Positions 1-64,000 of a stretch of 64,000 nt of DNA are shown piece after piece. A program made the translations under genes and the position numbers. Each line of letters starts with the position of its first letter. The first letter of the stretch is position 1. Origin of the DNA: Heloderma charlesbogerti (lineage: Eukaryota; Chordata; Lepidosauria; Squamata; Helodermatidae); assembly GCA_026122225.1 (NCBI GenBank), contig JANEZZ010003056.1, positions 372,001 to 436,000 on the forward strand, read 5' to 3'. The notes beneath the pieces were generated by a model that was given only the letters and a program-made list of their open reading frames with translations, ran no database searches and had not been told where the DNA came from.

Positions 1-598
1 TAGCCTTTCAGGCTGAAGATTGCACAAGGAAGCTTGCTGTTTCCCTGTACAGAAAATTTCCTGCACATGCAAAAAAGCATGTCAGAGAAGGGGTTTAACC
101 AACCTAAGCCTCTCGACATCTGAGTTTTATACACACAAGGCATTTTTCCTTTAATATAGGGACCGTTCAAACATATGACCACCACCGCCTTGCCTGGGAT
201 GCACACACCTGTAGTTTGAAATGGTACCGCCCAGCTAAAGCCTTTAGACTCTGCAAACCTAGGACTACTTGGCTGATTGCGCTGGAAACAATCAAAGCAA
301 AAGAGCAAAACTCAGAATAGATTCAGTGATAAGTTTTGCTCCATCAGGAACAGCTGCATACATGCACGCCGTTTGCACCAGCTGGATTCCTGAGCATCCC
401 TCTCCAATTTCTTTTTTGACCTCTTTAAAAATACATTTCTCTAGTTCTCTACAACATTTCTCCATGTGGTTACAGAGAAAATGTTGTAAAAGTTTGAAAA
501 AAGGGCTCTTTGCAGCTCAAGGCTTAACTGACAAAACAGCGAGGGATTCTGTCTCCTTCAGAGCCGAACAGCAGCGTTAGGCCTACACAGAAATTCTC
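1..598. other. No assignable feature
   Basis: I see no repeat family, RNA gene or credible reading frame here. The only frame of any size (about 100 codons from 269) has no recognisable domain and ordinary noncoding composition. Confidence 0.5.
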
Positions 599-768
599 TA
601 CACCAGGGGGCCCCAACCTTTCTGGGATGGTGGGCACATCTGGAATTTTATGGGAGCGTCGTGGGTGCTCTCACAAAATGTCTGCCACGGGGGGTGTGCC
701 TGCCCATTCATAAAATGGCTGCCATGGTGGCATGGCTGGTCAAAAACACTCATTTCAGAGAAGGCACG
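599..768 (+). mobile_element. DNA-transposon end-like fragment
   Basis: The stretch opens with a CCCCAACCTTT motif of the kind often seen at hAT-type termini. It then contains two diverged copies of an AAAATGnCTGCCA motif (near 677 and 713). No opposite terminus or target duplication could be found, so this is a probable truncated copy. Family assignment is inferred from resemblance only. Confidence 0.3.
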
Positions 769-2160
769 TTGGTGAGGCTAGAAGGAAACTAACTTGCCCA
801 AGAACCTACATACAAGGCAGAGGTGGGCGTCTGAGATCCAAAACACAAAACTCTTTTGAGCCCAAATAAAGATGGTGCTGGAGGGCAGCCTATTTCTTTG
901 CAGCACGCTGACCTCCCAGTTAAGAACATAAAAATAAAACATCTTAGGAAATAAGATAACAGCCAGGAGGGAAGGGGCGCCTGGCGGGTGCCAGAGAGGT
1001 GCCCATGAGGACCCACACTGGAGCTCCCAGCTCAATGTTCCTCCTAAAAGGCAACCTGTGTGTTTTGTTGCTATTGCAGACCAGTGCTTCTGTCATCAGG
1101 AGCATCAGAGCCAGCTGGAGGCAGGAATGCCAACTTGGTGCCCTTCCATGCTGGCCAGGAACGATGGGAGTTGTGGTCCAGCACATCTGGTTGGGGAAGG
1201 CTGCCATCGGCGCTCTCCAATATGTGACGACAATGACAGTTCACAAGGCAAGAGTTAACTGGAGTGATAGCTGTGCTGGCAGGGCAGGGCAGGGCAGGGC
1301 ACGGGGTTTTTTGCCAGCGACCAACCAGGCTTTGCAGAAAAACCAGTTTTCCTAGCCATGGAAGGGGAATCTGGCATCTGCACAAAGACATCGCTGTCCT
1401 CTGCAGACGATGCGTCCTGCTACAGAAGGAGCCCTCTTCGGTCAATGTGAAAGTGGGGAATGTGTCTCCTCTGCACCCCCCACCCCATAACCTGTCTCTC
1501 CTTTCTCGAGACCATGCCAGGGTGCTGAATATTCTGTGGTTCACAGCATTGCGCTTGGGCCCGCCACCTCTCCTTTCTCTTTCTTTAAGCTGCTTCCTGG
1601 TGAGGGGGAATTTGTGGTTGCAGTCAGGCCTCCGTGCCAACTGGCGGAGGTTCCCCTGCCTGGCGTCTTGCACTCCTTCCCCCCTGCCGCAGACTGCGAT
1701 GTGAGCACCGTTCTAGTGCTGCCTGCTGGGGGCCCGGAATCTCCTCCTAACCGCGTGGAAACTCCACCGTTGTTTTCCTGGCTCGGTGCAAAGGTCATGA
1801 ATTGTCAAATCTCTGTCATTAAGGCTCCCCTTTTATGCTGGGGGAAACCTTTCAACCTCCCAACCTCCCTTCACTGAGCCAACGTGGGCATCTTCAGGCG
1901 TGCGTGTATTTTACAGCATGTGCTCAGTGACGATCCCAGATATAATTGGAAATTTAATAAAGCTGCTAAAATATTTTGTGGTTTCAGCTTTTCCTCTCCT
2001 GCTGGCAAGGAACGAGGCCTTCCTGGTTTCATGGGCATCTTTCAACAACTTTAATTTCATTTGTAGATTAAGGATGGAAGTAGCATTTCCACTCGGTTGG
2101 CTACTGGGCTAAAGGAAGACAAAAACATTCATTGTTTGCAGCGTTCAGAAATGGTTTGAT
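769..2160. other. Unassigned sequence with a small GGGCA minisatellite
   Basis: A short tandem array of GGGCA units lies near 1278-1301. A MITE half (listed separately) lies near 1118-1204. Overlapping frames on both strands, up to 200 codons on the minus strand, show no family motifs and look like chance frames in moderately GC-rich DNA. Confidence 0.45.
1118..1204 (+). mobile_element. Half of foldback MITE family M3
   Basis: This matches the right arm of the palindromic repeat seen whole near 58.5 kb. It carries the GGGAGTTGTGGTCCA and CATCTGG...TTGGGGAAGGCTG motifs in the same order. The left arm is shortened to a short TTGGTGCCCTTCCA remnant. The family is non-coding. Confidence 0.5.
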
Positions 2161-2164
2161 GGTT

Positions 2165-2250
2165 TTCTCTTTTCTTCTCTTCTCTTCTCTTCTCTTCTCT
2201 TCTCTTCTCTTCTCTTCTCTTCTCTTCTCTTCTCTTCTCTTCTCTCTCTC
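2165..2250 (+). repeat. (TTCTC)n microsatellite
   Basis: About fifteen uninterrupted TTCTC pentamers form a pyrimidine-only strand and then grade into (TC)n. This is a simple repeat and likely length-polymorphic. Confidence 0.95.
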
Positions 2251-2582
2251 TCTCAGTTGTACTTTCCAAAACCAGACATTAAGCCCTTGGTGGCATTCAT
2301 TATATCTGACGTCGGAGCACTTTTGTCAGGTGTTGAGTTGACAGGATTTACCTCAAGCTCATTTTAGACGCGGGAAGCATTGAGAAGAGAGTTGGGAGGG
2401 GGAATGTTTCTGTCATGGGAGTAGAGAAGTACAAGAATGGCTGAGCAAAACTAGCTGGGTAACTGTTGCCTTCTGCACAGAGTAATGGCAGATATTTAGG
2501 GGGGGGGAATTCATTGCTCTTTCTATGTCCCAGGGACACAGTGGGCAACCAAAAGGGCAGAGGCAATTTTCTTGTGCTTGAT

Positions 2583-3045
2583 TTATTATTTTATTTATTT
2601 ATTTATAATGATTTTTAGGATGCCTTTAGGACAGAACTCTCTCAAGGCACTGTACAGATTAAAACAATACGAAAATATGTAAAAGCAAATAGAAAAGCAA
2701 TAGTATTAAGTAAAATGCCATAAAACACTCTAAATACAGATAGCACCAATAAAACCTGTCAATTATGAAAAAGCCAGCAAAAATAGGTGGGTCTTCAGAA
2801 CCTTCCTGAAGACCTGCAAAGAAGGGGCCTGAAGAACCCCTGATGGAAGCTGATTCCATAAGTGCAGGGCCACCATGGAGAAGACCCTCTCCCTTGTACT
2901 CAGCAGCCTAACTGCCCTTGGAGGTGGGCAAGTGAGAAGAGTCCCTGATGATGACCTCAGAGTGCAGGCAGGCTAGCATGGGAGAAGGTGGTCTGTCAAA
3001 TAACTTCAGCCCAAACCATTTAAGGCATTAAAGGTTAAAATCTGG
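2583..3045 (-). mobile_element. L2-like LINE 3' end, minus strand
   Basis: Read on the minus strand, this holds the end of an L2-like reverse-transcriptase frame followed by an untranslated tail. Features shared with other copies in the window are the TTAATGCCTTAAATGG stretch (from LTFKALNG), a region of conserved AAGACC and CTTCCTGAAG blocks, and a TTTATTTATTTAT terminus at the left. It is 5'-truncated and has no intact frame. Confidence 0.7.
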
Positions 3046-3046
3046 G

Positions 3047-3812
3047 CCCCATCTACATGGTACCGCTTTCACCCGCCCACCCTATCCCAACTGCGCAACA
3101 ATGAGGCTTTGAACCAGCATCCCCGTGATACACTTGCGATTTACTGCGTGCTTCCCTAACAGACTCTCAGTGCCCTCTTTTTTTGCCATTATACTTAAAT
3201 GTGCAGCTGTGCAGTCCCGTGAGCATGGAGGTGCAACACTTCATTGGCTGTTTTGTATTTTAGGGGTTCTGTTGTGTCTTTCCCACCCTCATTAGTTACA
3301 AATTGGTTGTTCTGTGCTCCTTCATTTCCACGCTATCTGTTCGCCAGTTCCCCAGCTCAAGACTCTCACGATGGTTCGCACTCACAAGCACGAGATGGTC
3401 CCCCACAACCCCCCCCTCCAGTCCTTGGGCACTGAGTCCAAAGGCAACTGCTGCGAAGATATGAAGCCGCAGAAATGTGCGAAAGTGTGATTAAATAACT
3501 GAAACTGCCTCTCTGTGCCTCTGTAATTGCGCAGCTGTGAAGGGACGGGGGATAAAGGGGCGTCACAGAGCGACGTAAGCACTATGCATGCCTACAACAC
3601 GCCCATCGCAAAATGCGAAGTAGATTCGGGGAAGGGACAGACGTCCTGCAACTGCGGGGAAACCCAAAAAATCACAGCAAAACGCCACCTCGGAAATCCA
3701 CAGTTTCCGGGAGAAAACCACAGACGGCTGCGAAGTGGTGACTGTGTCATCTATCATGAGGGACCTCGACTTGCAGCCGCCCCAGAGTACAAGGCTCATG
3801 TAAACTGGGCTT
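3047..3812. mobile_element. Possible DNA transposon with imperfect inverted ends
   Basis: The left edge (GGCCCCATCTACATGG) and the right edge (CATGTAAACTGGGC) are roughly inverted relative to one another. The interior is unlike any other repeat here and has no coding capacity. No target duplication is clear, so this is weak. Confidence 0.22.
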
Positions 3813-4794
3813 GCAGCTGGCGCAGTGCTGGTGTCACATGAATAGGCTGCCCACCCTTTTAGGAACTTTCCCATCTTGTTAATCAGAGAGATGTTATTGA
3901 GCAATATTGTTATTGTCAGTAGTGGGCTAAATGAACGGAGAATATTTTGTCTTAAGTTCATTTGCAGTCCAACCAACTAAAAAAAAAAAAAATCATACTG
4001 GGGTACAGTTGCTCCCCCCCCCCCGCCTGCATACACTAAAGACAGGAGCTAAAAGGAAGAAAGGGCCCCATCTCCAGCAGGATTAGTTCCTTTTGTTACA
4101 CCAGCACACTCCCCCGAAATGGCAGGACCTGCAGAGAGAAAGTTCCATCCGGCTGAGATCCCAGCAGGATCTAACTTTAGCATCCTCACTGGAAAACAGA
4201 ATGGAAACAAGGTAGTTCCAACAAAGCACAGGAGGATCTGAACACCCTGGCTCTTCATCCTCTCCAACCCTTGCGTGCCTTCGGATGGATGGACACCAAC
4301 CACAAAACAAAAATGTAAGCGCGAACCATCAAAGTCTTCCCTTACATTTCTCCATGCATGTCTTTTCTTTGGGTCACAGAGATGATCCTGTTTCCATGCA
4401 TCAAATGGTGCTCCAGCATACGCATAAGGCACATGCGTGTACCCAATCCTTCCTCTCAAAAACAGTGGGGAAGATCATATATAGTGGGCCTGTGCATATA
4501 CAGTACAGGAGCACACACAGCCCCTTGTGTTACATGTTAACTTTGAGGAGGTGGGCACACTGTCCCAGGTGGGTACATGAACCAGACCTTTAGCTCTGGT
4601 AGTACCCTTATGGTGTTCCAGTTTAAACAGTAAAGTCCAGCTGGCTTTTACTGGATGTTGGGTTGCACAAAGAAGTCTGTTTCCATGCCTTGACACTGTT
4701 TCATGCATTCAGTCACTAGCATGTTCCATCTCATTTCCACATCACTCTGTAAATTAAAACATTTGAATCTGGAAAGTTTAAAAAATGTATGGAA
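3813..4794. other. No assignable feature
   Basis: Apart from short homopolymers (poly-A near 3980, poly-C near 4013) I recognise no repeat, gene or RNA. Confidence 0.45.
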
Positions 4795-5335
4795 ATATGC
4801 ATTTATCTTCATACACAATTTAGGGCTGGCTGGGACATGCTGGGAGTTCAGGGGAGGCATGATAGAGGTGAACAAAATTATGCATGCTGTGGAGAATGTG
4901 GAGAGGGAGACATTTTTCTCCCTCTCCAAAATACTAGAACCCTGGGTCATCCTATGAAGCTGATTGGTGGGAGATTCAGGACAGATAAAAGGAAGGATGT
5001 CTTCACACAGCGCATAGTTAAACTATGGAATTCACTACCACAGGATGTAGTGATGGCCACCAATTTTGATGGCCTTAAAAGGGGATTGGACAAATTCCTG
5101 GAGGAAAAGGCTATCAATGGCTACTAGCCTTGATGGCTATGTGCTACCTCCAGTACCAGAGGCAATGAGCCTATGTACACCAGATGCTGGGGAATATGGG
5201 TGGGAGGGTGCTATTGCACTCATGCCCTGCTTGTGGGTTCCTGGTCGACAGCTGGTTGGCCACTGTGTGAACAGAATGCTGGACTAGATGGACCCTGGGT
5301 CTGTTCCAGCAGGGCTGTTCTTATGTTCTTATTGA
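4795..5335 (+). mobile_element. CR1-clade LINE 3' end (subfamily B)
   Basis: This is the C-terminal end of a CR1-type ORF2 plus its 3' UTR. The frame 4789-5127 ends with MKLIGGRFRTDKRKD, KLWNSLPQDV and FLEEKAI, the usual CR1 tail-end motifs. The UTR runs through the conserved CTAGATGGACC block to TTCTTATGTTCTTAT, the subfamily-B terminal octamer repeat. The copy is 5'-truncated, as most CR1 insertions are. Subfamily B is distinguished here from subfamily A, which ends in ATTCTATGA repeats. Confidence 0.85.
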
Positions 5336-5768
5336 CTGAACATTCAATATTCGCTCCCTCTCTGTTATCCTTCTGCTGGCAGGCAAAGGCTGCTTTATTC
5401 AAGAAGGTCTTTGGCCAGGACTGGATCTACACTTACTGCCTTTTTTCGCTTCCAATGAGGTTTCACCGCCCGCCTTTCACACTATGCAGTAGCTGTCTCG
5501 AATCGGAACCGGAATTTCCCACTTCCGTGCTCCCGCTTTCAATACCCTAATATCCCGGTATTTCCCCTTAATGTGCTCTGATTTTCCACCTTAGCTACCA
5601 TATCTGGTCGTAGTCCCCTCCCCCACCTGTCTATATGCGGCGGTGTTTGTATTTCCCTCCTGTCCAATCACAGCTCTCAATGGCCCCATGTCTTCTTCCA
5701 GCTACCGATCACATAGCTTCCTCAGCAGCCCCTATTTCCTCAGCAACAAGCAAAGGGTTGGATGTGCA
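5336..5768. other. No assignable feature
   Basis: Pyrimidine-rich unassigned sequence. A CTACACTTACTGCC motif near 5428 may be a degraded transposon end, but nothing pairs with it. Confidence 0.4.
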
Positions 5769-5885
5769 CGTGCTTGTCTGATCTCGGAAGCTAAGCGAGG
5801 TCAGTCCTAGTCAGTGCTTGGATGGGAGACTGCCTGGGAATCAGGCTTCCTGCACTGAGCAGGGGGTCGTTGTATCCCTTCAAAT
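5769..5885 (+). mobile_element. 5S rRNA-derived SINE with CR1-like tail
   Basis: The first 75 bases match the 3' two-thirds of 5S rRNA, including the internal promoter (TCTCGGAAGCTAAGC, then GGATGGGAGACTGCCTGGGAA). The next 40 bases (TCCTGCACTGAGCAGGGGGTCG) match the 3' end of CR1 subfamily A seen at 28.15 and 48.17 kb. The composite implies a SINE3-type element that borrows CR1 machinery. It is not a functional 5S gene because the 5' third is missing and the 3' end is replaced. Confidence 0.75.
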
Positions 5886-6019
5886 GAATTAAGTTTTACC
5901 CCCTCCTATCCCCCTCTCTGTTTGTTTTTTTAATTAAGGCATTATCCTCACAGAATCGGGGCTTCTCCGCGATGTTTGTTTTTCTAATTGAGGCATGATC
6001 TTCGAAGCTTCGAAGTTGT

Positions 6020-6152
6020 GAATTGTTATTGTATTTTAATGTACTGCTTTATTTGCTTTAACCAGTTTTAATTGTCTGTGCTAGCCACCATGAGTACCAG
6101 TTTTTGGTAGAAAGTGGAGTACAAATCAAATCAATCAATCAATCAATCAATC
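6020..6152 (+). mobile_element. LINE 3' tail ending in (AATC)n
   Basis: The T-rich stretch leading into AAAGTGGAGTACAAATCAAATC resembles other L2-like tails in the window, which read GGTGG-TATAAAT then a short tandem repeat. Here the terminal repeat is about seven AATC units. Only the tail remains. Confidence 0.5.
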
Positions 6153-7650
6153 AGGTATTTGCTTACTGCTTTTCAGCTGTAATGATTCTCAGATCAGTTC
6201 TTCACAACAATACAACCAGTTTAATGGCGGGATGATACTGCCCTCAGAGTAACAGATCTGGAAGACCAGGTGCTGCCAATGATACTGCAACATGGTATAG
6301 TGTGACTTCAGTTTCTACTCTGCTGAAAGGCAGTGGTGGCAAAGGGGAGTATTGGGGCAGGGGAGGGGAGGTGTTCATCAGAGTCCTCTCCCCAATCCAG
6401 AGGTTCTTGAAGGTAGAAAGCTTGAAAACACTACAGTGGGGGCAATTCACACCAGATCCCATGCAGGAATAGCATCCCATTTGTTGTTTCCTTATGTCAA
6501 GAACAGAATTAAGACACGCAGAGCTAGCTTTTCTAGTGCCTACCCTGGAGTGTGGAGAGAAGGTTCCTTTCCTGCCTGGGCTAAGCTGATCTTCATCCAT
6601 CACAGCAGATAAGTCATTTTATGCCTAACAGCTTAGCTAACACATCTGCACGAACGAGTTTGGCATGGCTATCTAGTCCTTAAAAAGGCCCGAATTTTAA
6701 TGGAACGATGCGTGGATCAAAGTGTCGTAAAGAGCATCCAAGGACTGCTTAACGATCCTTGAGTGGGGAAATTAGGAGGGATCTTTGGGATTTAGCTCAC
6801 AAAGCCGGTCTGTTTTGACTTCTTGCAGGCTCACGTTAAGTCTGCCTCTGAGTGTGTTTTGTTTGGCTAATGTTCGTGGCTTTCCACGTATGTTGAACCA
6901 ATGGCTGCCGCTAAAGTTTGTGTTTTGTTTCTACGTTAATTGGGTGATAAGACCCTCACTCAAAGACAGGACTGTCGTAACCACACACCACCGTCCTGCT
7001 TTTCCTCCCACCCCCCTCGCTTCTGTGGTGTCCTTCCCTGTTTTGGGCCTCATTTACATCTCAAGCCACATGGGTGCTCCCTATGTGAAGAAAGGCAAGG
7101 GCTAAGAACTGGTTATTGCTTGGAGTTCCCATGATATGCCCTCAATGCTCATCTCTGCCCGCATTTAAGAACCAGGAAAGAAATCTCCACTTGGTACCCG
7201 AGTAAAATGAGAAAAGTCTGCTGGGAGACCTTTTTAAGTCTCTTCATGCCAGAGGTCAGGCTGACATAAAGCAACACATTAGTAAGTACAGATGAAGGCA
7301 AGAAATTATTTGCTTATTTATTTCAAATATTTTTATCCCACTCCTCCACCAAAAAGCCTCCCGGAGCCAAAAAAAGACACAACACATGAGGAAAAAGGAC
7401 TAGGGAGGGAAGAGACGGGGGCGGGGGGAGAGAGAGAAAGAAAAATCAAGTTGTTCAGCAGAGCTGGTGGAATGGCCTTGCTTCCCCCATTCATCTCCCT
7501 CAGTAAGAAATGTGGGACTAAGGATAGCGAAATGGATCTCCACCCACGTAGGGGAGGAGAAATGGGACTCTGTGCATGGCTACTGCACAGGCAGCAACTG
7601 CGGAAAAAGAAGCACCCCCAATTATAACCATGTCAACATGGCCAAAGAGA
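6153..7650. other. Unassigned sequence
   Basis: I see no transposon ends or coding frames with family motifs. The stretch 6620-6960 is repeat-free with mixed composition and could be ordinary unique intergenic DNA. A GA-rich tract lies near 7390-7440. Confidence 0.4.
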
Positions 7651-7984
7651 ATGTTTATGTATGTATGTATGTATGTATGTATGTATGTATGTATTTATTT
7701 TATTTACAACATTTATATACCACTCCACATCGAGACCAGAGCGGTGAACAATAAAAGATGCGAAGATGAGATAAAAGAATAAAACTCCATGTTAAAGTTT
7801 ATTATTTTATTTTTGAAAGAAAACAGAATTCCAAAAAACCCCCCATGGCTGGTCAGTCAAGGAAGGCTTTCTGAAATAAAGAAGTTTTCAGGAGGTGCTA
7901 GAAACAACACAGTGTTGGGGCTTGCCTGACCTTCAGAGGCAGGGAGTTCAAAAGAAAGGGAGCCAACACACTGAAGGCTCTTCT
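7651..7984 (-). mobile_element. L2-like LINE tail, minus strand, with (ATGT)n
   Basis: Read on the minus strand this is the end of an L2-like element: the AGGCAAGCCCCAACACTG region, CCTCCTGAAAA, and the GGTATATAAATG tail. It then runs into about ten ATGT units at 7655-7695, which probably grew from the LINE tail. The upstream end stops exactly where hairpin element copy C starts. Confidence 0.7.
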
Positions 7985-8202
7985 CCAGGTGGCAGGTCAG
8001 AAGACCAGCCGCCGGAGCCGCTGCCAGAGCCGCCGCCAGAGCCGCCGCTGCCCGGAAGGTCCGCCCCAGGTGAGTCTCGTCCTGGGGGGGATCCGCGGGG
8101 GGGGCGGGATGTGGCAGGCCGTTCCGCCATGGAGTTTGGGGAGCCGAATGCACTGGCATTCGGCCTCACCGAGATCCGTGGCGGAATTCTCTGACATCCC
8201 TA
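7985..8202 (+). mobile_element. Hairpin transposon copy C (right-end module T1 only)
   Basis: This stretch matches the right 200 bases of copies A, B and H: a CpG-rich GCCGCCGCC block, a splice-donor-like CAG|GTGAGT at 8070-8075, a hairpin around GCCGAATGCA/TGGCATTCGGC, and the GAATTCTCTGACATCCCTA terminus. The palindromic core and left end are absent. To the right lies LTR sequence also seen at 57.4 kb, so the copy was once inserted in that LTR. Confidence 0.8.
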
Positions 8203-8236
8203 TCTGTGGGAGAGGAGCCAGCTAATCCCTCACAGG
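8203..8236 (+). mobile_element. LTR fragment, upstream of copy A
   Basis: This 34-base piece (GAGAGGAGCCAGCT then CCCTCACAGG) matches the minus strand of the solo LTR near 57.37 kb. Its continuation resumes at 10059 on the other side of hairpin copy A, showing that copy A split the LTR. The first part of the LTR is missing, replaced by copy C. Confidence 0.8.
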
Positions 8237-8812
8237 TAGGGATGGACGAAAGTCACTTACCTGATCCCAAAGCTTGCTTCGCGGTGGGGGGGAGGTGCTC
8301 CGTCCCTCTCCCTGAAATTCTGGGCGGAGGGGGAGGCGCCCTGTCCCTCCCCACCAAAATTCTGGCCGGGGGCGAGCGCCCCATCTCTCCGGCCGCGAAA
8401 CCTCTTCTCCTGTCCCTGGCCTGCAGTCAGCCATGATAGGCTACATAAATGTTTACGTAGCCTATCACGGCTGACTTTGGGAAAAAAAAAAGCACGTACG
8501 CAAATGGCGGCGCCGATGGGCGCTGCCATTTGTGTTCCTTATTTTGGCAGGGGTAGTCTATGTAAATATTTACGTAGACAGTAGACTACGGCGAAAATAA
8601 GGGCAACGCAAATAGCGTTGCCCTTATTTTCACTGTAGTCTACGTAAATATTTACCTAGACTACCCGTGCCAAAATAAGAAATGCAAATGGCGGCGCGCG
8701 TATGCGCTTCCCCCCCCCCCAAAGTCAGCCGTGATAGGCTACGTAAACATTTACATAGCCTATCATGGTGTTTTTTGAAAATCTAGCCATGATAGGCTAT
8801 GTAAGTCTTTAC

Positions 8813-9033
8813 TAGGGATGGGCGAAAGTCCGTTACCTGTTCTCGAAGCTTGCTTCGCGGTGGGGGGGAGGCGCTTCGGTTCTCCCCCCGAAGTTCAGGC
8901 GAGGGGGGGAGGTGCCCCGCCTCGCCCGGCCGAAATTCAGGCCAGTGGGGAGGTGCCCCATCCCTCGCCGGCGAAATTCAAGCTGGGTAGAAGCGCCCCG
9001 TCTACCCGGCCGCGAAAAAAAGAGTAAAACACA

Positions 9034-9067
<34 letters not shown>

Positions 9068-9798
9068 ATAGGCTACGTAACAATTTACGTAGCCTATCAC
9101 GGCTAGATTTCCAAAGTCAGCCGTGATAGGCTACGTAAATCGTCACGTAGCCTATCACGGGTGACTTTGAAAAAAAAAAGCACGTACGCAAATGGTGGCT
9201 CCCATGGGGACCGCCATTTGCGTTTCTTATTTTGGCACGTCTAGTCTACGTAAAGATTTATGTAGACTACGGCGAAAATAAGGGCAACGCAAATAGTGTT
9301 CCCTTATTTTCTCCATAGTCTACGTAAATGTTTACGTAGACTAGACGTGCCAAAATAAGGAACGCAAATGGCGGCGCCCATGGGCCACTGCCATTTGCGT
9401 ACGTGCTTTTTTTTTTTTCCCCCAAAGTCAGCCGTGATAGGCTACGTGACGATTTATGTAGCCTATCACGGCTGACTTTGGAAATCTAGCCGTGATAGGC
9501 TACGTAAATCGTTACGTAGCCTATCACTGGTGTGTGTTTCTTTTTTTTACCGCACTGTTTTTTTTGCAATGGTGGCGGCGGCAGCCGGTCGGGAGACCGG
9601 CCGCCGCCCCTGCCCCTGACGAACCGCTGCCGAACCGCCGCCAGGACCCGCCGCCGAGAGGGACATTCGGCCACGGTAAGTCCCATCCTGAGGGGGGGGT
9701 GGGGGGCCGGCAGAGAATTTCCGCACCAATTTCGGGGGGCCGAATGCGTTGGCATTCGGCGTCCCGAAGATTCGGGGAGAAATTCTCCACCATCCCTA
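8813..9798 (+). mobile_element. Hairpin transposon copy B, nested inside copy A
   Basis: Complete copy of 986 bases: T2 (8813-9018), a short (CA)n tract, palindromic core (9064-9530) and T1 (9567-9798). It is flanked by GTCTTTAC (8805-8812) and ATCTTTAC (9799-9806), an 8-bp duplication with one difference. The interrupted sequence is the centre of a palindrome in copy A (GATAGGCTATGTAA...TTTACGGAGTCTATC), so the element inserted into a relative at its dyad axis. Donor-like motifs: minus strand GTAACG at 8831-8836 and plus strand GTAAGT at 9676-9681. Confidence 0.9.
9034..9064 (+). repeat. (CA)n inside copy B
   Basis: About fifteen CA units lie between module T2 and the core, where copy D has only an AAAACACAAAAC tract in the equivalent place. 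This is a local expansion after insertion. Confidence 0.9.
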
Positions 9799-10058
9799 AT
9801 CTTTACGGAGTCTATCACGTGTGTTGTTGTTGTTGTTGTTTTACTTGGAAATGGCGGCGGCGGCGGCAGCCAGTTGGAAGACTGGCTGCTGCCGCTGAAC
9901 CGCCGCCGGGAGCCGCTGCCGCCAGGGACATTCGCTCAAGGTAAGTCCCATCCCGGGGGGGGGGCGGTGGCGGACCGTTTCTCCACCAATTTCGGGGGGC
10001 CAAATGAGTTGGCATTCAGCCTCCCGGAGATTCGTGGAGAAATTCTCTGACATCCCTA

Positions 10059-10503
10059 CCACAGGCACAGCAGCTGGCAGATTCATCCTGCCAGCATTCC
10101 TGAGATAGATAGTGACCCAGGCAGTGAGAGAGTGCAGGAGGGGGGCTTGCTAGACACTTGACGCAGATGCAGGGAGCGACGACAGATGGAGGGTGCAGAA
10201 AGGAGCCATAGCACCCGTTTGGCGCGCAAGCAATGGCCGCCTCCCGTGGACCCAAGGGAAAGAGGGAGGATCTCTCCCTAGCCCATAAGTTCAGGATCTT
10301 CAAGTGACTCTCCTTCAAATGGGGATCAACTGCCTACTCGGACCATAGGCTACTCTGCTGTCCCTTGCTTAGTCACTGCTGATTAGCATCTGAAAGAGTC
10401 ATTAAGTTGTAAAAGGATTAAAGCCTTGAAAAGAAACCTTTCATCTATATCTTGAGTTGGCTATTGGAGTCTACTGATAGAGGCCGCTAGGGTCCTCCTG
10501 ACA
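10059..10503 (+). mobile_element. LTR, 3' portion
   Basis: Continuation of the LTR split by copy A. It aligns along its length with the minus strand of the solo LTR at 56895-57449 and ends in TCCTGACA, the expected ...CA terminus. An ATTAAAGCC motif near 10419 is the likely diverged poly-A signal (AATAAA in the other copy). No internal retroelement genes flank it. The copy is orientated forward and has lost its first part. Confidence 0.75.
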
Positions 10504-11035
10504 TGGAGCCTGTTGGTTTTTGATGCATCACAAGGTGTGTGTGTGTGGGGGAGTGGTTTTTGATGGCGTCGTGGCAAAGCCAAGCAGTTTGGGTTGTGAT
10601 GCAGCTGGGGGTGGGAGCAAATGTTTGGGGGCAGGTCTAGGGGTAAAGCTTGGTGGGGTTCAAAAATCAAAGTTTTTGATGGGGCTGCCAGTAGAGCGCA
10701 AAATCTGTCTATTCTCTTGAGATACACATTTTAAAAATTTAGAAAAGGGGGAATAATTTGGCCCTGACTCTTGTTCAGGGCTGGCATGAAGGGTCAGCAG
10801 GGTTCCCCCCCCCCTGGTTGGCTAACAACTGAAGTGCTGGACATGGGTTAGAGACATAGAGGTTGACTGTGGCTTCCTGGCAGGGGCTCGCAGAATATCA
10901 TCTTCCTCTTCCTCCTCCTCTTCTTCTTGTTCCTGTTTTTCTTTGTGCAATTCAAGGTGTCTTTACCACAACAAACCCCGTAAAACAAGAGTGTATCCAC
11001 TTCACCAAAGAAAGCATGAATTGGCCCTACAAACG
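10504..11035. other. No assignable feature
   Basis: Unassigned sequence with a short GT run near 10534, a poly-C near 10806 and a CTT-rich tract near 10900. I found no family match. Confidence 0.45.
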
Positions 11036-11460
11036 CCAAACTGTCTGTCTGTCTGTCTGTCTGTCTGTCTTTATTTATTTAATATTTCTAGGCCACCTTT
11101 CAGGGCAGGAGCCCTCCCAAGGCAATTTATAACAATAAAACAGACTGATACAATGTAATAAAAACAACAATCTAAACAACACACACACACACACACACAT
11201 ACACAATCAGCCAAAGGCCAAAGTAAGCAAGCAGTTGTTCAGGGCCTTCCTAAAAGCCTACAATGTTGGGGCCTGATGGACCCTCCATAGCAACCCATTC
11301 TAGAGGTGTGAGGCCACTGCAGAAAAGGCCCTCTCTTGTGTATTTGCACACCTAACAATGAAGGTTTTGCCACGGGAAAGATGAGCACAGTGTACAAGCT
11401 CACAGCCTTTGGTCATCTCCATGCGCCTGCTCTCATTCCTGGCTGATACAGGCCTTGTAG
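11036..11460 (-). mobile_element. L2-like LINE 3' end, minus strand, with (CTGT)n
   Basis: About eight CTGT units (11040-11072) sit at the tail of a minus-strand L2 copy. The body has the AGGCCACCTTTCAGGGCAGGA tail motif, CAAGGC...TTATAA, and an AGGCCCTGAACAACTGC region that corresponds to the last codons of the LINE frame. The frame is degraded. An embedded (CA)n lies at 11181-11202. Confidence 0.7.
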
Positions 11461-12190
11461 ATCATGGCCCTTCTTAGGTTTAGTCAGATACAGAGCCAAG
11501 GATGAAGTTTGATCCTCCAGCATATCAAAACTGTTCGCAGGGGGACTCAAGTCCCCAAACCCATATGGTCATCAGGAGTACTGCTTGCTGCTACCTGGAA
11601 CAGGACCAGAAGGTCCCTGGATGTTCCCCTGTGGCATGCCCCACCCTCTGGAACAGGTATGGGGGAGGTTCTGTGTAAATAGCATGGGTAAGTTCTGACC
11701 ACACAACACTGCTGCACTATAATCTGATAAAAGCCAATAACAGCAGAGAATTCAACAACTCAGAGGCCTTCTCCACCCCACTTGCATTTTGACATTATCA
11801 TTATTTTGCTTTTCAAAGCAATATTTTAACTTCAAAGTTCACCTGCTAATCCTTAAGCTGCTGATACGCCAGAATCAATAGGATGGGATTTTGCAATTCT
11901 CATTATTACTATGTATTGTTCTTATGGGGTATTCTCTATTAATATTTATAAATGCTGGGGAAGTCGTGTGTGTGTGTGTGTATAGATATGAAATTCATAT
12001 GAATAGATACAAGAGACAGAGAGCCCATTTCTACAATGAAATATTGTATCCAATATAGTTGATTACATTTATTTTGGGCAACAACACAAAGAAGATGAAA
12101 TGATTTGCTTAACAATCAGCTTGATACTAGTTGGGGATTGCTTCTTTGTGCATATGTGTCTTTGTGTGTGTGTGTGTGTGTGTGTGAACC
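11461..12190. other. Unassigned sequence with GT microsatellites
   Basis: Short (GT)n tracts lie at 11968-11982 and 12157-12187. Nothing else is recognisable. Confidence 0.45.
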
Positions 12191-12191
12191 A

Positions 12192-13036
12192 AATGCTTCA
12201 GATATGCAAAGAAAGCATTTTGAAGAGCATAAAAATATCAAGGCCAACAATACAGAATTCTTTAAATATATCAGAACAGAATCAGGAAACCAGCTAGGAG
12301 GCAGTTGGACCGTTGGATGACAATGGAGTTAAAGGAGTACTGAAGGAGGACAAGGAGATTGCAGAGAAGCTGAATGAATTCTTTTCATCCCTCTTCACTG
12401 CAGAAGATACAGGAGAGACACCTGTGCCTGAACTGACGTTTTCAGGAAGGGAGTCTGAGGAACTGAGGCAAATAGTGGTGACAAAAGAGGAAGTTCTTAA
12501 CCTTATTGATGAACTAAAAGCAAATAAATTACCAGGCCCAGAAGGTATCCATCCTAGAGTTCTCAAAGAACTCAAACATGAAATTTCTGATCTTCTAACC
12601 AAAATATGCAACATGTCCCTAAGATTGGCCTCTGTACCAGAGGACTGGAAGATGGCCAATGTAACACCAATTTTTAAAAAGGGATCCGGGGGGATCTGGG
12701 AAATTACAGGCTGGTTAGCTTAAAGTCTATTCTGGGTAAATTGGTTGAAAGCATTATTAAAGATAAAATAAGTAGGCATATAGAAGGATAAGTCCTGCTG
12801 AAAAAGAATCAACACAGCTTCTGCAAGAGTAAGTCCTGTCTCACTAACTTTTAGAATTCTTTGAGAGTAGACAGGATAATCTGGTAGACATTGTTTACTT
12901 GGACTTCCAAAAGGCTTCTGACAAAGTCCCTCACCAAAGACTCCTGAGCAAAATTAGCAGTCATGGAATAAGAGAAGAGGTCCTCTTGTGGATCAGTAAC
13001 TGGTTAAACAACAGAAAGCAGAGAGTAGGAATAAAT
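12192..13036 (+). mobile_element. CR1-clade LINE, central ORF2 fragment
   Basis: Decayed CR1 coding DNA. It starts in the linker ahead of the reverse transcriptase (FFKYI...) and runs through NEFFSSLFTAEDTG, a PGPEGIHPRVLKEL block (CR1 GPDGIHPRVLREL) and SVPEDWKMANVTPIFKKG at 12313-12695. A frameshifted stretch follows, and then LDFQKASDKVPHQRLL and WISNWLNNRKQRV (RT motif A region) at 12896-13030. The catalytic aspartate of motif A (YLDFQKASD) is kept, but the downstream YADD region is absent because the copy stops abruptly at an L2 sequence. Confidence 0.85.
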
Positions 13037-13230
13037 AAACTTTTCCAGTTGCACTGGCTGCCAATCCATTTCCAGACCCGATTCAAAGTGTTAGTATTAA
13101 CTTTCAAAGCCCTCAATGGCTTGGGGCCAGGTTATCGGAAGGAATGCTTCCTCCCATATGTACCTGACCAGACCCTAAGATAATCTTCAGGGGTCCTTTC
13201 TGTGTGAGCCCCTGCCAAAGGAAGTGAGGT
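13037..13230 (+). mobile_element. L2-like LINE fragment fused to the CR1
   Basis: Starting at LFQLHWLPIHFQTRFKVLVL, the same reading frame switches from CR1 to the typical L2 C-terminal block, then FKALNGLGPGY and PYVPDQTLR. The fragment lacks both the upstream RT and the 3' tail. It could be an independent truncated insertion or a recombination product. Confidence 0.75.
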
Positions 13231-13364
13231 GGGTCATCAAAAGGAACCATGAGCAGAGAGATACAACAGCAGCGAATTAAACCAAATAGAATCAGCAAGG
13301 CACATTTAAGCATCAAAAGAGAGTCTAAGTAGAAAGTTTCTTAAGTACGGAAACCTACGCATGT

Positions 13365-13700
13365 TTAGACAGAAAAAAGTCCTACAACTCCCAGCACTGT
13401 AAGAACATAAGAACATAAGAGCCCTGCTGGATCAGATCAAGGGTCTATCCAGTCCAGCATTCTGTTCATTCAGGGACCAACCAGCTGTCAACCAGGAACC
13501 CACAAGCAGGACATGAGTGCAACAGTGCCCTCCTACCCATGTTCCCCAGCAACTGGTGTACATAGGCTCACTGCCTGTGGTACTGGAGGTAGCACATAGC
13601 CATCAGGACTAGTAGCCATTGATAGCCTTCTCCTCCTTCTTACATTGTAGGAGCTGTAAGCTGTTTCTCTGTCTAAACATGCATAGGATTGTGCCCTGAA
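13365..13700. mobile_element. Foldback MITE M1 split by a CR1
   Basis: Left arm ATGTTTAGACAGAAAAAAGTCCTACAACTCCCAGCA (in pieces, 13370-13398) and right arm TAGGAGCTG...CTGTCTAAACATGCATAGGATTGTGCCC (13645-13693) are inverted relative to each other. They flank a minus-strand CR1 tail. The same palindrome is seen whole at 35.9 kb. Confidence 0.7.
13396..13650 (-). mobile_element. CR1 subfamily B 3' end, minus strand
   Basis: Begins TAAGAACATAAGAACATAAG (the reverse complement of the TTCTTATG terminal repeats) and runs back through the conserved 3' UTR to TAGCCATTGATAGCC, matching 5115-5335 in reverse. It interrupts MITE M1, so it is younger. Confidence 0.85.
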
Positions 13701-14214
13701 GGACCAATAAAAGGACCAATATCTCAGATTTCATGGACCTCAGCTGGCTCTATAATCTGGGAGCCACCACTAAGAATGCAGCATCCACCAGCCTGTGACA
13801 GATGTACCCCCCTTACACACACACACATACACACACACGAAACCTGATGTCCTTGCCAGTTTGGCCTCCTGTCAAATTCCTGGTGGGCAGCCTCCCCATC
13901 CAGTTTGTGTATACTTTATCCAACCATGCAGCACTTGATTTAAACCCCCCCCCCATTGTTTGTTTTCAAGCTCAAAAACTGCTCTAGGGAGAGGCAGGAA
14001 GGGCAGTTTGTGATGTCAGTGGTGCCTAACCAATCAGAGTTCTGCGCAGCTCCTTCTGCTTCGAACTGCCAGGAGTTGTTTCCACCTGAGAGAAGATGTA
14101 CGTGTGACAACAATGCAGGGAGTGCACCGTCCAAAGTGGAATGACTCCTGCTTTTACGTATGTCAATACTGTCCTTCAGAACAGCATGGCTGTTGTCAGG
14201 AGCTGACCCTCTTC
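13701..14214. other. Unassigned sequence
   Basis: A (CA)n tract lies near 13816-13838 and a poly-C near 13947. I recognise nothing else. Confidence 0.4.
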
Positions 14215-15432
14215 AGCAAGCAACTTCATTGCTGAGGGAACTGCACTGGCTGCCTATTTGCTAGTGGGCCAGGTTTTAAGGTTTTGGTACTAATGTACAA
14301 AGCCCTAAACAATGTGGGACCAGGATACCTGAGAGAGCGCCTTCTCCCTTACCAACCTGCCTGGTCACTGAGGTCATCAGAAGGCTTGCTCCTGGTGGTT
14401 CCACATGGCCTGACTGGAGTCCACAAGGAGAAGAGCCTTTCGTGTGGTGGCTCCCTTCCTATGGAACTCCCTGCCCCTGGAGCTCAGGCAGGCGCCAACA
14501 CTGGGGTGTTTTCGGCGCCTCCTGAAAATAGGTCTTTTCCAGGAAGCCTTCCTTGGTTAACCAGCCTCGGTTTTATTGGCACTCTTTGAAAGAATAATTT
14601 GAATTAGAGCAATGCACAAATGGCCTCTTGAAATTCTCCACCTTACTTGTAGGCAGAGAAGTTTGGGAGACAATTTCTTCAGGGGGAGGAGAAATTCTCA
14701 ACCGTTTCTCTCAGGTCAGGCTCCCCATTGACAGGGCTTGTTGTAGCACAGCTTCTTTCCTTTTTGGTAAGGGTTTGGGGGGGTTTCGTGCTGCAGCAGC
14801 ATCACCTGTCTTGGCAGGCAGGCCCCCAATTTGCATCCAGTGCAATGCAGGTGGGGGAAGTGTTGTGTTTAGTTCCAGGGATGAGGTGGAATTAGTGCTC
14901 TGCCAAAATCTGTCCTCCAATTTCCTGGAAGTTTTCTCCCCCTATGAAAGAGGCTTCCATTGCTCTGCCTGATTCAGAATGTTTTATCATTTATTTTGTG
15001 GTGTTTTTGAGCTTACCTAATCACAGCCTCATTACCTCTTGGTGCCTTAAACTGGGCTTTAATTGAAGTGTAGGAAGCTGAGGAGGCCACAGAAGGCTGG
15101 AGAGGTGACTGTACAATGAAAAACAGGACACTTGCACTCACTCTGTCACTAACTTTTAAGTAAGGTAAGCCCAAGAAACCCAAACCCAACCCCTGAGAAT
15201 TTCTCCGAACTTTCTTCACCACTGAATTTCTTTTTGGAAGCAATTTCTCTTCTATCAAATTGAATGAGAATCGTCAAAAAAAAATGGGAGAAATTTTCGG
15301 CACAGCACTAATTTTAAGATGTTGGTTTAATTCTTTTTATCGTTTTACCTTTTATGTTCACTGCTCCAGAATTTGTTTTAGATGTGAAGTGGTACACAAA
15401 TGTTGTAAGTAAGTAAGTAAGTAAGTAAGTGC
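14215..15432 (+). mobile_element. L2-like LINE 3' end, split by a hAT-like element, ending in (GTAA)n
   Basis: The L2 C-terminus is read as GPGYLRERLLPYQPA, SLRSSEGLL, a further LP-rich block, and the FQEAFLG end around 14310-14560. The 3' UTR is cut at 14604 and resumes at 15311 with TTTAAGATGTTGG. It ends GTGGTACACAAATGTTGTAA and about seven GTAA units (15405-15432). Joining the two parts restores a continuous UTR, which confirms the inner insertion. Confidence 0.8.
14605..15310 (+). mobile_element. hAT-like non-autonomous element N1
   Basis: A 706-base element with imperfect inverted ends: TAGAGCAATGCACAAATGG on the left and CGGCACAGCACTA on the right. It is flanked by ATTTGAAT and ATTTTAAG, a diverged 8-bp duplication inside the L2 tail. 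A second copy spans 48989-51179. The interior is non-coding. A TAAGTAAGGTAAGC stretch near 15157 looks like a splice donor. Confidence 0.75.
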
Positions 15433-16802
15433 CATGCATGTCACCACTGTGGGCACCACTGTGTCAAAATAATACACAGTGGGACTTCACCTATGTACAA
15501 GCCAGAAGACATCTTATTCTATTTGATTGATTTTGGCTTTCATGACCCACCCTGAGCCTTTGGAATGTGAGGGCTATGAATCTGAGTAAATAAACCCTGA
15601 GCTATCCTGCAAGCTGACGGGCAATGGTGGCCTTTTTGTGAGTATCTGGAAGAGGACCAAGTTCTTTCAGTTGTGGTTACTTCTGCAAATAAATAATAAT
15701 TAGAAAAGAGATTGAATTTCTGCCGCAGGCACCTTAGCAATACAGGCAAGAAAGAGAATACCTGAACAGTTTAAGCAATCGCACACAAGATGGGATTCAT
15801 TTTACAGTTTTGTTGCCACTGCAGGGGCTGTTAATCTGAAATGATTTTATCTGGAGGAAAATGGATTTTACCAACGGTTTTGGCCCCAAGCCCATGATAG
15901 CAAACGCCCCTCCTCTGGAGGGTGGAATTCACTGCCCAAGCCAATTTTGTCCTCTCCTGTCAACACATTTTCTGTGTTGTCCCTTCTCAGAGGGACAATT
16001 ACATAAAACAACAAATGCTCTAAAGGAGCCATTCATAGCCGAATGTCTTGCTTGTTTGTCTTCTCCATATGGTGGCATCTCCAAGGCTCTCTGTCAAATC
16101 CTTGTGCTTTCTGCCCCTGGACTTGCTCAGGTAGAGCTTTTCTGCTCACTGAATCAGAAAACTGGCTAATCAGACCTCATGTTCTGCCTTCCAGCACTAA
16201 CCAATACCTGATACTTTAGAAGGGGAACACAGTCACTTCCCCATAAAGTACCCAGTGATGAGGTCTCTCGGTGAGAGAATCAGTTTACCCCCTGAAGCAA
16301 GGAGGTTGATTGCCTTCATTATCTTACTTTTCCTAGCTGCAAAAGATGGTTGCTGGCCACCATCAATTAATCCGGCCATCACTTCAAACCAAAGCACAAC
16401 GTTTGAGTTGGCTGACTGAGGTAGGAACAGTCATGCAGGAATGGTCCAGGCATCGAACAAACTTTTATTTTACTTTGGAAGCCTATTGAATGGCTATTCC
16501 AATTCTAAACCTTATCTGTGTGGGTTTTTTTTTTAATCTTCTCTCCTCTTTACTATACCAAAGCTAGAAACAATCCTTTGTTCAATTTCCAAAATTTAAA
16601 AGCAATGCCTGTTTCACAGACTATGCATAAATGTGTTTGAGACAAAGTCTTTTTGAGATGATAATGTTTAAGGGAGATACATGTCCTCATTGGTATTATA
16701 AAAATACCATGTTTTAAAAAGCTAATTTGAAATATATATATTTAAGGGGGAACTGGGAGGAATGAAGAATAGGAGCCAATGGATCCTATAAAGCCATCTG
16801 AG
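15433..16802. other. Unassigned, probably unique sequence
   Basis: I found no repeat ends, LINE motifs or domains. A 102-codon frame at 15861 shows no family features. Candidate ordinary single-copy intergenic DNA. Confidence 0.45.
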
Positions 16803-17058
16803 TAGGGATGGCGGAGAATTCCACCACAGACTACAATGAGGCTGGATTCTAAGAATCCGGCCCCCTGGAGTCTGCGGCGGAACAAAAGACTCACCTCCGC
16901 CACCTGGGGGAATCCGCGCCGGCTGGATCCTACCTGCCGCCATCCATCCGCTGCCGTCCGCTGCTGCCTGTCTTCGGATGCGAATGGCATTGGCATCCGG
17001 CGTAGCGGATGCCATTTGAATCCCTCCTCTTTGCCGTGATAGGCTACGTAAAGATTTA
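16803..17058 (+). mobile_element. Hairpin transposon copy F (left half, type-2 ends)
   Basis: Starts TAGGGATGGCGGAGAATTCC and shares its left module (T3) with copy E near 44.1 kb: a GGATTCT/AGAATCC hairpin, an outward donor-like GTGAGT on the minus strand at 16889-16894, a GCATTGGCATCC segment, and the GCGGATGCCATTTG repeat. It stops at 17058, a few bases beyond the dyad of the first GATAGGCTACGTAAA palindrome. Everything to the right of that axis is missing. Confidence 0.8.
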
Positions 17059-17850
17059 AGACAAGCCACTGGAAAATCATATTTCCAGGCTCAGAAATAC
17101 ACACCTTGACAGGCTTGTCATGCTTACCTGCATTTCTGCATCTCCCAATAAAATGGCAAGGGGACCTTTTACCACTTCCAGGTTTCTGAACAGGACAATA
17201 GGTGTGGAAGTCCTCCTTCTCTTCATCGTTCCAACCTGCTGGCTCACTTGCCTCTCAATCTGGCCAAGACAATTGGGGTGGGGGTGAGAAGGAGGAGCAG
17301 CAGATGCCTCGGCCTGCTTGCTCCCTGGCTCTCTACCTGTCAAGCACGCGAGTGGGAGCAATGAGGAGAAAGAGGATGAGGAGCGATAGCAGCTGGTGAC
17401 CATGGTGGTGAGAAGGTGGACTCCCTGAGGGAGGGGGCCCACTGAGGGCGCCTTGCTCGTGGTCCTTCAGAACCCTGGAGCCAGTGCTGATGGTGCCTGT
17501 GGCCTGCCTGTAACTTGCACCTATGTGAGTGGGAAGATGATGCTGGGTCTAATCAGTGAAATACGTTATCTATAGGTTTCTGGGGAAAGAAAAGGGAATC
17601 ACCAAGGCATGTAGGACCAGAAAGCAGATATCCTGAACGAATTAAAAATATGACTTTACAAATGGCACAAATCTGAAAATGGTGTGGGATTCCATCTGAG
17701 GATAACTCCTGAGAGCCAATGTGCTCTCAGAAGAAAAGGCCTTGGGGCAACATTCCACACAGCTGCAGCCTAACATGCAGAGTGGCTTTTAGCAATCAGG
17801 CCTCTCTTGGCTCCTCAACACAAACCAAAATGTTTTAATGCAAGGAAAGC
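17059..17850. other. Unassigned sequence
   Basis: Moderately GC-rich with short frames on both strands and no recognised domain. The join with copy F is abrupt. Confidence 0.4.
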
Positions 17851-18265
17851 ATGTGTAGGTGTCTTTCAGGCCCAGGGGTTATATTCCTTACCAGCCTGCC
17901 CGGTCACTGAGGTCATCAGAGAGCATGTTCCTGGTGGTTCCACATGGACCCATGGTTGGAGTCCACCAGGAAAAGAGCCTTCAGTGTGGTGGCCCCCTTC
18001 CTGTGGAATTCCCTGCCTGTGGAGGTCAGGCACACACCAGCATTGTGTTCCTTCCGGCACCTCCTGGAGGCATTGTTATTTCAAGAGGCCTTTCTTGAGT
18101 CACCAGCCACGGGTTATTAAATTCGGCCTTATTGGAACTTGTCTTTTAAAAATGTTTTAACTGTTTTACCCTGGTGTTTTATTCTTTTATCTTGCTGTTC
18201 ACCGCTCCAAAATCTTTTGATGTGGAGGGGTATATACATATCGTAAACAAACAAACAAACAAACT
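17851..18265 (+). mobile_element. L2-like LINE 3' end with (AAAC)n tail
   Basis: Carries the same C-terminal codons as the 14.2-kb copy, with frame breaks: LPYQPARSLRSSE, then EFPACGGQ..., then a 3' UTR ending GGAGGGGTATATACATATCGTAA and about six AAAC units. It is 5'-truncated. Confidence 0.75.
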
Positions 18266-19069
18266 AATAAATAGAAGAGAGCTGAATGGATGAACACATC
18301 CACCTTACACTGAGCCTACCTAGCCCAGTAAGGCCACCACTTACAGACTGCCAAAAAAGGGGACAAATGAGATTGCAGATTTGCATAAAATGTTCACCTG
18401 CTAGTTGATATGCATAAATACAAATTTGTAAATTATTACCATAATTACATTAGAAATGCAATACGTCTCCCCATAATGGGGCAGACTGTGACTAGGTGAA
18501 CAGTGTGCCTGTTGTTTAGCCTCCTCTCCAGGTGCTACCTGTCAATGTACAACGTCAAGACCCCTGGTCTTCCCTCCCTCCTTGTGCTTCTTTATTTTTG
18601 CTCTGGACTGAACTGGACAGCCCTTCAAACACAGGATGCCTCTGGATAGAGGACTGCCCTCTATAAGGTAAGACATGTGGCCATCCCACCTGATAGACAG
18701 GCTAGTAGGGTCCACTCCTGTGCCCTTGAACCTGACTGCAGCCATAAAGTAAAGACAAGATTAATTTCGTAGCCCCTGCTTTCCCTTCTTTTGCTTCTTT
18801 CTCTTTAAAATGGACTTGGACCCGACAATTCCAATTGAGAAGACTGTCCAGAAGACTGTTCAAAGAGAGGACTGTCCTCTATAAAATAGGACACATGGCC
18901 TCCCTAGGATCAGCCACTGGGCCAGTTTGCACAATACAGCGGCTTAGCGTGGGCATGCATGGCTGCCATTTTGAATAGGTGACCTCCGAACAGGGAGATT
19001 AAGGCTTGTGGCGTGTCATGGGAACCTAATCACAGGTTGATTGAAGGTTAAACAAGCCACACTTAACCC
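18266..19069. repeat. Unclassified interspersed repeat segments
   Basis: Segments containing GGCCATCCCACC / ATAGGACACATGGCC and AGGACTGTCCTC recur here (near 18670 and 18890) and again near 25.1 and 28.9-29.1 kb, in both orientations. They behave like a dispersed, non-coding family whose limits I could not define. Confidence 0.35.
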
Positions 19070-19990
19070 AACTACTAAAATGCCTGGGAAAATAAGAAGG
19101 TCTTAACCAAATGCTGGAAAGACCACAATACAGGGGCCAGGTGAGCCTCCCTGGGAAGTTCATTCCATAACCGGGGTGCCACAGCGGAAAAGGCCCTCTT
19201 CTTGGTAGCTATCCACTTCACTTCCTTTGGCAGGGGCTCCCAGAAAAGGGTAGCTGAAGATGATCTCAGAATCTGGGCAGGTACATATGGGAGGAGACGA
19301 TTCTTCATGTAACCTGGCCACAAGCCATTTAGGGCTTTGAACGTTAACACCAGCACTATGAATCTGGACCAGAAATGGACTGACAACCAGTGCAGATGGA
19401 AAAGGACTGGCATAATATGATCACATTGGCCAGTCCCCATTAACAGCCTCGCTGCCCTATTTTGGACCAGTTGAAGTTTCTGGACCATTTTCAAAGGCAG
19501 TCCCACATATAACGCATTGCAGTAATCCAAACAAGAGGTGATCACAGCATGGATAACTGTAGCTAGGCTATCCCTGTCCAGATGAGGTATATCAGCCTAA
19601 GATGATAAAAGGTGTTCCATGCCACCAAGTCCACCTGTGCCTCAAGTGACAGTTCTGGGTCCAACAGCACCCCCAAACTAAGCCCCTGATCCTTTAGGGG
19701 GAGTGCAACCCCCTCCAGAACAGGTTGAACATCAACTAGCTGGGCAGACGAACCACCCACCAGCAGTACCTCCGTCTTGTCTGGAATGAGTCTCAGTTTA
19801 TTGGCCCTCATTTGGTCCATTACTGCACCCAGGCCCTGATTCAGAACAGCCACTGCCTCACCTGGATTTGAAAAGGAGAGACAGAGCTGGGCATCATCCG
19901 CATATCGATGGCACCTCAGCCCACACCGCCGGATAACCTTCCCCATCGGTTTCATGTAGATGTTGAACAGCATGGGGGATGGCATAGCTG
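19070..19990 (-). pseudogene. L2-like LINE reverse-transcriptase remnant
   Basis: On the minus strand this encodes the second half of an L2-type RT. It starts near SPMLFNIYMKPMG, then has an intact catalytic CHRYADDAQLCLSF box (near 19895), NKLRLIPDKTEVLLVGG, SLGVLLDPELSLEAQV, then a frame shift, then SCLDYCNALYVGLP, LHWLSVHFWSRF and FKALNGLWPGY. The two frames (19563-19990 and 19075-19545) are offset, so no full protein can be made. The endonuclease and the 3' UTR are missing. LINE RTs copy their own RNA at the insertion site. Confidence 0.88.
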
Positions 19991-19999
19991 CCAAGGCAC

Positions 20000-20045
20000 A
20001 GAGCAATACGCATACACACACACGCACACGCACACACAGACATAC
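20000..20045 (+). repeat. (CA)n microsatellite
   Basis: An interrupted CA/CG-CA tract directly abuts the upstream edge of the L2 RT remnant. Confidence 0.85.
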
Positions 20046-20785
20046 AGAGCATGGCTTCCTCTTGGTTGTACAGATCGGTTGTGTAATAACTGCAACCCAC
20101 CTGGAGCACCGAACTGCAAAGCTGGGATGCAAACCCAAACCAATCAACAAACACATGGTGAATTAGAACCCGTGCAAGAGTGGACCCTCTCCCTTGGCTC
20201 AGTCCCCCATGGCTGAGGGCACGCCACAGGTCAAGGGGGTTAGGCAGCAATAAAAGCCAGAACGGCGGTGCTAAGGCATGGGGAGGGGAAGGTACAAGGG
20301 CAGCAGTGAATAGCAGCCTGGAGCCCTTTTCATCTCTCCATTGAGAAAATGATGCTTTGGGTGGGACAACTGTTCTCCCTGCTTCCCTGGCTGCCCATCA
20401 AGTGTCCCTCCCACCTCTGCAAGCTATTCATAAAAGAGAGCAAAGGAAAACAGAGGGCTTGTATTCCCCGCTGGCCACGGTAATGAGAGGGGAGTGTCCG
20501 AGACAGAGAGCGGGTCTCGGATGTCAGAGAGATGAGCTCAGAGATGGGAGTTCTGAGCTTGATCAGAGAGTGCGCTGGGAGCAGGAGGCCAGTGCTGGGA
20601 AAGTGACACTGGGAGCACAGCACGAGGCTTTCCCCCCACCCCTGGGAGCAACAGGCGTCCTTTTGTGCATTTATGTCTTTCAGGCTGCCACAAACCGTCA
20701 GGTTGAGGAAGGCCAGTCTAGAGAATCAGCTTCAACCGGAAATGTTTGGAGTGAACTGGCCACTACCCACTTGGGGGCATTTATG
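20046..20785. other. Unassigned sequence
   Basis: Frames of up to 144 codons exist on the plus strand but show no domain, and the composition is like flanking noncoding DNA. Confidence 0.4.
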
Positions 20786-21365
20786 TGTTGATTTGTTACA
20801 TTTCTATACCACCCAATAGCTGATGTGCTTGAGGTGGTTTGCAACAATTAAAACCATAACATACAATATGATGAAATATTACATAAAAGTTTAAAGCTGC
20901 AGTATACAATCAAAATAAAACCTAGCAGCAGTTTTTGTTGTTTATTTGGTCAGTCACTTCCGACTCTTCGTGACTTCATGGACCAGCCCATGCCAGAGCT
21001 TCCTGTTGGCTGTCGCCATCCCCAGCTCCCCCGAGGTCGAGTCCGTCACCTCCAGAATATCATCCATATAACAGCAGTGCAAAGGTATAAAATACAGTAA
21101 CAGATTTAAAACAGAAATGGAACAATTAAAATGCCTGGTAAAAATAAGGTCTTCACCTGGCGCTGGAACGACATGATGTAGGCGTCAGGCGAGGCTCTCT
21201 GGGAAGCTCATTCCACAACCAGGGTGCCACAGCAGAAAAGGCCCTCTTCTTAGTAGCCACCCACCTCACTTCCTTTGGCGGGGGCTCCTGGAAAAGGACC
21301 ACTGAAGTGAAGATGATCTTAGAGTCTGGGCAGCTATATATGGAAGGAGACGATCCTTCACAATA
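20786..21365 (-). mobile_element. L2-like LINE 3' end, minus strand, split by an RTE tail
   Basis: Minus-strand tail (TTTCTATACCACCCAATAGC at the left) and last coding region (CTTCCTTTGGCGGGGGCTCC, CATTCCACAACCAGGGTGCC) match the 19.1-kb copy. The UTR is interrupted by the RTE/BovB tail at 20936-21062. Confidence 0.75.
20936..21062 (-). mobile_element. RTE/BovB-type 3' tail, minus strand
   Basis: In reverse complement the tail reads GAAGAGTCGGAAGTGACTGA and ends ACAACAAAA, which is the usual RTE/BovB 3' end pattern. Upstream it holds the GACTCGACCTCGGGGGAGCT segment. It differs from the BovB at 25-28 kb, so it represents another subfamily or a SINE sharing that tail. Confidence 0.6.
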
Positions 21366-21975
21366 TTTGCATTGTGACTAGTTGCCCAAATCCTTTGGGT
21401 CCAGGGAAAATTTCTTCCAGTGAAACAAGTTATTTAGCAGGATAGCTTGAATAAGGGGGAAAGAGTGTGGGGGAGGGTGGGGTTGGAGAAAGAGGGAGAA
21501 AAGGGAAAGACAGTGAACAATAAAAAGAAAGAAAGAAGAATCAACATCGAGAATTAAAGTATTTAAAATCAGTTCATGTTATCTAGAACCATGGCTGGCT
21601 AGTCAAGGAAGGCTTGTTTAAATAAAAAGGTCTTCACACCATTCACACACACACCATTCACACACAGACTCACACACACACACACCCAACAGGGAAAGGC
21701 AAGGGGTGAGTCTGTGAGTGAAGCCATGGGAAAGTGCTGTTTCAAGATGGGGGGAGCGTTTTGAAGCAGCGTCTCCTCAGTGAGCTGGCTTTGCTCCACT
21801 TTACCAGGAGCCAAGCAGATTGAACTAGCCCGCGGGTCAATCAGAGCCAGATTTGTTCCACCCTCAGCTTTCTCAAGTGGGAAACGTGTGAGGGGAGTGA
21901 AAAAACAAAGGTGCAAAAGCAGGACAATATCCAAAACAGACCCACAAATGAAAGAGAAACGTCTCAGGATGCTGA
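21366..21975. other. Purine-rich and CA-repeat stretch
   Basis: A purine-dominated tract covers 21457-21540, and short (CA)n runs sit near 21642-21690. A minus-strand L2 coding end (FLFKQAFLD) is visible near 21600. Nothing else is recognisable. Confidence 0.45.
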
Positions 21976-22372
21976 AACATATTTTATTTGTTAAAAAGCC
22001 CGACTCATTTTGGCCTATTTGTAGAGAGGCCTTGAGCTAATTGATGTATGTTGGGAACACCTGCAAAAAAGTCTCAGAAAACCTCCTCTAACAGACAGAA
22101 TATAAGGTACAGCCTTCCGAACACTTTTCCAAGTCGCCAGTGAATGCTAGTGGGAGGTATTTATTATAAGAATTTCTGCAGACATTTGTATAAGTAAGTA
22201 TGCACAGGCCCATCTGCGATGTGCAACACTCAATATGTTTTTCAGTGCTAACAATTCGATGCTATTTTAGTAATGTGTTGTCCCGTATTAGTTTAGAGCC
22301 CCCTGAAGAAAGCCTTAAAATACAAATGGGCTGAAACGCGTTGGGCTTTTTTACAAATAAAATCTTTATTTA
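21976..22372 (+). mobile_element. Penelope-like retroelement remnant
   Basis: Three signs coincide. First, LMYVGNTCKKVSENLL near 22040 resembles the start of a GIY-YIG endonuclease domain, which Penelope elements carry at the C-terminus. Second, a CTGAAGA (22303-22309) and GAAAC (22333-22337) pair flank a small AGCC/GGCT stem, matching the hammerhead core CUGANGA...GAAA known from Penelope ends. Third, TTTTATTTGTTAAAAAGCCC (21983-22000) is inverted as GGGCTTTTTTACAAATAAAA at 22343-22362. The RT domain is missing and the frame is broken. Confidence 0.55.
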
Positions 22373-23785
22373 GGCATTCTCTTCTATTCATGGGTGAGGG
22401 GAGTGAAGTCGCCCCAAACCGTGGCTTGGCCAGGAGTCACCTTTGCTCCCCTCCCTCGCCTTTTCCAAGCAGTCAGGAACAGCGAGGGTGGAGTGAAACT
22501 GGCTCTTGTCTTGGCTGAGCCACAGGCTTCAGGGTGCTTCTCAAGGCTACCGTTCAACTGGGAGCCGCTTTCCTGCTCCCTCTTCTCTGAGGAGGTGGGG
22601 CTTTGCAGAAGGGGCGGGGCCTCTCAAAATGCCTTTCCAGGCTGGGTGGGGAGCCCTGGTAAGTTGAATTCAGCCCATGGTCTGGAGGCGTCCCATCTGT
22701 GATGCTTACAGGGAGAGGGAAAGAAGGCAGGATCTTGTTTTGAAAGCCAGGAGTCTATTTATTTGATTTATTTAAAATGTGCCATTTAAAACATCTCCAA
22801 AAAGGCTTAGGGCACAATCCTATGGGGATAGTTGACCGCCTCCAAACAGGGTCAGGGGGGAGAGCATGGAGGGGAACCTTTCCTCCATGCTCCAGCCACC
22901 TTGCAGTTACGGCTAGATGGCCAATTTCAGCTGTCTAGCCAGGGTGTATGTATGTGGGGGAAAGCCATACGGCTCATAGGAAGCATCATAACAGTGCTTC
23001 CATGGTCCTCTCCCTGCCCCGAGGAATGCCCCCTTTTTGCCTGCTCTGCACTGATCTTCCGAGTGCGGAGTCAGGGACGAACCGCGCCACCTACGAGGCA
23101 GAGAGGGAGGGAAGTATGGTTCCCAGAAAATGGAAAATCCTATGGCCACTAGACAGTATCTTGTGCCCTTACAGTACTTTTTAAAAATGCAGTTGAACAA
23201 ATCTGGAGTGCAAAACCAAAACTAGACATCAAGAGCTGAAGCCACCACTTAAATAGCCAATAAAACACCTCTGAGAAATCTGCTGAGAAATAACCAGGTT
23301 TAGCAGCCGTTGCAAGAAGTGGGCAAGGAACACCTCCTTAGCTCAAGAGGAGAAGCCGGTCCAAAGCCTACAGAGCCTGCAGCACTGAAGTCCCTGCTCT
23401 GGGCCCTGGGTGTTCCAATCTGGCATAGGGAAGGCATACGAAAGAGGGCTGATTTCTTAACCACAACTACATTTTGTGCCTATGCACTCCAAAGTAGCTC
23501 ACGACATAAGAAAACCAGGCACTTAACCCCCTCCTAAAAATAATTGCAACCAAAAAGAAAAGGCATCTCAAAAACCACAGTACAGCCACTAGCCAACGCC
23601 CTTCTGGCCCTGCTCCGTGATATCCATGCATTTGTTCTGGACTGCATGAACAACATACATGCATACAGCTCTTAGTCAATGCATGGAGGGGAGCACTTAT
23701 GCAGAGCTAGGAAGAGAGACCAATGGGCAGGTATCTGGGAGTCACCTGACCATGACTCAGCATGCTTTTGTAAGCATCACTAAGG
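22373..23785. other. Unassigned sequence
   Basis: A GGGCACAATCCTATGGGG motif near 22809 looks like a stray MITE M1 end, and 22745-22800 resembles a LINE tail tip. Frames of about 100 codons show no domains. Confidence 0.4.
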
Positions 23786-23864
23786 GTGCAATCCTATGCA
23801 TGTTTAGACAGAAAAGAGCCCTACAACTCCCAGCATTCCCCAGCCACGAGAAAAATCCAACAGC

Positions 23865-24804
23865 TAGGGATGGGGGAGAATTTCTCCCCGAAACTTCGGG
23901 GCACCGAGTGCCAACGCATTCAGCCCCCTGAAATCAGCGGTGAAATTCTCTGCCCCCCCTGGGATGGGACTTACCTTTCACGAATGTCCCTCCCGGCGGC
24001 GGGTCCCGGCAGCGGTTCGGCGGGTTTTTCACAGGGGCGGGGGCAGCAGCCGGGCTTTTGACTGGCCGCCGCTGCTGCCACTACAAGGAAAGTAAAAAAA
24101 ACACAAAACCCGTGATAGGCTACGTAACGATTAACGTAGCCTATCATGGCTAGATCTCCAAAGTCAGCCATGATAGGCTACGTTAATCGTTACGTAGCCT
24201 ATCACGGGTGACTTTGAAAAAAAATTAAAAAAGCGCGTATGCTAATGGCGGCCCCCATAGGGCGCCGCCATTTGCGTTCCTTATTTGGTCCCTGTAGTCT
24301 ACGTAATGATTTACGTAGACTACGGCGAAAATAAGGGCAACGCTATTTGTGTTGCCCTTATTTTCGCCGTAGTCTACGTAAATCTTTACGTAGACTACAG
24401 GGACCAAATAAGGAACGCAAATGGCGGCGCCCTATGGGGGCCACCATTTGTGTACGCGCTTTTTTTTTTTTTAAAGTCACCCGTGATAGCCTACGTGACG
24501 ATTTACGTAGCCTATCACGGCTGACTTTGGAAATCTAGCCGTGATAGGCTACGTAAATCGTTACGTAGCCTATCACGTTGTTTTTTTTTTACTTTTTTTT
24601 TCGCAGCCGGGTAGACGGGGCGCTTCTACCCGGCCTGAATTTCGCCAGCGAGGGATGGGGCGCCTCCCCCCCGGCCTGAATTTCGACCGGGCGAGGTGGG
24701 GCGCCTCCCCCCCCTTGCCTGAACTTAGGGGGAGGAACCAAAGTGCCTCCCCGCCACCACGAAGCAAGCTTCGAGAACAGGTAAGGGACTTTCGTCCATC
24801 CCTA
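23865..24804 (-). mobile_element. Hairpin transposon copy D (complete, reference copy)
   Basis: A 940-base element from TAGGGATG to CATCCCTA with a perfect 8-bp target duplication CCAACAGC (23857-23864 and 24805-24812). It is in the opposite orientation to A, B and H: T1 is on the left (23865-24090), the core is 24112-24577, and T2 is on the right (24590-24804). Outward donor-like motifs lie at 23969-23974 (minus strand, GTAAGT) and 24781-24786 (plus strand, GTAAGG after ACAG). It is non-coding. The 8-bp duplication supports the hAT superfamily. Confidence 0.92.
24112..24577. repeat. Nested palindromic core of copy D
   Basis: Nine inverted repeats are arranged symmetrically about an axis near 24345. 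P1 24112-24147, P2 24170-24206 and their mirrors 24483-24518 and 24540-24577 are variants of GATAGGCTACGTAA/TTACGTAGCCTATC. P3 24244-24272 and its mirror 24419-24449 are AATGGCGGC/GCCGCCATT. P4 24294-24324 and its mirror 24369-24398 are GTAGTCTACGTAA/TTACGTAGACTAC. The centre P5 24324-24368 is GGCGAAAATAAGGGCAAC and its inverse. The left and right halves are also inverted copies of each other. Confidence 0.95.
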
Positions 24805-24890
24805 CCAACAGCATGGCTGGCTGGGGAATGCTGCGAGTTGTAGGACTTTTTTCTGTCTGAACGTGCATAGGGTTGCGGCCTTGGTCACTA

Positions 24891-25114
24891 AGGGTTTCTT
24901 GCAGATCTTTATGGACTTGCCTGGCAAAGGAAAATCAACCCCAGTAGTGCCTGATACAAATTTACTGACCTGTTTTCCCAGAGGGGGTTTCAGTCCTAAT
25001 TCTGTGAAGGATATCAAGTGAATCCTGATTTTACTCTATGGCTGCAGTCAGGTTCAATGGCCCAGGAGTGGATCTGGCCAGTCCACCTATCAGATAGGGT
25101 GGCCACGTGCCCTA
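24891..25114. other. Unassigned sequence
   Basis: A GGTGGCCACGTGCCC motif near 25089 belongs to the dispersed family also seen near 18.7 kb. Confidence 0.35.
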
Positions 25115-25254
25115 CTTCAGGCCCTACCAGGAAGGCCCTGAAGACATAATTGTTTTCTCTGGCCTTACCCTGATTTTGTTTTACTGGGCTGTCTTGCTTT
25201 GTAGCTGCAACTGTGTTTTAGATTTTAGTACTGTCTAGGCCAGATGGCCCCTTC

Positions 25255-26250
25255 ATGGATCACTGCCTTGTTGTGGCAATGTGGTCCACTGGAGAAGGAA
25301 ATGGCAACCCACTCCAGTATTCTTGCCAAGAAAACCCCATGGAATGTATCACAAGGCTAAAAGATATGACGCTGGAAGATGAGCCCCTCAGGTCGGAAGG
25401 CGTCCAATATACTACTGGGGAAGAGCAGAGGGAATTTCCAAGTATTGCCAGAAAGAGGGAAGCAGCTGGGCCAAAGCCAAAAGGACACTCATCTGTGGAT
25501 GTGTCTGGTGGTGAAAATAAAGTCCAGTGCTGTAAAGAACAATATGGTTTAGGAACCTGGAATGTAAGATCAATGAATCAAGGTAAGCTGGAGGTGGTCA
25601 AACATGAGATGGCAAGATTGAACATCGACATCTTGGGAATCAGCAAACTCAAATGGACAAGCATGGGCGAATTTAATTCAGCTGACCATTATATCTACTA
25701 CTGTGGGCAAGAATCCCTTAGAAGAAATGGAGTAGCACTCATAGTCAACAAAAGGGAGGGAAAAGCAGTACTGGGGTACAATCTCAAAAACGATGGAATG
25801 ATCTCAGTACGAATCCAAGGCGAACCATTCAACATCACAGTGATTCAGGTCTATGCCCCAACCACTGAGGCCGAAGAAGCTGAGGTTGATCGGTTCTATG
25901 AAGACCTACAACACCTTCTAGAACTAACACCAAAAAAAGATGTCCTCTTCATCATAGGGGATTGGAATGCTAAAGCAGGAAGTCAAGAAATCACTGGGAT
26001 AACAGGCAAGCATGGCCTTGGTATACAAAATGAAGCAGGACAAAGGCTAATAGTTCTGCCAAGGGAACACGCTGATCATAGCAAACACTCTTTTCCAACA
26101 GCACAAGAGACGACTCTACACATGGACATCACCAGATGGTCAATATCGAAATCAGATTGATTATGTCCTTTGCAGCCAAAGATGGAGAAGCTCTATACAG
26201 TCAGTCAAAACAAGACCTGGAGCTGACTGTGGCTCAGATCATGAGCTGCT
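25255..26250 (+). pseudogene. BovB endonuclease domain remnant
   Basis: Frame 25255-26157 carries the leader and the APE-type endonuclease: LGTWNVRSMNQGKLE (metal-binding Asn), DILGISKLKWTSMGEF, VIQVYAPTTEAEE and FIIGDWNAKAGS. In ISKLKW the catalytic glutamate expected in the family (ISELKW) is lysine. After about residue 265 the frame shifts, and the final motifs IDYVLCSQRW and GSDHELL are read in another frame up to 26250. The domain should be inactive. Confidence 0.9.
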
Positions 26251-27855
26251 TCTTGCAAAATTTTGGCTTCAATTGAAGAAGGTAGGGAAAACCACTAAAC
26301 CATTCAGGTATGACCTAAATCATATCCCTTATGAATATACAGTGGAGGTGAGGAATAGATTTCAGGGATTAGACCTGATAGACAGAGTGCCTGAGGAACT
26401 ATGGACGGAGGTCCGTAACATTGTTCAGGAGGCAGCAACGAAATCCATTCCAAAGAAACAGAAATGCAAGTAAGCCAAGTGGCTGTCTGATGAGGCTTTA
26501 CAAGTAGCTGAGGAAAGAAGGGAAGCGAAAAGCAAGGGAGAAAGGGGAAGATATCTCCAACTGAGTGCAGAGTTCCAGAGAATAGCAAGGAGAGACAAGA
26601 AGGCCTTCTTAAATGAACAATGCAAAGAAATCGAGGAAAACAATAGAATGGGAAAGACTAGAGATCTCTTCAAGAAAATCGGAGATCTCAAGGGAATGTT
26701 TTGTGCAAAGACGGGCATGATAAAGGACAAAGAAGGCAGGGACCTAACAGAAGCACATGAGATTAAGAAGAGGTGGAAAGAATACACAGAAGAACTATAC
26801 AGGAAAGATCTTAATGTCCCTGATAGCCTTGATAGTGCAGTCACTGAAATTGTGCCGGACATCCTAGAGAGTGAAGTCAAGTGGCCCTTAGGAAGCATTA
26901 CTAACAACAAAGCTAGCGGAGATGACAGTATTCCAGCTGAACTACTTAAAATCCTAAATGATGATGCTGTTCAAGTGCTGCACTCAATATGCCAACAAAT
27001 TTGGAACACTCAGCAGTGGCCACAAGACTGGAAAAGGTCAGTTTACATCCCAATTCCAAAGAAGGGCAATGCCAAAGAGTGTTCAAACTACCGTACAATT
27101 GCGCTCATTTCACATGCCAGGAAGGTGATGCTCAAAATCATACAAGCTAGGCTTCAGCAGCATGTGAACCGAGAACTACCGGAAGTACAAGCTGGGTTTC
27201 GAAGAGGCAGAGGAACTGGAGATCAAATCGCCAACATTCGCTGGATCATGGAGAAAGCAAGAGAATTCCAGAAAAACATCTATTTCTGCTTCATTGACTA
27301 CGCTAAAGCCTTTGATTGTGTGGATCACAACAAACTGTGGCAAATTCTGAAAGAGATGGGAGTACCAGACCACCTTACCTGTTTCCTGAGAAACCTGTAC
27401 GGAGGTCAAGAAGCAACAGTAAGAACCAGACATGGAACAACCGATTGGTTCAAAATTGGGAAAGGAGTACAACAAGGCTGTATATTGTCGCCCCGCTTAT
27501 TTAACTTATATGCAGAGTACATCATGAGAAACACCAGGCTGGATGAATCACAGGTCGGAATTAAGATTGCCAGGAGAATTATCAACATCCTCAGATACGC
27601 AGACGAGACCACCCTAATGGCAGAATGCAAAGAGGATCTAAAGAGCCTCTTGTTGAGGGTGAAAGTGGAGAGTGCAAAAGCTGGTTTGAAACTCAACATT
27701 AAAAAAACTAAGATAACGGCATGTGGCCCCATCACTTCCTGGCATATTTTCTTGGGCTCCAAGATCACCGCAGACGGTGACTGTAGCCATGAAATTAAAA
27801 GATGCTTGCTCCTTGGGAGGAAAGCTATGGCAAACCTAGACAGCATAGTAAGAAG
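26251..27855 (+). pseudogene. BovB reverse-transcriptase domain remnant
   Basis: A linker (stop near 26471) leads into the long frame from 26648. RT motifs in order: NNKASGDDSIPAELLK, WPQDWKRSVYIPIPKKG, CSNYRTIALISH, GFRRGRGTGDQI, FCFIDYAKAFDCVDH (motif A), QQGCILSPRLFNLYAEYIMR, and ILRYADETTLMAE (motif C). Motif C is YADE where the active family reads YADD, so one catalytic aspartate is lost. The frame is cut after GRKAMANLDSIVRS by a CR1 insertion, and the C-terminal region resumes out of frame beyond it. Confidence 0.92.
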
Positions 27856-28231
27856 CATGTTTAGCCTTGAGAAGAGAAGACTGAGGGGAGATATGATAGC
27901 ACTCTTCAAGGACTTGAAAGGTTGTCACAGAGAAGAAGGCCAGGATCTCTTCTTGATCATCCCAGAGTGCAGGACACGGAATAATGGGCTCAAGTTACAG
28001 GAAGCCAGATTCCGGCTGAACATCAGGAAAAACCTCCTGACTGTTAGAGCAATACGATAATGGAACCAATTACCTGGGGAGGTGGTGGGCTCTCCCACAC
28101 TGGAGGCATTCAAGATGAGGCTGGACAGCCATCTGTCAGGGATGCTCTGACTTGGATTCCTGCATTGAGCAGGGGGTTGGACTTGATGGCCTTGTAGGCC
28201 CCTTCCAACCCTACTATTCTATGATGCTATA
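27856..28231 (+). mobile_element. CR1 subfamily A 3' end nested in BovB
   Basis: Begins MFSLEKRRLRGDMIALFKDLKG in the BovB frame and runs through ECRTRNNGLKLQEARF to its stop, then the 3' UTR with TGCATTGAGCAGGGGGTTGG and CCAACCCTACTATTCTATGA. BovB sequence resumes with AGCAGAGACAAAG. It is a 5'-truncated insertion younger than the BovB. No long duplication is visible, which is normal for CR1. Confidence 0.9.
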
Positions 28232-28709
28232 AGCAGAGACAAAGATTCGTATAATCAAAGCTATGGTTTTCCCATTAGCAACGTATGGCTGTGAGAGCTG
28301 GACTATAAGGAAGGCCGAGCGCTGAAGAATTGATGCCTTCAAACTGTGGTGCTGGAGAAGACTCTTATGAGTCCCCTGGACTGCAAGGAGGTCAAATCAG
28401 TCAATCCTAAAGGAAATCAACCCTGCCTGCTCATTGGAAGGACAGATACTGAAGCTGAAGCTCAAATATTTTGGCCACCTAATGCGAAGAGAAAACTCTC
28501 TGGAAAAGACCCTGATGCTGGGAAAGATTGAAGGCAAAAGGAGAAGGGGACGGCAGAGGATGAGATGGCTAGATAGTATCACTGATGCAATGAATATGAA
28601 ATGAATTTGAGCACACTCTGGGAGAGAGTGGAGGACAGGAAGGCCTGGTGTGCTATGGTCCATGGGGTCACAAAGAGTCAGACATGACTTAACGACTGAA
28701 CAACAACAA
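28232..28709 (+). mobile_element. BovB C-terminal region and 3' end
   Basis: Continues the BovB downstream of the CR1. Traces of the C-terminal frame (VFPLATYGCESWTIRKAE, WCWRRLL, LKLKYFGHLMRRE) are legible across frame breaks, then GGAAGGCCTGGTGTGCTATG and the AACAACAACAA tail. Confidence 0.9.
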
Positions 28710-28870
28710 GGCCAGATGGGGGTGGTTTTTGGCTGCTGTTTGTTGATTTCATGATTTTTTGCTGTTTTATCACTGTATGGGTTTTTAATATATGGAATTA
28801 TATTGTTGTGAACTGCCTTGGAGGTGGCTCCTCTCCTGAAAGGTGGCCTAGTCAAATAAATAAGCAATAC

Positions 28871-29324
28871 AGAGGACAGTCCTCTCTCCGAAAGCATCCT
28901 CTGTTTGAAGTGCTGTCTGGTCCAAATCCAGTTTAAACCATGAAAAGGAGCAACGGCTTTGCTAAATTTGCATCTATATATGTATATTTGCATATGTAAA
29001 TGTTATGCAAATTAGCACCCTCTTTTGTCCTCCTTCTTGGTGATGCATACGTGGCCATCCCACAACTCTCTGGGAGCACACAGTGCATGGGGTGTGTGTG
29101 GGATGCCTTAATTAATTGTGCACTTCCTGAAGGCACTGGCTGGCAGAAACATTATGCTGGCCAGGACTAGTTCATCTCACTGGCCAGGCCTTTTCCTCAC
29201 TCTTTCCTCACCTCCACTGGAGGAACTGGAGTTTTCACTGCCTTTCCAGAATAAACCAGCCCAGAAGTGACACTCAAGAGAGGCCCTGCTCACTCTCTCT
29301 TTTCATTCAGTGATTCTTTATTCT
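28871..29324. other. Unassigned sequence with dispersed-family segment
   Basis: AGAGGACAGTCCTCTCTCCG near 28871 is a small palindrome shared with the 18.6-18.9 kb region. Beyond 29070 nothing is recognised. Confidence 0.35.
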
Positions 29325-29995
29325 TCATTAATAAATGTATTTATGTAGCACCATCTACATTTGTGGTGCTTTACAAAGATGTGTGAAGGTTCCCTGCCCC
29401 AAGGGGCTTACAATCTAAAACAGACACAGGATGCAACAGAGGAAGCGGGGAATGCAGGCATGGGTAAGCAGGGGAAGAACATGTGATGCCTTCAGTCACA
29501 CAGAGTTTGGCTTAGTTTACAATACCAGGAGGAGGATCGAAAGGGTACCAATAATATTTATTCACTTATCCCATTTCTTTTTTTAAACTGCCCACTAACA
29601 AATATTCCCTGGGCAGTTTATAAAATGCTAAAAGAATACAATACAATACAATACAATACAATACCAGAAACAGCAGATGAATAAATATGCAATATATAAA
29701 ACAGCCATGAAATCTAAGTTGTAAAATCTAAGCTCTAAAACGCCTGGGAGAAAAGAAAGGTTTTCACCTGGAGCTGGAAAGATAACAGTGTGGAGGCCAT
29801 TCCATAAACAAGAAGGCTGCCTCTCTTGCAGCCACCTCCCTAAGTCCTTCAGTAGGGGCACCCGGTGGAAGGCCTCTGAATATGACCTAAGGTTCTGTGC
29901 AGGTACAGATGGGAAAAAGGTGAGTTTTGAGGAGGGACTTATAGGAAATGATGGAGGTGGTCACACAGAGGTGTTCTGGGAGACAATTCCGGCCA
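29325..29995 (-). mobile_element. Unclassified LINE-like repeat R1 split by an L2 tail
   Basis: ATTTATGTAGCACCATC...GGTGCTTTACA and CCCCAAGGGGCTTACAATCT (29330-29415) look like a reverse-orientation LINE tail. The related body segment GTTTTGAGGAGGGA...TTCTGGGAGACAATTCC lies at 29929-29990, beyond a minus-strand L2 tail (29555-29925). A further piece of the body occurs near 45.85-46.0 kb. I could not assign a clade. Confidence 0.5.
29555..29925 (-). mobile_element. L2-like LINE 3' end, minus strand
   Basis: The tail at the left has an (AATAC)n run (29637-29665) and the AACTGCCCACTAAC motif. The coding end, CCTGGGAG...GGTTTTCACCTGGAGCTGGA, follows. It sits inside repeat R1 and is therefore younger. 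Confidence 0.65.
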
Positions 29996-30284
29996 GGAAC
30001 ATTTCACGCTTACCTCAGTGCTTTCAAATGTTCTCTTCAACTAGACCTGTTCTGTCTGCTGCACACCCCTCACTGTCTTTCATAAAATGTGAAAAATGTT
30101 CTGGTCTCTTCTCTTCTGGAAGCAGCGACTGGGACACAGGAGCGTTGAGTGATATTTACCCTTAGCATTCATGTTGAATGATTGGGCAGGGGGAGGAGTG
30201 GGAAATAATAGCATCTTCCATCTTCCCCAATTAAAATTCATACCTTTAACCTTCTGAGCCATCCAAGATCTGTATCATTAAGAC

Positions 30285-30735
30285 TGATTCCATGAGATGC
30301 CTTGATATTCTCAATTATTTGTATGTCTGGGAATCCCAAATAAACATTTGTGAAATCCATTTCGAAAGACGTTAACACTTGTGAAACCTGCGTGCCCCAG
30401 AGGGATTAGATAAATTTCCATGTCAAATATTTGAAGCAGAGCACTTCTACGGAAACAGTGGGCTTTTTTTTTGTGTTTTGACGCCTTTCATTTCCATAAA
30501 CTAGATTACTTTCTGAAATTACTTTCACACAGAGAACAGTTTCTATTGAATTCCAGTCAGTGAGCTCCTCGGAGTGTGAGGTGAATAAAAATATCAGCAG
30601 GCCAAAAGTCACTTCCAAGATTTGCAGGCATTTGGGTTTCATGAAGAGGGCAAAACAAGTTTCAGATTTATATTTCGAAGAGAGTTCAGGATATGCCAAG
30701 AACAGGTTGTCTTGGAATAATTGCTAAACAGCTCC
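30285..30735. promoter_or_regulatory. Candidate conserved noncoding element
   Basis: A repeat-free, AT-rich stretch without simple repeats or transposon motifs, containing AATTA and CAATT-type homeodomain cores and a long run of balanced complexity. Functional status is a guess from composition alone. Confidence 0.2.
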
Positions 30736-30875
30736 CTACTTTATAGCTCATTGGCTTTCTCGCCTTCTCATACCTAGCTAATAAGGACTAGATCTGTTTA
30801 CTTAAAGAGAGATTTTGCTGGCACACAGAAGCTATTCCAGGGCTGGGCCAACTCTTGAATGGCATAGTTTTTATC

Positions 30876-31297
30876 TAGGGATGGGAGAGAGATTTGTTCA
30901 GTTTTCATTTTAATGTGAACCTACCTAATTTCACACTTTTGAACCAATACTTGAACCGAAACCCAGTTATGCTTCAAAATTTGCATTTCTCTAAGTATTG
31001 TAATGGAGTTCTCCAATCAAAACATGTGTACATTAGGGAAATGTGCAGACAAAAACTGCATGTGTTATTGAAAATAACACTCAAAATACAAAGAAAACTA
31101 TTTGCCAAAAATGTGTGTAGTAGGCAAAATGGCATACAAAAATGCATGTGTAACTTAGGAGAAAAGCACCCCAAAATGTGCAAGAATTTTCACACAAAGT
31201 TTTTAAAAACATTTCTCAAAATTCAGGCGAAACCAAACTTAAGATCTGAAAATCAAGAAACCACGAGAAACTAAAATGGACAGATTTGTCCATTTTA
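30876..31297 (+). mobile_element. AT-rich hAT-like MITE (N2)
   Basis: Starts TAGGGATGGGAG and ends GTCCATTTTA. It is flanked by TTTTTATC and GTTTTATC, an 8-bp duplication with one difference. It shares the terminal octamer with the hairpin family but has an unrelated AT-rich interior with TGTGAAC and AATTTCAC motifs. A frame of 126 codons is a by-product of its composition. Confidence 0.65.
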
Positions 31298-32147
31298 GTT
31301 TTATCTCCCCTTTCAGACATTAACTTTGGCAAAAAATGTAGAAAAGTCCTGTGCGAAGAGGGTTTCCTGAACTAACCTTTTAGATAGGGAGGCTTCCGAA
31401 ATTCTGCTCTTCAGAAATTACTCCCTGAATTTTAGAGTGGTAATACATGTTGCTGTTTCTGAAGTGTAACTGATATGTTTGGAATTCTCCAATGTTCTGT
31501 TTTAAATTTCCCAATTTTGCACAGAGCCCTGTGCATGCACAGTTTGCCACACAGCTTATTCAGGTCCATTCATTCATTTCTGAATTCTGCTGCCCTGTAG
31601 ATTACCAACACTCATGCGCGCATGCATAAAACACTGCAAAACAGCAGACTCAATCTGATTGTACATACCACTGTATCAGATTATTTTTGGGTGGTGTTTA
31701 ACCAATATGCAAGAACACATGGGCACATCAGGATGTATTCAAATGAGAAGAATGAATGAATGAATGAATGAATCAAGCAAGCAAGCAAGCAAGCACTGCA
31801 TCAGAAAGAATTTTGATGCTATCTCACTTGTGATCGAAACAAGATTGCTTTTTGCAGTGCTTTATCAATGCACAAAGGTATTGCGGGGTGGGATGGGGGT
31901 GGGATGCAAATGAAGGAACTGAATGGCGTTGCAAACAGCGCATACTCTTATTCCGGGATTTATTTGGAGGATCACAGGTTCCCCACTCCTGCTATACAGA
32001 GGTAGGGACAGGCGAAAGTTTCTCTATGCCTTTCCTAATGTACTGTTTTCTCTGGTAGATTATTCACAGCATTCCACTCCTCTTCAACCCCAGTTTAACT
32101 AGGACAGTAAATACGAGGAGCCTGGCCTTCTCCCTTTGCCTGGCCAG
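31298..32147. repeat. Unassigned, with (GAAT)n/(CAAG)n and a duplicated segment
   Basis: About five GAAT and five AAGC units lie at 31750-31796. The segment 31845-31985 (TTTTTGCAGTGCTTTATCAATGC, GAAGGAACTGAATGGC) is a diverged copy of 33177-33300, so both belong to an uncharacterised dispersed repeat. Confidence 0.45.
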
Positions 32148-32240
32148 TGGAGTAGGGCAGCCTTCCCCAAACTGACGCCATCCAGATGTGTTGGGTCACA
32201 ACTCCCATAATCCCACAGCCCCTCCAGGCCTCACTGTACT
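32148..32240 (+). mobile_element. MITE M3, left half
   Basis: GCAGCCTTCCCCAAAC, CCATCCAGATGTGTTGGG and ACAACTCCCATAATCCC match the left arm of the palindrome at 58.5 kb. The right arm is missing. Confidence 0.6.
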
Positions 32241-32337
32241 GATGGCACAAAGGGCCCATTCATTCCCTTCTAGTGGAGCATGACCCCACCCTGCTCAGGT
32301 TGATGTGTCCTCCTTGCTCCAAGAACCAATCGTGAGA

Positions 32338-32402
32338 TACTACTTTATTATTATTTTTTATTCCATTTCCATACTGCCCCATAGCTGGAGCTCTCTGGGA
32401 GG
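32338..32402 (-). mobile_element. L2-like LINE tail tip, minus strand
   Basis: CCATACTGCCCCATAGCTGGAGCTC following a T/ATT-rich tract is the same tail motif seen at 53.46 kb and 20.79 kb. Only the tip remains. Confidence 0.6.
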
Positions 32403-32519
32403 TTTTCAGAAGTGTACTTTATCTGGCTGTTTGTGTTTTGGCTGCAAAAGGAGATTTGTAAGATCAGATCAGGTTGCCCAGTCTTCCTTGTGTCCAGGAC
32501 AGTCAACTACATAAATGTT

Positions 32520-32710
32520 CCCTCCCGCTGTGTCATTTTCTGTCTGGCGTATAACCAATCAACTGATTCATTAACTGATTAAAATTAATATTACAGCATT
32601 TCAATAGAGCGCTTGAGGCCGTTTAATTAAAGGTCTCCAGTAAATAGCATAACTGACAAGTGACTTATTGTGGATAAAATCACCTCTCCTACTTGACTGA
32701 ATGAAGGGAA
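32520..32710. promoter_or_regulatory. Candidate conserved noncoding element
   Basis: Dense with TAATTAAA, ATTAAAATTAAT and TTTAATTAAAGG homeodomain-type sites amid otherwise complex, repeat-free sequence. This is typical of vertebrate developmental enhancers, but no alignment could be run. Confidence 0.25.
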
Positions 32711-33393
32711 GTTACACAGCACACTTCTGACAATCCTATCAGCACCAAACACCCCCCCTCCCCTTTAGCTCTGATTAAATTCTGATTTACTCTTTCAACC
32801 TAGTGTTTTACTGCCTCCATCTCTCTTGATCCCTGCACTCTCCTTTCTCCCCCCAAATGTGGTCAAGTCCAACATACAGAATAGTAGCCACAAGGCCAAA
32901 CCAGCAATAAATGAGAGGATTTTCCACAGAAGAAATTATGAATTGTACTGCTTTTGATAATTAGACATTTAACTTGGTCCACTGTCTTTGTTCTCAGTTC
33001 TTGTGGAATTGATATGAGATGCTCCTTTCTCTCTTTTAGACTTTTCTCTTTTTTTTGGCCATTAGATTTGTATAAGGTTTTCATTGGTGTTTTACCAACG
33101 TGCCACAGCACATGTGCATGCAACACCACACATATAGAATCTTGATGCAATTATACTTACGATCACACGAGGATGGCTTTTTTGCAGTGCTTTTTCATGC
33201 CCATGAGTGCATCCATAATGCAGAGTTGGAGAAAGATGCCACTGAAGTGAAGGAACTGAATGCCATTGGCAAGCAGCACATCCTCCAATCCTACAATTAA
33301 TTTGAGAACTTCTGGTTAAATTTGAAATTGCGGAGGAGGAGTGAAACACAAAGCAGAGTGAACCATAGGAAAAATAAAGGAACAGAAATAAAG

Positions 33394-33420
33394 AGGTGTG
33401 TGTGTGTGTGTGTGTGTGTA
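33394..33420 (+). repeat. (GT)n microsatellite
   Basis: About twelve uninterrupted GT units. Confidence 0.9.
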
Positions 33421-33444
33421 AATCTTCTAATCTCTACTGTATGC

Positions 33445-33911
33445 TAGGTCTGTCAGTTTCGCTTTCTCTGTTTCTCATTTTTCCAGTCTTAAATTTGGTT
33501 CATCCCAAACTTGGAGAATTTCTCCAGTCTTAAGTTTGGCTCAGTTCACATGAAAATTCGTAGGCATGTTTGTGTACATTTCTCCTAATATCCACATTTT
33601 TGTATGTATTTTTTTTGCTTAATATACAAAAAAAATTGCAAGCAATTTTCCTAATATTAATATTATTAATTAATATTATTAGTAGCATTTTGGAGCATTA
33701 TGTTCACTACTATATGAAGTTTTGTGTGCACTTTCCCCTAATGTATGTGCTTTTGTAGTCATGTTTTTGATTAGAGAACTCCATTGCCAAATTCAGAGAA
33801 GTGTGAATCTTGAAGCATAGTGGAGTTTCAGTTTGTGAATTGTTCGAAAGAGAAAAAATAAGGTAAGTTCACATTAAAATGCGAACTGAATACATTTCTC
33901 CTCCATCCCTA
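33445..33911 (-). mobile_element. AT-rich hAT-like MITE (N2), minus strand
   Basis: Reverse-orientation relative of the 30.9-kb element. It ends with CTCCTCCATCCCTA, and its other end (TAGGTCTGTCAGTTTCG) corresponds to the inner part of the first copy. No target duplication could be recognised, so one end may be lost. Confidence 0.55.
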
Positions 33912-34309
33912 GACAACAAAGCACACAAGCATTTTCTTTCTTTCTTTTTGCCACATGTCCGGAAATATTTCTTTTCCAGCTTCAAGCCATTCTGATCTCT
34001 TAAATGCAAGAGATGCAAATTTGGCTTGGTGTATTCCGTTTCCTTCTTGTACTTGTGCATTTAAATGTTGGTGGGGATTCAGAAGTGGAGGCCTCCAGCT
34101 TCATTCTCTCTGATCTCTGTCCCGTCTGCCCAAACTGGCCGGCTCCACTTATATTTGATCTTTACCCCCTGTGGACGGTGTGCTCATATAATCTTCTGAT
34201 AAAGAAGCACTTACTGGAGGAGGATGAAGTTGGGCCTGTTCAACACTGAGTGGAGCTCTAATTAAGAATTAAAAACACACACACACACAAAAGGTGGCTG
34301 GTGGTTGCC

Positions 34310-34735
34310 ACTAATGATATGTTTGGTAAACTTGTTTAAAACAATGCAGCGTGCGTCCTTCCCCCATATGCAAATTGGCAGTTTAGTGGCGTGTCTCCCG
34401 TCGTACAGCAATTAGACATAATTTGGACCTAAGATTTCGGCATTTGTCTTTATGTCACCAAGTTTACGATTAAAAACCCTTCATGTTGATTCGGGGCGTG
34501 ACTTCGTTCCTTAAGCCTTCCGCATGCAATCAGGCCATTCACAAGCGCAGCGGCGTTGAGAGTCGGCGGATCAAAACATTGCAAGCGTTCCATGGTTAGC
34601 CATTCCAAGGCCCGATCCTGGGCTTGCTGTGCTGGGCCATTACAAAGGGGAAAGAAATGGAATGGCATGGGATGTAGTGTCTCCTTCGCAACCCGAAGAG
34701 CAGTTTTGCAATGTTTTCCAACCTGCCTCATCTCA
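34310..34735. promoter_or_regulatory. Candidate conserved noncoding element
   Basis: Repeat-free stretch with an octamer-like ATATGCAAATTGG (34367), CAATTAGACATAATTTGG and CpG-containing blocks. Complexity is even, with no simple repeats. Assignment rests on composition and motif density only. Confidence 0.22.
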
Positions 34736-35099
34736 AGCGGTTAAGAGGGCAGGGAACAATTTAAAACAAAAAGAAATAGCACTGTAGATTAAAACAGGTA
34801 TTGATAGTTCTATATACTGGAAAGCCCCTTCCAAGATTACCAGTGCATCCATGGTGGGGCATTTCAGCTATTTGGGTGGGGGTTGTGTGTATATGCAAGA
34901 CTCACCAGCACACCATGTGGCTTTACTGCTGCTGGCTGCCATTTTTAATTCATGGGTTGGATCCAGGATCTGCCTTCCACAAGAAGAATGGCTCTGCTCA
35001 CAGAAAGTCCCCATCCACTCATACCACAGCTCACCTCATTCTGCAGGGCCTTCTACCTCTCTGTAGCATTTTCAAGGGGCTGGAGGAGCTGTCACGCAA

Positions 35100-35477
35100 A
35101 GGAGGGAAGAGAAGACTGAGGGGAGATACGATAGCACTCTTCAAGTACTTGAAAGGTTGTCACAGAGAGGAAGGCCAGGATCTCTTCTCGATCACCCCAG
35201 AGTGCAGGACACGGAATCATGGGCTCAAGTTACAGGGAGCCAAATCCCGGCTGAACATCAGGACAAACTTCCTGACTGTCAGATCAATACAACAATGGAA
35301 CCAGTGACCTAGGAAGGTGGTGGGCTCTCCCACCCTGGAGTCATTCAAGATGAGGCTGGAGTCATTCAAGACGAGGCATCTGTCAGGGATGCTTTGACTT
35401 GGATTCCTGCATTGAGCAGCAGGTTGGACTGGATGGTCTTATAGGCACCTCCAACCCTACTATTCTATGATTCTATG
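35100..35477 (+). mobile_element. CR1 subfamily A 3' end
   Basis: Frame with RRLRGDTIALFKYLKGCHREE, LFSITPECRTRNHGLKLQ, then UTR with CATTGAGCAGCAGGTTGG and CTACTATTCTATGATTCTATG. It has a small internal duplication (TCATTCAAGATGAGGCTGGAG repeated in diverged form near 35341-35375). Confidence 0.9.
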
Positions 35478-35874
35478 GGGGAGCAGGGAAGGCTGCTTCT
35501 GTCAGCGCAATTGATGCAGCTTAAATCTGGATCCAACCCCATGACAATAACAATAGGTATTAATACTAGGGATGCCACTGAAAATCAAAATTAGGCAGTT
35601 CATTGGCCACAATTTTGTTCTATAATATTTGTAATGCCCATATGTATACTGAGCCCAGGTGGCTATCTAGCGTAGTTTTGTTATTCAAACTGAGATTGAT
35701 TTGTGTTGATATCTATGATCTGCACTCATGTAGTCTGCATTACTAAGTATCTAAACTCCTGCATTTCTACTCATGTCCTGGTGTTGGTTGGTTGAAACCT
35801 TTACCTTCTGAGGGAAATGTAAATATCCCATTTACAATGCTCATGCTCATGGAGTGATGCCACTTTAATCCATT
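35478..35874. other. No assignable feature
   Basis: AT-rich unassigned sequence between a CR1 and a MITE. Confidence 0.4.
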
Positions 35875-36006
35875 AGGGCACAATCCTATGCATGTTTAGA
35901 CAGAAAAAAGTCCTACAACTCTCAGCATGCCCCAGCCAGGAATGCTGAGAGTTGTACTTGTAGGACTTTTTTTTTCTGTCTAAACCATGCATAGGATTGT
36001 GCCCTT
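35875..36006. mobile_element. Foldback MITE M1, complete copy
   Basis: Arms GGGCACAATCCTATGCATG...GTCCTACAACTCTCAGCATG and the inverse meet with almost no loop. The flanking TTA on both sides (CATTA|GGGCAC and GTGCCC|TTAG) fits the 3-bp TWA duplication typical of PIF/Harbinger elements. It is entirely non-coding. Confidence 0.8.
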
Positions 36007-36315
36007 AGTTACTGTTTTCTAAACCAATTAATGTAAAACTTTGGACCTGTAATCCATCAACAAACCAATCATGTTTGAAGAAACAGCTGTGTTGGTTAGC
36101 ATCCACCCCTAGCTCAACATTTCTTTTTCGCTCATGGTTTGGTTTCATTTCTGTATTCAGCTAGGCAACTGAGGCCATTTATTTCAAGAATTGGACAGAT
36201 TTTTTTTCTTGTTTGGTTTACTTTAAACTTTGTTGCTGATGGGTGGTACTGTGATGGGATACTGGAAAGGGAATCCAAGAAGGGGGAGCTTGGGAGGAGA
36301 GTGGCCCATACATGC
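36007..36315. other. No assignable feature
   Basis: Unassigned sequence. Nothing recognisable. Confidence 0.4.
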
Positions 36316-36748
36316 TAGGGATGTGCAAATCAGCAAAACACAAACTCCCTGAAGTTCTCTGAATTCCATCTCAAAGCTTGCTCTGACTCGAGTCCATATC
36401 AGGTTGTGAGCTTTGGTTTTTTCTTTTCACATGAGAATCTGTGTGTATTTTCATGCGTATTTCTCCGAATGTACTCATCAGTTGTGCACTTTGTTGAAAT
36501 GTTTAGATTCTTCTCCCATTGATTAAAGCATATTTCTGTGCATTTTTCAAAATTACACATTTTTTCATGCACATTTTTCAAATGTACACATGCTGTCAAA
36601 CACTTTTTTTTTTAGTCTGTGAATCACATTGCAAGCTTAGAAATGTACAGACTTTGACCACAGAGTCTGTGTTCTCTCTGGAACATGCAAACTGCGTAAA
36701 TCCTGATTTAAAAAAAAATGAACTGAAGCAAATTTCTCATAATCCCTA
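36316..36748 (+). mobile_element. AT-rich hAT-like MITE (N2)
   Basis: Starts TAGGGATGTGCAAATC and ends TTCTCATAATCCCTA. Interior TGCACATTTTTC and TACACAT motifs resemble the other two N2 copies. The flanks share only ATGC in shifted positions, so the target duplication is unclear. Confidence 0.6.
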
Positions 36749-36914
36749 ATGCTGACTCCTCTCTTCTCCCCTCAGCCCCTGTAGGTGATACTACTTGATC
36801 TATGATCAGCATAAAGCCAAAGCAACTACCCTACATATTTTAACACCTGCAGTCAATCAGATCCTTTCCCAAAAGGCATGGCAAGAGCATATAGATGCTT
36901 CACGTAATACTACA

Positions 36915-37145
36915 ATCTGGGGTCATCTCATGAAGCTGAATAGTGGGAGATTCAGGACTGAACAAAGGAAGGACTTCTTCATACAGCACATGGTTAAACT
37001 ATGGAATTTTCTACCCCAAGTTGTAGTGATGGCCACCAATTTGGATGGCTTGAAAGGGGGTTAGACCAATTTGTGCAGGAGAAGGCTATCAATGGCTACT
37101 AGTCATGAATCATGATGGCCAGTGTGCTGTCTCCAGGATGTTGCC
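36915..37145 (+). mobile_element. CR1 subfamily B 3' fragment
   Basis: MKLNSGRFRTEQRKDFFIQHMVKLWNFLP, MATNLDGLK and the following GGCTATCAATGGCTACTAG match the 4.8-kb copy. The UTR stops shortly after. Confidence 0.85.
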
Positions 37146-37439
37146 ATGTTCATAGGTTAAATGATAGTTCTGTTTGCACATTTCAGTCGAGGCATCTCCT
37201 ACTTAGCTTGCTGGCAAAGAAGATAATAGGAGGACAATAAGAAATTTTACTATATCTGAGCAGCGAGAGAGCACATATCTACATTCTGCTTGCAAAAGTT
37301 TGGATGTGATCTATACTGGATCACCAAAACATGTTATACTGGATTAGATTATTTACTCGGTGTTTAAACTCTTTTCAGAAGCGTGGAGAAATGTACATCA
37401 TCTTGCCAGTCAATTTCCCATCATTATAGATGGGAATCT

Positions 37440-37592
37440 TATAGATTCATAGGGTTGGAAGGGGCCTACAAGACCATTGAGTCCAACCCCTTGATCAGTG
37501 CAGAAAGCCTGATTCCCAGACAGTCTCCCATCCAAGTACTAACCAGGGCTGACCCTGCTTAGCTTCCGAGATCAGACGAGATTGGGCCCATA
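37440..37592 (-). mobile_element. 5S rRNA-derived SINE with CR1 tail, minus strand
   Basis: On the minus strand: a 5S-like head (ATCTCGTCTGATCTCGGAAG, AGCTAAGCAGGGTCAGCCC, then TTGGATGGGAGACTG) followed directly by a CR1-A 3' end (GGGGTTGGACTCAATGG, CCTTCCAACCCTATGAAT). The internal 5S promoter boxes are well kept. It has the same composite structure as the 5.8-kb copy, so this is a family and not a chance fusion. Confidence 0.85.
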
Positions 37593-37667
37593 TGTGAACC
37601 AAAGGACATTTATATTATCCAAGGAATACATAATCTATATATTATTAATTTTCCCAGTAGTAACATG

Positions 37668-38102
37668 TAACGTATGGCTGTGAGAGCTGGACTATAAGGA
37701 AGGCTGAGCACCGAAGAACTGATGCTTTCGAACTGTGGTGCTGGAGAAGACTCTTACGAGTCCCCTGGACTGCAAGGAGGTCAAGTCAGTCCATCCTAAA
37801 GGAAATCAACCCTGAATGCTCATTGGAAGGACAGATGCTGAAGCTGAAGCTCAAATATTTTGGCCACCTAATGTGAAGAGAAAAGTCCCTGGAAAAGACC
37901 CTGATGCTGGGAAAGATTGAAGGCAAAAAGAGAAGGGGACGGCAGAGGATGAGATGGCTAGACAGCATCACCGATGCGATGCATATGAACTTGAGCGCAC
38001 TCCGGAAGAGAGCAGAGGACAGGAAGGCCTGGCGTGCTATGGTCCATGGGCTCACGAAGAGTCAGACACGACTTAATGACTGAACAACAACAACAACAAC
38101 AA
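37668..38102 (+). mobile_element. BovB 3' end fragment
   Basis: Starts abruptly at AACGTATGGCTGTGAGAGC, the same C-terminal region as 28.28 kb, and runs through WCWRRLLR-type codons to CACGACTTAATGACTGAACAACAACAACAACAACAA. Very similar to the longer BovB at 25-28 kb, including the CATCCTAAAGGAAATCAACC segment. Confidence 0.9.
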
Positions 38103-38109
38103 TATTATT

Positions 38110-38535
38110 AATAGATCTTGAGGAACATCTAAACTGCATTCCAGATTCTATGGATAAATCTAAGTTGAATCCTCCCATTCTCTAAAAATCTAGCCATGTT
38201 TTCTGAATGGTCTTCCCATTTTCAGGCGAATGTAAATGTCAGAGCATCAGGACTTTTTTGGTAAGGTTTGAGTATGCTAATAATAATAATTTATAGTTGA
38301 ATGATTTGTTTCTGACATTAGACAAGAGTATTAGCAATTTCCAATCACTGCATTCCAAACATCAAAATTAAATTAGGTATTGTTTAAAATAACAATGCCA
38401 CACATTTGCTTTAAATGAATTTAGTGTCATTTTGTTGTTTGGTGTGCAGTGGTTGGAAATATGACTCCAGCAGGAAGTGTCAATATCTGCTGTATTAATT
38501 TTATTGAAGCAGTAGATAGAGTTACATGGACCGTT
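38110..38535. promoter_or_regulatory. Candidate conserved noncoding element
   Basis: Repeat-free AT-rich stretch with a well-mixed composition: AATTTAGTGTCATTTTG, GACTCCAGCAGGAAGTG, TGTATTAATTTTATTG. No transposon ends. Candidate on composition only. Confidence 0.22.
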
Positions 38536-38949
38536 TCTCTGTGTATTCGATTAATATTTTTTTGTGGGAAATTGGTGTTAGCTTCGACTTAGGCAAATGT
38601 ACACTTGCTTCACCAAGGATGGTGTGTGTGTGGGGGGGGGGGGGTTGGGGTGGAAATCAATCCAACAACTCAATAACTGCTCAACCTCAACCAGCATTGG
38701 ATTCATCCTTGCGCTACACAGACCAACGAGTCTACAAAATGTGGAGCTCAGATGTTCCAAATCCTGTCCAAGATCCACTCTGCAGTCTGTATCAATGAAG
38801 CAAATGAAGAGAAGTTATACACATAGTATTTGCATAATTTATTCTGCAGTTGTTATGGTTTTGCATAGGGTTTATTCTGGTTATGGGGAAGGACAAAGGT
38901 TTCTATCCTGGTCTTAGGGTATGGTCTGAAGGAACATGTTGCAGCAACT

Positions 38950-39065
38950 TTGCTGAAGCTAAACTGGCCTGGATCTGGTCAGTGCTTTGGATGGGAGATC
39001 TCCTGGGAATGCCATGTGTTCCATCATGAAAGAAAGTGGGATATAAAGTAATAAATAAATGCAAG
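38950..39065 (+). mobile_element. 5S rRNA-derived SINE with L2-like tail
   Basis: AGCTAAACTGGCCTGG and TTGGATGGGAGATCTCCTGGGAA show a 5S head. The tail AAAGTGGGATATAAAGTAATAAATAAAT is of the L2 type, unlike the CR1-tailed pair at 5.8 and 37.5 kb. A 5S-headed SINE with an L2-type tail is known from anole genomes. Confidence 0.7.
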
Positions 39066-40020
39066 GGATTGAAGCACCTTCTCCTGACTACGTGTTATCT
39101 ACTGTAGCCATCTTTTAGGCCAGTTCTATTTCAGCAAGCATGTATATATTTTTTGCCAGCACTCTCCCAAACATAGGTTCACAGTCATAAGAGCTAGAAA
39201 CTCATATCCTCCAACATGTCCCAGATAAAAATAGGGATAGGCCTGGGCTCACAATTCATAGCACCCCTCTTCTAACATAGATGGAATCACTGCCTAAGTT
39301 TCTATTCACTACTACTTCACAGTGGTGGCTGGTGAAGTAAGAACTGCCAGCTGTGTCTGTGTGGAGTTTACCAGAAACAAGAGAGAGGCAGTGATGGACA
39401 CAGGCGGGCACCTCAGTTGGCAAGGTGCAAGTGGGTGGTTGCTGACTGGCTAGCTGCCCTTGGCAGGAATTGGCTGCAGATGTCAGTGAGGGTGGCTAGC
39501 CAATCAGCAACCCTGCTTTTGCAGAATGCCGACTGATTGTGCATGCCTCCTCTTGGGTTCTGGTAAGAAATGGAATTCCCGTAGCCCCTTAACCACCCCG
39601 TAGTGGCAATGCTCTTTCCTACTAGATGAACCTCTTCACAGCCCTTGTTGCTCCTGCATATACCTGAGGCTGTTCTCTTCCTGCTGTATACCATATTGTG
39701 CTTGCAAAAACAACAACACCCAAACAAACTCCAAACCCCATGACATCTGGATAAACTTACAACTGCTCGCTAGAGAGAATGTTGCATATTAAAGAGAGGA
39801 ACCATTTGGCAGGCAGCAGGCAGAAGAGGAAAGTTCTCTGTTAATGATCCAGCTCTGTTCGGGAAGGTTCCCAAGCCTCTGTACTTCCAAGCTTTTTTGC
39901 TATCCTTGGTGAATTCAATTTTTTGCCTTCTGGCCTTTATATCTGATCATATGCTGAGCAGCAAAACATAACATGATTAGGAATAGCTGCTAAGTAGCAT
40001 CCACGTCCCTCCCCCAAAGA
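39066..40020. other. Unassigned sequence
   Basis: No recognised family. A minus-strand 104-codon frame near 39413 has no domain. Confidence 0.4.
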
Positions 40021-40021
40021 C

Positions 40022-40105
40022 GTAGGCCAGCCTTTCCTAACATGGTGCCCTCCAGTTGTGTTGGACTACAACTCCCATGATCCCCTGTCAGCATGATGTA
40101 GCTCC
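40022..40105 (+). mobile_element. MITE M3, left half
   Basis: GGCCAGCCTTTCCTAACATGG, TGCCCTCCAGTTGTGTTGG and ACAACTCCCATGATCCC match the left arm of the family. The right arm is absent. Confidence 0.6.
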
Positions 40106-40269
40106 TTCTGCAAGATAGTTATATGACTGAGACAGATGCCCCTGGAACTGAAATGTAGGACACTGCCTTATATCCAGTGGGGGCGCTGTTCCCCGGCCGA
40201 TTCTGTTACACCCCTGCTGATTCTTTTGCGCAAGTGAGACTCATCGCTTGTGCAACAGAGATTTAATGC

Positions 40270-40455
40270 TTAAGGACATAGGAAGAGCCCTGCTGGATCA
40301 GACCCAGGGTCCATCTAGTCCAGCATTCTCTTCACACAGGGGCCAACCAGCTGTCGACCGGGAACCCACAAGCAGGGCATGAGCACAACAGCACCCTCCC
40401 ACCCATGTTCCCCAGCAACTGGTGTACATAGGCTCACTGCTTCTGGTACTGGTCC
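40270..40455 (-). mobile_element. CR1 subfamily B 3' UTR, minus strand
   Basis: AGCCCTGCTGGATCAGACCC through TGTACATAGGCTCACTGC matches the reverse complement of 5160-5325. The terminal TTCTTATG repeats are eroded. Confidence 0.8.
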
Positions 40456-40654
40456 TCTTCCTAGAGGAGACCCTGAAACAAGCAAAATCGTTCATTTCTG
40501 GTTTGGGATAGGTTGGCAGAAATACCCTATGCGAGCTCCGCTGCCCTGCCCCATTCTAGAAATGAGCATTTCACCTCGTTTGTGGTTGCTCCCAGAAGCA
40601 CTGAATCTCCTTGCGCAAGCAGAGGGTCCTGCTTGTACATCAGAATTGGTGGGG

Positions 40655-40845
40655 GCACAGCGCCCTTTTGGATACGGCCCATTGAGTCAGACCCTTGGTC
40701 CATCTAGCCCAGTACTATTGACACTGACTGGCAGCAATGGCTCTCCAAGGTTTCAGGCAGGATTCTTTCCTAGCCCTACCTGGAGATGACGGGGATCCAA
40801 CCTGGGAACTTCTGCGTGCAAAGCAGGGGCTCTGCCACTGACCCT
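40655..40845 (-). mobile_element. tRNA-headed SINE with CR1-like tail, minus strand
   Basis: On the minus strand: a tRNA-like head (GGTCAGTGGCAGAGCCCC, TTTGCACGCAGAAG, B-box-like GGTTGGATCCCCG), a shared body (AATCCTGCCTGAAACC, GCTGCCAGTCAGTGTCAA), and a tail CTAGATGGACCAAGGGTCTG that resembles the CR1-B 3' UTR. Same family as 46.1 kb. Confidence 0.8.
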
Positions 40846-42640
40846 CATTGGGGCTCCTCAGGCAGTTGCCTGGACAGCCTCTCCGACTGGTCCAACCCTG
40901 TCTGCTTCCTTATTCTGGAATACCCTGATCCAGAGGCTGGCCTTTCCTGGATTAAATTGATCTGGCCCATATTCCTTCTGCCACAGGACAGGAGATGGCT
41001 TCTGTCGCTTCTCCTTGACTATTTTGCTACTCAAGGTGAAGACTAGGAAGATCTCATCTTGATTTGGGAAATATTTCGTTTGATAAAGGTTGGATGGATG
41101 GATCGTACTGGAGTGAATATTTGCATAATGTTTATGTAATCCAGTTCGAAGCAGAGAAGAGCAAAGACTCAGAATCCAAGGTCATGTCAGGAGTAGAGCT
41201 TTCATGTCATCTGACCGAAACCATAACGATGGACGTGTTTTTGCAATGTTTATGTTTAGTTTGACCGTCAGCACGGTCCTCACCTATTAATCTTCAAGCA
41301 AACAGTATACACCGTCCATGATTACACTTCACAGATTGACTGAATTCTATTAAGGATTCCACCCTCCCCCTTCCCTTTATGGTTTCATTTTTAAGCATAA
41401 ATAAAATCACACATTAATTTACAACTCCTTGAGAGACTGGAAGCATATAGCAATGCTATGTGATAGATATGAACTACTACAGGATGGTGTCAGAATGCTT
41501 GGGATTGAGAGCAGAGCATTTTGTGCATCTTCTGAAGCTAATTATGGGGGTCCCCTTCTTGGTCATACTAAAGTGTGCCAGAATTTTGGGAACTGGCCTT
41601 TTCATTTATATTTTGGACCTGGACTGAAATGGCTCACAGTTGAGGCGGGGGGATTTCAGGTAGTTTTGGTAGTGGGGGTATATAATTTTTGGGATGCTGC
41701 AAAACCTAGCTCTGATTGGCTAGTGGCATCAGGGAAGTGGCTAAACTGCTCCATGCCCTTCCTGACCACAGTCACAAGCATCAAGCCTACTTTGGTCTTT
41801 GCCTGCCTGGGAGTATCTTGGTCATGGTAGATGAGGGGTGTTGGACCTCAGATGGTTCCCCAGATGGCCACGCCCCTTCCACTGGCTCCACCTCTTTCCC
41901 CCAACTACTGATTGTTTCGTGTTTTCCTGACTTTGCACAGGTTTTCCCATTCTGAAAGGTAGAAGTGTCTCTCCTAAGTCTTTAGCTACTGGCTGTAACA
42001 AGTTCAAGCTAAAATGTGCTGGTGTTTGGGGGATTTTTGGTCTCACCCCTTTTGCTTTCACTCCCTCCCCCTTTGCATTCAGCCCCATTCACCACTGGAA
42101 TCTGCCCCCCCCCCCAAGAGCTTCTCCAAAATTGAATTTGGTACTTAGGCTGAAAGTAGTTCAACAACCCTGTTGTAGAGGGTAAGGGAGAAAGCCTGTG
42201 GCCCACTAGACACTGTCTATGGGCCATAGGATATGCTGTTTTCTGGGAACCGACCTCAGAGCCTGCACTCCAAGGTCAGTTCCTGGAAAACTGACCTCCC
42301 CCCACATCCGCGCTGCCTCCGAGGCAGCGTGGAGAAGCCCCGTCCTTCATGCTCGGAAGAGGAGTGTGGAGCTGCTGAAAAGGGGTGGGGTTGGGGGCAT
42401 TATTCCAGGGTGGGGAGAGTGGAGCAGCACGTACGGCACATCCAATGTGTCATACAGCAGCCTCCTCTCCCCATCACCTCCTCCCGTGGCTACGCAGCCG
42501 AAAATGGCTGTCTAGCGGAAAATAGCAGGGCAGGAGAGGTGTGGAGGGAACGATCCCCCCCCGTGCCTCTCCTGCCTTGCTTTGGATAGGCGGTTGCCTC
42601 CGAGTTCAAAGGCAGCCGCCTACCTTGATAGGATTGTGCC
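40846..42640. other. Unassigned sequence
   Basis: No LINE, SINE or transposon ends apart from a GGATTGTGCCCTTAA M1 end at 42628-42645. Frames of up to 136 codons lack domains. The part 41050-41400 is AT-rich and repeat-free. Confidence 0.4.
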
Positions 42641-42865
42641 CTTAATTTATCAATGGCAATCAGTCATAATAGCTAAGAACAGCACCTCCATGTTCAAAGG
42701 CAGAGGATTCACAATGTTGTGGGACATGTGTGCATGGCAGTGTGCACTGGGTAGGCTTTCGAGCTTGAAACCTGGTTTAGGGATGCATACCTTTAGATGC
42801 TCCACCACTGCAGGAGAGGAGAAAACTGCAGCTCCTTGGTCTTTTCTCCCTTTCTATGAGAACCC

Positions 42866-43620
42866 AATGGGGTCCTCCCATGAAGCTAAATGGTGGGAGA
42901 TCCAGGACAGACAAAAGGAAGGACTCCTTCACACAGCACACAGTTAAACTATGGAATTCACTTCTTCAAGAATCATAGAATCATAGAATAGTAGGGTTGG
43001 AAGGGGGCTACAAGGCCATCGAGTCCAACCCCCTGCTCAATGCAGGAATCCAAGTCAGAGCATCCCTGACAGATGGCTGTCCAGCCCCGTCTTGAAGGCC
43101 TCCAGTGTGGGAGAGCCCACCACCTCCCTGGGTTATTGGTTCCATTGTCGTATTGCTCTAACAGTCAGGAAGTTTTTCCTGATGTTCAGCCGGAATCTGG
43201 CTTCCTGTAACTTGAGCCCGTTATTCCATGTTCTGCACTCTGGGATGATGGAGAAGAGATCCTGGCCTTCCTCTCTGGGACCACCTTTCAAGGACTTGAA
43301 GAGCGCAACTCTATCTCCCCTCGGTCTTCTCTTCACAAGGCTGAACATGCCCAGTTCTTTCAGTCTCTCCTCGTAGGGCTTTGTTTCCAGATGTGATGAT
43401 GGTAAAGCTTGGACAGGTCACTAGTCATTATGGTGATATGCTAGAGGCAGTATGCGTCTGAGTTTTAGTTGCTGTAGAACCTGAGCAGGATGCTGTTCTT
43501 GTGTGGATGTCTTGCTTGCAGAGTTTCTATAAGAATCTGGTTGGCCAGTGTGGGAAAAGAATGCTGGAGTAGATAGGACTTAGTTCTGATCCAGTCCTTG
43601 CTCTGATCCAGTCCTTGTTC
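42866..43620 (+). mobile_element. CR1 subfamily B, split by an antisense CR1-A
   Basis: The left piece (42866-42970) encodes SHEAKWWEIQDRQKE-type shifted codons of the MKLNGGRSRTDKRKD block and KLWNSLL. The right piece (43393-43620) has a diverged UTR with GGTTGGCCAGTGTGGG, AGAATGCTGGAGTAGATAGG and GATCCAGTCC. The middle is occupied by a reverse CR1-A. Confidence 0.7.
42972..43392 (-). mobile_element. CR1 subfamily A 3' end, minus strand
   Basis: Starts ATCATAGAATCATAGAATAG (reverse of the ATTCTATGA tail) and reads back through the UTR into the C-terminal codons (minus-strand MFSLVKRRPRGDRVALFKSLKGG, ECRTWNNGLKLQEARF). Confidence 0.92.
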
Positions 43621-44134
43621 TGATTCAGAACTCAGAAAAATTCACAATTTTATTCCAATATAGGACAGAAAAAAATGTGGGATTGAGAACACTGGAGTAT
43701 GAAAGAAAGCAAAACTGTCAGATTTGTCCATTGAGGCAGAGACCTTTGAAAGCGTAGCTCTTCAAAGGCTGGCTTCAACCACATTTCTGGTGCTGAATTA
43801 GGGTTACCACCTCTTTTCTATGACAGAAGTTCTATCTTTAGCAACTGTCTGGCAGCTGGGTCTCCCCACCTATTGAATTTGGCTGGTGCAGATGGATGAG
43901 AATTTTTGTTCAGTTTGTTTTTGAGAAGAATGTACCTAGACTTGCACATTTCTTCCTAAACAGGATGGAAAGAACTGGAGATGTAAAGAATTTAAATATG
44001 GAAGAATGTGAAACTGAAGGATCTGATCATTCCTGCTTAGACACCCCTCTCCAGACCCTCATGCTAAACAGGAGTGGAGGCGTGAGGTAGCCCTGCTACC
44101 CTCTCCATGTCTTCACAGTAGCTTGAAGAGGTCA
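43621..44134. other. No assignable feature
   Basis: Unassigned sequence preceding hairpin copy E. Confidence 0.4.
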
Positions 44135-44756
44135 TAGGGATGTTGGAGAAATCCTCCACAGACCCCAATGAGGCCGGATTCTATTGAATCCAGGCTCCTG
44201 AAGTCTGTGGAGGATCCGATCGCCTACCTCCACCTCCCTCACGAAGTCCTCACCGGCAGACCCTGCCTGCTGCCAGCTCCGAAGCCCCAGCGATATGGCC
44301 TCCATTGCTGTATCGCTAGCTGGGCTGACAAACTGCAGATGCAAATGGCGTCTGGAGTAGCAGACGCCATTTGCATCCCTGCTCTTTGATATGATAAGAT
44401 ACGTAAATCTTTACGTAGCCCATCGCGCGAAGGAACAGGGACTCAAATACACCATTTGCGTCCCTGTTCCTTCGCACGATAGGCTACACAAAGATTTACG
44501 TAGCCTATCATGTCAAAGAGCAGGGACACAAATGGCGTCCGCTATGCCAGATGCCATTTGCGTCCGCAGCTTGTCAGTCCAGCCAACGATACGGCAATGG
44601 CGGCCGTATCACTGGGGCTTCGGAGCCGGTTGGCGGCTCTGTGGAATTGCCATGGAGCGGAGCCAGCCGGCAAGGATTCCTGGGGGGAGGAGCGGATCGC
44701 CTCGCCCCTGGCAGACCCCCCCGTGGACGGCAAGGTAAGGAATTTGTACATCCCTA
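44135..44756 (+). mobile_element. Hairpin transposon copy E (type-2 ends)
   Basis: From TAGGGATGTTGG to TACATCCCTA, 622 bases. The core is simpler than in D: GATACGTAAATCTTTACGTAGC (44398) and its mirror (44481-44511) flank a GGAACAGGGAC/GTCCCTGTTCC centre near 44450. These are enclosed by GCAAATGGCG...CGCCATTTGC hairpins (44340-44374, 44528-44563). The right end has an outward GTAAGG at 44735-44740, 21 bases from the terminus. The left-end equivalent is degraded (GTAGGC, minus strand, near 44222). Flanks AGAGGTCA/GTGGTGGC match poorly. Confidence 0.82.
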
Positions 44757-44895
44757 GTGGTGGCAGCAGGGAAGAGGGGAGAAAATCTCCCTCAATACCC
44801 TTCTGGCTAGCATGACTCATTATCCCCAGGATGTGGCTTTTAGGGTGCCATCAGCCTGCCTCATTCATGTGATTTTATGGGGGTGGAGTATGTCC

Positions 44896-45010
44896 AACAG
44901 TGGAGGCTGGAGGCTCTGATGTCGATGGGGTGGTGAATCTGCTCTGGGTTTCAGTCAGAACCAGTCAGAACTCTAAAGGAGCTACCTAAAGTGCAAAGCA
45001 CTGGGTTGAG
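44896..45010 (+). mobile_element. MITE M2, left half
   Basis: CAGTGGAGGCTGGAGGCTC, GGTGGTGAATCTGCTCTGGG and TTTCAGTCAGAACC match the left arm of the palindrome at 54.4 kb. Confidence 0.6.
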
Positions 45011-45189
45011 TTAAACCTTTTTGACTGCTGCAATTGTTAGACAACTGGGAGTCAGAAACACTTGCCGATCCCACTGCAAATCACCCAGAGATGTGGATTC
45101 GTCTAGGACAACAGCATTCTGTCTCCATCCCTAGCCCTCTAAATACCACTGGGGAGATCACAAGTAGGGCCAGATCGAGCTGGCCATCC

Positions 45190-45310
45190 TCTGGGCTACA
45201 TCCAGTGGAGGCCGGTGGCTCCGATGTCAGTGGGGTGGTGAATCCACTCCGGGTTTCAGTCAGAACCACTCAGGACTGTAAAGCCTCCACGGTATTTGCA
45301 TCAGCCTCCA
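45190..45310 (+). mobile_element. MITE M2, left half
   Basis: CAGTGGAGGCCGGTGGCTCC, GTGAATCCACTCCGGG and TTTCAGTCAGAACC repeat the same arm. Two short CCTCCACGGTATT repeats follow at 45285-45315. Confidence 0.6.
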
Positions 45311-45834
45311 CGGTATTCAGTTCAGAATTGGTTGTGAGCTTCTGAGCAAGCACAGTCTATATCTAAGCAACGGCATTTCTGTGCATGGGCTGCGTTGCTT
45401 GGATTAACCCTTTCCTTGCCTAACCCGGTGCTCCTTCTCTCCTTGACATCGCTGCCACCACTCTGGCTCCACGAGGAGGGGGGCTCGGCAGTGCCGCCAC
45501 CTACATTTCTAGTTATCGTACAGCTCCCCGCATTGCTGCCGCCACCACCGAACTGCTGCTCTGAGGAGGTACCACACAGTACCAAACTACAGCTCCCAAG
45601 ATGCACTTTGATATCACTCATGTGCCAAAGCTCGTTTACACAGAATGAGAGCTTGCTTTGAGGGAGAATTCTCGTCCAAGCCCACATGAGTGAGTTCTTT
45701 TTTTCCGAGTTAAATGACAAACCACTTGGGGTAAGTTCGCCAATCTCTAGAGACAACAAGTGAAAGGGAAGCCAGGATAACAAGGGAAGGAGTTACACTT
45801 GATTAGGCTTTGTTTCAAAACTGGTGTGTGTGAG

Positions 45835-46000
45835 TGTGAGTGCGATACCAGCAGGGGTAGTTTTAAGGAGGGATTTGAAAGGAGAAAGAGGAGGCATCAA
45901 ACAGTTATTCTGGGAAGAAGTTGTAGGCATAAGAGTTAGGAAGGAGATTGGTTCAAACCATTTATGAGAGCAGTTGAGATGACAGAGTTGGAAAACTGCT
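45835..46000 (-). mobile_element. Repeat R1 body fragment
   Basis: TAAGGAGGGATTTGAAAGG...ATTCTGGGAAGAAGTTG resembles 29929-29990, the body of repeat R1. No ends are visible. Confidence 0.4.
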
Positions 46001-46104
46001 TCCTTATGCTTGAATTATCTATCTATTGCATCTGTGTTGTCCACAAACACATTTCTTCCATATTGGTCCTCTTCTTCCCATACACCTGCCAGGTGCATAT
46101 TTAG

Positions 46105-46340
46105 GTTGCAATCCTATACACACCTGGGAGTAATGCCCATGCCATAGCTTAGTGGCAGAGCATCTGCTTCACACGCAGAAAGTGTCAGGTTCGATCCCCA
46201 GCATCTTCAGGGAGGGAAGAAACGAATCCTGCCTGAAACCCTGTACAGCCGCTGCTGCCAGTCAGTGTCAACCATACCAAGGGTCTGACTCAGTATAAGG
46301 CAGCTTCCTATGTTTCTAGATGTGTATAGGGTTGCACAGT
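46105..46340. mobile_element. MITE with GCAATCCTATACACA ends, split by a SINE
   Basis: GGTTGCAATCCTATACACAC on the left and ATGTGTATAGGGTTGCAC on the right are inverted. A tRNA-headed SINE fills the space between. The ends resemble MITE M1 (GGGTGCAATCCTATGC), suggesting related transposase recognition. Confidence 0.6.
46135..46317 (+). mobile_element. tRNA-headed SINE with CR1-like tail
   Basis: The head has an A-box-like TAGCTTAGTGGCAGAGC and a near-perfect B box GGTTCGATCC (46189-46198), both needed for RNA polymerase III. The body CCTGCCTGAAACCC, GCTGCTGCCAGTCAGTGTC is shared with the 40.7-kb copy. The tail CAAGGGTCTGACTCAGTATA resembles the CR1-B UTR. It is not a functional tRNA: the acceptor stem and anticodon arm are not intact. 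Confidence 0.8.
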
Positions 46341-46521
46341 TAGTATAGCACTGGGGCTTAGCAGTTTATTTTTCTCTGCTCCTGCAAAAATTCTAGTTCC
46401 TGTCTAGCTCATGTATGTATGTGTATATATGTCTGTCTTTGTGCAGGTTGTGTGAGTACATTGGTAACCCACTTACTCTTCAGCCCTGCCCTAGATTGAA
46501 TTGAGCAGATTGAATTGAATT

Positions 46522-46598
46522 GAATCCTGCATTGAGCAGGGGGTTGGACTCGATGGCCTTGTAGACCCATTCCAACCCTACTATTCTATGATTCTATG
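46522..46598 (+). mobile_element. CR1 subfamily A 3' tip
   Basis: AATCCTGCATTGAGCAGGGG, GGACTCGATGGCCTTGTAG and CTACTATTCTATGATTCTATG. Only the last 77 bases. Confidence 0.9.
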
Positions 46599-47284
46599 AA
46601 TTCTAAGCCCTTTGTAGTGCGTTGCGATATGCGCGGGACTCAACTTCATTGTTTTGTTCAGGTTATTTAATGCAACAGGTGGACCGCGGCCCCTGTGCAT
46701 CCTCACCCCCCCTCCCCAGGTTCTATTTTTAGGAGCAATCTCATTTTGATACAAAAGTGACCCCACCCTCCACTTTCAAGAATTGACACAATCAAAAGCG
46801 ATTTCTTCTTCAGAGTAATTTCCAGTAACCTCCGGAGCAGGTTTTTTTTAATTAAATAAACTTCATCCCATCTAGCTTTGTGGTCAGCATTTTGAACCCC
46901 CTGCAGATGGGTCTAGAGGATTAACCGTAAATCCTCCTCGACCCCAACTCCAGCAGATGGGCGGCATGTGTCTGATAAATACTAGGACGAGGTCTGCTTC
47001 CTCCTGTTTCTGGCAGATAGAGCATATACCCTGCAAATTACATTTTTAAAAAATGGTGGCCCTTTCACCCTTTAGAATGGCATGTGAAATGGGACACAAA
47101 TGAGAGGCATTTCACATCTGTCCACCCACATTGTCACTTCACAATACTTGAATCTGCCCTCACCTGTTGGAAAATGGGCCCTCTGTGGATGGCTTTGGGG
47201 TTTCTCATATCTTGCTCAAAGCCAATATGTAGGCGTGTGCAAATAAGGCAGAGAGGTGCTCTATTCTCTCTATTCGGAGAGAGA
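46599..47284. other. Unassigned sequence
   Basis: No recognised repeat. A poly-C near 46708 and a poly-T near 46843. Confidence 0.4.
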
Positions 47285-48010
47285 TGCTCTTTAGGCCCAG
47301 TGCTCTTCAACATTTTTATTAATGACTTGGAGGAGGAGGTGCAGGGAATGCTGATCAAATTTGCAGATGACACAAAATTGGGCGGGATAGCTAATACCCT
47401 GGAAGACAGAAACAGAATTCAAAGTGATCTGGATAGACTGGAGCGCTGGGCAGAAAACAGCAGAATGACATTTAATAGGGATAAATGCCAAGTTCTGCAC
47501 CTAGGAAAAAGAAACCAAATGCACAGTTACAAGATGGAGAATACGTGGCTCAACCACACTACAAACAAGAAGGATCTTGGAATTGTTGTCGATCACAAGC
47601 TGAAGATGAGCCAACCATGTGATGTGGCTGCAAAAAAGACAAATGCTATTTTTGGTTGCATTAAGAGAAGCATAGCTTCCAAATCCCGGGAAGCACTAGT
47701 TCCCCTCTACTCAGCACTGGTTCGGCCTTATCTGGAGTACTGTGTCCAGTTCTGGGCACCACTCTTTAAGAAGAATGCAGACAAACTGGAGAGGGTTCAG
47801 AGGGCAACGAAGATGATCAGGGGACTGGAAACAAAACCCTATGAGGAGAGACTGAAAGAACTGGGCATGTTTAGCCTTGAGAAGAGAAGACTGAGGGGAG
47901 ATAGGATGGTGGCGCTCTTCAAGTCCTTGAAAGGTTGTCACAGAGAGGAAAGCCAGGATCTCTTCTCGATCATCCCAGAGTGCAGGACACGGAATAATGG
48001 GCTCAAGTGA
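47285..48010 (+). pseudogene. CR1 reverse-transcriptase C-terminal half
   Basis: The frame contains LGPVLFNIFINDLEEEV, the catalytic MLIKFADDTKLGG (FADD intact), LERWAENSRMTFNRDKCQVL, KKDLGIVVDHKLKMSQ, RPYLEYCVQFWAP, RATKMIRGLE and ELGMFSLEKRRLRGD. A stop follows NNGLK at 48008, where other copies continue KLQEARF. It lacks the endonuclease and RT motifs before the palm core, so cannot move itself. Confidence 0.9.
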
Positions 48011-48244
48011 CAGGAAGCCAGATTCCGGCTGAACATCAGGAAAAACTTCCTGACTGTTAGAGCAATATGACAATGGAACCAATTGCCTAGGGAGGTGGAG
48101 GGCTCTCCCACCCTGGAGGCATTCAAGACGAGACTGGACAGGACAGCCATCTGTCAGGACTTGGATTCCTGCATTGAGCAGGGGGTTGGACTCGATAGCC
48201 TTGTAGCCCCCTTCCAGTTCCGACCCTACTATTCTATGATTCTA
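47285..48244 (+). mobile_element. CR1 subfamily A, 3' third
   Basis: The longest CR1 in the window. It encodes the RT from the VLFNIFINDL block to the C-terminus, followed by a full 3' UTR ending CTACTATTCTATGATTCTA. The 5' part is missing, as usual. Confidence 0.93.
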
Positions 48245-48274
48245 GGTAAACGCATGCATAATGTTTCTAGTGAA

Positions 48275-48340
48275 AATGAATGGAATTGGAACATGCTTCA
48301 CATTGCCTCAGTTGTGCCCTCCATTCCTATCACAGTGGGT
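48275..48340 (+). repeat. Unclassified repeat, forward partner
   Basis: ATGAATGGAATTGGAACATG...GTGCCCTCCATTCCTATCA is matched in reverse complement by 49594-49660 with about 90% identity by eye. Both partners are in otherwise unassigned DNA. Confidence 0.6.
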
Positions 48341-48489
48341 AAGCCACCATCAAAATATAATACATTTTGAAACTGGGCTGAAAACATATAGGCATGGAAA
48401 AAAACCCACCCACAATAGAAGCATTAATAAAATCCACATTTAATGCAACAATAGAATCAAAAACCAGCAGATAAATGTGAACAGGAGGA

Positions 48490-48870
48490 ACTGGCTTGTT
48501 CTGAGTCAGACGTTTGGGCCACCTGGTTTAGTATTTCCTTTGTCTGGTGACAGCTCTCCAGAACCTCAAGTCCAGCCCTTCTGTTTTGGATTCTTGTAGT
48601 TGTGGATGGACCTTCCAGATACAAAAATTGGCTCTCCCACTAAACAATGCCACCTCTCCAACAGAGAATTCTGCTGCTGGATCAAACCAAAAGTCCATCT
48701 AGTCCGACATCCTGTTTCCAGTGACCATGGCCAGCCAGAAGCAGGACATGAAGGCAATAGCCTTCTTGCTCCCAGCAATTGCAGATGTGGAGTTGGCATG
48801 ACTAATAGCCACTGATAGCTTTATCCTCCATGAATCTGTCTAATCTTTTAAAGCCACCATCACATCCTGG
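48490..48870 (-). mobile_element. SINE fragment and older CR1 tail, minus strand
   Basis: 48500-48570 (CTGAGTCAGACGTTTGGGCC, CTGGTGACAGCTCTCCA) resembles the body and tail of the tRNA-headed SINE. 48668-48870 (CTGGATCAAACCAAAAGTCC, AGCCAGAAGCAGGACATG, AATCTGTCTAATC) is a diverged CR1-like 3' UTR, older than subfamilies A and B. Confidence 0.55.
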
Positions 48871-48892
48871 GCAGCAAATTTCATAAATTAAG

Positions 48893-48960
48893 GGTGCAAT
48901 CCTATGCATGTTTAGGCAGAAAAAAGTCTGGCTAAATATGCATAGGATTGCACCCGAATT
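48893..48960. mobile_element. MITE M1, shortened copy
   Basis: GGGTGCAATCCTATGCATG and its inverse CATAGGATTGCACCC with only the outer arms kept. The internal ACAACTCCCAGCA segments are lost. Confidence 0.8.
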
Positions 48961-49593
48961 ATATTAAATGCTGCATAGAAGTGCAAATTACAGCTGTGCT
49001 CAAACGGCCTCTCAAAATTCTCCGCCTTATTTGCGGGTAGAGAAACTCCTCCTCTCCAAGGGGAAGAGAAACTCTCCAACTGTTTCGCACAGGTAGAGCT
49101 CACGATTGGCAGGGGCTGAACTTGAAGCACAAGCTCTTTCTTTTTTCCTAAGGGCTTTTGGTGTTTTGAGCTGCCACTGCATCACCTGCGTTGGTAACCT
49201 GGGACACTTCCTGTTTCATTTGGCCACATTTCACATCCTCCACAACGCAGGTGTGAAGGGGGCAATGTTGTGTCTAGCTCCAGGGAAGAGATGGAGGGAG
49301 CCCTGTGCCAAAACCTGTCCTCCAAGTTTTCTTCCCTCCTTTCTTCTTCCTTTCTTAAGGAGCCTTCCATTTTTCTGCCTCATTCTTGAGACGAGTCACT
49401 CATTCTCACTCCATCCGACTAGCTCGTTTCCTTAACTTGAATGGGTGTATCTGAGATTCCCCTGCTCAAGGGAGAATACAACGGCTTTATGGAAGGATCC
49501 ACTACGTGATAGGTTTCCAAATCCTTGCTGAGTGTTTGGGGCTTCATGAATTAATGTACTGGTCCTTGAAACTTCTCTGAACCCAGATAACTT

Positions 49594-49660
49594 TGATAGG
49601 AATGGAGGGCACAATTGAGGCAAAGTGAAGCACGTTCCAATTCCATTCATTTTGGTATTA
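49594..49660 (-). repeat. Unclassified repeat, reverse partner
   Basis: Inverted partner of 48275-48340, lying inside the DNA that interrupts element N1. Confidence 0.6.
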
Positions 49661-49984
49661 AAGAATATATGTTTATTGCTCAAACAGTCTAAGAGAATTA
49701 CATGCTTTTGTTATGATAAGGCAGATCAGAAACATCCCTAAATACACACAAATTATAATATTAGTGATTATAACTACTATTTTCATTATACTTTTAGTAA
49801 TAAAAACAGTAGCAAACGTATTGCTAACACAGTAAAACCTAAGTTCCTCTCAATCTAACAGTTAATATCAGAATTTCGTATTTACCTACATGGAAGGCAT
49901 GGTGGGCAAAGGCAGCCTAAACATGTTTTGCGGGTTTCTCATTCTCCCAGGATCTCTCTCCCAAACAGATCAAAACCTTGTATT

Positions 49985-50425
49985 TTATAACTCCTTCCAT
50001 ATGTACCTACCTGGGCCCTAAGATCATCCTCAGCGGTCTTTGTCCATGAGCCCCTGCCAAAGGAAGTAAGGTGGGTGGCTACTAGGAAGAGGGCCTTTTC
50101 TGCTGTGGCACCTGGCTGTGGAATGAGCTCCCTAGAGAGGTTCGCCTGGCACCTACGTTGTACTCCGCCCAGCACCAGGTAAAGACCTTTTTCTTCTCCC
50201 AGTATTTTGCCATTTTAGTTTCCTGGTCTTTTAGCTCTGGTGTCTTAAATCTGTATTTTAAATCTCTGCATTGCGGCTAGGTTTTATTCTGGTTGTATTG
50301 TTATTTTGTGGATTTAAGCTTTCATATTTTATATTGTTTTATGCTGTGCTTTGTGGTTTTAGTTTTTGAGAACCACCCAGACAGCTTCGGCTATAGAAAT
50401 AAAATACATATATACATACATAACC
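49985..50425 (+). mobile_element. L2-like LINE 3' end
   Basis: Coding end (CCATATGTACCTACCTGGG, CCCCTGCCAAAGGAAG, GCTGTGGAATGAGCTCCCT) and a long T-rich UTR ending CAGCTTCGGCTATAGAAATA and a short TACA/TA repeat. It sits within element N1. Confidence 0.8.
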
Positions 50426-51207
50426 CCCATTAAGTCAATGACCTCTTCCTTAGTTTCAGACCTGGTCATAGTATATCACTATTTCTATTTTTCCCAATGT
50501 AGCCAAGTCTGCCATTAACATCAGCAACACCTAGAAGGCCTCACTGCTAAACTTTCTGCTTCCAATACTTGACCAGCTCACTTGTAGCAACCTTCCTCCA
50601 TTTCCAAGAGTGTGTTCTATTACTCACAGTTATCTTACAACAAATACAGAACTAATCGCCCCTACACAATACAATACATTCTTAGCAATTTCACACGCTA
50701 TAATGAATGTTCTGCTACATTCGTTGGATGTTTTATAGGTTATTTTGAATTTATTTTGGTGGTGTTTTTCAGCTTAATCACTGTGAAGTGGCCAAGGGTG
50801 CTGTGTGTGTTTTTTCTTTCTGTTATGCATCTCTCCATTGCTCTGCAGCCTCCCAGGCTGCCTGCACTTCCAAATCTGAAAAGTCCTATGACAGGAATTG
50901 CCTGATGAATGATGTCTTCCCCAGATTTTAATTGACGCGCGAAGCCAAGGAGGCTACGGGCTGCTGGAGAGATGATTATACAATGGAAGACAGGAGACTT
51001 GCGCACTCTCCTTAGCCACCTCATAAGTAAGGTAAAAGCATAAGAACCCCAAATCCGAGCCATGAGAATTTCACCAACATTTTCTTCTCCTTTGAATTTC
51101 TTTTCAAAAGCCATTTCTTTTCTATCAGATTGAATGAGAACGGACAAAAAATGTGGGAGAAATTTTCGGCACAGAACTAGTGCAAATGTGTACATGCACA
51201 TACGCTG

Positions 51208-51800
51208 TCTTATCATAGAACCATAGAATAGTAGGGTTGGAGGGGGCCTGCAAGGCCATCGAGTCCAACCCCCTGCTCAATGCAGGAATCCAAGTCAGAG
51301 CATCCCTGACAGGTGGCTGTCCAGCCTCATCTTGAACGCCTCCAGTGTGGGAGAGCCCGCCACCTCCCTGGGTCATGGGTTCCGTTATCGTATTGCTCTA
51401 ATAGTTAGGACGTTTTTCCTGATGTTCAGCCGGAATCTGGCTTCCTGTACCTTGAGCCCATTATTCTGTGTCCTGCGCTCTGGGATGATCAAGAAGAGAT
51501 CCTGGCCTTCCTCTCTGGGACAACCTTTCAAGTACTTGAAGAGCGCTGCCATATCTCCCCTCAGTCTTCTCTTCTCAAGGCTAAACATGCCCAGTTCCTT
51601 CAGTCTCTCCTCGTAGGGCTTTGTTTCCAGTCCTTGATCATCTTTGTTGCCCTCTTCTGAACCCTCTCCAGCTTGTCTGCATCCTTCTTAAAGGGTGGTG
51701 CCCACAACTGGACACAGTACTCCAGGTGAGGCCTAACTAGTGCTGGGTAGGATGGAACTAGTACTTCACACGGTTTGGAAGCTATGCTTCTGTGTTTACT
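51208..51800 (-). mobile_element. CR1 subfamily A, minus strand
   Basis: Begins ATCATAGAACCATAGAATAG and reads back through the UTR, RRLRGDMAALFKYLKGCPREE and RPHLEYCVQLWAPPFKKDADKL to a truncation near TTTGGAAGCTATGCTTC. Frame breaks are present. Confidence 0.92.
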
Positions 51801-51954
51801 CCTGCATAACTTCAGAAAACTCTGTAGCACCAGGTGCCCCACACCATGTATGAGGCGCTCCCTGAAGGTAATAAATTCTTAAGCACATGTCTGAAAGCCA
51901 GGAATGCCTCTGCCAGAGGAGCTGCCTTTGGGAGAGAATTCTATAGTTCTAAGA

Positions 51955-52427
51955 CAGGGATGCAAAACCTTTTCAGGCCTGAGGGCCACATGTGATGCTT
52001 CCTTGGGGGTCGGGGGCTGCACACACACACACACACACACACAAACACATTCATAGGCACGCATGTGCACGCATGCACACACATACACACAGGTGCACAT
52101 GCACTCGCACACACTCACGTGCAAACACATACACAGCTCCCCACACACAAACAGTTGTGCATACAGACATGCACCCATGCGCCCGTGCACACAAACACAT
52201 GGGCACATACAGGCACATGCATGCGCACATCCTAACAATCCTGGTGCAGGTCGGCCTTTCCTTGCTAGTAGCAGCGGCAGGGAAAGAGCATGAGCTCTCT
52301 GGGGAAGGGAGTGGAGAGCGGCACAATGAACCGGAAATCAGTGGTGATAGGGCATTTGGCAGTGGGGTCAGGGCACCTGTGGAGAGCCACAGATTATGTC
52401 TTGGGGGCCATGGGTTCTACACCACTG
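51955..52427 (+). mobile_element. hAT-type MITE with internal (CA)n
   Basis: Inverted ends CAGGGATGCAAAACC and GGTTCTACACCACTG (terminal CAG...CTG) with target duplications TTCTAAGA (51947-51954) and TTCTGAGA (52428-52435), seven of eight matching. The body carries GGCCTGAGGGCCACATG. A long CA/CACG tract (52020-52220) makes up much of the interior and produces spurious low-complexity frames on both strands. Confidence 0.82.
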
Positions 52428-52435
52428 TTCTGAGA

Positions 52436-53084
52436 GGGGGAACGACTGAAAGACACTTTGTGTAGGTGCTGTATTGCCTCCTCCAAAAGCATATCTGAAG
52501 AACAATGGACCTTTATCTACATATGGTTAAGGCGACGTGATTCCAAGCAGACGGATGGACAACAAAATGGCAAAAGAAAAACAATTCAATTAAGGCTAAA
52601 TTAAAAATAAATAAAACAAAAGATGCCCCCCCCACTTATTAGTAACTAGTAAATGCTTGTTTGAACAGAAGCTTTGTCCATAAAGCCCTGAGCACTCCTG
52701 GTTTCGTTTTGTCCCATTCCATGTCCTCCACCTATTTTAAAAATCTGATATCACCTAACAAACACGAATGACTTCACTGACAAATACACAGTGCCATTTT
52801 GTGTTTGCTTAGAACTCTGAGGAAATCTTAGAAAATCGATACCCTAAAAATATAATGCAGTGTACAAACTGCTCTTAACTGTTCAAATACACACACAAAA
52901 AATAACAAACCCAGTTAAAGTGCTCCCCCCCCCACCCCATAACACCTGCTTAATCTTAGGGCTACTGAATTCCAGCTCAAAGATGAAAATTTGACAGTTT
53001 TACAGTCTTCCCAGAGAAAATACAGGTTCAAAATCTGGGAAACTTCTAGGGCAGTGGAGGGGGAAGCAAAATCAGTCTGGGGGC
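52436..53084. other. Unassigned AT-rich sequence
   Basis: No recognised repeat, apart from a poly-C near 52926. Confidence 0.4.
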
Positions 53085-53312
53085 TTTTAAATGCCAGGTG
53101 AAGACCTTCTCATTTCCCCAGGCTTTTCCATTTGAAAATAATATTTTAATGCTTTTTTGATCTTGGGCACTGCTATTGCTGGTTTTATTCTGATGCTGTT
53201 TGAACTTGTTTTCAGTCTTACATTTTTACATTTTACGGTTTCAATTTTTTCTTCACTGCCCAGAGCACGTATTGTTAATGGGCGCTATAAAAAAGCTGCA
53301 AATAAAATAATA
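53085..53312 (+). mobile_element. L2-like LINE tail
   Basis: Coding end AGGTGAAGACCTTCTCATT and a T-rich UTR ending CACTGCCCAGAGCACG, GGGCGCTATAAAAA and AAATAAAATAATAAAT. Confidence 0.7.
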
Positions 53313-53429
53313 AATACCTAGTCTCAGAGTTGTATGATCTGACCCTCCAGGCCCAGTTAATTTTGGACCAAGTGAAGTTTCTGAACATTCTTCAGAGGCG
53401 GCAGCAGTCTCCCACACAACACATTGCAA

Positions 53430-53535
53430 TTATTGTTGTTGTTGTTGTTGTTGTTATTATTACTACATTTCTATACTGCCCAATAGCCGGAGCTCTTTGG
53501 GCAGCTTACAAAGATTAAAAACATTAAAAATACAA
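53430..53535 (-). mobile_element. L2-like LINE tail tip, minus strand, with (TTG)n
   Basis: TTCTATACTGCCCAATAGCC and GGAGCTCTTTGGGCAGC form the tail motif. An expanded (TTG)n/(TTA)n at 53430-53463 forms its terminal repeat. Confidence 0.75.
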
Positions 53536-54009
53536 TATACAGAGACCTAATCCATGATCTAATCCACATTGTGCCTAGAAGACAACAGGGAGGCAGCGCT
53601 GGTGTAATCTGCTCTCTGCCACCCAACCCAGCAAGGAGGCTGGTAACATATTCTGCATTAACTGAAGCTACATTTGGAGTGTGTTAGCCTTCAGAGATGA
53701 CTCCCTGTTAGTCTGTCAGCATCCTCATTTGTTAAACGGGAACAGGTATGGGTAATACTAACAGGTAACTTGCAGAGCGCCGTGGCTGGATCAATTATTT
53801 TGTATATGCATATGCTAAATCTTTACTCACAGGGCCTTGGCTGCTGAGCATTTTAAAAAATAAATCAGGTGGGTTGAGCCTTGTTCAGCCCGAGGGCCAA
53901 ATGCCATTTCGGAGAAGCTCTGGGGGTCTGCTTTCCAGTGGTGGGCATGTCCAAAGGCACAAGGCGGCAGGGGCAAAAATACCAGCATATTTTAACTTAA
54001 AGCTCTGGC
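53536..54009. other. Unassigned, with a hAT-like end motif
   Basis: TTGTTCAGCCCGAGGGCCAAAT near 53880 resembles the end of the 51.96-kb MITE, but I could find no partner. Confidence 0.35.
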
Positions 54010-54084
54010 TGCCAGAATCCAGAGGCTGGATTCACAGAAATCCAAACTCGTTTGATTCTGTTGAGGATTCCTCCAACATCCCTA
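54010..54084 (-). mobile_element. Hairpin transposon copy G (type-2 end fragment)
   Basis: In reverse complement it starts TAGGGATGTTGGAGGAATCC and continues with a GGATT/AATCC hairpin, matching the left end of copy E. Only about 75 bases remain. Confidence 0.65.
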
Positions 54085-54364
54085 CCTCAAAGAGGCACGA
54101 ATAGCAGGGGTGCATCTTTTTTGCCCCAAGGGCTGCATCTGGTGTTGGCTGGGGGCGCACCCCCCAAAACACACGATGGGCTGCTTAGGGGTCACTGCAG
54201 GGAGGAAGGAAGCTAAAGCCTTCCCTCATTCCAGCAACCCCAACCAGGATCGCTGCTTTCTCACTGCCATCTGCAGTGGAAAAGCAGCAACCCAGGTTGC
54301 TGAGTGACTGAGCCTCCTCCTCCTGATCATTTGGGCTGCGGTGAAAAGTGAGTGGGACACCTGC

Positions 54365-54537
54365 CAGTGGAGGCTGGTGGCTCCAATGTCAGTGGGGCAG
54401 TGCATCCACTCTGGGTTTCAGTCAGAACAGACAAAACTCTAAAGGAGCTCTCCAAGGTGCTGGACCCTATTGAGTTCTGACTGAAAACCAGAGCGGATTT
54501 GCTGCCCCACTGACATCAGAGCCACCAACCTCCACTG
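54365..54537. mobile_element. Foldback MITE M2, complete copy
   Basis: Arms CAGTGGAGGCTGGTGGCTCC and the inverse meet around a GGACCCTATTGAGT loop. The 8-bp flanks ACACCTGC and GCACTTGC agree at six positions, which suggests a hAT-type origin. Two single arms lie at 44.9 and 45.2 kb. Confidence 0.75.
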
Positions 54538-54711
54538 GCACTTGCAGGTTGATGGGCCACACAAGGATCAGCGGAGCTCCGCGTGCTGCCCGCACCTCTG
54601 ATCTGTGGTGTGCCAGGCTTTGTGTATATCCCAAGCCATTGTTTGTGTCAAAGCTGGTGGGCTGCACCTTGTAGACTCAGACTCTGCTTTCTAAACCAAC
54701 ATCTTCACCAA

Positions 54712-55640
54712 GGTTGGCTGTAGAATCCGTGTCCAAATGTCTGGAGACGGTGAGTGGCTGGATGCGGAGGAATAAGCTGAAGCTGAACCCTGACAAGACC
54801 GAGGTACTTTTGGTGGGAGACAAGAGGAGGCTGGGGGATGTTGACCTGGTGTTGAATGGGGTACGGCTACCCTTGAAAGACCAGGTCCGCAGCCTGGGGG
54901 TCATTTTAGACTCCCAGCTGTCCATGGAGGCTCAGGTGTCAGCTGTGAGCTGGACAGCACTGTACCAACTCCATCTGATACGGCAGCTGCGCCTCTACCT
55001 TCCTGACCATCTGCTCCCATCGGTAGTACATGCCCTGGTCTCCTCTCGTTGAGACTACTGTAATGCGCTCTGCGTGGGGTTACCCTTGAAGACGGTTCGG
55101 AAGCTGCAGCTGCTACAGAACGCGGCAGCTCGCCTGATTAAAGGCAGCCTCCGGCAAGATCACATCACTCCAGTGTTGAAGGAGTTGCACTGGTTACCAG
55201 TTGTTTTCCAGGCCAAATTCAAGGTGTTGGTTTTGACCTTTAAAACCCTATATGGATCTGGCCCAGCCTATCTTAAGGAGCACCTCCAGCAACACCATAC
55301 AGGCCGCTTAACAAGGTCAGCCTCGGATGGCCTTGTCTCTGTCCCATCAGCCAGGACAGCTAGACTGGTGCGGACGAGGGAGAGGGCCTTCTCTGTGGTG
55401 GCCCCCACTCTGTGGAACTCCCTTCCTAGGGAACTCCGCCATGCCCCCTCTTTAATGAGCTTCCGTCGTGCATTAAAAACGTGGTTGTTCAGGCAGGCAT
55501 TTGGGGTGGGTTAGGGTATTTTAGAAAACATTTTTATTGTAGAATTTTATTGTTTTAGACTGTTTTATTATATGCTGTACATCGCCCAGAGTGGCTGGGT
55601 GACCAGCCAGATGGGCGATTAATAAATTTAATAAATAAAA
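54712..55640 (+). mobile_element. L2-like LINE, 3' third
   Basis: RT C-terminal half plus a complete tail ending ATCGCCCAGAGTGGCTGG and ATAAATTTAATAAATAAAA. 5'-truncated just after the YADD region. It looks younger than the other L2 copies because only one in-frame stop interrupts it. Confidence 0.9.
54714..55514 (+). pseudogene. L2 reverse-transcriptase C-terminal region
   Basis: Single frame with one stop (TGA near 55050) where relatives read SSRLDYCNAL. Motifs: NKLKLNPDKTEVLLVGDK, RSLGVILDSQLSMEAQV, DYCNALCVGLPLK, LQLLQNAAARLI, LKELHWLPVVFQAKFK, FKTLYGSGPAYL, RERAFSVVAPTLWNSLP and FRRALKTWLFRQAF. The palm catalytic box lies upstream of the truncation and is missing, so the copy is inactive. 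Best-preserved L2 in the window. Confidence 0.92.
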
Positions 55641-55649
55641 AAAAATTGA

Positions 55650-56480
55650 AGCTGATCAGATGTATTGACCTATGATTCATGTTTATAAACATTTATTATC
55701 AATGAATACATATGACACAAGTGGTTTACAGCAGGAATGGAACAGGGAATTGGAACGTCCTATTTTGCTTAATCAATGGACTGCCATTTTGGTGTCTGTA
55801 TCAGACATTTCAATGGATCTTCGGTTACGCCTTATTCAGCAAAAACTCTTGTTTCGGGTCTATTGGACGACACAACGTCTTTTTAGTAAAGGCTTGTCAA
55901 ATTCAGCTAATTGTTGGAGGTATCACGCAGTCAATGCTTCTTTTATTCATATGTTTTGGAAATGCCCAATGGCCACCTCCTTTTGGGAGGAAGTTATTGT
56001 ATGGATAAATTTTGTACTGGAAAGATCATTAATATTTACTGATGTAAATGTTCTTTTAAACTACTTACTGCACCTGCTTCTTGGAATGTAACACATGGTC
56101 AGTGTAAATGGATTTTTCGCACCCTTTTGGTTGCTAAAAGTCTGATACTATGATATTGGAAGGATAAAAGCTCGCCGCCTCTAACACAATGGAGACTTAA
56201 CAACAATGAAGACTTAACAACACTAGCAACATTTGAAAGAGTGGTATATAGGTATAACTTGCAAATTAACTTACATGCAGATATTTGGTCGGCTTTTACT
56301 GAAGTTTATATGTAACCTTCCCCCCCCCCTTTCCCCCCTCAAATCTTGTAATTGTAGAAACTGAGGATTTTGAACATGTTGTTGTATTTTTATTTTTATT
56401 TCATTTTTTTTTTTAGGTTTTGTAATGTTCAGTTTGGTTTGTTTTGTAAAATTTCACAATAAAAGATTAATTAAAGGAAA
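55650..56480 (+). mobile_element. L1-clade LINE 3' end
   Basis: Contains the C-terminal block of L1-type ORF2: LRLRLIQQKLLFRVYWT, then NCWRYHAVNASFIHMFWKCP and FWEEVIVWI, where the first zinc-knuckle pair C-x-x-C has become C-x-Y. It ends in a T-rich UTR and CACAATAAAAGATTAATTAAAGG, as L1 tails do. Strongly 5'-truncated, with an overlapping shifted frame. Only L1 copy recognised here. Confidence 0.8.
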
Positions 56481-56894
56481 ACAAACAGTAACAAAGCCTT
56501 AGGAGAGGCATTTAAAGACACTTTTCTTACTCTCTCAAAATACTAGAACCCACCATGAAGCTGATTGGTGGGAGATTCAGGACAGATAAAAGGAAGGGCT
56601 TCTTCAAACACACATGGTCAAACTATAGAATTCACTACCACAAGACATACTGATGGACACCAATTTGGATGATTTTAAAGGGGGGTTGGACAAATTCCTG
56701 GAGGAAAAGGCTATCAGTGGCTGCTAGTCCTGATGGCTATGTGTTCCCTCCAAGACCAGAGGCAGTGACCCTATGTACACCAGTTGCTGGGGAACATGGG
56801 TGGGAGGGTGCTGTTGCATTCATGCCCTGCTTGTGGGTTCCTGGTCAACAGCTGGTTGGCCACTGTGTGAACAGAATCCTGGACTGGATGGACC

Positions 56895-57449
56895 TGTCAG
56901 GAGCGCCCTAGCTGCCTCTTGCAGTCCTCTCCAATAGCCAACTCAGGACACAGACGACGAGGATTCTTTCCAAGGCTTTATTCCTTTATTACTTTATGAC
57001 TCTTTCAGATACTAATCACCAGTGACTGAGCAAGGAGCAGCACTGGGGAAAGATAGCAGAGTAGCCTAAGCTCCAGATAAGGCAGTTGGTCCCCGTTTGA
57101 AGGGGAACCACAGGAAGACTCTGAACTTATGGGCTATGGAGAGGTCCTCCCTCTTTCCCTTGGGTCCTTGGGACGTGACCGTTGTTTGAGCGCCAAACGA
57201 GCAGAGCGCCTCCTTTCGGCTCCCTCCATCTGCCATTGCTCCCTGCATCTGCGCCGAGCGTCCAGCAAGCCCCCCTCCAGCGCTCTCTCGCTGCCAGGGT
57301 CACTATCTATCCCAGGAATGCTGGCAGGAGGAATCTCTGCCAGTTGCTGTGCCTGTGAGGGATGAGCTGGCTCCTCTCGCATGGATTGCTGTTCTTCCTC
57401 AGAATCAGAACTGCTCTGGAGCTCTATGGGCTCAGTGTCCACCCTGACA
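56895..57449 (-). mobile_element. Solo LTR of an LTR retroelement
   Basis: On the minus strand it runs TGTCAGGGTGG to GCGCTCCTGACA, the TG...CA form, for 555 bases. Flanks GGACC (56890-56894) and GGACT (57450-57454) are a 5-bp target duplication with one change. A poly-A signal AATAAA lies on the minus strand at 56977-56982. No internal genes flank it, as expected after recombination between two LTRs. Whether the parent was Gypsy-like or an endogenous retrovirus cannot be told from the LTR. A second, broken copy lies at 8.2-10.5 kb. Confidence 0.85.
57134..57442 (-). other. 102-codon open frame inside the LTR
   Basis: The minus-strand frame begins just inside the LTR 5' end. It has an acidic, serine-rich N-terminal region (SSSDSEEEQ) and an arginine-rich C-terminal part. 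In the 10-kb copy the same region is frameshifted. I do not recognise it. It may be chance, or a small product specific to this element. Confidence 0.3.
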
Positions 57450-57505
57450 GGACTGTTGGTCTGATCCAGCAGGGCTCTTCTTAGGTTCTTATGTTCTTAA
57501 GGCTT

Positions 57506-57749
57506 TTAGAAGGGGGAAAAATGCATGAAAGCCAAGAAACCACCAAACAGCTGGCAGTCTGGAGAAAAGGGGGGCAGGGAAGAGGGTGTGGCCATCTGGC
57601 AAACACCAGAGGACAGGATTGGCACCCCAGGCAGGCCAGATGCGGCCCCCAGTCTGTGGTTCTGCAGCCCTGAAATAAACGAACCACTGGTAATGTTCAT
57701 AAGTGCCTTCATTTCTGGGTATTTGTAAGGATATGTGTATCAAATGCAA
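57506..57749. other. No assignable feature
   Basis: Overlapping short frames on both strands without domains. Confidence 0.4.
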
Positions 57750-58165
57750 GATGAATCCATCAAACTGACTTTATTCGAAATAATTAACTGGGACACCTGT
57801 GATACTTGATCCAAGAGATGTGGACCTATCTGTCATTTGCTGCCAAATCTTGTTCCCGTGCAAGTGCAACATAGTAGGGGTATAATCTGCTGAGGGGATG
57901 TGGGGGCAGGGATACTCAGCCACCTAAGTATCATCTCCATGGCAACAGGGATGCAGCTGTAGCTCCCTCCATCTTTCACCTGTGCATCATTGCACTGGAG
58001 AGAAACGCACCTGCAGAGCCTCAGCGGACTAAGCGAATAGCTGCAGTTAATAACATACTGGATAACATCATAATTAGTTTGATTGCAAAAAGGCTTGCAT
58101 TCAGAGTGAACCAAGGAAAGGGTGGGGGAGCTTGGAGCTGCATGACTATTGCTGGGATACCCAGA
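57750..58165. promoter_or_regulatory. Candidate conserved noncoding element
   Basis: Repeat-free. Contains a half X-box-like TCCATGGCAACAGG (57940), CACCTG E-boxes (57795, 57977, 58010) and an AT-rich AATAACATACTGGATAACATC segment. Based on composition and motifs only. Confidence 0.25.
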
Positions 58166-58404
58166 CAAATTTATGCCAAGGTGTTTTTCTTCTGCTGCCG
58201 CCTTAACAGCTTTGGGGTTCTGCAGGGTTAGGCATCAATCTACAAAACAAAGAAATATATTTTAATGCTGCAATCCAAGCACGCTAGCCTAGATTGCTTA
58301 TGAACCATGCTTGACGTTAAGTTAGGACTTGAGTCTCTTGAATACAGTGGTGGCCATGTTTACCCCCCTCCCTTCTCAAAGAAAATGCAGAAGCATCATC
58401 TCAT

Positions 58405-58705
58405 CGGAACATATGCATGTAAGAAACTGCCCTGTATCGAGTCAGACCGTCCATCCACTTAGCTCAGTATTTTCTACGCCAGCCTCCCTTAAGGCTGGCG
58501 CCCTCCAGGTGTTTTGAGTGTCAGCTTCAGTCAGCCCCAGCCAACAGGGCCAATGTTCAGGAATGCTGGGAGCGGCAGTCCAAAACATCTGGAGGGCACC
58601 AGGTTGGGGAAGGCCGGTCTACACAGACTGATGGCGGCTGGGCAGGGTTTCAGACTCTGCATGCAGAGCAAGCACTCTTCCACCCAGCTGTGGCCCTTCC
58701 CCACA
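58405..58705 (-). mobile_element. tRNA-headed SINE, minus strand, split by MITE M3
   Basis: The tail side (58405-58478: TGTATCGAGTCAGACC, CATCCACTTAGCTCAG) and the head side (58620-58705: GGGTTTCAGACTCTGCATGC, CACCCAGCTGTGGCC) belong to one SINE once the MITE is removed. The promoter boxes are eroded. Confidence 0.6.
58479..58619. mobile_element. Foldback MITE M3, complete copy
   Basis: Left arm CCAGCCTCCC...GCGCCCTCCAGGTGTTTTGA and right arm AAAACATCTGGAGGGC, CAGGTTGGGGAAGGCCGG are inverted, with CAATGTTCAGGAATGCTGGG in the second arm. It interrupts a SINE. Single arms lie at 1.1, 32.1 and 40.0 kb. Confidence 0.75.
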
Positions 58706-60059
58706 GTGAGAAGGAAAGTGTGTTTGCAGTGACATGACAACGGACGTGTTTTCTGGGCTTATGGTTGTCAGAACTGGCTTCCGTTGAGTTGGGGACGAGG
58801 GGAAAAGGCTGTCTGTGGCTACCAGGCACAGCAAGGGCAGAGTTTCCTCGTTGCTTAGACGAAGGAGCAGGGCCAGCCTGAGGCAATTGCTGCCTGAGGC
58901 AGACAAGTGCCTGCTGTCCAGCTGCCGCCCACTCTGTCCCCACAGCCTCCCTCGCTGCCTCCGCCTTGTACGACGCACCTGCCTGCAGCCGCGATGGCCG
59001 CTGTTGCCCCTTCTACCCTCTGAACGGTTTTTGCCTTTGCGGCCAACAGCAGCAGCATGGTTGCTCCTGCTGGCGCTCCAGAGGGAGCCATCGCTCCCCA
59101 CAGTGCCTTGCTCCGGGGAAGGATGGCTGCATTGTGATGTGGGGCCCTTCCTCGGAGTGAGGCTTTGGGGTAACCAGGGCAAGAGGGCCTAGAAGGGCCC
59201 CTTAGGAGCACCACTGGCCTCTTTGCTATGACAGGAAGGCAAACTGTTAAACCTTAGACACTTCTTGCCACCGCAGCAAAGTAACGGTGGTGGTCCTAGG
59301 CAGCGGCTGTCAGTGGCAGCTCCACAGCCAGTAGAACAAATAGCCCTCAGCTGGACCGAGATGGGCAAGCAGCTGAGGCCAGGTGGGGCAGATGAGCCTG
59401 CAGCCGTGGCACCAACAGCTAGACTGACGGCACCAGCAACGTGCGATCCACCTCCTCTACTGAGCTGCCGCCTGGGCCAAGAGGCTCGTCTTGGCTCATG
59501 GAAGGGCCAGCCCTGGCAGGGAGCACCACCCGACCAGCTCTGGAATATTGCCGTGAAGGAGATGCCATACTGGTCAGCTTGATTTCCAGGCAGTCCCCTC
59601 CTTTAGCCGGAGGCGGGTGGTGGCACTCAGGCGCGCGCAGTTCATGCCTCACATCCTTCGGGTTCAGGGCCCATGATGAGCAAGAGTCCTGGCAGCAGTC
59701 TTTATTCTGTGACAGTGCATTCGCTGCAAGCACTGAGCATGCCTGTGTGAACCAGCGCTAAATGAATGGCATTCAACTAAAGTGAAGCATAGCCCATAAT
59801 TTCTGGATGTGGATGCAACACTCATGCTGGTTTATTGCAGCTTATTTTTTCTTTCTAACTGAGAGTTCTAACAATAGCCTCTCTCTCCCTCTCCCTCTCT
59901 CACTCACTCTTTCACTGTGCAGTCCGATTTCTCTGTGGTTTCCAATCATCATGTCTCTGAGTAATTGTCGAAGATAGATGGTTGGTATAAGCTGCCTTAC
60001 AACGTCCATATCTGTTCAGTGTGTCGCCAGCTATAACCGCAGCTCCAGACGAAGGTCAA
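58706..60059. other. Unassigned GC-rich sequence
   Basis: Long overlapping frames (up to 187 codons on the minus strand, 125 on the plus) result from GC richness around 58850-59600. GCCAGCCTGAGGCAATTGCTGCCTGAGGCA near 58874 (two TGAGGCA copies) resembles a transposon end. A (TC)n tract lies at 59879-59915. I see no domain and no exon-like structure. Confidence 0.4.
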
Positions 60060-60560
60060 AATTATTATGGAGAGATTAAATGGTAGAATTTAATTATGTA
60101 TTCTGTTGCTCCTGCTACATTTATTAATTTAGCAGTACAAACTGACTTGGCCTAAACAAGCAAGGCCTGATTAATTTGCAAAGGCATCTAGGTAGCAGAT
60201 TGGGATCACATGGGTGTGGGGTGTGGGGGGAGAGAGATAGGGGAAAAGGGAGACCTGATCCTGTTAGATAGCAATGTGTTTGCTCCATGAAGGACACGGA
60301 GCAGCCGGGTTTATCTTTATCAATGCTTTCCTCTGAAGGGAAGGAACAAGCTTCCCGATACTAATCAGCGCTAAAGCAATGCCACTCAATAATTACCCGC
60401 CGTCTCCACATAATCCTGGAACTAAGCCCTCACCCAATCCATCGGGGACACTTCTCCTTCTATTGCACAGGAAGCTTACGTGTGTAAGCTATTACCTCTG
60501 CACACAGGCGATCTGTCCCCAGAGAACAGATTCATAACAGTGACCAATTAGGTTGCAGTT
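60060..60560. promoter_or_regulatory. Candidate conserved noncoding element
   Basis: Repeat-free, evenly complex sequence with AATTTAGCAGTACAAAC, TGATTAATTTGC, CACTCAATAATTACC and AACAGTGACCAATTAGG. Such mixes are common in deeply conserved vertebrate enhancers. No alignment could be made. Confidence 0.28.
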
Positions 60561-62197
60561 GGGTTATTTTCTCTCTCTCTCTCTGCATCCATTTTTATTT
60601 TGGCTCCCGATTCATCCTCTGTATTTGTCAATGACTCCCCGCCCTCCCCACCCAGGGTATGCAAAAAATGCCCACTTGTCCATCGAACTCTGGATGCATC
60701 TCTATGTAACTTTGTGCAACTGGAAAGATCAACCTAAGCCTGGCAAGAATTCTGTGTGCTTGTGCATGTCTGCTTATGAATGGAGCGCTGTGAGTGAGCA
60801 TTCGTAGGACCAAAGAGCAGAACTAAAATGAATTTGTTGGGGTGGGAATTCTCAGTTAAATTCTCTGAATGCACGTTTGCCTGCAAAAACTGCTGATGGA
60901 AATTCTCCTTATTTCAGAGTTGCTTTTGGTTTTTACAGTGGAAGATAAGATGCGACAGCAGTTTGAAGTGGATGCATATGAATAAAGTAATAATAAAGTA
61001 ACATTAATAAAGGAGGGATCTTTGTGTGTCTGTGATTTGTTTATTAGCGAAATTCCCATCAGCTGGACAGGCAAGCATTGGATGACTGTGGATATTGCAA
61101 GGACCTCAGGCCTATGTGGATTCACATGTGCAAGATGCCTCTGTGTGTTCTGCACACAGAGACACATTTCATCTTCATGGGTGGAGACCGGGCCCCCGCT
61201 GTCAAAGTGGAATGAGGGGAGATGCCACACCTCCATCCTGAAGGGTGTCCAGCAGCACTTGATTTTTCTTCAGAGGATTTATTCAGTCATATGGGAGACA
61301 GTGGAGGGACACCATTAAAGTAGGGGCTACATCTGCTTCTGGTGACCCCAGTGCATGGAGTCAGGGGTCCATTTCCACCCACTCTCAGCTGTGTGTCACA
61401 GGCTGAAGAGGTCACTTTGTACCCTTGGTCTGATCCACCCAACTGGGGATCATCTTATCATCCTGGCTCATCCTACCTGCCTCTCCTTTTCCACCCAGCA
61501 AAACTGCCATCTTGGAAGGAGGAGGACAGGCTAAATGTATCCCTGGTTGGATCCATGCAACTGGGGATTGTCGTGTCAACCTGGCTCATCCTGCTTCCAG
61601 CCTCGTTTCCAGCTAGCACAGTGGGCATCTTGAGCACCGGGGCCTGAGGTAGCTGTCCACAGGAGGCCTCTCTGAAGGCTATCGGACTGCAGCCAAAGAA
61701 GCTGGCTGCAGAAGCATCACAAGAGGAAACGGGGGAGGAAGATGCATTGGCTACCCGGAGGAGGCAGAAAAGTTCAAGTGTTCGTTTAGAGAATCCATAT
61801 TTTATGCCTATTATGATAAATTATTTGCTCTAAGCTGCTTTGAGTCTCTATGAGAAAAAATGGAGCAAAGCATTGTAAAGGAGTCTTTTTTCTTTTCTTG
61901 AAAAGGTTCCAAGCGAGAGGAATATGTTCCATTAGAGAGCACCTATACCCCATGCCCTGGTGTGCACTGCCTTGTTGCATTTCTTGAATGGTTTTATTTC
62001 AGAATTTATATTTCTGATGGGGTAGAATTTTTCATGACAGCAGTGGCCAAACTATGAGTGGAAAAAAAATGCTTTAAAAATAACGTTCTTTTACACTCTT
62101 TTTTCACTACTGCTTTTGCCTCTCGAGTGCCAATGTAGCTTGGAAACACACTGGTGTTCAGAAGATTCATATCAACAGCGTAGTCCCAAATCCAATG
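60561..62197. other. Unassigned sequence
   Basis: A (CT)n at 60570-60585. GCCTCTGTGTGTTCTGCACAC near 61136 is a minor inverted repeat. The segments 61404-61500 and 61530-61640 are diverged tandem relatives (TGGTC/TTGG-ATCCA...CAACTGGGGAT...CTGGCTCATCCT), so a local duplication is likely. Confidence 0.4.
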
Positions 62198-62320
62198 TAA
62201 GGCACAATCCTATGAACATTTAGACAGATTTTTATTTTCCTACAACGCTATGCTGGCTGGGGAATGCTGGGAGTTGTAGGACCTTTTTCTGTCTAAACAT
62301 GAATAGGATTGCAGTCGCAA
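62198..62320. mobile_element. Foldback MITE M1
   Basis: Left arm GGCACAATCCTATGAACATT, right arm GGCTGGGGAATGCTGGGAG...CTGTCTAAACATGAATAGG. The left arm has lost its inner half. Confidence 0.75.
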
Positions 62321-62734
62321 ATCTCAGTTTAGGGCACAAACCGATGGGATGCACCCTGGGTTCTCGGAAGCACCTCCCGCTCTGCATTTTAGCTAGACAG
62401 GTGTTTTTGCCCATCTAGTGGAGGCTTTGGGGAGGGGGACGGAAGGAGGCTGGGGATACCTCATAGCCCCACGTCCTTGATCTCCTTCCCTGCCTGCCCC
62501 TGGATATGCCTCCTTTTCCCTGTCTCCATGCTCTGTTTTCTGGGCGTGGAAAGGAGAGGTAGCTGGCGCAATTCTCTCCATGCCAGCTATGAGGGGGAGG
62601 GGGCGGTGAGCACGGTTTCCTGGGTCCAAGTTGGAGCCCTGCCGATGAGCTTGGAGACAGGAAATGGAACAATCTTATGTCACCCGAGATGCTCTCTGGG
62701 GTGCATAGGATTCCTCCCTTAGTCAACATGAAAC

Positions 62735-63537
62735 TAGGGATGTACAAAAGTCACTTACCTTTTCACAAAATGTGATTTGAGGTGGGGGGGAGGCGCTCCG
62801 TCCCTCCCCCCGATTTTCTGGCCGGGGGGGAGATGCTCCGTCCCTCCCCCCCGAAATTCTGGCCAGGGGAGGAGGCGCTCTGTCCCTCCCCCCCGAATCC
62901 TGGCCGGCCGGGTCCGCAAATGGCGGCGGCTGTAGCCACCGCCGTTTGCATCCCTGCAGTCAGCCGTGATAGGCTACGTAAATGTTTACGTAGCCTATCA
63001 CAGCTGAGTAAAAACAAAAAAAACAAAATGCGCGTACGCAAATGGCGGCGTAGTGTAGACGCTACGCTATTTGCGTTCCCCTTATTTTCGCCGTAGTCTA
63101 CATTTACGTAGACTACGTAATAGACTACACCATTAAAGTATCTACACCATTAAAATAAGGAACGCAAATGGCGGCGCCCATGGGCGCCGCCATTTGTGTA
63201 TGCACGTTGTTGTTGTTGTTTTTACTCAGCCGTGATAGGCTATGTAAACCTATTATTTTTAAAAAATCTAGCCGTGGTAGGCTACGTAAATCTTTACGTA
63301 GCCTATCACGTTGTTTTTTTTTTACTGGAAATGGCGGTGGCGGCGGCCGGTCAAAAGACTGGCCGCTGCCGCCGCCGAACCGCCGCTGAAGCCACCGCCG
63401 CCAGGAAGATTCACCCAAGGTAAGTCCCGTCCTGGGGGGGTCAGGGGGGCAGACCGTTTCGCCACCGATTTCCGGGGGCTGAATGCGCTGGCATTCGGCC
63501 TCCCCGAGATTCGTGGCGGAATTCTCTGACATCCCTA
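62735..63537 (+). mobile_element. Hairpin transposon copy H
   Basis: An 803-base copy in the same orientation as A and B: T2 (62735-62920), core (62956-63312) and T1 (63327-63537). The core has lost part of its right-hand side. Flanks CATGAAAC (62727-62734) and GATGAAAC (63540-63547) give a 7/8 duplication, with two extra bases (CT) after the right terminus. Outward donors: minus strand GTAAGT at 62754-62759 and plus strand GTAAGT at 63420-63425. Confidence 0.88.
63327..63425 (+). promoter_or_regulatory. First-exon-like end module of copy H
   Basis: GGAAATGGCGGTGGCGGCGG resembles a YY1 site (AAnATGGCGGC) overlapping an ATG. From that ATG the frame stays open for 30 codons (Ala/Arg-rich) up to CAAG|GTAAGT, where the next in-frame stop is the TAA inside the donor motif. 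CpG density is far above the surroundings. In copies A and B the same ATG frame meets a stop earlier, so the coding part is not conserved. The role as promoter and exon is inferred. Confidence 0.35.
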
Positions 63538-63547
63538 CTGATGAAAC

Positions 63548-64000
63548 TGACCACTAGTCAGTCTATGGGTCAGTTCTCTTACCGAAATGATTAGAAGAAC
63601 CAACATGAATTTGGGACGAAAATTCCACACTTAAAAAAAATTATCATGGGAACGAGCATTTCAACTTCCAGTGCTTTGATTTTGATTATTTTGAGCTGCC
63701 TCTGTAGCCAAAATGGCATCATGCGTGCACAAGAGGGTGGTATTAGCAGGCTTGGGGGACCCCAAGTTTGCGTTAGTACAAAACGTTTTTAAGTGATGAT
63801 GATGATAACCTAAGGTGAGGAGCCCCCTAGACAACCCAATGAGGACTATGTGTGCACAGTGACTACAGAAAGCTGACTGACTATTCTGGGCGGGAGGAGG
63901 ATAGAAAATGGGGTGAGTGGGGAATGGAATGAAGTGGAATGGCATCTTCATGGACGAGCGCAAGCCGCAAGTGCACTGATGTGAGTCAGCAGCCATGTGG
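63548..64000. other. No assignable feature
   Basis: Unassigned sequence, with a minus-strand frame of 111 codons lacking any domain. Confidence 0.4.

Follow-up and report, generated by a model that had tools for sequence, protein, structure and literature searches.

Within the window, by which we mean the whole 64,000-nucleotide stretch of Heloderma charlesbogerti DNA analysed here, lies a complete transposable element, copy D, that carries, in order, a left-end hairpin, a GC-rich segment, a palindromic core and a right-end module that includes 41-bp repeats (Table 1). Its left end is TAGGGATG (23865-23872) and its right end CATCCCTA (24797-24804), and the 8-bp duplication CCAACAGC stands, identical on both sides, directly outside these ends, which bears out the proposal of the first-pass annotation that copy D moved as a unit. 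Ten of the 16 open reading frames of at least 50 amino acids in copy D were scanned, and in these no Pfam family rose above the cut-off, the sole trace being a weak match to DUF6905 (E 0.005, below cut-off); no match came from scanning viral_contigs with the core unit.

Table 1. Copy D, its parts and the related copies found in the 64-kb window
Feature	Position	Strand	Basis
Copy D, complete non-autonomous element, 940 bp, TAGGGATG...CATCCCTA	23865..24804	+	sequence, pairwise comparison
Left target-site duplication of copy D, CCAACAGC	23857..23864	.	
Right target-site duplication of copy D, CCAACAGC	24805..24812	.	
Left-end hairpin of copy D	23881..23945	+	paired changes over 30 aligned left ends
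Palindromic core of copy D, ~250 bp per arm, 511 bases	24089..24599	.	inverted repeats, DNA fold
Left nested palindrome, 44-nt arms at 100% complementarity	24108..24209	.	inverted repeats
Central palindrome, 122-nt arms at 94% complementarity	24220..24472	.	inverted repeats
Right nested palindrome, 41-nt arms at 95% complementarity	24482..24577	.	inverted repeats
Two 41-bp direct repeats by the right end of copy D	24629..24710	+	
Copy A, 986 bp, within copy B; duplication GTAAAGAT/GTAAAGAC (7/8)	8813..9798	-	
Copy B, split by copy A; imperfect duplication CCTGTGG/CCTGTGAG	8237..10058	-	
Copy C, 803 bp, more diverged subfamily; imperfect duplication	62735..63537	-	
Copy E, 622 bp, another palindromic subfamily, ends as in copy D	44135..44756	+	
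Left-end fragment	7988..8202	-	
Left-end fragment	16803..17058	+	
Left-end fragment	54013..54084	-	

The core is symmetric about an axis at 24344-24346, with outer arms at 24089-24224/24464-24599 (136 nt, 88%), inner arms at 24220-24341/24351-24472 (122 nt, 94%) and further inverted repeats nested within, at 24108-24151/24166-24209 (44 nt, 100%) and 24482-24522/24537-24577 (41 nt, 95%). Folded, it makes a single stem of about 250 bp that contains the smaller palindromes. Compared to dinucleotide shuffles, the RNA fold of the whole of copy D reaches −649 kcal/mol against a mean of −320 (20 shuffles; z −45.8), and the DNA fold of 24089-24599 reaches −273.7 against −62.6 (100 shuffles; z −45.4). 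When the window was cut into 127 half-overlapping 1-kb segments, 83 of them held no inverted repeat at the cut-off, and the eight top-ranked segments all lie on copies of the family, the ninth (starting at 40001) being the first that does not.

Both the axis and the folding check thus agree with the nested-palindrome architecture that the first-pass annotation had described, and this architecture is real. Its details fared less evenly: the axis that it placed near 24345 was recovered, but its count of nine symmetrically set inverted repeats was not reproduced, and the palindromic core, which it gave as 466 bases, measures 470 by the repeat bounds 24108-24577. The description of the core as a palindrome made of palindromes holds insofar as asymmetric spacers between the units show the large-scale arrangement to be inverted; in part, however, it restates the repetition of one palindromic unit, because, for a palindrome, inverted and direct copies are the same thing. 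As for the small motifs ascribed to the end modules, the hairpin GGGTAGA/TCTACCC lies at 24609-24615/24625-24631, and GAAGCTTGCTTC occurs as its reverse complement (24761-24772), but GCATTCGG is found in copy A and the consensus, copy D having GCATTCAG.

Further members of the family share the window. Copy A sits in a hairpin of copy B, and the insertion site of copy B has an unoccupied relative at 57115-57381, where the alignment crosses the insertion point; the repeat at 57115-57496, a relative of which hosts copy B, contains a 120-amino-acid open frame with no Pfam match. The duplication of copy C was absent from the end-pair scan described below (cut-off of at least 7/8), and a target duplication was looked for at copy E and none was seen. 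Copy D itself interrupts a different palindromic repeat, lying in the spacer between its arms (23779-23846/24818-24885); relatives of this repeat lie near 13351, 35875, 48889 and 62254.

A search of the genome (2.30 Gb in 3,246 contigs) with copy D returned 10,555 first-look candidates, the best 40 of which, copy D included, were scored; they lie on 40 different contigs, all are near full length, and the other 39 are 85 to 91% identical to copy D, a set of best matches that is hence biased toward copy D's own subfamily. The genome search called for in the first-pass annotation therefore uncovers a high-copy family of the same architecture and rejects the single locus or assembly artefact that it had raised as an objection. 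Chance was likewise rejected by a fold far beyond that of shuffles (z about −45), and we regard chance or artefact as a practically negligible explanation. Thirty-nine copies were fetched with 200-bp flanks, and both ends were found in 38 (the exception being L044). Their duplications are perfect over 8 bp in 24 of the 38, match at 7/8 in eight and at fewer positions in six, the ends having been picked partly by duplication match, with the left end coinciding with the start of the search alignment in 38/38. A search with copy E gave 10,716 candidates, and the best 40, which were scored, are nearly all full length.

With a four-member superfamily library as query, matches cover 13,239 bases (16%) of ten stretches that were set by round coordinates before reading and hold 82,000 bases; the matches fall in five of the ten, a D-like copy had already been located on nine of the ten contigs, and a single locus (L081) gives just over half of the matched bases. 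The reversed sequence of the same stretches, used as a control, yielded zero superfamily matches. The share is 7.4% in the 64-kb window, copy D counted, and 11.8% in 29 hAT-gene loci, and, as a rough estimate from a small sample, the superfamily makes up about a tenth of the genome. At five of the 38 D-like copies, the flanks continue across the insertion site into a relative that lacks the insertion. We also considered a preferred insertion into palindromes or into the element's own family and rejected it: five of the 38 copies are nested in relatives and nine have a relative within 100 bp, which is about what is expected from abundance. Tandem insertions, in which two complete elements have one common middle target duplication, were seen at L003 (904-2454), with GCTGGAAG three times, and at L081 (1286-2987), with GTTTTTTC, GTTTTTTC and GTTTTTTT.

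The two ends of the family are distinct, the left being TAGGGATGNNNGAGAA and the right, in the consensus, GGTAAGGGACTTTCGTCCATCCCTA. We scanned 287,841 bases (the window plus loci) for end pairs in which one or both ends could be typed and the duplication matched at 7/8 or better and obtained 31 pairs, or 28 once two composites and a false end (L059) were dropped; 21 of these are new, and seven are copy D and copies of the first set. Left-right pairs account for 27 of the 28, with one having an untyped end, and the number of left-left or right-right pairs with a target duplication in the 287,841 bases is zero out of 28. This suggests that two different ends are required by the mover, as in Hermes (PMC10368747). 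At L071 (872-1396), a left-type end stands at each side, with complementary flanks and no duplication; this is possibly the product of an inverted duplication.

Short terminal inverted repeats, TAGGGATG/CATCCCTA, are present, and they fit a YARNG start. Among 25 duplications, T occupies position 2 in 15, and A occupies position 6 in 14 and position 7 in 12; the duplications lean to nTnnnnAn, not strictly so, and CCAACAGC of copy D lies outside the pattern. A genome search for PF05699 (hAT) returned 871 candidates, and all of the 150 that were scored are above the cut-off. Judging by duplication length and ends, and not by a transposase, we consider it very probable that copy D is a non-autonomous, non-coding hAT-type cut-and-paste DNA transposon, which a hAT transposase acting in trans would move. 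On the same basis, the mover could come from another cut-and-paste superfamily that makes 8-bp duplications, such as a P-like one, but the lean to nTnnnnAn and the plentiful hAT genes make this very improbable. The family of hAT ORFs of 879 to 883 amino acids was tried as a partner and rejected: at 22 of the 30 hAT loci, the sequence of TAGGGATG type beside the gene is flanked by one constant sequence, CTACACAC, which is therefore not a target duplication. No left-type end was found in the three 7-kb hAT loci that were read. Transposase ORFs of this size at L078-L080 lie in stretches that are 97 to 99% identical over about 7 kb, which suggests that they belong to a larger, recently amplified unit.

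The family shows no recognised protein in the ORFs scanned, a high copy number and retained transposon ends, as MITEs do. MITEs are usually under about 600 bp, and the sizes here are 956 bp for the D-subfamily consensus and 514 to 986 bp over the elements compared; being above the MITE range, the element is termed here non-autonomous hAT-type and MITE-like.

The consensus was built from 40 sequences (copy D, copy A and 38 fetched copies), whose mean divergence from it is 6.1% (range, 4.7 to 10.0%). Aligning the consensus core to the reverse complement of that core gives 92.4% identity across 569 columns, and Watson-Crick pairing holds for 245 of the 249 pairs picked by the fold, so that the source element was highly symmetric. 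All of 23 elements, the consensus included, fold below their own eight shuffles (z −12.9 to −91.2). The longest inverted repeat per element spans 100 to 569 columns at 63 to 92% identity, the large core repeat being weak or short in several, and the layout of the core varies between subfamilies. To compare subfamilies, we set 14 of the 22 other elements against the D consensus, the remaining eight, under 700 bp, being left out. Changes in both arms number 254 against 129 expected if the arms were independent (ratio, 2.0), counted over related elements and hence not as independent events. Since two transitions at a G-C pair always yield a complementary pair, slid controls flatter this result, and the transversion count, scored separately, corrects for it: in the 14 elements, 96 of the 149 doubles with a left-arm transversion are complementary, against about 25% expected. 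There are 86 distinct paired changes, and 58 of 173 adjoin another, compared to 25.5 at random and a maximum of 44 in 500 simulations. Such clustering is what copied tracts would give, and it may come partly from alignment in repetitive stretches. The two core arms appear to have changed together during the evolution of the family.

Within the D subfamily (39 copies), 789 of 854 changed pairs are changed in one arm only, so that inserted copies lose symmetry. Changes found in one copy alone include two doubles against 0.8 expected and are without clear pairing. All doubles within the subfamily amount to 65 against a uniform expectation of 23, a ratio of 2.8 that is not below the 2.0 found between subfamilies, and 17 of 22 transversion doubles are complementary. 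A pair-by-pair count over the D subfamily and copy A, the expectation of which absorbs shared variation, gives a small excess, 82 against 68, or 44 against 27 outside CpG. The doubles resolve into 44 distinct changes, 14 of them shared, holding 35 of the 65 cells, and 30 confined to a single copy. We read the excess as differences between sub-subfamilies; some ongoing arm copying in certain copies is possible.

Taken together, we favour, with a probability of roughly two in three, a hAT-type element that is moved in trans, has a core derived from an inverted duplication and has its arms renewed by copying. Here, a transposase supplied in trans would act on the two different ends, the core would have arisen by inverted duplication, and, in lineages that are still mobile, one arm would occasionally be copied onto the other through template switching or repair at the hairpin, in replication or after excision. 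Source copies would in this way regain symmetry, and inserted copies would change one arm at a time. Arm copying is suggested by the fact that paired changes come in tracts, and we put the chances that it is the mechanism at about even. More tentative, and in our view somewhat doubtful, is the broader idea that the palindromic form is passed on even as its letters change and that a self-symmetrising superfamily has in this manner come to occupy about a tenth of a vertebrate genome.

The main rival to arm copying is selection for symmetry, in which the units would be bound by a transposase or host factor, or extruded as cruciforms, and would aid transposition; the contrast between subfamily and private changes fits either arm copying in mobile lineages or selection. 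In agreement with selection, 14 of the 21 pairs of the left-end hairpin are changed on both sides when 30 left ends are compared. The percentage paired, the doubly changed cells and the covariation score all beat 500 of 500 shuffles, and the count of pairs changed on both sides beats 498 of 500, in left ends that are related and therefore do not represent independent events (L059 was dropped from the alignment as a false end, and L056a and L085 for large gaps). Further, in Hermes, a quasi-palindrome that spans bp 11-27 of the left end, and of that end alone, is bound by paired BED domains (PMC10368747), and in copy D the left end alone contains a perfect 17-bp palindrome, at bp 9-25. However, this small palindrome is not conserved in relatives (68.9% paired versus 67.9% in shuffles, 81 of 500 shuffles being as high), and a Hermes-like conserved site was rejected for it. 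Against selection also stands the variation in core layout by subfamily, the end requirements of hAT elements lying in the terminal 100 to 200 bp (PMC10368747). We rate selection as an unlikely explanation of the symmetry and retain arm copying in mobile lineages as the preferred one.

A role at the level of RNA could also be invoked, with read-through transcripts forming double-stranded RNA that enters small-RNA pathways, and the persistence of the hairpins explained thereby. The single long stem of the core would suit such a role, and MITE-derived hairpins give small RNAs in other systems, but the window holds no Rfam match at the gathering score, and silencing should harm the element and not preserve its symmetry; we find this role improbable. 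Double-stranded RNA, cruciforms and multiple transposase sites, all put forward in the first-pass annotation, are possibilities among the candidate roles of the copy D hairpins.

Several known elements invite comparison. Foldback elements have long terminal inverted repeats that fold back, as does Galileo, which has a 7-bp duplication. Copy D folds back like both, whereas its termini are short and unequal and its duplication is 8 bp; with long repeats that are internal and ends that differ, it was rejected as a Foldback element. The mar family of Drosophila is reportedly a hAT MITE family without coding capacity, and the copy D family is likewise non-coding and, very probably, of hAT type.

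The closest published case that we found is gadMor-hAT-1784 of Atlantic cod, which, with gadMor-hAT-8043, is presented in the available part of Araya et al. 2025 as a non-autonomous, hAT-derived MITE that the authors call palindromic (PMC12368964). In that part of the paper, the insertions average 1,334 and 1,404 bp at two breakpoint sets, and gadMor-hAT-1784 is piled up in tandem at inversion breakpoints (PMC12368964). On this account, the cod and copy D families are alike in being hAT-type and non-autonomous, in their multiple internal inverted repeats and in their tandem or overlapping insertions (PMC12368964), and the statement in the first-pass annotation that copy D goes beyond ordinary MITEs was an overstatement. 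Compared by description, the cod element has two terminal inverted repeats of about 600 bp made of 167- to 169-bp tandem units (PMC12368964), whereas the copy D family has its long repeats in the interior, flanked by two unlike ends with short repeats, and nests several unit types at several levels. Coevolution of the arms, found in the copy D family, is not reported for the cod family in the text available (PMC12368964). Hermes, as portrayed in the accessible sections of its description, makes 8-bp duplications with an nTnnnnAn preference and has two dissimilar ends and a palindromic left-end motif (PMC10368747); copy D resembles it in the 8-bp duplications, the dissimilar ends and a palindrome inside the left end. 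On the other hand, Hermes encodes a transposase and those sections describe no giant internal palindrome (PMC10368747), while the left-end palindrome of copy D is unconserved in relatives. In Anopheles gambiae, palindromic repeats make up six of the 32 MITE-like clusters that lack identity to known elements (PMC3212995), and for these the excerpt at hand describes neither a hAT assignment nor nested symmetry. The best-ranked matches in the open-licence literature, taken by titles and abstract openings, contain no description of the copy D family. We regard this family as a variant of the published palindromic hAT MITE kind, and it may already be named in a repeat database; the new point is that the arms change together between subfamilies.

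Large palindromes are usually regarded as unstable, which makes their origin and persistence in cut-and-paste elements a genuine question. An abundant family with several subfamilies, which differ in arm sequence and have the same symmetry, makes selection versus arm copying testable from genome data. In addition, long inverted repeats at such a density may matter for inversions, as is argued for the cod family in the available part of that paper (PMC12368964).

Two further observations concern copy D and its surroundings. An outward-facing, splice-donor-like AGGTAAG lies by each end of copy D, at 24778-24785 on the plus strand and 23969-23976 on the minus strand, and each of the two motifs is intact in three of the four copies A to D; an element bearing them could provide exon ends when located in introns. 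A BovB-type endonuclease and reverse transcriptase occupy 25222-28060 in two separate open frames. Among the best 120 of 5,269 matches to the reverse transcriptase (26474-28060) are proteins from Varanus, at the top, ruminants, Podarcis and Anolis and some labelled as bacteria, which we take for contamination.
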